Source of the DNA: Gammaproteobacteria bacterium
Lineage (GTDB): Bacteria > Pseudomonadota > Gammaproteobacteria > Pseudomonadales > Pseudohongiellaceae
Assembly (NCBI GenBank): GCA_002731775.1
Contig: PCCP01000051.1
Coordinates: 17,515-50,293, forward strand
DNA: 32,779 bases
Direction of reading: 5' to 3'
The stretch's first letter is position 1. The number at the start of each line of letters is the position of its first letter. Of the stretch, positions 1 to 32,779 are shown in pieces. The notes under the pieces are model-generated. The model worked only from the letters and a program-made list of their open reading frames with translations. It did not search any database and had not been told where the DNA came from. The translations under genes and the position numbers were made by a program.

Positions 1-648
1 GTGATTGCCACCTCCGATGGCGGCGCAATTGTGACCCTGATCAGTTTTGTCATCGCTTCCTATATTGCCATCGCGCTCATGTTTATGGTGCACGCGCTGT
101 TGATTGGATTAATGGGCGGCAACATTAAAACCTATTTCGAGAAGGTCTGGCCGGTGCTGACGTTTGCGTTTGCGACCCGTAGTTCGGCCGCTACAATCCC
201 ACTGACTATAAGGGCACAGATTGAAGAGCTGAATATTCCTGCTCCGATAGCCAATATTACGGCATCCTTCGGGGCCACGATCGGCCAGAACGGCTGCGCC
301 GGCATTTATCCGGCGATGCTGGCGGTGATGGTGGCGCCGACTCTGGGTGTGGACATCGACATAGGGTTTATTGCCAGCCTGTTGCTGATTATCGCTATTG
401 GTTCTTTCGGCATCGCGGGAGTTGGTGGCGGCGCAACCAATGCGGCCCTGGTGGTATTGCCGGCTATGGGCTTTCCAGTGACAATTGCGGCCCTGCTTAT
501 CTCCGTCGAGCCGCTGATCGACATGGCACGCACCGCACTCAATGTGAACGGCGCTATTACTACCGGTGTAATCACCACGCGCCTGTTAGGGGACAAAACC
601 AGGATCGAGTCAACTCAAATGGCAAATCCTGGTCTGGGAGAAAATTAA
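1..648 (+). CDS. L-cystine/dicarboxylate-type symporter (TcyP-like), C-terminal part
   Basis: This is the last 215 codons of a sodium:dicarboxylate symporter (SDF) family protein; the reading frame is open at the left edge, so the true start lies outside. The stretch around residues 57-66 ([10 protein letters not shown]) and the segment [18 protein letters not shown] are the re-entrant-loop and TM7 signatures of the family. The tail with [11 protein letters not shown] corresponds to the substrate/cation-binding TM8 region. The version of these motifs resembles the cystine transporter TcyP (YdjN) more than DctA or GltP, by recall. It is an inner-membrane importer driven by an ion gradient. Substrate assignment is inference; family assignment is secure. 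Confidence 0.85.
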
Positions 649-722
649 CTACATTGCCAGCGCCAGTGTAATCATCACTGATTTCACCTGGGCGTCTCGG
701 GGATTGTCGGTCGTGGGGAAAA

Positions 723-766
723 TTCACAGTCGGAGTTGACTGTGAAATTCTTTCGCTGGCAGCGAA
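723..766. other. Two adjacent perfect hairpins between symporter and amidase genes
   Basis: Bases 723-731 pair with 738-746 (TTCACAGTC / GACTGTGAA, 6-base loop). Bases 752-758 pair with 760-766 (TTCGCTG / CAGCGAA, 1-base loop). They lie 75 bp after the symporter stop and about 40 bp before the amidase start. A short run with three T follows the first stem, so a weak terminator for the symporter is possible, as is a leader structure for the amidase. Confidence 0.4.
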
Positions 767-804
767 CCCTGGCCCACACAGAATCGACAGACGGGAGCAT
801 CCTC

Positions 805-2658
805 ATGCGACTTGTTTTCAGGCTGCTTATATTTTCCCTGATCAACAGTGCTTCCGCCCAAGCTGGTTTCGACGTATTCGAATCGAGTATTACCGAGATT
901 CAAACTGCGCTGGAGCGAGGGGAAACCACCTCCACGGAATTGGTAGTCCAGTATCTCGCCCGCATCCAGGCCTACGACAAGCAAGGCCCGGCCCTGAACA
1001 GCATTATTCGCATCAATCCCGCAGCCCTGGAACTGGCCGCATCACTGGATTCGGAGCGCGAAGCTTCCGCTGCCCGCAGTCTGTTACATGGAATTCCCAT
1101 TGTCGTAAAAGACAACTACAACACCGTCAGTATGCCAACCACTGGCGGTTCCGTGGCACTGGCGAATTTCCGACCCACGGTCAATGCTACTCAGGTCGAC
1201 AAGTTAGTAGCAGCCGGCGCGATCATATTGGCGAAGACCAATCTCCATGAATTTGCCTATGGCATCACCACCGTTAGCTCGCTGTTGGGTCAGACTCGCA
1301 ACCCCTATGATATTCGCCGGGTACCCGGAGGATCGAGCGGTGGCACCGGGGCTGCCGTCGCCGCCAGCTTTGCTGCCATTGGCTTAGGCTCCGATACCTG
1401 TGGCTCCATCAGAATCCCCTCGGCTTTCAATAATCTGATCGGGCTTAGACCGAGTAAGGGCCTGTCCAGTATCTATGGCGTCATGCCCCTGTCGCATACC
1501 CAGGATGTAGCAGGGCCTCTGGCCCGCAGTGCTGAAGATTTGGCCATCGTGCTGGATATCGTCAAGGGCTATGATCCCAATGATGAGGCCACTGAGGTGG
1601 CGAATGCCGGTGATTTACCTGGCTTCCTGGATCAACTCGGTAGCATCGACCTGAATCGGCTCCGCATCGGCAAATTAAGTAGTTACCTGGAGCGTGCCGA
1701 CAGCGATGTGAGGGGGGCAATCGAGGCTGCGCTGGAGTGGTATCAACAGCAGGGCGTCGAGATCGTGGAGGTGGAAATTCCGGAACTAGCTTCCCTGATC
1801 TCCGGCTCAGGAGTTATCGGCCACGAATTTCGCGTCGATTTGAACCAGTATCTTTCCGCTTTCATGAGCCAGAACGTAGACAGTCTTGCCGACATCGTCG
1901 ATCTTGGCCTGTTCCACGAAGCCGTTCGTGGCGTCCTGACGCGCAGCCGCGGTGCAAAGCTGAATGAAGAGCGTTACCAGACTGCGCTGGCGACTCGCAT
2001 GGCACTGCGTCAAGCTATCGAGACGGTGTTCGCCGACAACGATCTGGATGCTATCGTCTACCCGCCGATTGGCCAGACTCAGGTCTTTATCGGTGAATCC
2101 CAGCCCGGTAATAACTGCAGTATCGCCGCCAATGCGGGCTTACCGGCGCTTTCGATGCCAGCCGGATTTAGTGATGACGGCTTACCCATTGGCATGGAAT
2201 TATTAGGCAAGTTCTTCGATGATCCGCGCCTGCTGGCGATTGCCTATCCCTATGAACGGGCACTGCAGACCCGCCAGGCGCCATCGACAACACCGGCCCT
2301 GGAGGCGGGGCTGGCGCCAGCCACCACACGGGTGAGCCTGTCTTTCCGGCGCGCAGGGGTGGACCTCGATGGTGGCTTCGAATTCGATGTGTTGACGAAT
2401 CGCCTCAGTTTCGAGGTAGCACTGGGTGCTGGCAATGCTGCGAGCGTCTATGCTGTTACCCTGGTAATTGAAGATGAGTCCGGTGCCGAATTAGCCGGTC
2501 CGGTAGTGCTCAATATGCTAGGGCCCGATACCAGCAGGGCATCGGGTAGTTATTTCATGAGCCAGCGGTTTCGCCAGGCCTTCAATGAGGAGCGCGTGTA
2601 TTTGAAGGTTTTTGCTAGCGGCCTGCCCCCGGCTGGGGCCATGCAGCCGTTGCGCTGA
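805..2658 (+). CDS. Secreted amidase-signature enzyme with C-terminal extension
   Basis: This is an amidase signature (AS) family hydrolase of 617 aa, which cleaves a carbon-nitrogen amide bond. The Ser-cisSer-Lys triad is visible: Lys102 (VVKDNYN), Ser177 (GGSSGG) and Ser201 (DTCGSIRIPS). Its spacing of 75 and 24 residues matches fatty acid amide hydrolase. The start chosen is ATG at 805, with GGGAG 7 bases upstream. It gives a clean signal peptide (hydrophobic stretch, then ASAQA), so the enzyme is exported; a longer TTG start at 736 would bury that signal. Residues about 494-617 lie beyond the usual AS domain. They contain GPVVLNMLGPD, SGSYFMS and VYLKVFASGLPPAG, which recall a CHRD domain. 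The substrate is unknown, and GatA is unlikely because the protein is secreted and has no gatB/gatC neighbours. Confidence 0.88.
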   Translation: MRLVFRLLIFSLINSASAQAGFDVFESSITEIQTALERGETTSTELVVQYLARIQAYDKQGPALNSIIRINPAALELAASLDSEREASAARSLLHGIPIVVKDNYNTVSMPTTGGSVALANFRPTVNATQVDKLVAAGAIILAKTNLHEFAYGITTVSSLLGQTRNPYDIRRVPGGSSGGTGAAVAASFAAIGLGSDTCGSIRIPSAFNNLIGLRPSKGLSSIYGVMPLSHTQDVAGPLARSAEDLAIVLDIVKGYDPNDEATEVANAGDLPGFLDQLGSIDLNRLRIGKLSSYLERADSDVRGAIEAALEWYQQQGVEIVEVEIPELASLISGSGVIGHEFRVDLNQYLSAFMSQNVDSLADIVDLGLFHEAVRGVLTRSRGAKLNEERYQTALATRMALRQAIETVFADNDLDAIVYPPIGQTQVFIGESQPGNNCSIAANAGLPALSMPAGFSDDGLPIGMELLGKFFDDPRLLAIAYPYERALQTRQAPSTTPALEAGLAPATTRVSLSFRRAGVDLDGGFEFDVLTNRLSFEVALGAGNAASVYAVTLVIEDESGAELAGPVVLNMLGPDTSRASGSYFMSQRFRQAFNEERVYLKVFASGLPPAGAMQPLR

Positions 2659-2702
2659 GCCCCCTCGGTTGCTTTATAATGCAGGCTAACTTAAGCTGGC
2701 TT

Positions 2703-2840
2703 GGCAGGTTGTTGAAAAACTCTCAGCCGCCACGATACTGCGTTACAATCTGGCTCAAAATGCCCATTTAGGGCGTGTAAACCCCGCTTTTTCGCCAGAT
2801 TGTGCCTCGCACTCGCCAGAGAGTTTTTCAATAACCTGCC
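2703..2840. repeat. 138-bp nested palindromic repeat (MITE/REP-like)
   Basis: The outer arms 2703-2724 and 2819-2840 are inverted repeats matching at 21 of 22 bases (GGCAGGTTRTTGAAAAACTC...). Inside, 2745-2754 and 2794-2803 form a perfect 10-bp inverted repeat (ACAATCTGGC). At the centre GCCC (2762-2765) pairs with GGGC (2771-2774). The whole unit is therefore an imperfect cruciform with no coding content. I see no clear target-site duplication at the ends. It sits between the amidase and the CxxCH protein gene and may act as a transcription boundary. Elements with similar TTGAAAAACTC arms are, by recall, common dispersed repeats in gammaproteobacteria. Confidence 0.75.
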
Positions 2841-2882
2841 GGTGACATGTCTTACAACTCCCAACAAGAGGAGGTCGGTCAA

Positions 2883-4286
2883 ATGCGACGACTTATCTTT
2901 CCAGGAATGATTGGTTCAGTGCTTTTAGGATTGCTCGGTTCTTCGGCCCTGGCGCAACAGAACAGCGTTGAGCTGGATTTCGATTATTTCAAGAATGAAG
3001 TTCAGCCTGTATATCTCGCCAAGAGAGATGGCAATATCCGGTGTATTCAATGTCATACCCGCAGCAGCGGTTTTAGAATCCAGGCGCTTGAAGAGCACAA
3101 ATTGTTCTTCACCGAAGAACAGTCCCGCATGAATTTTGAATCGGCCAGTCAATTTGTTTTGCCCGGTGCAGACCCCCTCCAGAGTCGGTTCCTGACCCAC
3201 CCCCTGGCGGTGGCTGCGGGAGGCGATCCCTTCCACGGTGGCGGCAAACATTTTCCGTCCCAGTATGATCCGGAATGGCGAATCATGGCGGACTGGGTTG
3301 CCGGTGCTACCCATCGGCGCACACCATCTGATGTGGTTGTACGCATTATCCAGACCAACGCCGCCGGGGACAATTCCACGATCATCGACCCGGTTACCAA
3401 CGAAATCGTGGCCGAGATTACCGACATCGAAATTCCTCACGGTGTCGTTGGCGCGCCGGACGGCTCTCAGATCTATATCACCAACGAGTCCCTGCACAGC
3501 CTCGACATTGTGGATGCTAGAACCTTGCGGGTGAAACGCCGGATACCACTCAGTGGCCGACCGAATAATGTGGGAGTAACCAGCGACGGCGGCAAGGTGT
3601 ATGTCGCCATCATGCAGATGCCGGGTGCCGTAGATATTATCGATGTAGCATCCATGACAAAAATCAAAACTGTACCCGTTAACGGCGCAATTCATAATGT
3701 TTATGTGACGCCAGATAGCAGGTACGCGGTGGCCGGTTCTATTCAGACCAGAACTATCAACGTAATCGATACCGCCACCGATGAAGTGGTCTGGGAGCTG
3801 GAAATGGACGCCGGCATCAGACCCATGACCTTCAGCACCAATGCCGATGGTTCTACCAAGAGTATTTTTGTGCAACTCTCCGGTTTCCATGGCTTTGCAG
3901 TGGTGGATTTTGCCCGGCAAGAGGAGGTTGCACGCGTAGAACTTCCCGTGATACCGGGCCAGGAAGCCCACTATGATGGACTACAGGGCGCGCCAGCACA
4001 TGGCCTGGGTGTTCCCCCTAATGGCAAGACTGTTTGGGCTACCAGCAAAGTCTATAGCCATGCCTATGTATACTCTCTGCCTGAACTGGAACCGGTTGGC
4101 AAAATTTTTGTTGGGCAGCATCCGGAATGGATTACTTTTACCCCGGATGGCAAAACCGCCTATATTGGCGCAGCGGGCGACCACGTGACCTATGCGGTGG
4201 ATGTGGAGCGCATGGAAACAGTAGCTGTGATTCCAGTGGGCCAGGTACCCAAGCGTGTTGGCACCGTGTTAATGGCGGTAGACTAG
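2883..4286 (+). CDS. Exported YVTN beta-propeller protein with one CxxCH haem-binding site
   Basis: This is a protein of 467 aa. The start is the ATG at 2883 because a strong AGGAGG lies 7-8 bases upstream; an ATG 12 codons earlier precedes that site. Residues 1-25 form a signal peptide ending ALAQ. A single CIQCH motif at residues 54-58 indicates one covalently bound c-type haem, in a short N-terminal cytochrome-like region (about 30-150). From about residue 165 the protein is a series of YVTN-type blades, for example PDGSQIYITN, SDGGKVYVAI, PDSRYAVAGS, PNGKTVWATS and PDGKTAYIGA, each followed by an IDV/VDV strand. It is probably a periplasmic electron-transfer or sensing protein. The partner and substrate are not known; no cytochrome maturation or dehydrogenase gene is adjacent. 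Confidence 0.85.
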   Translation: MRRLIFPGMIGSVLLGLLGSSALAQQNSVELDFDYFKNEVQPVYLAKRDGNIRCIQCHTRSSGFRIQALEEHKLFFTEEQSRMNFESASQFVLPGADPLQSRFLTHPLAVAAGGDPFHGGGKHFPSQYDPEWRIMADWVAGATHRRTPSDVVVRIIQTNAAGDNSTIIDPVTNEIVAEITDIEIPHGVVGAPDGSQIYITNESLHSLDIVDARTLRVKRRIPLSGRPNNVGVTSDGGKVYVAIMQMPGAVDIIDVASMTKIKTVPVNGAIHNVYVTPDSRYAVAGSIQTRTINVIDTATDEVVWELEMDAGIRPMTFSTNADGSTKSIFVQLSGFHGFAVVDFARQEEVARVELPVIPGQEAHYDGLQGAPAHGLGVPPNGKTVWATSKVYSHAYVYSLPELEPVGKIFVGQHPEWITFTPDGKTAYIGAAGDHVTYAVDVERMETVAVIPVGQVPKRVGTVLMAVD

Positions 4287-4332
4287 CAGCCAGGACTGCT
4301 GATCACTCGAGTTATCGCCATGACCAGGGTAG

Positions 4333-5796
4333 TCAGGGAAGAACCACCGTGATGTCGAGGCTGTAATCCCCCGTCTCTTCTTCAAAGGAACTACTAACAC
4401 CTATCCAGTAGGTGCCGGGGGGCAGTAGTTGCTGGATGCGGGAATCGAAGCTGAATGCGGACCGGTCGTCGTTCTCCAGGACCAGACTGCCCAAAGATTG
4501 ATCGGGTAATATCTCCACCACCAGCAGGTAGGTGTCGAGTTGGGATGAGCTCAGGTCGAACTGCAGATTGGTGGTGTTCACCACGTCGAATTGATATAGA
4601 TCCAGGAAACTTTTTGCAAACAAAAAATCAGTACTGCTGAGACTGCCCCTGATTTGCGGATTCGGATTAATCTGAACCTCGGCGTCGTAGATGGATTGAA
4701 ATATCTCAAATGACGGTGTGGTACTACTGGTAGAGGCCACCATCGAGACAGCGTAATCTCCCACCTCACCGACACCGGCACTACTGGCGCCCAGCCAATA
4801 GGTGCCAGCCTGTATGTTTGTAGTGATGCGGGAATTGCGGCCGGGGCCGGAATCGTCATCGACAAAGGTAAAGGCGTCTATGATGTCCTGTGTCGAACTC
4901 ACCCGGACCAGATACAGGAAAGTATCGATTGTGTTGGAACTAAGTTGTATATCGACGGTGGAATCGTTGACAAACGTAAATTGGTAAATGTCGAGTAAGC
5001 GGCCATCCAGGTCTGCATCCGTGTTGGCTAGGGCGCCGCTAAAATTGACCGTGTCAGCGGGGCCACTTAGCTCAGAATTTCTAGGCAGGCTGACATCGAT
5101 TCCATAAATAGTGCTCAGTGTGGCACCCCCGCCATAAATAAAATTCGCACCAGCAATATCATCCGCCTGCAGGGAATCGATCTCGCTGGTGAAGGGCTGC
5201 ATGATGGCTTCGATGTCCGCACTGACATGGGTCATACCAAGTACATGGCCAAGTTCATGCAGGGCGGTTCGCTCAAATTCGGCGGTGTTATCGAAGCGTA
5301 GTGGTCCGCCATAAACGTCCCAGGTTTCGTTGTTGTTAAAGACAATATCTGCATCGGTAATATTGAATCCGCCGGTACATTCCGGGTTCAGGCAAACACC
5401 GGCGGTGAGAGTGACGGCTAACACATTTTCATTGAATTCGGTGCCGCAGACTGTGTCGGTAAAATCCACACCGGTGGTGTCGTCACCAAAACCCGATGGC
5501 CCGCCACGGTCGATACAGGGATCCAAAAATTCATTCACCAATAAAAATTCGAAATCCGTTGCGTCGGTCCATGCATCCATGGACCGAATGAAGGCTTCAT
5601 TCCAGGTGGTGCCGCTGGGCGAGGCACCGTTAATATCTACATGAAAGGTGGCCTGGGCAAATTCCCAGAAATTGCCTGTGAGTTCGAAGGCGTGATTGGT
5701 CGGCGCCCAGAACAGCAATAGCAGGGAGATTGTTGCATATTTAATCAAGGATTCTTTGGTTCTCCATGAGATCCTGAATTCTTGCCTTGAATTCAT
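4333..5796 (-). CDS. Secreted matrixin-like zinc metalloprotease with two PPC-type domains
   Basis: This is a protein of 487 aa from the ATG at 5796. It carries the metzincin zinc site HELGHVLGMTH at residues 180-190 (His180, Glu181, His184, His190), with a Met-turn at Met199 (EAIMQPF), so it is probably an M10-type endopeptidase. After the catalytic domain (about 40-235) come two beta-rich repeats at about 240-360 and 375-487. Each has DxYQF, a LSSxxxDTxLxLV strand, an N/D-rich DDxS turn and a GTYWxGxSS...GDYxxS end, as in bacterial pre-peptidase C-terminal domains. The gene overlaps the end of the upstream exported protein gene. An alternative TTG at 5748, overlapping that gene's stop, would give a more typical short signal peptide (IKYATISLLLLFWAP); the start is therefore uncertain. 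No activation-peptide cysteine switch was recognised. Confidence 0.85.
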   Translation of the reverse strand: MNSRQEFRISWRTKESLIKYATISLLLLFWAPTNHAFELTGNFWEFAQATFHVDINGASPSGTTWNEAFIRSMDAWTDATDFEFLLVNEFLDPCIDRGGPSGFGDDTTGVDFTDTVCGTEFNENVLAVTLTAGVCLNPECTGGFNITDADIVFNNNETWDVYGGPLRFDNTAEFERTALHELGHVLGMTHVSADIEAIMQPFTSEIDSLQADDIAGANFIYGGGATLSTIYGIDVSLPRNSELSGPADTVNFSGALANTDADLDGRLLDIYQFTFVNDSTVDIQLSSNTIDTFLYLVRVSSTQDIIDAFTFVDDDSGPGRNSRITTNIQAGTYWLGASSAGVGEVGDYAVSMVASTSSTTPSFEIFQSIYDAEVQINPNPQIRGSLSSTDFLFAKSFLDLYQFDVVNTTNLQFDLSSSQLDTYLLVVEILPDQSLGSLVLENDDRSAFSFDSRIQQLLPPGTYWIGVSSSFEEETGDYSLDITVVLP

Positions 5797-6475
5797 CAAC
5801 CGAGAGTGCCCGCCTGATCAATATGGGGCTGGATTCCGTGGTCACTCCTGCAGCGGCATCACCGCCACCCTGAATAAGCGCTTGCGGTTTTTTTATTGCC
5901 AAAGGAATCCCGGATACACTCTGTATTTCGGTGACGGGTTTTTCGTGTGCTGTGCTAATCTTACGCTCGCCATCGTCGTCGACGATGATGAAGTGACCCT
6001 GTGACCAACCCAGTAGAGGATTGATCAAATCCCGACTGGTGGACTCGACGAAATAAATTCCCTGTTCCCCCATTTGCGGAATTTTTAGTCCGCTGACCTG
6101 TACGATGCGGCCCTCGAATGCACCGCCCATGAATTTGAGTTCAATCGATGCTGCGTCGTAGTCGCCTTTCATTACATCGACAACGTTAAAGGTGACGTAG
6201 GTGCTAATGATGCCACTGCGGCTGTCTTCCCGGGTTTCGGTGACAACCACCTCACCCTCAAAGATAAATTCGGCGTCGGCAGTAAGTTGATCGATATCGA
6301 TTCCGAGTATAGTCGTGGCGACGATATCCGCAGTCACTATCAGCAGGCAGGTGCAAACCAGGCAACAGGCCAGGAGTCGGCGCACAGGTGTGCGGCGAAT
6401 GGCCGGGACGAGTGGAGGTCTATGGCTGGATTCTGCCGTATCCCGGCCAGGCCCGGCATTTGATGGCTGAATCAT
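5741..6475 (-). CDS. Conserved-looking exported protein of unknown function
   Basis: This is a protein of 244 aa from the ATG at 6475, chosen because GGGAGA lies just upstream. A GTG start at 6568 is possible but adds a poor N-terminus. After about 35 polar residues there is one hydrophobic segment (LLACCLVCTCLLIVTADIV), so it is either exported or membrane-anchored. The body is a beta-rich domain beginning near IDQLTADAEFIFEGEV, with TYVTFNVVDVMKGD and a C-terminal charged helix. I do not recognise the family. It overlaps the metalloprotease gene by 56 bp and is very likely co-transcribed with it, so a role as partner, inhibitor or chaperone of the protease is possible but is inference only. 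Confidence 0.7.
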   Translation of the reverse strand: MIQPSNAGPGRDTAESSHRPPLVPAIRRTPVRRLLACCLVCTCLLIVTADIVATTILGIDIDQLTADAEFIFEGEVVVTETREDSRSGIISTYVTFNVVDVMKGDYDAASIELKFMGGAFEGRIVQVSGLKIPQMGEQGIYFVESTSRDLINPLLGWSQGHFIIVDDDGERKISTAHEKPVTEIQSVSGIPLAIKKPQALIQGGGDAAAGVTTESSPILIRRALSVDEFKARIQDLMENQRILD

Positions 6476-6855
6476 GAGGTGTTCTCCCACTGAGTCGATC
6501 GGATCAGTATAGAGCAGCCCCCTTATCAAGCATAGGGACAGAGATACAGGACCAAGGACAGGCGACACCGCTTATTTTTCCCGGGGAACGGTCAATCTTC
6601 GAGTACTGGCGCAGAAAGTTGCAATAAGGTGATCAATGGGCCCAACTGCTGCGCCCGAACAACCAGATCCGGAGATAATATCAATGCCATTGCCGGTTAA
6701 TAACGCCTAATTCACGGTTTCGACTACCGATCGCTCTGAAATAGAAGCGTACTGCAGCGTGCTGCGTGTGCTTACTTCACTGGTATCGGGGGCTTGTGGG
6801 TAGTATGCTCGACGCTTCGCATACCTGAATTATCGGGGCTCCCCAATAATAAAAA
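6476..6855. other. Divergent intergenic region, 380 bp
   Basis: No gene is seen here. It separates the minus-strand exported-protein/metalloprotease pair from the plus-strand SulP gene and must hold both promoters. A TATACT-like hexamer lies on the minus strand at 6506-6511, without a good -35 partner. An inverted repeat GTATGC / GCATAC (6803-6808 and 6819-6824) lies about 30 bp before the SulP start and could be an operator or leader hairpin. Neither is strong enough to call alone. Confidence 0.4.
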
Positions 6856-9033
6856 ATGCAGTCTAACAGTTTCGCCAACATCATTTCCGGGTCCCTCCTC
6901 GCGCTGGTAAACATATCGGTTGCTGTGTCTGTTGCCGCCTTACTGTTTGCCCAGACCGATCCACGACTAATGGTGCCGGGTATCGCTGTTTTACTCATGG
7001 GTACCCTGGTCACAGGCCTGGGCGGTTCCCTGTTTAGTGATCACAAGGCCGTCATCTGTTCGCCCCGCAATGGATTGGTGCCCGTTTTTGCGGTCATGGT
7101 GAGTAGTATCTACATCAGTTTTGATTCCCAGTACTCCATTGCTGCCGAGGCCACCATCATCGCCGCCATCATGGTTAGCACGGTGGTTGTTGGCCTGTTC
7201 CTGTTGTTGCTGGGTCGGTTGAAGTTGGGAAATCTGGTTCGCTACATTCCCTATCCCGTCACCGGGGGGTTTTTTGCCGGCATTGGCTATATCTTCATCC
7301 AGGGTGGTTTAACTGTTGCTGGCGGTGAACAACCCAGCTTCGAAGCCGTTTCAAATTCGGAATTTATTCAACTGGTTACACCGGCGGTGGCATTGGCCCT
7401 GTGTCTCATCATGGGCAAGATGTTTAGAGATAATGCCCTCTCGGTGCCAGCTATCTTGTTCGCCGCCGGGCTAATTTTTTATGCCGTGCTGTTCCTGAAC
7501 GAAATCGGCCTGGATGAAGCCGCGGCCAATGGTCTGCTGCCGGCGATCGAATCTACCGGTTCATTGATTCCGGTTTTTAATTGGGACTATGTACAAGAAA
7601 TCAGATGGATGGTGATCATGGAACAGGCCGATGGCATCGTAGTAGTGGCACTGCTGTGTTCCGTGATGCTGCTGTTGGATGTCTCCGGGATCGAACTGCT
7701 CGCTCAGAAAGACCTGAATCCGGATCACGAACTCCAGGTGATGGGTTACACCAATGTAGTCAACGGGGCTCTGGGTGGCTTCCCTGGTGTCCACGATGTT
7801 TCGGATACGGCGCTGGTAGAGACGCTGGGTGGCAGAAGTCGCCTCACCGGGTTTATTTATTCGACCTTGGTGGTTGCTGCGATATTGGCGGGTGCGGAAT
7901 TCATGAAAATCGTGCCCACCTTTCTTCTGGGCGGACTGCTAATTTATGTGGGCCTGGAATTTCTGATCGACTGGGTGTGGAAGGCTCGCGACGAATTGCC
8001 GCTGTCCGATTACGTCGTCGTTATCCTCATTTTGATCGTAATTATTCTCTCGGATATATTGCAAGGGGTTACTTTTGGATTCTTTGTCGCGATTATTCTT
8101 TTCGTGGTGAATTATTCCAAGCTCAGTGTAATCAAGATTGAAACCAATGGCAGTGATCATGCCAGTAATGTTGATCGTGATCTGGAAACGCGGGAGCTAT
8201 TAAACAAGGAAGGCAATCGTGTTCTGATTCTTGTTCTTCAGGGATTCATCTTTTTCGGTACGGCGGATAAATTAATTACCTCAATTCGTAATCGTATCAA
8301 GGACCCGGAGGCGTACAAGGTTGATTTCCTGGTGCTGGATTTTCATCATGTAAGCCAGTTGGACACTTCTGCGATCATTACCTTTTCCAAATTGGCGCAG
8401 CTCAGCGACCGGGAAGGATTTCACATTGTAATCAGCGGCGCCGATGATGGTTCGCTCAAACAACTGGTGAAGCATGGGTTCTTTACATTTGGAGATCAGG
8501 AGTGGGAAAGAGTTTACAAGGAGCAGTTGGATACTGCTGTGGATTGGTGCGAGCGCAGCATTCTGGCGGATTTGAAGATTGATACCGGCGAGCATAAGCT
8601 GGCCCTGGTAGATGTGCTGGGCCGTATCGCCTACGAAGAAAGTGATGTTAAATTGCTCTCGGACTTTTTCGTGACCGAGAATCGCAAGGCGGGCGAATAT
8701 CTCTTCAATGAAGGTGACAAGGGTGAGAGCTTATACTTCGTTGGTTCCGGGACCGTGCTGGTGGTCTTGAAGGCGCTCAATCAGAAAGAGCGCATCTTGC
8801 GGAAGTACAAGTCGGGAGCGATTCTGGGTGAGATGGCGATCTATACAGGCGAGAATAGAACCGCGAGTGTGAGAATAGAAGAAGATGCGCAGCTGTTCAG
8901 ACTGGATAAAGAAAATCTGGAAGAAATGTCACGTAAATTTCCAGCTTCTACCGCGGCCCTGCACACATATATCGTTCGCGTGCTCGCCGAGAGATTGGGT
9001 CGGGCCAACCGTAATCTGAGCCGATACATCTAA
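6856..9033 (+). CDS. SulP-family anion transporter with STAS and cyclic-nucleotide-binding domains
   Basis: This is a protein of 725 aa. Residues about 1-430 form a SulP/SLC26 membrane domain of many hydrophobic helices, with YIPYPVTGGFFAGIGYIF and GALGGFPGVHDVSDTALVE as family-like stretches. Residues about 453-560 form a STAS domain (LDFHHVSQLDTSAIITF is its core). Residues about 600-715 form a cNMP-binding domain, with YLFNEGDKGESLYFVGSGT and the phosphate-binding-cassette-like GEMAIYTGENRTASV. It is likely an inner-membrane importer of an inorganic anion such as sulfate or bicarbonate, or of a dicarboxylate, gated by cAMP or cGMP. The ATG has no good Shine-Dalgarno upstream. Transport substrate and nucleotide are not readable from sequence. 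Confidence 0.88.
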   Translation: MQSNSFANIISGSLLALVNISVAVSVAALLFAQTDPRLMVPGIAVLLMGTLVTGLGGSLFSDHKAVICSPRNGLVPVFAVMVSSIYISFDSQYSIAAEATIIAAIMVSTVVVGLFLLLLGRLKLGNLVRYIPYPVTGGFFAGIGYIFIQGGLTVAGGEQPSFEAVSNSEFIQLVTPAVALALCLIMGKMFRDNALSVPAILFAAGLIFYAVLFLNEIGLDEAAANGLLPAIESTGSLIPVFNWDYVQEIRWMVIMEQADGIVVVALLCSVMLLLDVSGIELLAQKDLNPDHELQVMGYTNVVNGALGGFPGVHDVSDTALVETLGGRSRLTGFIYSTLVVAAILAGAEFMKIVPTFLLGGLLIYVGLEFLIDWVWKARDELPLSDYVVVILILIVIILSDILQGVTFGFFVAIILFVVNYSKLSVIKIETNGSDHASNVDRDLETRELLNKEGNRVLILVLQGFIFFGTADKLITSIRNRIKDPEAYKVDFLVLDFHHVSQLDTSAIITFSKLAQLSDREGFHIVISGADDGSLKQLVKHGFFTFGDQEWERVYKEQLDTAVDWCERSILADLKIDTGEHKLALVDVLGRIAYEESDVKLLSDFFVTENRKAGEYLFNEGDKGESLYFVGSGTVLVVLKALNQKERILRKYKSGAILGEMAIYTGENRTASVRIEEDAQLFRLDKENLEEMSRKFPASTAALHTYIVRVLAERLGRANRNLSRYI

Positions 9034-9127
9034 TCTTCTGGTGCAGACGTCTTTTGAGCCCGGTTGAAGATTTTCTCAATGCGTTTTCCGTTAATGCTAT
9101 CGACCCGGGAATTCAAATTAAACGGGC

Positions 9128-10114
9128 TTAGCCGTGACGTAGTAACCAGGTCTGATGAATTTTTCGACTACGTTGAAAATCTTTGTCCAGGCTCGCCCGG
9201 GTGTAATCTTTTAGCTCATAGGATGCGGACACCACATCATCCAATTTGAAATTGCGTTTGTTTGCAGAAAAGATAAGCAGCCCGTTTTTATCGAGCTTCT
9301 TCATCGCATTCTTAATGAGTGAGACATGATCTCGCTGGATGTCCAAAATATTGTCGGTACTTTTCGAGTTGGAAAAGGTGGGCGGGTCCAGGAAAATCAG
9401 ATCGAAAAGCGTAGCGCCCGACTTCAGGTAGGCCATGCAATCCTCTCGCTTGAGCCGGTGCTGTTTCCCGCCGATGCCGTTAAGACTATAATTTTTCCGC
9501 GCCCAATCCAGGTAAGTATTGGAAAGATCGATGCTGAGGCTTGAGGCTGCGCCACCCAGGGCGGCGTGAACGCTGGCGGTAGCGGTGTAACAAAACAGAT
9601 TGAGGAATCGCTTGTTGCGCGCATTCTCATAGATAAATCTTCGCATTGGCCGGTGATCCAGAAACAGTCCAGTATCGAGATAGTCGTGCAGGTTAACCAG
9701 GAATCTGGCCTCGCCTTCGAGCACCACAAAATCCTGACGGTGTTTGTCCCGATATTCATTCAAGGCCTGGTACTGCTGTTTTCCGCGCTGCCGCTGACGG
9801 GTTTTCATGACGATAAGGTCGGATGAGATGTTCAAGGCCTGTTGCACTGCTGCTCGTGCCTGCTCCCGGCGCAGAGAGACCTTGGCTTCGTCGATGGAGG
9901 CAGGTGGTTGATATTCCTGCATGTGGACGAAACGGCCGTAGCAGTCGATGGCAAAGGCATACTCTGGTAAGTCGGCGTCATAAAGCCGGTAACATTGTAG
10001 ATTCTGTTGCCTGGCCCATTTGCCAATGCTGCGCTGATTCTTCCGCAGCCGATTGACGAGCATAGCGGATCCTTGGTCGTGGGCAGGTGGATCGGTTTTA
10101 TTTGAATCGCTCAT
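9128..10114 (-). CDS. RlmK-type 23S rRNA methyltransferase domain as a stand-alone protein
   Basis: This protein of 328 aa matches the C-terminal half (RlmK, m7G2069 of 23S rRNA) of the fused E. coli RlmKL. It shares the start NRLRKN...GKWAR, YRLYDADLPEYAFAID, the KTRxRQ.GK.QYQ block and YLDTGLFLDHR. It also shares SAM motif I (FLNLFCYTATASVHAALGGA, residues 170-189), the catalytic DPPTFSNS at 243-250, and the end RKIHQTWLL. The N-terminal RlmL part (THUMP plus m2G2445 methyltransferase) is absent. Upstream on the same strand there is only a decayed regulator fragment. The protein should be cytoplasmic and act on 50S assembly precursors. The start has a weak ribosome-binding site; the protein begins just before the RlmK domain, so it appears complete for that domain. 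Confidence 0.85.
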   Translation of the reverse strand: MSDSNKTDPPAHDQGSAMLVNRLRKNQRSIGKWARQQNLQCYRLYDADLPEYAFAIDCYGRFVHMQEYQPPASIDEAKVSLRREQARAAVQQALNISSDLIVMKTRQRQRGKQQYQALNEYRDKHRQDFVVLEGEARFLVNLHDYLDTGLFLDHRPMRRFIYENARNKRFLNLFCYTATASVHAALGGAASSLSIDLSNTYLDWARKNYSLNGIGGKQHRLKREDCMAYLKSGATLFDLIFLDPPTFSNSKSTDNILDIQRDHVSLIKNAMKKLDKNGLLIFSANKRNFKLDDVVSASYELKDYTRASLDKDFQRSRKIHQTWLLRHG

Positions 10115-10177
10115 GGTTGGTCTATGTTTACTAGAATGCCCGCATCAACAGAATAGGAGGAATCTATTTTACCTGAA

Positions 10178-10525
10178 AATAGAAGGTCAGGAGAGCATCC
10201 CCTAAGCCACCGGCTGATCTGTGGGACCCACAAAGATCTGCACAAGATGATGGAGTTGGGCAGTTTCAGAGAAGATCTATTCTACCGGATCAATATTTTT
10301 CCAATTGTCATGCCACCACTGTCCGAGCGCGTATCCGATATTCCTCAATTGGCCAGGGCCCGACTCACAAAGCTGGATCCCGGAAAAAACTACCGCTTGA
10401 GCGATTCCGCAATCCCCTTCCTCAAGCTAATAGAGTATCGGGGAAATATCAGAGAGTTACGGGATATATTGAACCGCGCCATGGTCATGTCAGACACGGA
10501 TGAACTGGATCACGTGGCGATCTAG
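10178..10525 (+). pseudogene. Fragment of a sigma-54-dependent transcriptional activator (AAA+ domain)
   Basis: The frame from about 10178 reads PLSHRLICGTHKDL, then SFREDLFYRINIFPIVMPPL, then an R-finger-like region, and ends GNIRELRDILNRAMV. These are the sensor I, GAFTGA-distal and sensor II segments of a bacterial enhancer-binding protein. The homology starts before the first ATG at 10247. Walker A, Walker B, GAFTGA and the receiver domain are missing. A TAG stop at 10523 cuts it before any Fis-type helix-turn-helix. It is therefore a 5'- and 3'-truncated relic. The same-frame text after the stop (FALPE...) looks like further decayed coding sequence. Confidence 0.72.
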
Positions 10526-10618
10526 TTCGCTCTGCCTGAAACAGGCTGTGTTTGATGCGCGCGAGCATATGACGACAATCCAGGGTTGGGTTTCGCGTTA
10601 CACCGAATCCTGATGGGT

Positions 10619-11872
10619 TTATCTAAACAGGCTTAGATCAATACTATCCGCCATCAGTTTGTAGCCCATATCGTTTGGATGCAGATTATCCTCCGTCAGC
10701 GCAGGCAGGATGCGGGACGGGTTAGCGGGATCTTGCACAGCTTTTTCGAAATCGATAATGCCGTCGAAGGCGCCAGCGTTGCGGATAAATTCATTCACCT
10801 CCTGTCGCACCAATTCACCCGCTGGCGTAAAATAAACCGCCCCTTCATAAGGGGTGAGGGTGGCGCCTATAATTTTGATGCCGCGGGCGTGGGCTCGAGC
10901 GATAATTTGCTTGTATCCCGCAATAATCTGCGCCGCAGGGGTCGGCGCGCGACCGGCCATGGAAGCCATGCCGATATCGTTGATGCCTTCCATCAAGACC
11001 ATGTGGGTGACACCGGCGAGCGCCAGCACATCGCGCTCGAATCGGGCCTGCAAATTTTGTCCGAACAGACTGTTGTCTTCCGTTGTTACCTGATTGCCAC
11101 TAATGCCGGCATTGAGCACGGCATATTTGCCGGTATCGGAATCCCTAAACAGCCGTCGTGCAAAATGATTGGGCCAGCGCTGATTGCCACTGTCAGTTGA
11201 ACCCCAGCCATCGGTGATGGAATCTCCAACCATCGCGATGGCGGAAACAGAGTCGCTATTGATCACATCGATCGCCGTTAATAAATTCCAGGCAGTTGTC
11301 TCTGCCTCGATTGGTAAATTTATGCTCGCCACATGATTGCCGGATTCGGAGATGTAATTGGTCTGGTTTGCTAGTGCGTGGGCCGTGAGGAAGCCGCTAT
11401 TCTCGGGCAGGTAGAGACTGACAGTCAGGTTCGTGAGCTCCGGCACCATGAAGTCGATGGGGTCGCTGATGATCGTTGCGCCTCGCGGGATAATGACTTC
11501 AGCCTGGCCGCCGAAGCGCAAGCTCCGACTGCTGCCAGGGCGAATAGAGGCGGCATTGGCATGCAGAGCGACCGAGGCGGCACCAATTTTCATGGCGCGA
11601 TCGCCGTGGGTGTTGGCAAGGCGCAGACGTAAACTGCTACCACCGACACTACTGTGCACGATCAGGCGCAGGGTCTGATCTTCGACTGTCGCTGGGTCCG
11701 CCGCAGAATTCGCAATGGTGCTGGGGCTGGTCGCCCAGGTAGAAACCCATCTGGAATCGCCGTGTTCCTGCGCCGATAGCTCGACGCCCGCCAGGACGAT
11801 CGATAGCAGTAGGCCAAAAACCAGATGCAGCATGGGTTTGTTAAACAATTTGTCGTTTAAATGAGAGAACAT
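10619..11872 (-). CDS. Secreted SGNH/GDSL-type esterase
   Basis: This is a protein of 417 aa with a signal peptide (about 1-36, ending ELSAQ). The four SGNH blocks are present: VGDSITDG (Ser218), GISGN (Gly259/Asn260), EGINDIG (Asn298) and DNLHPND (Asp395, His398). It is therefore a periplasmic or secreted hydrolase of ester bonds, most likely acyl or acetyl groups on carbohydrate. The N-terminal 170 residues before the GDSL block form a beta-rich domain (WVSTWATSP..., LRLRLANTHG), as in the larger members of this family. ATG 11872 is preferred over ATG 11833 because AGGT lies 7 bases before it. The gene stands alone and faces the decayed sigma-54 activator. Confidence 0.87.
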   Translation of the reverse strand: MFSHLNDKLFNKPMLHLVFGLLLSIVLAGVELSAQEHGDSRWVSTWATSPSTIANSAADPATVEDQTLRLIVHSSVGGSSLRLRLANTHGDRAMKIGAASVALHANAASIRPGSSRSLRFGGQAEVIIPRGATIISDPIDFMVPELTNLTVSLYLPENSGFLTAHALANQTNYISESGNHVASINLPIEAETTAWNLLTAIDVINSDSVSAIAMVGDSITDGWGSTDSGNQRWPNHFARRLFRDSDTGKYAVLNAGISGNQVTTEDNSLFGQNLQARFERDVLALAGVTHMVLMEGINDIGMASMAGRAPTPAAQIIAGYKQIIARAHARGIKIIGATLTPYEGAVYFTPAGELVRQEVNEFIRNAGAFDGIIDFEKAVQDPANPSRILPALTEDNLHPNDMGYKLMADSIDLSLFR

Positions 11873-12357
11873 GGGGCTACCTGCGTATTGGAAATTTTAT
11901 CGGCTTCGAGTAAATCACAGATCGCTCAAAATGAGAATCCAAAACTGCTAGATGTTGAGGAGCTATAGTCTTGTGTAGTTTGCTTGATGGCGTTTAGTGA
12001 CAGCGCATTGCGCTGGCGTACCCGTCTGCCTCGGCAGCTTGCACCCCTCCCGGGATATTCCTCCAGAGAGATCTTCTAAGCTGCATAGAAACATGCATCT
12101 AGCCAGGAAAGAGAAACCAGCGAGAGTGTTCTCCTCCCTCAGTCGGGAGCCCAAAGGGCGGCCTGCCTCTGTCACTCGGTGCCACGCTTTAATTGTTGAT
12201 GCAGACGGATCGCCATCCCACGGCTTGGATGCTCATCGTAGAACCTTGGCATAATTGCACTGGGAGCTTCTTTCTCTGCGAAGTGGGGCTACAGTGCTAA
12301 TATGCTGGCTCACAAAGCTGCGCTGAGCCGTTTACAGGAATTGAGAGGGAACTAATT
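11873..12357. other. Intergenic region, 485 bp, no gene recognised
   Basis: Short open frames here on both strands have no recognisable domain, no ribosome-binding site and no codon pattern like the neighbours. Close to the carboxylesterase gene, TGC-TAATAT (-10 hexamer 12298-12303) could be an extended -10 promoter, but no -35 match accompanies it. Confidence 0.4.
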
Positions 12358-13023
12358 ATGGATTTGTTGCCGGCTATAGAAATGGAATCGCCCGGGGGAG
12401 TCGAAGTTAATGCCTCGGTTATCTGGTTACACGGATTGGGAGCCGATGGTGGGGATTTCGCCCCGATGGTCCCGCAACTCGATTTACCCGGGCACTTCGG
12501 GATTCGATTTATCTTTCCTCACGCGCCCTCGATCCCTGTCAGCATCAACAATGGCTATGTCATGCCGGCCTGGTATGACATCAAACAGATGGATACCGAT
12601 CGCCATGTGGATGCAGAGCAATTGAGGCAGTCGGCTCGCTGGGTACATCAGTTGATTGATAGGGAAGTCGAACGGGGCGTGGACAGCAGGCGCATCATTA
12701 TCGCCGGCTTCTCCCAGGGTGGGGCAGTTTCCTATGAGGCGGCACTGACCTATCCTCTGGCGCTGGCTGGAATAATGGCCCTGTCCAGCTACTTCGCTAG
12801 CGCAGACAGCATCGAGATCGACTCCGTCCAGAATCAGCTTCCCATCATGATCTGTCATGGTAGTCTCGATCCGGTTTTGCCCGAGTCCCTTGGTCGCAAG
12901 GGCCTTGAAACCCTGGAATCCCTCGGCTTCACACCGCAATATCATAGCTATCCCATGGAACATGCAGTCTGCCCCCAGGAGATCGTCGATATCGCCGCCT
13001 GGATCGGGTCTGTCCTCGGCTAG
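12358..13023 (+). CDS. Alpha/beta-hydrolase carboxylesterase (phospholipase/carboxylesterase family)
   Basis: This protein of 221 aa is typical in length for the cytoplasmic carboxylesterase family related to Pseudomonas EstB and eukaryotic acyl-protein thioesterase. Visible are the oxyanion-loop HGLGADGGDF (25-34), PHAP, the nucleophile elbow GFSQGG (Ser119), the acid in GSLDPVLP (Asp171) and the base in MEHAVCPQE (His202). It has no signal peptide. A purine-rich GAGAGGGAA precedes the ATG. It probably hydrolyses short-chain esters or thioesters. Its neighbours give no pathway context. Confidence 0.9.
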   Translation: MDLLPAIEMESPGGVEVNASVIWLHGLGADGGDFAPMVPQLDLPGHFGIRFIFPHAPSIPVSINNGYVMPAWYDIKQMDTDRHVDAEQLRQSARWVHQLIDREVERGVDSRRIIIAGFSQGGAVSYEAALTYPLALAGIMALSSYFASADSIEIDSVQNQLPIMICHGSLDPVLPESLGRKGLETLESLGFTPQYHSYPMEHAVCPQEIVDIAAWIGSVLG

Positions 13024-13161
13024 AGTGTCTCCAACGGCTGGGAATGGTGTAATCACACCGGGGAAAAACAAGAACAAAAACAAATGTTCGATCATGGAGC
13101 CGCTGGAGGCAGAGCAGTAAGGAGAAACTGGGAAAGATTGGCGCTCAGAGAGTGACCGCCG

Positions 13162-13347
13162 ATGAACTTGCTCAACATTTTCTGGAATCTCGTTATTGAA
13201 AGTGCGCCGTGGCTGCTGATCGGCTACTTACTCGCCGGCATCATCAAGCAGGTGATCCCCAGTCAGTGGACACAGAGCCAACTTGCCAGGCCGGGTCTGC
13301 TGTCAAGCGTAAAGGGTGCAGTTATTGGTGCAGCGCTGCCGGATTAA
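13162..13347 (+). pseudogene. N-terminal stub of a DUF318/SO_0444-type permease
   Basis: These 61 codons read as the first two membrane helices of a large permease: LVIESAPWLLIGYLLAGIIK, then SSVKGAVIGAALP. In the intact family this point continues into a Leu-Cys-Ser-Cys-Gly motif and several hundred further residues. Here the frame goes Asp-stop straight after GAALP. The break falls exactly where the convergent kinase gene ends, so the rest was probably removed by a deletion or rearrangement that joined the two loci. It is unlikely to be a functional transporter. The family assignment is from recalled motif similarity. Confidence 0.6.
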
Positions 13348-14273
13348 GCAGGCGTCTTATTGACCACATGGTGATTCACGACCTGGTGATCCGCGTCGAG
13401 AAAGAAAACCTGATTGGCCTTAGCAGGGAGAGACCGAAGACAGTGGCGAGTCAGTCTTTCGAAATGCGCGATGAAGCGCTCTAATTGTTCGCCGTTCATG
13501 ATCCCCTTGCTAGCACCCGAGCGCTTAGAGCGTGCCGCAAGCTTCACCTCCTGCAAGCTGCGCCAGACTTTTACCTGTTCGAAAGCCGGCGCTTTCAACA
13601 TGATCAGGTGATCGATACAGGCGAACCACTGTTGGTAGCTGCCGGCTAATTGGGCGTTGGCGTAACGTCGCCACAGCCCTTCAGCGTCCTCATTTTCTTC
13701 TAGCGTATTCACGGCGGTTTCCAGCTCGGAATCCAATTGTGGTTCTGCCCCCAGGAACCAGCCTTCGACGATTATGAGGTCGGCCCTTCCCTCGAAACCC
13801 GGCCACTCCTCGACAGTTAGCAGATCATCGATGGCCTTGTCGAATCGCGGTAAATGGACTACCGAGCTGACAGTCGCTGCCTGCAGGGCGGCTATGGTTT
13901 GGATGGCCAGCGCGGTATCGTGAGTGCCCGGCACACCTCGGGTCGCTAGCAGGGGATGGATATCTGCCGCCAGTCGCTGTCGTTGGGTTTGCGATAGGTA
14001 GAAATCATCCATTGAGAGATTGGCGACTCGTTTGCCTCGGCTTTCCAGAACCACCTCAATGAGTCTGGCGAGGGTGGACTTGCCGGTGCCCTGCGCACCA
14101 TTAATTCCGAGCACCATTGTCGCCGCCGGGGTACCATCGTCAGCTTCTGCAAGTTGGTATTGTAGCTGGTCGATCAAAGGCAGAAACCAATTGTGTGCGT
14201 CTCGCCTGTAACTCTCCGGTAAGCCCTCATCAACAAGAAAATTTGCCAGGGTGGATTGCTTGCTTGCTGTCAT
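13344..14273 (-). CDS. D-glycerate 3-kinase-like P-loop kinase
   Basis: This is a protein of 309 aa from the ATG at 14273; the longer open frame upstream has no family-like content. Walker A is GAQGTGKST at 59-67. It is followed by the lid/substrate region LSMDDFYLS, then LLATRGVPGTHD, PRFDKAIDD and IIVEGWFLGA. This order is that of the plant/fungal-type D-glycerate 3-kinase and its bacterial relatives in the phosphoribulokinase/uridine-kinase superfamily. It probably phosphorylates glycerate with ATP to 3-phosphoglycerate, as in photorespiratory or glyoxylate metabolism. No glyoxylate pathway genes are adjacent, so the substrate is inference. Its last codons abut the permease stub. Confidence 0.82.
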   Translation of the reverse strand: MTASKQSTLANFLVDEGLPESYRRDAHNWFLPLIDQLQYQLAEADDGTPAATMVLGINGAQGTGKSTLARLIEVVLESRGKRVANLSMDDFYLSQTQRQRLAADIHPLLATRGVPGTHDTALAIQTIAALQAATVSSVVHLPRFDKAIDDLLTVEEWPGFEGRADLIIVEGWFLGAEPQLDSELETAVNTLEENEDAEGLWRRYANAQLAGSYQQWFACIDHLIMLKAPAFEQVKVWRSLQEVKLAARSKRSGASKGIMNGEQLERFIAHFERLTRHCLRSLPAKANQVFFLDADHQVVNHHVVNKTPA

Positions 14274-14486
14274 CGTCGTGGGTTGAAATCGCACTGATGT
14301 GAACGGGCAAGTATCCCATTGCAGGAGGACAAAATACACCTCGACTATAGCCGGCGGGGTGGCTGATTTATTTTTCCGACAAAGCCAATTCGCTGTGATA
14401 GGATTCTTGACACGCAGTCCACCGCAACTTTGCCACGCCAATGTTGTCAGCCTGTTTTATTCACCTGATTCAGATTTTTAAGTAGA

Positions 14487-15620
14487 ATGACCTCTTCATT
14501 ATTGCCGGAAACACCGCTGTTAATTTCGCCGACCCTGGCGTCTACCATAGGTCTGGAAGAGGCGGTCATGCTGCAGGTGCTTGCGGAGCTGATAAACCAC
14601 GGAGCGACAGTAAAACGCCCACAGGCGAAAAATCTCGACTGGCTGGAACTGGATGATGCTAAGTTACAAGATGCCTTTCCATTTTGGGCGCCGGTTGACA
14701 TCAGGCGGGTGCAAGCCAGTTTGCAGAATCTGGGCCTGTTGCTGATCGACCCGGACACACAAGCTTCCAGCAATTATTTTTTTGCCATCGATGAGGCCAG
14801 CGATGAGGATGCCGCGTCCACGAAAACAAGGCCATCGCAGCCGGGCCCTGCGGCGATCGCTACCGGCACAGCATCACTGATGCCGCCGAACTGGCAACCG
14901 GATGACGGCTGGATGCAGCAATGTAAGCAACAGGGAATACCGGAACCCTTTGCCCGTTCGCTGGTGACGGAATTTGTGGCCTACTGGCGAGAACGTGGAC
15001 AGGCGCGGTTCTCCTGGGGTAGCGCCTTCTGCAAACACGCATTGAAGCAATGGCGGGAAGAGCAGTCGCGAAAGGGTGCCTACGAGTTGGCCAGCGTCAT
15101 GGGCGCCGAATGGCAACCGAATGCCGATGCGGTGGGCATCCTCGAGATTGCTGGTGTCAATCCAAGCTTTATCGAGGACGCGATTCCAGAATTTGTCTTG
15201 TATTGGCGCGAACGGGGGATGGTGAATGGTGCCTGGAACACGAAGTTTATCGAGCACATCAGACGCCAGTGGGCGAAATTTTCAGCGTCGTTTGCCTATG
15301 ATGACATACCGAGGCCGATTAGTGCTGACTGGCAGCCCAGTGCCGACTTTTATGAAATACTACAGCTGGCAGAAATCGAAGCGGATTATGCCAGGCGTAA
15401 GATTCCTGAGTTCGTCATGTACTGGAAAGACAGTCAACAGGTCAAGCCTTCATGGAATACGACGTTTCTCCAGTTCATAAAGCAGGATTGGGCAAGGCAA
15501 TTAAAGCAGTTGGATAACGCGGATAAAACCCATGCAGAAGATCAAACCCTTGCTGGATCTAACCAGCAAAAAATTAGAGAAAAATTCCAGAAAATCGCCG
15601 ACAGAAGTTGGGCAGAATAA
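14487..15620 (+). CDS. Replication protein with winged-helix-like N-terminus and three DnaT-type repeats
   Basis: This is a protein of 377 aa. Residues about 8-92 (IGLEEAVMLQVL ... FPFWAPVDIRRVQASLQNLG) look like the winged-helix N-terminal domain of phage replisome organisers and DnaD-like proteins. Residues 134-193, 207-265 and 279-338 are three copies of the DnaT C-terminal ssDNA-binding module. Each has WQPxxx, then E/DFVxYW, then SW or AWxxxF and a W-containing end. E. coli DnaT has one copy. A low-complexity linker (100-133) separates the two parts. It probably binds ssDNA and helps load or activate the replicative helicase during replication restart. The downstream lambda-P-like gene overlaps its 3' end in another frame, so the two are translationally linked. 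No integrase, capsid or repressor genes lie nearby. Confidence 0.8.
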   Translation: MTSSLLPETPLLISPTLASTIGLEEAVMLQVLAELINHGATVKRPQAKNLDWLELDDAKLQDAFPFWAPVDIRRVQASLQNLGLLLIDPDTQASSNYFFAIDEASDEDAASTKTRPSQPGPAAIATGTASLMPPNWQPDDGWMQQCKQQGIPEPFARSLVTEFVAYWRERGQARFSWGSAFCKHALKQWREEQSRKGAYELASVMGAEWQPNADAVGILEIAGVNPSFIEDAIPEFVLYWRERGMVNGAWNTKFIEHIRRQWAKFSASFAYDDIPRPISADWQPSADFYEILQLAEIEADYARRKIPEFVMYWKDSQQVKPSWNTTFLQFIKQDWARQLKQLDNADKTHAEDQTLAGSNQQKIREKFQKIADRSWAE

Positions 15621-16248
15621 ACCCGCGCCCGCGGTCATGACCGTCGGTGTTGCCGAGCCGGAAGCGAATTTTGACGATGAGGACGGCATGGATCATGTCG
15701 ACGCTATCAACCAGATCTTCGCGGAGTTCGAATTTGCCTACCACAACCAGTTTCACAAGGCCTTTGCCGAGACGGAGAGCCTGGTCATCGCGAAGAAATA
15801 TTGGCTCAGTAGCCTGGAAAATTTCGCGCCGCTGCAGATCGTTCAAGCGGCGAAGCAGGTAATCAGGAGCCAGGATTATTTGCCGTCTATTGCCGCCCTG
15901 GTGCGGGCCTGTGAGCAGGGTCTGGATCTCTTTGGCCTGCTCCCTGCCAGGCAGGCCTATCTGGAAGCCTGTGGGGCGCCACCACCGAAACGTGAATTTC
16001 ACTGGAGTCACGCGGCGGTCTACCATGCCGGCCAGGCAAGCGGCTGGTATCTGCTGGCTAACACCGCGGAAGCCACGGCGTTTCCCGTGTTCGACTACAA
16101 CTATGCGCTCCTTTGCCAGCGGGTCATCCGGGGCGAAACCCTGAGTATTGAGTTGCCCACACCCCTGCCCAAAAAAATCGAGCGCAAACTGGATAAGGCA
16201 GAAACCAAGGCGCGTCTCGCCATGCTCAGAGATGAGCTAGGTTTGTAG
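15532..16248 (+). CDS. Lambda-P-like replication protein (putative DnaB helicase loader)
   Basis: This is a protein of 238 aa from ATG 15532, which overlaps the DnaT-repeat gene by 89 bp. An ATG at 15637 would give 203 aa without overlap, and neither has a clear Shine-Dalgarno. It resembles phage lambda P in order of features. There is a central INQIFAEF...KKYWLSSLE helix pair, then YLPSIAALVRAC (compare FLPSPGQFVAWC), then WSHAAVYHAGQASGWYLLA. It ends RVIRGETL-ELPTPLP and ARLAMLRDELGL (compare INRGEAI-KQLP and KFGL). Lambda P delivers DnaB to the origin by contacting the replication initiator. Here the partner may be the preceding protein. The likely role is helicase loading on the chromosome or at restart; whether it is essential cannot be read. 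Confidence 0.78.
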   Translation: MQKIKPLLDLTSKKLEKNSRKSPTEVGQNKPAPAVMTVGVAEPEANFDDEDGMDHVDAINQIFAEFEFAYHNQFHKAFAETESLVIAKKYWLSSLENFAPLQIVQAAKQVIRSQDYLPSIAALVRACEQGLDLFGLLPARQAYLEACGAPPPKREFHWSHAAVYHAGQASGWYLLANTAEATAFPVFDYNYALLCQRVIRGETLSIELPTPLPKKIERKLDKAETKARLAMLRDELGL

Positions 16249-16263
16249 TCAGTCTCTGTCCCT

Positions 16264-16653
16264 GAGATATCCCTGGAAAGTATCTAGCTAAATCAAAAAT
16301 TTCTGTATAAAAAATACCCGGCCATCTTGCCGGGTTTGGCCGAACGTATGTGTCGTTTGTCCGCGAATTCGAGTTGCCTAGTCCCCTTGCGCACAATCAG
16401 GCCATGCTTATATCCTTCAGTTTAGACAGGTTAAGCAAGGACTGTCTGAGCCGCAGGCGAGTTTCCGCAGCGCTGAAAAAATGGAAGCGCGAATGGTCGC
16501 AAGGAAAGTAGGGTAGAGGATTTTCGCCGGGAAAGTATCTTAAGAACGGAGCACCGTAACTCACCACCATAGCCTTCACTCAGCGGAGTAACCAAGCCAC
16601 TCTTTTTGAGCTAAATTTGTTTGATTTAGCTAGATACTTTCCAGGGATATCTC
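16264..16653. mobile_element. MITE-like element with 34-bp perfect terminal inverted repeats
   Basis: The arms 16264-16297 and 16620-16653 are exact reverse complements over 34 bases (starting GAGATATCCCTGGAAAGTAT). About 320 bp of non-coding sequence lies between them. Outside the arms, TTTGTAGYCAG and TCTGTC recur in weaker inverted form, so the symmetry may extend by some 20 bp. The octamer GGAAAGTA is also repeated internally near 16503 and 16531. The middle contains a GC-rich palindromic stretch (near 16446-16480). The only open frame (60 codons, minus strand) is not recognisable, so no transposase is encoded. The element lies between convergent genes and could form a very stable hairpin. 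Confidence 0.65.
16316..16338 (+). terminator. Rho-independent-type terminator after the lambda-P-like gene
   Basis: The stem CCCGGC (16317-16322) pairs with GCCGGG (16329-16334) around a CATCTT loop. An extra A-T pair closes it and a TTT follows. An A-rich run precedes it, so it may also work weakly on the opposite strand. It lies 68 bp after the stop of the lambda-P-like gene and inside the inverted-repeat element. The T tract is short, which lowers confidence. Confidence 0.5.
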
Positions 16654-16688
16654 CGAGACAGACATGGTTTCTGGCTACAAAGTCGGAA

Positions 16689-18359
16689 TCAGGTGCTTAG
16701 TTTCCTGTACTTGATGCGGGTTGGTTGCGCGCCATCACCGAGACGTTTCCTGCGGTCGAGTTCGTAGTCCGAGTAATTGCCTTGGTGCCACCGCACCTGA
16801 CTATCGCCTTCGAATGCGAGGATATGGGTGCAGATGCGGTCGAGAAACCAGCGATCGTGTGATACCACGATCACACAGCCTGGGAATGCCAGCAGGCCTT
16901 CCTCCAGGGCGCGAAGGGTTTCTACATCCAGGTCGTTGGTCGGTTCGTCGAGCAACAGCACATTGGCTCCCCGCCTTAGCAGTTTAGCCATGTGCAGTCG
17001 ATTACGTTCACCACCGGAGAGGTCTTTGACGAATTTCTGCTGATCGCCGCCCCTGAAATTGAAGCGGCTGGCATAGGCGCGGGAAGATATCTCGTATTTG
17101 CCAATTTTCAACATCTCCTGGCCGTCGGACAATTCTTCCCAGACGGTGTGGTCACCGTTTAGCTGGTCGCGACTCTGGTCCACATAGGCCAGATCTACCG
17201 TGTCACCGATGTTTATGGAGCCACTATCTGCCTGTTCGCGGCCAATCAGCATGCGCAGAAAAGTCGTCTTGCCGGCGCCGTTGCCGCCGATAATGCCGAT
17301 GATGCTGCCCTTGGGGATGCTGAAACTCAAGTCATTGATCAGGCTGATATCACCAAAGCTCTTGCTCAGATGCTTGACTTCAATCACCTTGTCGCCAAGC
17401 CGGGTGCCAGGCGGGATGTATAGCTCCGAGGTCTCGTTGCGCTGCTGGAAGTCTTGCGAGTTAAGCTCCTCGAATCTAGCGATACGGGCCTTGCTCTTGG
17501 ACTGCCGTCCCTTGGGATTGGCGCGTACCCACTCCAGCTCCGACTTGATACTGCGCTCGTGGGCTGCCTGGTGTTTCGCCTCCGTATGGAGACGTTTTTC
17601 CTTGGCTTCCAGCCAGGCGCTGTAGTTACCTTCATAAGGGATACCGTATCCGCGGTCCAGCTCCAGAATCCAGCCGGCGGCATTGTCGAGGAAATAGCGG
17701 TCGTGGGTTATCGCTACCACGGTGCCCGGATATTCCTGCAAGAACTTTTCCAGCCATGCTACGCTCTCCGCGTCGAGGTGGTTGGTGGGTTCATCCAGTA
17801 GCAGCATATCGGGTTTCGACAATAGCAGGCGGCACAGTGCAATCCGCCGTTTTTCGCCACCCGATAGATGGGCCACCTCTGCCTCCCACGGTGGCAGGCG
17901 CAGGGCATCGGCCGCACGCTCCAGAATGCGCTCTACTTCCCAGCCATCTACGGCATCGATCTTGTCCTGCAACTCACCCTGTTGCTGCAGTAATTCGTTC
18001 ATCTCCTCATCGCTCATGGGTTCGGCGAACTTGTCGCTGATCGCGTTAAATGCATCAACCAGGTCGATGGTGTCTTTGATGCCCTGCTGTACATTCCCCC
18101 GCACATCGCAGGACTCATCCAGCACCGGCTCCTGGGGCAGGAATCCAATTTTGATATCCGGCTGCGCTCTGGCGTCGCCGTTAAATTCCTTATCCAGACC
18201 AGCCATGATCCTGAGCAGGGTAGATTTCCCCGAGCCATTGAGTCCCAACACACCAATCTTGGCACCGGGGAAAAATGACAGTGAGATATCTTTCAGTATC
18301 TCCCGTTTAGGTGTTACGACTTTGCTAACCCGATGCATGGTGTAAACAAATTGAGCCAT
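16689..18359 (-). CDS. ettA: Energy-dependent translational throttle protein EttA (ABC-F)
   Basis: This protein of 556 aa is almost the same length as E. coli EttA (555). It begins MAQFVYTMHRVSKVV, typical of the family. It contains two ABC cassettes and no membrane segments: Walker A GLNGSGKST (39-47) with signature LSGGEKRR, and Walker A GGNGAGKTT (about 355-363) with signature LSGGERNR. Each has LLLDEPT and a switch His. An arm segment sits inside the first cassette, and the linker (about 240-300) carries the RLHTEAKHQ helices. EttA binds the ribosomal E site and gates entry into elongation according to the ADP/ATP ratio. It is divergent from glyA, with 178 bp between. Confidence 0.95.
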   Translation of the reverse strand: MAQFVYTMHRVSKVVTPKREILKDISLSFFPGAKIGVLGLNGSGKSTLLRIMAGLDKEFNGDARAQPDIKIGFLPQEPVLDESCDVRGNVQQGIKDTIDLVDAFNAISDKFAEPMSDEEMNELLQQQGELQDKIDAVDGWEVERILERAADALRLPPWEAEVAHLSGGEKRRIALCRLLLSKPDMLLLDEPTNHLDAESVAWLEKFLQEYPGTVVAITHDRYFLDNAAGWILELDRGYGIPYEGNYSAWLEAKEKRLHTEAKHQAAHERSIKSELEWVRANPKGRQSKSKARIARFEELNSQDFQQRNETSELYIPPGTRLGDKVIEVKHLSKSFGDISLINDLSFSIPKGSIIGIIGGNGAGKTTFLRMLIGREQADSGSINIGDTVDLAYVDQSRDQLNGDHTVWEELSDGQEMLKIGKYEISSRAYASRFNFRGGDQQKFVKDLSGGERNRLHMAKLLRRGANVLLLDEPTNDLDVETLRALEEGLLAFPGCVIVVSHDRWFLDRICTHILAFEGDSQVRWHQGNYSDYELDRRKRLGDGAQPTRIKYRKLST

Positions 18360-18537
18360 TCTATTACTTCCCGAAGTTGCACAAAATTCCGGTCGCTATT
18401 ATGGCATAGCAGGCAGTCCCTGGTGATACTCGCGAGGCTTCCCCGATTATTGATGTTCAATGCGCAGGCATCATGTAGAATAGCGCCTTCGAAAATCCCC
18501 ATCATGCAAGTTCATTGCTTACTATCCGGAGTACTCG

Positions 18538-19797
18538 ATGTTTAATAGCGATGTCAGCCTGTCTGAGTTCGATCCAGAAATCAGCGCAGCCATCGAAGCA
18601 GAAAATATCCGTCAGGAACAACATATTGAATTGATCGCGTCTGAAAACTATACCAGCCCACTGGTATTGTCGGTTCAGGGAACGGTGCTGACTAACAAAT
18701 ATGCCGAAGGCTATCCGGGCAAACGCTATTATGGTGGTTGTGAGCATGTGGACGTGGTCGAGTCCCTGGCCATTTCCAGGGCTCGGGCTTTGTTCGATGC
18801 CGACTATGCCAACGTACAGCCCCACTCCGGTTCTCAGGCCAACGCGGCCGTTTATATGGCCTTGTTAAAACCGGGCGACACGGTACTGGGAATGAGCCTG
18901 GCAGACGGTGGACATCTCACCCATGGTGCCGGCGTGAGTTTTTCGGGTCGAATTTACAATGCGGTTCAATACGGCCTCAACAAGGACACCGGAGAAATTG
19001 ATTACGATCAGGTCGATGCCCTGGCGCAGGAGCACAAGCCGAAGATGATCATGGCCGGATTCTCGGCCTATTCCAGGGTAGTGGACTGGAACCGATTTCG
19101 CGAGATCGCGGACAGCGTTGGCGCTTACTTCGTCGTGGATATGGCACACGTCGCCGGTCTGATAGCGGCGGATGTGTATCCGAGCCCGGTAAACATTGCC
19201 GATATCACCACCTCCACTACTCACAAGACCTTGCGTGGACCCAGGGGCGGGTTAATTCTAGCGCGGGCAAATCCGGAATTGGAGAAGAAGCTTAATTTTG
19301 CTGTGTTCCCGGAAAGCCAGGGCGGACCACTAATGCATGTAATCGCCGCTAAGGCCGTGTGCTTCCTCGAAGCCATGAGTGAAGACTTCAAGTCTTATCA
19401 ACGGCAGGTATTACAAAATGCCAGGGTCATGGCCCAGGGTTTTATTGATCGCGGCTATGATGTTATATCTAATGGTACCGATGACCACTTGTTTCTGCTG
19501 AGTCTTATCAAGCAGGGCATCACCGGTAAGGATGCGGACGCAGCCCTGGGGCGGGCAAATATTACAGTTAACAAGAACGCGGTACCAAATGACCCCAAGC
19601 CACCGTTTGTAACCAGTGGCTTGCGCATTGGTTCTCCAGCCATTACTACTCGCGGACTTAAAGAAACCCAGACCGCGGAGCTGACTATCTGGATGTGTGA
19701 TATTCTCGATGATCTGGACAACGATGCCAGGATCATGGAAGTCCAGAAAAAGGTGATTGATCTTTGTTCCAGCTATCCGGTCTATCAGCAATTATAG
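18538..19797 (+). CDS. glyA: Serine hydroxymethyltransferase
   Basis: This 419-aa PLP enzyme interconverts serine plus tetrahydrofolate with glycine plus methylene-tetrahydrofolate. It is the main source of one-carbon units and supports purine, thymidylate and methionine synthesis. Present are [11 protein letters not shown], the PHSGSQAN block, [10 protein letters not shown] and the PLP lysine in [15 protein letters not shown] (Lys230). The length matches the bacterial family (E. coli 417). The start has CGGAG 7 bases upstream. It heads a co-directional series that continues into nrdR and the rib genes. A TAGAAT hexamer at 18476-18481 may be the -10 of its promoter, but the only -35-like sequence is 20 bp away. 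Confidence 0.97.
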
Positions 19798-19856
19798 ACA
19801 CCTTGCTGAAGCCTTCATAGCCGGATAAACAGATAATACAGAACGATAGGTATTTT

Positions 19857-20330
19857 ATGCATTGTCCTTTTTGCGGTGCCTTCGACACCAAGGTAATTGA
19901 TTCAAGACTGGTTGCTGAAGGTAATCATGTGCGCAGACGTCGCGAATGTATTACTTGCGAAGACAGATTTACTACTTACGAATCTGCTGAACTGGTTATG
20001 CCTCGTATCATCAAGCAAAATAGTATTCGAGAACCGTTCAATGAAGATAAGCTTCTGGCTGGGTTTAACAAGGCGCTGGAAAAAAGACCGGTCAGTACCG
20101 AGAAGGTGGAAGAAGCAATTGGTCGTATTAAGGCTAACCTGCGTTCTACGGGTGAGCGTGAAATTCAGTCTCGTGCTGTGGGTGAGCAGGTGATGAAGGA
20201 ATTACGTGAACTGGACGAGGTGGCCTTTGTTCGTTTCGCCTCTGTTTATCGCAGCTTTAAGGACCTCGATGAATTTCGCCAGGAAATCGATCGTCTCTCC
20301 CAGGATAGTTCCAAAGAAAGCCCAAAATAG
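19857..20330 (+). CDS. nrdR: Transcriptional repressor NrdR
   Basis: This is a protein of 157 aa. The N-terminal zinc ribbon has Cys3, Cys6, Cys31 and Cys34 (CPFC ... CITC). It is followed by the RRRRECxTC...FTTYE signature and an ATP-cone domain (about 49-139). NrdR binds nucleotides and represses ribonucleotide reductase genes through paired NrdR boxes. No such target gene is in this window, so its sites would be elsewhere. It lies 59 bp after glyA and 95 bp before ribD, the usual gammaproteobacterial order. Confidence 0.96.
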
Positions 20331-20391
20331 TCCCGCTAACCCGGCTCTGGTAGTATGTGAAACCAAGGCATCACTGTATTATTCAGGGGTG

Positions 20392-20412
20392 CCCTAACTA
20401 CCAGCGTTAGGG
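20392..20412 (+). promoter_or_regulatory. Hairpin covering the Shine-Dalgarno of ribD
   Basis: CCCTAAC (20392-20398) pairs perfectly with GTTAGGG (20406-20412) across a 7-base loop. The 3' arm contains the AGGG of the only purine-rich ribosome-binding candidate before the ribD ATG at 20426. Pairing could therefore limit translation. No T tract follows, so it is not a standard terminator, and the leader is too short for an FMN riboswitch. Confidence 0.4.
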
Positions 20413-20425
20413 AGCGCACGGTTTC

Positions 20426-21598
20426 ATGCAAACTCTCTCCAACAATGAGCTAAACGAAGCGAATATTGACTGGCCGGTTAATATGCGGCGAGCAATTGAG
20501 CTTGCTTGCAACGTCATTACGGCGACACCGAACCCGCGCGTGGGTTGTGTCCTGGTTAAAGACGGTGTGGTTATAGGCGAGGGCTGGCATGCGGCAGCGG
20601 GTGAAGATCATGCCGAGGTCATGGCGCTGAATAATGCCGGTGAGCGAACCCATGGCGCCACCGCGTTGGTAAGTCTCGAACCCTGTTCACACACCGGACG
20701 CACCGGACCCTGCACCGATGCCCTGCTTGAGGCCGGTGTCGCCGAAGTTGTCATTGCTGGCATCGACCCCGATCCCAAAGTTTCGGGTAAAGGTGTAGCG
20801 ACGCTCGAGAAGGCTGGTATTCCCGTGTTCCACCTGGTTGATCTTGAAGCCACCGCGAGGGCAATAAATTCCGGCTACATCAAGCGACAACAACTCGGAC
20901 TGCCCTATGTGTGTTGCAAACTGGCTATGAGCCTCGACGGTCGTACCGCCCTGGCGAACGGTGAGAGCAAGTGGATAAGCTCAGCCGCAGCCAGGGCCGA
21001 TGTGCAAAAACAGCGGGCACGCAGCAGCGCCATAGTGACAGGAATAGGCACGGTGTTGGCGGACGACCCGTCACTAAACTTGCGACCGGATGAACTCGAT
21101 CTCGATACCGATTCCAGGGCACACAATAAAATATCCTTGGCTAGGCAGCCTTTACGGGTTGTGCTCGATAGTCAGTTACGCACACCTGTCGCCTCCAGGA
21201 TTATTGCAGCAGATGGCGATGTAATAATATACACCGCGAAAGGTGGGCGCAAAGATCAGACCTTTCCTGACAATGTCGAGGTCGTGAAAGCAGCAAATGC
21301 GGCGGCGAGTGTCAGCCTTCTATCTGTGCTAGAATCGCTAGCCTCCAAATTTGCGTGCAATGAAGTTTTGGTGGAAGCAGGATCGATCTTGAGTAGTGCA
21401 TTTATCCAATCTGGGCTCGTGGACGAATTGCTCGTCTATATTGCACCCAGATTACTGGGCAGTGATGCAAAGGCATCGTTTGAACTGACCGGATTACAAT
21501 CACTGGCGGACAGCATCGATTTTGAAATCAAAGATTTGGGCAAGGTGGGCAAGGACATAAGAGTGTCCCTGGTTCCGGTTTCCCCTGCAGATAAATAG
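20426..21598 (+). CDS. ribD: Bifunctional riboflavin deaminase/reductase RibD
   Basis: This is a protein of 390 aa. The N-terminal deaminase domain carries the zinc site His62-Ala-Glu64, Cys87 (EPCSHTGRTGPC) and Cys96. The C-terminal reductase domain starts near residue 162 (PYVCCKLAMSLDGRTA) and includes GIGTVLADDPSLNLR and LVEAGSILSSAFI. It converts the GTP-cyclohydrolase product to 5-amino-6-ribitylaminouracil phosphate in two steps. The first 18 residues are longer than in some homologues; an internal ATG at residue 20 is the alternative start. It is followed directly by ribE, with 2 bp between stop and start. Confidence 0.95.
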   Translation: MQTLSNNELNEANIDWPVNMRRAIELACNVITATPNPRVGCVLVKDGVVIGEGWHAAAGEDHAEVMALNNAGERTHGATALVSLEPCSHTGRTGPCTDALLEAGVAEVVIAGIDPDPKVSGKGVATLEKAGIPVFHLVDLEATARAINSGYIKRQQLGLPYVCCKLAMSLDGRTALANGESKWISSAAARADVQKQRARSSAIVTGIGTVLADDPSLNLRPDELDLDTDSRAHNKISLARQPLRVVLDSQLRTPVASRIIAADGDVIIYTAKGGRKDQTFPDNVEVVKAANAAASVSLLSVLESLASKFACNEVLVEAGSILSSAFIQSGLVDELLVYIAPRLLGSDAKASFELTGLQSLADSIDFEIKDLGKVGKDIRVSLVPVSPADK

Positions 21599-21600
21599 AG

Positions 21601-22194
21601 ATGTTTACCGGAATCATCGAAACAACAGCTACAGTCGAGAGTTTGCAGCGGCTGCAGTCGGAATGGCGCCTGCTGGTTGGAAGTGGCGAGTTGGACTTGG
21701 CGGACGTACAGATTGGCGATAGCGTCGCTGTGAGTGGATGTTGTCTGACCGTTGTAGAGCTGGGTGTTGGCTGCTTTGCCGCAGATGTTTCTGCTGAAAC
21801 CATGAATTGCACAACACTCGGATCACTGAAGCCAGGTTCCAGGGTTAATCTCGAGAAGGCGATGCTGGCGACAAGTCGCTTCGGCGGCCATATCGTAAGT
21901 GGACACATAGACGGTGTGGGTAAATTGGTCCGCTCCACAGCCGACGGCCAAAGTATTCGAATGGAGTTCGAGGTTCCGGTTGCACTTGCCAAATACATAG
22001 CGGCGAAGGGATCTATCTGTATCGATGGAACCAGTCTGACCGTTAACGAAGTGTCGGGTGTCACATTTACAACTAACGTGATACCACACACCCAGACCGA
22101 AACCATAATCGGTGACTATATAGTTGGGCGAGAGGTAAACCTGGAAGTAGATTTGGTAGCGAGATATCTTGAACGTCTAATGCAGAAAATATGA
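21601..22194 (+). CDS. ribE: Riboflavin synthase, alpha chain
   Basis: This 197-aa protein is made of two lumazine-binding repeats. The first begins MFTGIIETTATV and the second near residue 98 (GHIVSGHIDGVGKL). It dismutates two 6,7-dimethyl-8-ribityllumazine molecules to riboflavin and the RibD-product pyrimidine, and acts as a homotrimer. The length is slightly below E. coli RibC/RibE (213), mainly at the C-terminus. The stop overlaps the ribB start as ATGA, showing translational coupling. Confidence 0.95.
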   Translation: MFTGIIETTATVESLQRLQSEWRLLVGSGELDLADVQIGDSVAVSGCCLTVVELGVGCFAADVSAETMNCTTLGSLKPGSRVNLEKAMLATSRFGGHIVSGHIDGVGKLVRSTADGQSIRMEFEVPVALAKYIAAKGSICIDGTSLTVNEVSGVTFTTNVIPHTQTETIIGDYIVGREVNLEVDLVARYLERLMQKI

Positions 22195-23306
22195 AAATGA
22201 ATTCAATAGAAGAGATCATCGACGATATCCGCCAGGGTAAGATGGTGATATTGATGGATGACGAAAACCGGGAAAATGAGGGCGATCTCATTATCGCAGC
22301 CGAGCGTGTGCGTACGGAAGATATCAATTTCATGGCGACCAATGCCCGGGGTTTGATCTGTCTTACGCTGACGCCAGAGCGTTGCGAGTATTTGAATTTG
22401 CCATTGATGGTTAACGAGAACAACACGACTTTTAACACCAGCTTTACGGTTTCAATCGAGGCGGCGAGTGGGGTTACCACCGGGATATCGGCTGCGGATA
22501 GAGCCCGGACTATACAGGTAGCCGTGGCCCGCAACAGTTCACCGCAAGATATTGTACAGCCTGGCCATATCTTCCCGATCATGGCACAGCCTGGTGGCGT
22601 ATTGCGTCGCGCGGGTCATACCGAATCTGGCTGCGATCTGGCCAGGATGGCGGGCTATTTACCAGCAGCGGTGATCGTGGAAATTATGAACGCAGACGGC
22701 TCCATGGCGCGGCGACCGGATCTGGAGAAATTTGCTGGCAAGCACGATTTAAAAATTGGCACCATAGTCGATCTGATTCACTACCGCATCGCCAATGAAC
22801 ACACGGTGACCCGAGTCGAAAGCAATCTGCTGCAAACCCGTTACGGGGAGTTCGAAGTAATCAGCTATAAGGATTCGATCAGCGGCAGTCTGCACGTGGC
22901 ATTTACCATGGGAACCATCAGTGCCGACGAACCGACCCTGGTGCGTGTACATATACCGAATACGCTTAGAGACGTGTGTGAAGTGTTCAATAAAGAACAC
23001 ACCAGTTGGTCATTCAGCGGCGCACTGGAAAAAATCGGCAGCGAAGGCAAGGGCGTGGCTGTGCTATTATCCGGCGACGATTATGGGCAGGATCTGGAGC
23101 ATAGCATCGCCTCAGCATTGTCCAGGGGTGACGAAACCACCGCCACCAGCAGGCCGGGCAACGACCTGACCATAGGCACGGGCTCACAGATACTCAAGGA
23201 TTTGGGTGTTGGCAAGATGCGGCTGCTGAGCTTTCCGGCCCGCTTCAATGCCATCTCAGGATTCGATCTGGAAGTTGTCGATTTCGTTCAATATAAAATT
23301 CCGTAA
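22191..23306 (+). CDS. ribB: 3,4-dihydroxy-2-butanone 4-phosphate synthase fused to a degenerate GTP cyclohydrolase II domain
   Basis: This is a protein of 371 aa. Residues 1 to about 205 are an intact RibB, with the acidic loop DDENRENEGDL and RRAGHTESGCDLARM; RibB makes the four-carbon unit from ribulose 5-phosphate. Residues about 206-371 align in outline with RibA but lack its zinc cysteines: VHIPNTLRDVCEV stands where the HSEC...CDCG loop should be. They also lack the RQEGRGIGL catalytic stretch. This is the RibBX arrangement known in many proteobacteria. The complete ribA further downstream supplies the missing activity. A second in-frame ATG two codons later is also possible as the start. 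Confidence 0.93.
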   Translation: MKMNSIEEIIDDIRQGKMVILMDDENRENEGDLIIAAERVRTEDINFMATNARGLICLTLTPERCEYLNLPLMVNENNTTFNTSFTVSIEAASGVTTGISAADRARTIQVAVARNSSPQDIVQPGHIFPIMAQPGGVLRRAGHTESGCDLARMAGYLPAAVIVEIMNADGSMARRPDLEKFAGKHDLKIGTIVDLIHYRIANEHTVTRVESNLLQTRYGEFEVISYKDSISGSLHVAFTMGTISADEPTLVRVHIPNTLRDVCEVFNKEHTSWSFSGALEKIGSEGKGVAVLLSGDDYGQDLEHSIASALSRGDETTATSRPGNDLTIGTGSQILKDLGVGKMRLLSFPARFNAISGFDLEVVDFVQYKIP

Positions 23307-23336
23307 ATGTGAGGCGCTAGCTGGCAGGAAGCAGAC

Positions 23337-23825
23337 ATGGGCACCGTCAAGACAATCGAAGGTAATTACAACAATGGCGCGGCCAGTTATGGTATAGCGG
23401 TGGCGCGATTCAATAGCTTTATTGTCGACAACTTGCTTGCTGGCGCCCTCGATACCTTGGCCAAACATGGCGTCATGGACAAAGACATCACCATCGTCAA
23501 GGTGCCTGGCGCCTACGAATTGCCACTGGCGATAACAAAGATGGTCGAGGGCGATCGCTTCGACGCCATCATTGCCCTCGGCGCTGTCATCCGTGGTGGC
23601 ACACCTCACTTCGAATATGTGGCCGGCGAATGTGTGAAAGGGCTCAGCCAGGCCAGTCTTGGCAGCGGCAAACCCGTAGGATTTGGTGTTCTCACCGTTG
23701 ACAACATCGAGCAAGCTATCGAACGCGCTGGTACCAAGGCCGGCAACAAGGCCGGCAACAAGGGTGCCGAAGCTGCAAGCGCTGTACTGGAGATGCTCAG
23801 CTTAATGCGTCAGCTGGAGACTTAG
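23337..23825 (+). CDS. ribH: 6,7-dimethyl-8-ribityllumazine synthase
   Basis: This 162-aa protein condenses the RibD and RibB products to lumazine and is the penultimate step of riboflavin synthesis; it usually forms a pentamer or 60-mer. The signatures are [33 protein letters not shown] and the end [12 protein letters not shown]. The last motif contains an extra AGNK because of a 12-bp tandem duplication (23739-23762). A good AGGAAG lies before the ATG. The stop is directly followed by the nusB GTG. Confidence 0.96.
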
Positions 23826-24296
23826 GTGAGCGCTGGCAGCAATAACTCTGGCAGAAACAGTCGACCAAAACTCTCTCTCGCTCAACGCCGCAAGGCACGC
23901 CGCCTGATATTGCAAGCACTCTATCAGTGGCAGATCGCACAGACTGAGCCTCTGGTGATCGAAGCAGAGTTTCGGCAAGAGAATCCCGGGAAAATTGACT
24001 GGGACTATTTTTCCGAAGTGTTTCCTGAAATTCCCAAGCGAGTCGACCAACTCAATGCCCATCTGAATCCATTACTGGACCGCGCGGTTGGTGCACTGGA
24101 CCCAGTCGAGAGAGCGCTTTTGTATTTGGGGACTTATGAGCTCGCCTATCGCATCGATGTGCCTTACAAGGTGGTGATCAATGAGGCGGTGGAACTGGCA
24201 AAGGTATTCGGTGCTACCGACAGCCATAAATACGTCAACGGTGTATTGGACAAGCTGGCACCAATACTGCGGTCGCCGGAACTCGAAAAGAAGTAG
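23826..24296 (+). CDS. nusB: Transcription antitermination factor NusB
   Basis: This is an all-helical protein of 156 aa. It has the RRKARRLILQALYQWQ N-terminal arginine-rich helix, which contacts boxA RNA with NusE, and the conserved GTYELAYRIDVPYKVVINEA and KYVNGVLDKL segments near the end. It functions in rRNA antitermination. The start is GTG immediately after the ribH stop, with no gap, so it is translationally coupled to ribH. This ribH-nusB-thiL linkage is standard. Confidence 0.95.
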   Translation: MSAGSNNSGRNSRPKLSLAQRRKARRLILQALYQWQIAQTEPLVIEAEFRQENPGKIDWDYFSEVFPEIPKRVDQLNAHLNPLLDRAVGALDPVERALLYLGTYELAYRIDVPYKVVINEAVELAKVFGATDSHKYVNGVLDKLAPILRSPELEKK

Positions 24297-24354
24297 CCTC
24301 GATTGCAGTAAAGCAAACTCTTCCCAATCAAAGTCAAACCACTCAAGTACGATA

Positions 24355-25368
24355 ATGAGTCAATCAGAATTTGAAATCATTCAACGCTATTTTGTAGACT
24401 CCGGCCTGGGATTTGCCCGCACCGGGGTAGTTCTGGGCATCGGGGATGATGCGGCGCTGCTACAGTTGCCACCGAATCGACTACTGGCAATTTCCATGGA
24501 CACGCTGCTTGCTGGAGTCCATTTTCCTGCGACGGCCGAGCCTGCACTGATTGCCCGGCGGGCACTGGCGGTGAATCTCAGCGACCTCGCGGCCATGGCT
24601 GCCACGCCGCTTTGTTTTACCCTGGGCCTGGTGCTGCCAGAGTCGAACGGGGCCTGGCTCCAGGGTTTCAGTGAGGGACTGTTGGATCTGGCCAGAAAAT
24701 ATGAGTGTCCACTGGTAGGCGGTGATACCACTCACGGTGAGTTGAGCATTACTATCCAGGTACAGGGGACCGTCGATGCGGATAGAGTACTGCGGCGGGA
24801 TGGCGCCGAGGTGGGTGACAGAATCTACGTCAGCGGTTTTCTCGGCGACGGTGCTATCGCGCTGGCGAGCCTCGGACTCGACTCTCATCTGGGCAGAAAC
24901 TTTGCATTAAATAAATCGCAGCCTTCTGCGTCCTGTTTCGAGTATTTCAAGCAGGCTTATTATCAGCCGAAACCCAGGTTGGAGCTGGCTCAGGCATGTG
25001 CCTCGATCATGAGCAGCGGCATCGATATCTCCGATGGCCTCTACGGCGACCTGAAACATATCGTCACCGCCAGTGGCAAGGGAGCACAATTGCGGGTTAA
25101 TCTGTTTCCCTATTCTGATGCGGCCATAGCCTGTATGTCGGTGGATAATCGGATGCAGGCTGCGCTCTATGGCGGTGACGATTATGAGCTGTGTTTCACG
25201 GTGCCACCGAAATCCTGCCAGGCGCTAGAGCAGGCAGCCCTGGCGTTGAATACGAAGGTCACCTGTATAGGTGAGGTCATTCGGGGCAGCGAGATCATCT
25301 GTATCGATGCTTCGGGCTCCGAGTTGCCAGTATCGACAAAATCCTATGATCACTTTGGAAACCACTAA
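24355..25368 (+). CDS. thiL: Thiamine-monophosphate kinase
   Basis: This is a protein of 337 aa from the ATG at 24355; the open frame upstream overlaps nusB and has no family content. It belongs to the PurM/SelD-like superfamily and makes thiamine diphosphate from thiamine phosphate with ATP. Motifs seen are GIGDDAALL, DTLLAGVHFP, RRALAVNLSDLAAM, GGDTTHGELSI, SSGIDISDGLYGDL and GGDDYELCFTVP. It is 58 bp after nusB. Its product is the cofactor of Dxs, which is encoded further along in the window. Confidence 0.96.
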   Translation: MSQSEFEIIQRYFVDSGLGFARTGVVLGIGDDAALLQLPPNRLLAISMDTLLAGVHFPATAEPALIARRALAVNLSDLAAMAATPLCFTLGLVLPESNGAWLQGFSEGLLDLARKYECPLVGGDTTHGELSITIQVQGTVDADRVLRRDGAEVGDRIYVSGFLGDGAIALASLGLDSHLGRNFALNKSQPSASCFEYFKQAYYQPKPRLELAQACASIMSSGIDISDGLYGDLKHIVTASGKGAQLRVNLFPYSDAAIACMSVDNRMQAALYGGDDYELCFTVPPKSCQALEQAALALNTKVTCIGEVIRGSEIICIDASGSELPVSTKSYDHFGNH

Positions 25369-25371
25369 AAC

Positions 25372-25860
25372 GTGACTACAGTTAAACCAGTTCCAGTTAA
25401 ATCAATCTGGCGCCACCCGGTTTATTTTCTGGCCTTCGGCCTTGGCAGTGGCACCGTTCCCAAGGCACCTGGAACGGCTGGGACCCTCGTGGCAGTGGGC
25501 GTTTACCTGTTGTTGCCGCCCCTTTCAGCCCTCGTCTATGGCCTGATTCTGGTGTTGACATTTGTCCTGGGCATCTATCTGTGTGGCAAGACTTCGGCGG
25601 ATCTGGGGGTGCATGATCACAGCGGCATCGTCTGGGATGAATTTGTCGGTTACTGGATAACCATGTTCATGGCGCCAGCGGGCTGGTTCTGGGTACTGCT
25701 GGGCTTCGGCTTGTTCCGGCTGCTGGATATCGTCAAGCCCTGGCCAATTAGTTGGGTGGATAAAGAGCTTAAGGGTGGTCTCGGAATCATGCTAGATGAT
25801 GTATTAGCAGGTATAATGGCGGCCCTGTGCATTCAGGCCATCGCGGTATTTTCGATTTGA
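25372..25860 (+). CDS. pgpA: Phosphatidylglycerophosphatase A
   Basis: This 162-aa inner-membrane enzyme removes the phosphate of phosphatidylglycerol phosphate. The family motifs are FGLGSGTVPKAPGTAGTL near the N-terminus, VWDEFVGYW in the middle and DDVLAGIMAAL at the end, separated by three to four hydrophobic helices. It starts at GTG 25372, 3 bp after the thiL stop. The thiL-pgpA pair is the usual order. Confidence 0.95.
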   Translation: MTTVKPVPVKSIWRHPVYFLAFGLGSGTVPKAPGTAGTLVAVGVYLLLPPLSALVYGLILVLTFVLGIYLCGKTSADLGVHDHSGIVWDEFVGYWITMFMAPAGWFWVLLGFGLFRLLDIVKPWPISWVDKELKGGLGIMLDDVLAGIMAALCIQAIAVFSI

Positions 25861-25869
25861 GAGTCCTGC

Positions 25870-26508
25870 GTGGGAATGAGTGATAAGTTTTTAGAGGAAA
25901 ATCTGTTGACCGTAAAATTTGTAGCTTCCGCCGTCCTCCCCACTCAATGGGGGCAGTTCATAATACACGGCTTCAAAGATCAGGAAACCGGTAAAGAACA
26001 TGTCGCCCTGTTGCTGGGTGAGTTACATTCAGGGGGGGCGGTAGCGGGTGACAATGAGCCGCTGCTTTGTCGTATACATTCCGAATGTCTCACGGGTGAT
26101 TGTTTGTTTAGCCTGCGCTGTGACTGCGGTGCGCAACTGCGCTGCTCCATGGAGAGTATTGCCGAAGCCGGGCGTGGCATGATCCTGTATTTGCGCCAGG
26201 AGGGCAGGGGCATCGGTCTGTTAAACAAGATCAAGGCCTATGCCCTGCAGGATTCCGGCGCCGACACGGTGGAAGCAAATGAGCAGCTCGGTTTTGAGGC
26301 AGATAGCCGCGAGTACAAAATCTGCAAGCCCATGCTCGAATACTTTCAGGTCAAGAGCGTTCGCCTCATGACCAACAACCCGCGCAAGGTAGCGGCATTG
26401 CAAGAGATGGGAATAAAAGTTGACGTCGTGCCCATTCACACCGAATCAAATCCCCATAACGAAAATTATTTGGCGGTGAAGGTGAATAAACTCGGTCATA
26501 TGAAGTAG
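25870..26508 (+). CDS. ribA: GTP cyclohydrolase II
   Basis: This 212-aa protein opens GTP to start riboflavin synthesis. Zinc ligands Cys73, Cys84 and Cys86 have the spacing of E. coli RibA (11 and 2). The active-site block [20 protein letters not shown] and the end [14 protein letters not shown] are complete. The GTG at 25870 has GAGAG upstream; the ATG two codons later is an equally possible start. It lies 9 bp after pgpA and provides the RibA activity missing from the RibB fusion. Confidence 0.96.
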
Positions 26509-26535
26509 GTCTTTGTCAACAAAGAGCAGCGAGTC

Positions 26536-27189
26536 TTGGCATCCAGTAAGAAGAATATAGTTGTCGATTTCATGCGCCATGGCGAGCCTGAGGGTGGCGA
26601 AGTTTTACGTGGGCGGGTGGATCATCCCTTGAGCAAACTGGGCTGGCAACAGATGCAGCTGGCAACGGTCCCCGGCCTCGTCAACGGTCAAACTGCGGTG
26701 ACAAGCCAGTGGACCGACATCATTTCTTCGCCCTTGCAACGCTGTCGCGGCTTTGCCGAGAAGCTGGCTAATCAGCTTGATCTTAAGCTGCTGATCGATG
26801 AGCGCTGGCAGGAAATTGATTATGGCGACTGGGATGGCATGTTGCTGAGTGAGTGGCGAAAGCTGGCGGCACCGCAGTTTAAAGCGTTTCGAGAAGATTT
26901 GTCGAAACTCGCCCCCCCCAACGGTGAAGACTATCTCACGTTCAGAGATCGGGTGCTGAGTGCCTGGCTGGGGCTGTCACAGAAAGCTGATGGCAGCCAT
27001 GTATTGATCGTAACCCATGGCGGCGTGTTGCGTGTGGTACTTCCCACCGTGCTCGGCATGCCCCTGAATCGCAGCACTCCTCTGCACATCCCCTTCGCCA
27101 GCTTTAGCCGGGTGAGGCTTCAGATAGAAGCAGGGCGCGTCAGTACCCGGCTGTTATTTCATAACGCTGCCGAATATGCCGCGCGCTAG
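26536..27189 (+). CDS. Histidine phosphatase, possibly CobC-like
   Basis: This is a protein of 217 aa from a TTG start. The first ATG would remove the strand before the active-site RHG, so it is rejected. The catalytic set is Arg14-His15-Gly16 (MRHGEP), Arg69 (SSPLQRC), Glu93 (EIDYGDWDG) and His161 (VTHGG). It belongs to the phosphoglycerate-mutase-like superfamily. The adjoining genes btuF-like and cobO handle cobalamin, and alpha-ribazole phosphatase CobC belongs to this superfamily, so that role is plausible. A general phosphatase remains possible. Its stop overlaps the stop of the convergent btuF-like gene within a CTAG palindrome. Confidence 0.8.
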   Translation: MASSKKNIVVDFMRHGEPEGGEVLRGRVDHPLSKLGWQQMQLATVPGLVNGQTAVTSQWTDIISSPLQRCRGFAEKLANQLDLKLLIDERWQEIDYGDWDGMLLSEWRKLAAPQFKAFREDLSKLAPPNGEDYLTFRDRVLSAWLGLSQKADGSHVLIVTHGGVLRVVLPTVLGMPLNRSTPLHIPFASFSRVRLQIEAGRVSTRLLFHNAAEYAAR

Positions 27190-28154
27190 TTGGAAGTCCC
27201 AGCCGGGATAGACCTGGCCAGGTCGATCTGGGAGCAAATAATTTCCGCACCCTGTAGGGCCCGTGGTGTGTGGCGCTGAACCAGGTCGGGGGGCACAAAA
27301 AAGAGCATGTTGTTGGCGACGGCATTGACCGCGGGCCAGTTCTTCCAGTCATCGAGCCACTCCGGCCTTTCAATATCCATGCCGCTAGCGATGATAACCA
27401 TTGGGTTTCTGACCAGAACGGCCTCCATGCTCACTTTCGGCGCCACCCGATCGATGTCGGAAAAAATATTTTCACCGCCACATAGACTGATGATATCGTT
27501 GATCAGCTCGTTACCACCGGCGCTAATCAGAGGATTATCCCAGACCTGGTAAAATGTGCGAACTGCCGCCTTGTTTCTATATCGGTGATCGAGGGCGCGC
27601 AGTCGTGAACGGAAATTCTCTGCAGCAGGTTTTGCGATGCTTTCAGAGCCTGCAAGTATGGCCAGTCTCTCCATGTGCGAGGGTATGGATTCCAGATTTC
27701 TGGGTTCGGCGATATAAACATTCAGGCCCAATTCCCGGAGTCTACGCACCGATGCCCTGGGGTTACCACTGAGCCAGGCCACCACAAGGTCAGGTCGCAG
27801 TGCCAGGATTCGCTCCATATCCAGCATGTCATGCTGACCAACTACGGGTAGGGATTTCGCGGCTTCCGGATAGTTGCTGTATGCAATTACGCCCACAAGT
27901 TTATCGCCGGCACCGGCTGCATAGATCAATTCGGTGAGTGAGGGGGCCAGGCTAATGATCCGATTGGCTGGCGCGGCGAGCTCGACCAACGAACCTTCGT
28001 CATCTATTGCGGCAACGGCTTCTGACTCTGTTTTTACGGACTCCATGGCGAACAGGGTTTGAGTAAAGGCTGTCAGTAAAAAAATTGCAAAATTTGCCAT
28101 TCCCGATTTAGTAACAGGAGCTGAGCTGGTGACCGTGTTGAGGCTAGATCCCAT
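27186..28154 (-). CDS. Cobalamin-binding periplasmic protein (BtuF-like)
   Basis: This is a protein of 322 aa of the class III substrate-binding family (BtuF/FhuD type). After a signal-like segment (MANFAIFLLTAFTQTLFA, residues 19-36) comes RIISLAPSLTELIYAAGAGDKLVGV, then LRPDLVVAWLSG, LRELGLNVYI and the C-lobe with CGGENIF. BtuF delivers vitamin B12 to BtuCD. No btuC or btuD is in the window. The start ATG overlaps the cobO stop (TAATG), so the two are translationally coupled; the second Met at residue 19 is a plausible true start. Cobalt-corrinoid specificity rests on the cobO linkage. Confidence 0.83.
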   Translation of the reverse strand: MGSSLNTVTSSAPVTKSGMANFAIFLLTAFTQTLFAMESVKTESEAVAAIDDEGSLVELAAPANRIISLAPSLTELIYAAGAGDKLVGVIAYSNYPEAAKSLPVVGQHDMLDMERILALRPDLVVAWLSGNPRASVRRLRELGLNVYIAEPRNLESIPSHMERLAILAGSESIAKPAAENFRSRLRALDHRYRNKAAVRTFYQVWDNPLISAGGNELINDIISLCGGENIFSDIDRVAPKVSMEAVLVRNPMVIIASGMDIERPEWLDDWKNWPAVNAVANNMLFFVPPDLVQRHTPRALQGAEIICSQIDLARSIPAGTSN

Positions 28155-28762
28155 TAGTAGTCGATGCCCTTCTGCACTTTTACCCCGGCGTCGAATGCGT
28201 GTTTGCTTGCCTTGAGGTCGGTGACGGTATCGGCCATTGCCAGCAGTTCCCTCGATGCGTTGCGGCCAGTCACGATGACATGTTGCGCTGGGGGTCGATT
28301 TTCCAGGGCAGTGAGAACCATTGTCTTGTCCAGGTAGCCGTAGGTCAACATGTAGGTCATTTCGTCGAGGATCACCACATCAATACTGGCATCGGTTAAC
28401 AGGGCATTGGCTTTCTCCCAGGTTGCTGTGGCCGCCGCGATGTCTTTTTCCCGATCCTGAGTCTCCCAGGTGAATCCCGTGTTCATGACGTGAAATTCGA
28501 CCAGGGGATTGTCTTCGAACAACATGTGTTCACCACACTCCCATACCCCCTTTATGAACTGGATAACGCCGCATCTGAGGCCGTGGCCGAGGCTGCGCGC
28601 CAACATGCCAAAGGCAGAGGAACTTTTGCCCTTGCCATCACCGGTGAGCACCACCATCAACCCCTTGTCGATGGTGGCCGCAGCGACGCGGTTATCAATA
28701 TGGGCTTTCTTGCGTTGCATCGCCTGCTTGTGGCGTTGGTTTCTTGCGCTGGCTTTAGCCAT
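28154..28762 (-). CDS. cobO: Cob(I)yrinic acid a,c-diamide adenosyltransferase
   Basis: This 202-aa enzyme of the CobA/CobO/BtuR family attaches the 5'-deoxyadenosyl group to corrinoids. The P-loop GDGKGKSSSA (41-50) is preceded by LMVVLT. Further family blocks are RCGVIQFIKG, GFTWETQD, DVVILDEMTYML and HVIVTGRNAS. The first 30 residues are basic and polar. It follows dxs by 78 bp on the same strand and may be co-transcribed with it. With only BtuF and this enzyme present, the locus suggests salvage rather than de novo B12 synthesis. Confidence 0.94.
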   Translation of the reverse strand: MAKASARNQRHKQAMQRKKAHIDNRVAAATIDKGLMVVLTGDGKGKSSSAFGMLARSLGHGLRCGVIQFIKGVWECGEHMLFEDNPLVEFHVMNTGFTWETQDREKDIAAATATWEKANALLTDASIDVVILDEMTYMLTYGYLDKTMVLTALENRPPAQHVIVTGRNASRELLAMADTVTDLKASKHAFDAGVKVQKGIDY

Positions 28763-28840
28763 GAAGTGGTTCCGATGAGGCCTGTAAAATTAGAGAAGAA
28801 AATTGAACGAGAGCAGTAACAAACAACAGGATCAGGCTAC

Positions 28841-30781
28841 CTAGACTGCTTCCGACTGAATCTTGCAGAGCTTGAGTTTGTTTCTGATGGCGTTGATGAA
28901 ACCTTCACTGTCCAGATTAACAGCCGCCAGCATCTCCGGAACCTTGCCCTGTTCCAGAAATGCGTCGGGTAAGCCCAGGTTTAAAACCGGGATCTGGTAA
29001 TTTGCCTGCAGCAGAAATTCATTCACTGCAGATCCGGCGCCACCCATGATTACATTTTCTTCGGCGGTAACGATGAGCTGATGTGAGGCAGCCATATCAC
29101 CAATGCATTCTTCATCCAGGGGTTTTACGAAACGCATATCTACCACGGTCGCATCCAGCTTCTGGGCGGCTGCCAGCGCCGGAGTGACCATGCTGCCGAA
29201 GGCCAGGATAGCAACCGTACGGCCTTTGCGTCTGGTGATGGCTTTGCCGATTGCAACAGTGTCCAGTGATCTGTCTACAGATGCTCCTGGCCCCTGTCCC
29301 CGGGGGTAGCGCACGGCCGATGGGCCAACGTGGTAATACGCGGTGCTTAACAGCTTGCGGGTTTCATTCTCATCGCTGGGCGTCATCACAATCATATTGG
29401 GGATGCAGCGTAGATAGCTGAGGTCGAAACTACCCGCGTGGGTTGGTCCGTCTTCGCCTACCAGGCCGGCCCTGTCGATGGCGAACAGTACATTCAGTCC
29501 CTGTAGGGCGATGTCGTGAATTAATTGGTCGTAGGCGCGCTGTAAAAAAGTCGAGTAAATGGCAACTATCGGTTTGATGCCACTGCAGGCCATACCGGCA
29601 GCGAAGGTTACACAGTGCTGTTCCGCAATGGCGACATCGTGAAAGCGATCGGGGAATTGCTCGGCAAAATCCTTCATGCCGGAGCCCTCGCCCATCGCCG
29701 GAGTAATACCAACCATCAGCTCATCTTGCGCGGCTAAATCACAGAGCCAGTCGCCGAATACCTTGGAGTAAGATGGTAGGCTCGACGTCCTCTTCCTGTC
29801 CGAATGAGAGCGGCTGCCAGCTGGCCCTTTGGCTGCTTTGGGCTTGCTGGATGCGTCAATCTTGCTAATGGCATGCATACCGAAGGGATCGTTTTCCGAT
29901 TTCGAGTAGCCCTTGCCCTTTTGGGTTACGACGTGGAGAAGCTGCGGTCCACCCAGGGATTTGATGTTGCCAAGCATCTCCACCAGGCCAGCGGTGTCAT
30001 GACCATCGACCAGGCCAATGTAGTTAAAACCGATTTCCTCGAACAGGGTGCCAGGTGAGACCATGCCCTTCATATATTCTTCCGCCCGGTGTGCCGCTTT
30101 CGATGCCAGGGGTATTTTGGACAGCATGTGCTTGCCACCACTGCGAATAAAATTATAAGGCTTGCTCGCCCACATGTGAGCGAAGTAACTAGACAGCCCG
30201 CCGACGTTATTCGATATCGACATATTGTTATCATTGAGAATCACCAGGATGTTTTGGTCCAGATGACCTGCATGATTCAATGCTTCGAATGCCATCCCCG
30301 CAGTCATGGCACCATCACCGATCACAGCGATGTTGTGGAAATCCTGATTCTGAACCCGGGCCGCCATCATCATGCCAAGAGCCGCACTGATTGAGGTGCT
30401 GGAATGACCGACGCCGAAGGCATCGTACTCACTCTCTGCTCGACTGGGAAATGCGGCCAGACCCCCGGTTTGACGTATGTTGAGCATTTCTTCCCGTCGC
30501 CCCGTCAAAATTTTGTGGGGATAGGCCTGGTGTCCCACATCCCAGATCAATTTGTCCGTGGGGGTATCGAATACGTAGTGGATAGCGATGGTGAGTTCGA
30601 CGACTCCGAGGCCGGCGCCGAGGTGGCCGCCGGTTTGACCGACGCAATAGAGCAGAAACAGGCGCAGCTCCTCGGCCAATTCGGCGAGTTGAGCCACCTC
30701 CAACTGCCTGAGATCCGCCGGATCGGCTATCTGATCCAGCAGCGGCGTCTGTGGTCTGTTCGCTGGTATTTCGTCGAGCAT
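28841..30781 (-). CDS. dxs: 1-deoxy-D-xylulose-5-phosphate synthase
   Basis: This 646-aa, TPP-dependent enzyme makes DXP from pyruvate and glyceraldehyde 3-phosphate. DXP feeds isoprenoids, thiamine and pyridoxal. Visible are [14 protein letters not shown], the TPP motif [15 protein letters not shown] ... [42 protein letters not shown] and YPRGQGPG. The length exceeds E. coli (620), partly because of a basic, low-complexity linker near residue 315-340 ([14 protein letters not shown]). It follows ispA by 90 bp. Confidence 0.96.
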
Positions 30782-30871
30782 TGTGGTTATTCAACTCCGG
30801 GAAGTCCGTCTTCCAGTTACTTCTGGGCCCTTAGAGGGCAGTAAGTTAAAGCAGTGCCGGGGAATCGTCAA

Positions 30872-31774
30872 TTAATGCAGGCGCCGGATGATGTAGGTGG
30901 CCAGCTCTCGCAGTCGGTCCGCGCTGCCGCTGAAATCCCCGAGGGCCGCTACCGCGTTGTTTGCCAACTGTGTCGCCCTGGTCCGGGCTGCTTCCAGGCC
31001 TAATAGCGAAACATAGGTAGGTTTGTTCCGTAGCTGGTCTGAACCCTGGGGCTTGCCGAGAGTGGCGCTGTCGCCGATTACGTCCAGGATGTCATCTTGC
31101 ACCTGGAAGGCGAGGCCGATGGCCTGGGCATATTGGCCCAGAGCGTCTTGCTGGGAGGCGCTGGTGTCGCCATGGCTCAAGCCTCCTAACAAGACGCTGG
31201 CCCTGATGAGAGCGCCGGTCTTCAAATTGTGCATGGTTTCGAGTTGGGCCAGGCTCAGTTGTTTGCCCACGGCTTCAAAATCGAGAGACTGGCCCGCAAC
31301 CATGCCCTGGGCGCCACTGGCTTCACTGAGTAGAGATATCATAGTTAGTAGAGTCTCCGCATCAAGTGCTTGCTGTCCGTTGCTGAGCAATTGAAAGGCA
31401 AGGGACTGCAGTGCATCTCCCGCCAGAATAGCGGTGGCCTCATCGAAGGCCTTATGGGTGGTCGGTTTGCCTCGACGCAGGTCATCATTATCCATTGAAG
31501 GCAGATCGTCATGGACCAGGGAGTAACTGTGAATCAGCTCTACCGCACAGGCGGCTATATCTGCCGCTACCAGATCTCCGCCCACGGCCTGGTTGCTACC
31601 ATACACCAACACTGGACGAATGCGTTTGCCGGCACCGAGCCCGGCATATTGCATCGCTGCCAGCAGCTGTGCACTGGCCTGTGGAAACGCGAGCTTGCTG
31701 GTCAGGGTCTGGTTCACACGCTGCTGGCACTGGCTTATGAATGTTTCCAGCGAAGGGGAAGGTTGTGAGCTCAT
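30872..31774 (-). CDS. ispA: Farnesyl diphosphate synthase (geranyltranstransferase)
   Basis: This 300-aa trans-prenyl synthase joins IPP to DMAPP and GPP. The first aspartate-rich motif is DDLPSMDNDD (Asp89, Asp90, Asp95) with RRGKPTTHKAF. The second is QVQDDILDVIGD (Asp227, Asp228, Asp231). It starts 5 bp after the xseB stop. The order xseB-ispA-dxs is the same as in E. coli and Pseudomonas. Confidence 0.95.
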   Translation of the reverse strand: MSSQPSPSLETFISQCQQRVNQTLTSKLAFPQASAQLLAAMQYAGLGAGKRIRPVLVYGSNQAVGGDLVAADIAACAVELIHSYSLVHDDLPSMDNDDLRRGKPTTHKAFDEATAILAGDALQSLAFQLLSNGQQALDAETLLTMISLLSEASGAQGMVAGQSLDFEAVGKQLSLAQLETMHNLKTGALIRASVLLGGLSHGDTSASQQDALGQYAQAIGLAFQVQDDILDVIGDSATLGKPQGSDQLRNKPTYVSLLGLEAARTRATQLANNAVAALGDFSGSADRLRELATYIIRRLH

Positions 31775-31779
31775 AGAGA

Positions 31780-32016
31780 TTAGTCTGATTCAACTTCGAG
31801 ATCTTCAGTGTCACCGTTTTCGTTGATAAGCACCTGCACTTTCTGCTCGGCCTGTTTCAGGGCAGCCTGACATTCCCGCGTGAGCTTGATGCCTTTCTCA
31901 AAAGCCTGTAGAGAGTCCTCCAGGCTTAACTCCCCTTCTTCCATGGAACTTACCAATGCTTCAAGGTCTTCCAGTGCCTGCTCGAAATCAAACCCGGTCT
32001 GCTTCTTCTTCGTCAT
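31780..32016 (-). CDS. xseB: Exodeoxyribonuclease VII small subunit
   Basis: This is a protein of 78 aa, of usual size for the family (E. coli 80). The pattern [26 protein letters not shown] followed by [13 protein letters not shown] is the XseB helical hairpin. It works with the XseA large subunit, which is not in this window, to degrade single-stranded DNA. It is the first gene of the minus-strand run, with a TATAAT-type promoter upstream. Confidence 0.95.
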
Positions 32017-32417
32017 CTTCTGTCTTCCACAGGATTCGAGCTTTGGCGCCGAAATGTCTAGCGGCGAAATCCCCGTTTCCCTGTTCTGGGGGTGCGATTA
32101 TACGCCAAGTCACTGCTAAATCACGTCGAATCACCGGATTCGAGGGGGAAATCAGCAACATCTCTTAGATGTGAGGGGTAGGACCATTTCGTATTGTGGG
32201 GGGAGGCGGAATTAATTTGCGATACATTGATTGAAAAATTCCTCTAGGGTGCCTTCTGATTAAGTATTCGATGTCTTCGGCCTGCACAGCAACCAGACCT
32301 CTGCGTAGGCTCCCTAGCTCCTTATTCAGGGGTAGTCAGCCGGATTAACCATGTGCAGAGCGCACTTTACTCTGTACACTCCTTGCTTTCTTAGCAAATA
32401 ACCACTACAGACATAAC
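32017..32417. other. Divergent intergenic region, 401 bp
   Basis: It separates xseB from the unrecognised membrane protein gene. Apart from the -10 candidate near 32100 there is a partial inverted repeat (GTGCAGAG, about 32352, with CTCTGTACAC). No tRNA, small ORF or repeat element was recognised. Confidence 0.4.
32097..32102 (-). promoter_or_regulatory. Probable -10 box for xseB-ispA-dxs
   Basis: Read on the minus strand, the sequence is TATAAT, a perfect -10 hexamer, about 80 bp before the xseB start. The -35 region is poor: only GTGATT- and CGTGAT-type hexamers occur at 16-17 bp. It is therefore a candidate rather than a proven promoter. Confidence 0.45.
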
Positions 32418-32779
32418 ATGTTCCAACACGAGACAGACAGAGCCTATATACCCCGGGACTGGCGCATTGTCTTTGCCTTGATTCTCACCTTTTTATGGTT
32501 TTGTTTCCTGTGGATATATATCGCCAGGAATGTGGGTTGGGGATCGTTTCTCGACCTGCCTATAGCTGAGATGGGCGCATTTCTCGAGGGAGCCTTCGCT
32601 TTTCTCGCATTTCTGTGGTTGGTGATTGGCCTGTTTATTCAACAGTCCGTGCTGGCGCAAAATAACGAAGAACTGCGTCGTAATAATCTTCATTCCGAAA
32701 AGCAAACAGAGGCGATCGCCGCAACCGAACTAAATGCGCGACAGGAAACATTTTTCAAGATCGCAGATGCAAACCGCCG
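32418..32779 (+). CDS. Unrecognised two-helix membrane protein, 3' end outside the window
   Basis: The open frame from ATG 32418 runs 120 codons to the window edge without a stop. The N-terminus (RAYIPRDWRIVFA) is followed by a hydrophobic helix of about 20 residues, a short loop (VGWGSFLDLPIAE), and a second helix (AFAFLAFLWLVIGLFI). After these come about 45 polar residues rich in Gln, Asn, Glu and Arg, likely the start of a coiled coil (QNNEELRRNNL). The topology suggests two transmembrane helices with a cytoplasmic helical tail. I do not recognise the family; no function is assigned. Confidence 0.7.
   Translation, partial: MFQHETDRAYIPRDWRIVFALILTFLWFCFLWIYIARNVGWGSFLDLPIAEMGAFLEGAFAFLAFLWLVIGLFIQQSVLAQNNEELRRNNLHSEKQTEAIAATELNARQETFFKIADANR

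Follow-up and report, generated by a model that had tools for sequence, protein, structure and literature searches.

Loading of the replicative helicase is essential, and in bacteria the loader has repeatedly been replaced by phage genes. The question raised by the locus described here is whether two overlapping genes with phage relatives have become the resident loader of DnaB in a gammaproteobacterium of the order Pseudomonadales. The locus lies in the window, i.e. the whole stretch of 32,779 nt that was analysed. We refer to the two genes as dopC and dopE, after the known pair that they resemble.

The gene pair and its domains

The original prediction, made from the DNA letters, had described a protein with three DnaT repeats and a lambda-P-like protein encoded by overlapping genes. 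Profile and fold searches agreed with it (Table 1). The DnaT domain profile, PF17948, matches DopC of the window over three stretches; the NCBIfam DnaT equivalog scores the same protein at 24.9 bits and does not reach its cut-off of 201. For DopE, the Pfam lambda P score is only just above the cut-off, the PHROG match to a P-like loader has E-value 1e-16, and lambda P is the top fold match of a weak model (mean pLDDT 61). A sequence search of solved structures returned DnaT entries for DopC at no better than E 0.019–0.1, and nothing at E 1 for DopE.

Table 1. Coordinates of the features of the dopC/dopE-type locus in the window
Feature	Position	Strand	Evidence
dopC-type gene (377 aa): O/DnaD-like winged-helix N-terminus and three DnaT domains	14487..15620	+	Profile, model and fold searches
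N-terminal winged-helix-like domain, residues 1–101	14487..14789	+	Model and fold search, phrog_6493, phage alignments
DnaT repeat 1, residues 132–194	14880..15068	+	PF17948, repeat alignment/tree
DnaT repeat 2, residues 204–267	15096..15287	+	PF17948, repeat alignment/tree
DnaT repeat 3, residues 277–340	15315..15506	+	PF17948, repeat alignment/tree
dopE-type gene (238 aa): lambda-P-like helicase loader	15532..16248	+	Pfam, PHROG, fold match
dopC/dopE reading-frame overlap, 89 nt (~29 codons in two frames)	15532..15620	+	ORFs, relatives

The N-terminus of DopC resembles phage replication initiators. Residues 1–88 match phrog_6493, a DnaD-like loader (1e-5); several phage O-like or DnaD-like proteins are 30–35% identical over the N-terminal domain (E 2e-5 to 5e-3), and proteins annotated as O or O-like align with this domain at E 3e-5 to 3e-4; the Pfam lambda O profile gave no match to DopC of the window at E 1. 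A Foldseek search with the DopC model (pTM 0.30) returned nothing under 1e-3; the structural reading of this domain comes from a second aligner, which gives CRP and MarR proteins scores only slightly below those of the initiators.

The length of the overlap, with the dopE start placed by a conserved start motif, is kept in 67 of the 80 best relatives; one has another length, and in 12 no start motif was found.

Positions of E. coli DnaT that stack on ssDNA or contact its backbone, as given in PMC4132743, were compared over 98 DnaT repeats (three of the window, 92 from 40 loci, three of phages or prophages). Stacking position F124 is kept in all 98; Y127 is Y or F in 90, and W128 is W in 87. 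Among the backbone-contact positions, K143 has a basic residue (K or R) in 77 repeats, most repeats have other residues at K133 and R146, and F135 falls in a gap in 97; positions 143/146 of the window read A/K in repeat 1, K/E in repeat 2 and T/Q in repeat 3. In this alignment almost every repeat retains the stacking residues; retention of the basic residues is only partial.

Chromosomal residence

The pair had also been predicted to be chromosomal, with no prophage genes nearby, and this was borne out. Genes flanking the pair, among them those for a carboxylesterase-like protein, SHMT, NrdR, and RibD-like and lumazine-binding proteins, gave no match to phage structural, integration or replication-initiation families. 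The best 80 of 234 related loci were taken with 6 kb on each side (some end short of the flanking genes). The kinase-like gene was found within 6 kb in 60 of these loci and ettA in 70; the SHMT gene (18538–19797 in the window) recurs in 54. The pair is conserved among relatives outside prophages, and in all 80 both partners have overlapping open frames. The relatives are for the most part gammaproteobacterial MAGs; the named ones include Pseudohongiella isolates (a genus placed in Pseudomonadales by NCBI), among them Pseudohongiella nitratireducens and Pseudohongiella sp. O18, which have the three-repeat pair.

Over the order as a whole, we considered 40 loci, each taken from a different one of the 147 pair genomes; they represent all 28 pair-bearing families and were partly picked for unusual repeat numbers. 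In every one of the 40 loci the two genes are adjacent and on the same strand, the DnaT gene preceding its partner. As ettA is present in just five of these loci, the neighbourhood is not kept order-wide. The DopC/DopE-type pair is resident in the chromosome, outside a prophage.

Two minor observations concern the surroundings. The 408 bp between dopE and ettA (16255–16662) have 60-nt inverted ends, 83% complementary, and look like a small non-coding transposon (MITE); a related sequence (79% over 171 nt) sits at the extreme end of a relative contig (L041), as expected of a repeated element. At another locus of the same family (L171, genome G224) a 315-aa open frame ends in a second, partial copy of DopE, which corresponds to the C-terminal half; no DnaT repeat was found in the stretch taken.

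Distribution of helicase loaders

PF06992 proved unsuitable as a genome-search profile: in the window's own genome it missed dopE of the window, and its only match, at 14.4 bits, was elsewhere. We therefore used a purpose-built alignment as the DopE query in a census of 244 genomes of the order. The DnaT domain was found in 148 genomes, DopE in 148 and DciA in 76; DopC and DopE occurred together in 147, the pair never occurred with DciA, and 21 genomes had none of the three. Fisher's test, uncorrected for relatedness, gives p 3e-44 for this alternation, a value that overstates independence since the species are related; the alternation largely tracks families. At E 0.001, DciA (PF05258) had no match in the own genome and none in the 147 genomes with the pair. 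Taken over the order, the table (147 pair, 76 DciA, 0 both) gives comparative support for a third type of loader.

A single partner accompanies DciA in two genomes (G231, DnaT only; G060, DopE only), where it is perhaps a prophage copy. Twelve of the 21 genomes with none of the three have DciA matches below the cut-off (best E 0.001–0.7) and nine have no match at all; seven of the nine are <90% complete.

The own genome, 90% complete, has PriA. No DnaC was found in it (it is the only genome searched for DnaC); two IstB/DnaC-type matches turned out to be DnaA and Lon. At E 0.001, PriB was without a match in the own genome (G000) as well. Across the order, 100 of the 244 genomes match PriB at E 0.001 and 26 at the cut-off; counting these 26, PriB is present in none of the 147 pair genomes versus 26 of the 97 others. 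The weaker matches, mostly open frames of 166–271 aa, are probably SSB; two stronger ones below the cut-off (104 aa in G035, 156 aa in G018) are in genomes without the pair. PriB fails to reach the cut-off in 58 of the 76 DciA genomes too, so its absence does not single out the pair and weighs little.

In a sample of 274 genomes of the class, DopE was matched in six and DnaT in eight (the own genome being in both counts), which makes the pair almost exclusive to the order. Outside the order but within the class, locus L176 (G288) has a three-repeat DnaT protein with a weak DopE, and L177, in a 0.9-Mb genome (G273), a two-repeat DnaT protein with DopE undetected.

Number of DnaT repeats and age of the triplication

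The own genome is not alone in having the triple repeat. PF17948 matches, counted per genome over the 148 genomes with DnaT and taking in extra prophage matches, number one in 39 genomes, two in seven, three in 90 and at least four in 12; three repeats are present in all 80 best relatives (of 234). Among the 40 pair loci, 22 have three repeats, 14 have one, two have two weak repeats and two have four. One of the single-repeat families, f27, is Marinomonas (a protein match of 100%, covering 94% of the query).

In a tree of the repeats, rough and built on few columns, copies of repeat 2 from different families form a single group (94% of 200 bootstrap trees), and so do those of repeat 3 (99%). 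Repeat 1 falls in with the single repeats of hosts; its group takes three changes because the single repeats fall among its members, and support for repeat 2 is uneven (92/0). The phage DnaT repeats lie near repeat 2, not repeat 1, in the same tree. Since repeats 1, 2 and 3 correspond across families, the triplication is old and predates the split of those families. The DopE tree, rooted at the midpoint, puts the 23 three-repeat rows into one group (95/95). The rows with two and with four repeats are in it too, as is one row with a single repeat, which is probably a case of repeat loss.

Phage relatives and the history of domestication

Both proteins of the pair have relatives in phages. The earlier view of a system built from phage parts is supported, and so is its standing in the place of the usual loader. 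A protein of Stenotrophomonas phage Suso, annotated as a DnaD-like primosome initiator, aligns with DopC residues 2–195, i.e. the N-terminus and one DnaT domain (29.5%, E 6e-15); its annotated neighbours include no P-like gene. In Pseudomonas phage Ab31 a P-like gene follows directly on an O-like gene; no DnaT repeat was found there.

Both features are combined in two prophage-like loci, L166 and L168, from two genomes of family f35: an O-like protein with one DnaT repeat is encoded directly before a P-like gene. L168 has a phage-type repressor and a late activator as neighbours, L166 a recombination exonuclease. Of six extra loci in this family, only these two have a DnaT repeat beside a P-like gene. 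Their genomes also hold a separate resident pair (loci L142 and L143), so resident and prophage versions coexist. In BLASTP comparisons the DnaT repeat of L168 aligns with each of the three repeats of the window, the N-termini of its O-like protein and of DopC of the window do not align, and its P-like protein is 29% identical to DopE of the window over 205 columns. Among viral contigs, 13 stretches matched our search patterns, which are best suited to three-repeat proteins; none was a relative.

One could suppose that O–P pairs were domesticated several times in the order: in the three-repeat clade, in families f6/f27/f38 and in f2/f8/f35. We consider this quite possible, if on the whole doubtful. 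There are three DopE groups with different DopC layouts, and in a wider tree, some of whose forks are weak, the DopE proteins of f6/f27/f38 fall among P proteins of phages and prophages; however, the AU test does not reject monophyly of the resident DopE proteins (p 0.376; 54 of 61 rows, seven long or short rows being dropped). This account is about history and is compatible with the pair as a resident loader.

Proposed function

In our opinion, the pair is very likely a resident helicase loader, a DopC/DopE system derived from a phage O–P pair, apparently at an early date, and replacing DciA or DnaC. The three tandem DnaT domains of DopC would grip exposed ssDNA like a ready-made segment of DnaT filament and mark the loading site, while the winged-helix N-terminus or the tail would meet the initiator and DopE–DnaB. 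DopE, being lambda P-like, would hold DnaB via its C-terminal domain, open the ring and bring the helicase to the site marked by DopC, as lambda P does. On DnaB, the LH-DH surface is a binding site common to DciA, DnaC and lambda P (PMC9912922). A step in which DopC hands DnaB to DopE is plausible as well. We infer in this way the binding of DnaB and of ssDNA, the opening of the ring and the order of recruitment; the site might be oriC, a restarted fork, or both.

Alternatively, the pair could serve restart only, with DopC acting as a DnaT with PriA at stalled forks and passing DnaB to DopE, and an unseen loader working at oriC. The DnaT domains of DopC, the presence of PriA and the position of E. 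coli dnaT directly before the loader gene dnaC are all in keeping with such a role; we find it improbable, though, as over 244 genomes the pair alternates with DciA, a replication-initiation factor according to Brezellec 2016, and as the usual DnaT partner, PriB, is above the cut-off in no pair genome (a point of little weight). A reading of the pair as the relic of a prophage, or as phage genes acquired recently, with no role in the host is hardly credible, in spite of the phage relatives of both proteins and of prophage-like pairs whose parts come in the same order, given the non-phage flanks conserved in relatives, the frames open in every one of the best relatives, the want of a relative among the viral contigs matched (with patterns best for three-repeat proteins) and the alternation with DciA.

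Returning to the resident loader, one could speculate on why three DnaT domains are linked. In E. coli, according to PMC13377028, C-terminal domains of DnaT form a helical filament on ssDNA (two nucleotides per subunit interface, four domains seen), for which PriB is the scaffold. The separate DnaT subunits have to polymerise in this way before they can take the strand over. The triple unit might be a covalently pre-assembled filament segment, acting in one step without PriB, in a single loader for both oriC and PriA-dependent restart; we offer this tentatively and think it rather unlikely. If true, the DnaT copy number (one to four among lineages) would tune the ssDNA footprint and the need for helpers.

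Relation to known systems

A domesticated pair derived from lambda O/P, DopC and DopE, was reportedly described by Brezellec et al. in 2017 on chromosomes of gammaproteobacteria without DciA and DnaC/I. The pair in the window is of this kind, judged by the reported features: a lambda-P-like protein has an adjacent partner related to a phage O-type protein, neither dciA nor dnaC was found in the host genome (90% complete), and the pair resides outside a prophage. The replacement of a loader by phage genes has thus been published already, and DopE is listed as a loader family in a 2026 paper; the original prediction, partly supported as a whole, was mistaken in taking the pairing to be under-described. 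No experiments on a DopC/DopE-type loader were found in the accessible literature that we searched.

Like E. coli DnaT, DopC of the window has a DnaT domain and is encoded directly before a helicase-loader gene; E. coli has one such domain, PriB as partner and DnaC as loader, whereas the window has three domains, no PriB match in its genome and a P-like loader. The order of ssDNA binder, then loader, is that of dnaT–dnaC, reached with a different loader family. Phage and prophage O–P genes share an O-like protein with DnaT (Suso), adjacent O- and P-like genes (Ab31) or both (L166, L168); unlike the window, they have at most one DnaT repeat found and, in the prophage-like loci, lie beside phage-type repressor, activator or recombination genes. 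The presumed role of the pair, that of resident DnaB loader, is also the role of DciA, which belongs to an unrelated family.

The triple linked DnaT module is the less described detail; no description was found in the open literature (Brezellec 2017 and closed journals being outside the search). New here are how widely pair and DciA alternate, the age of the triplication and the correspondence of its repeats, the lack of PriB above the cut-off in pair genomes, and the prophage-like version with its parts arranged alike. The old triple unit is a simple test case for the conversion of an oligomer into a tandem fusion, and natural one-repeat relatives such as Marinomonas can serve for comparison. 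Short one-repeat DnaT genes, of 153–181 aa, also precede DopE at loci L122, L126, L142, L143 and L156–L158 (families f2, f8 and f35); these open frames are near E. coli DnaT in size.
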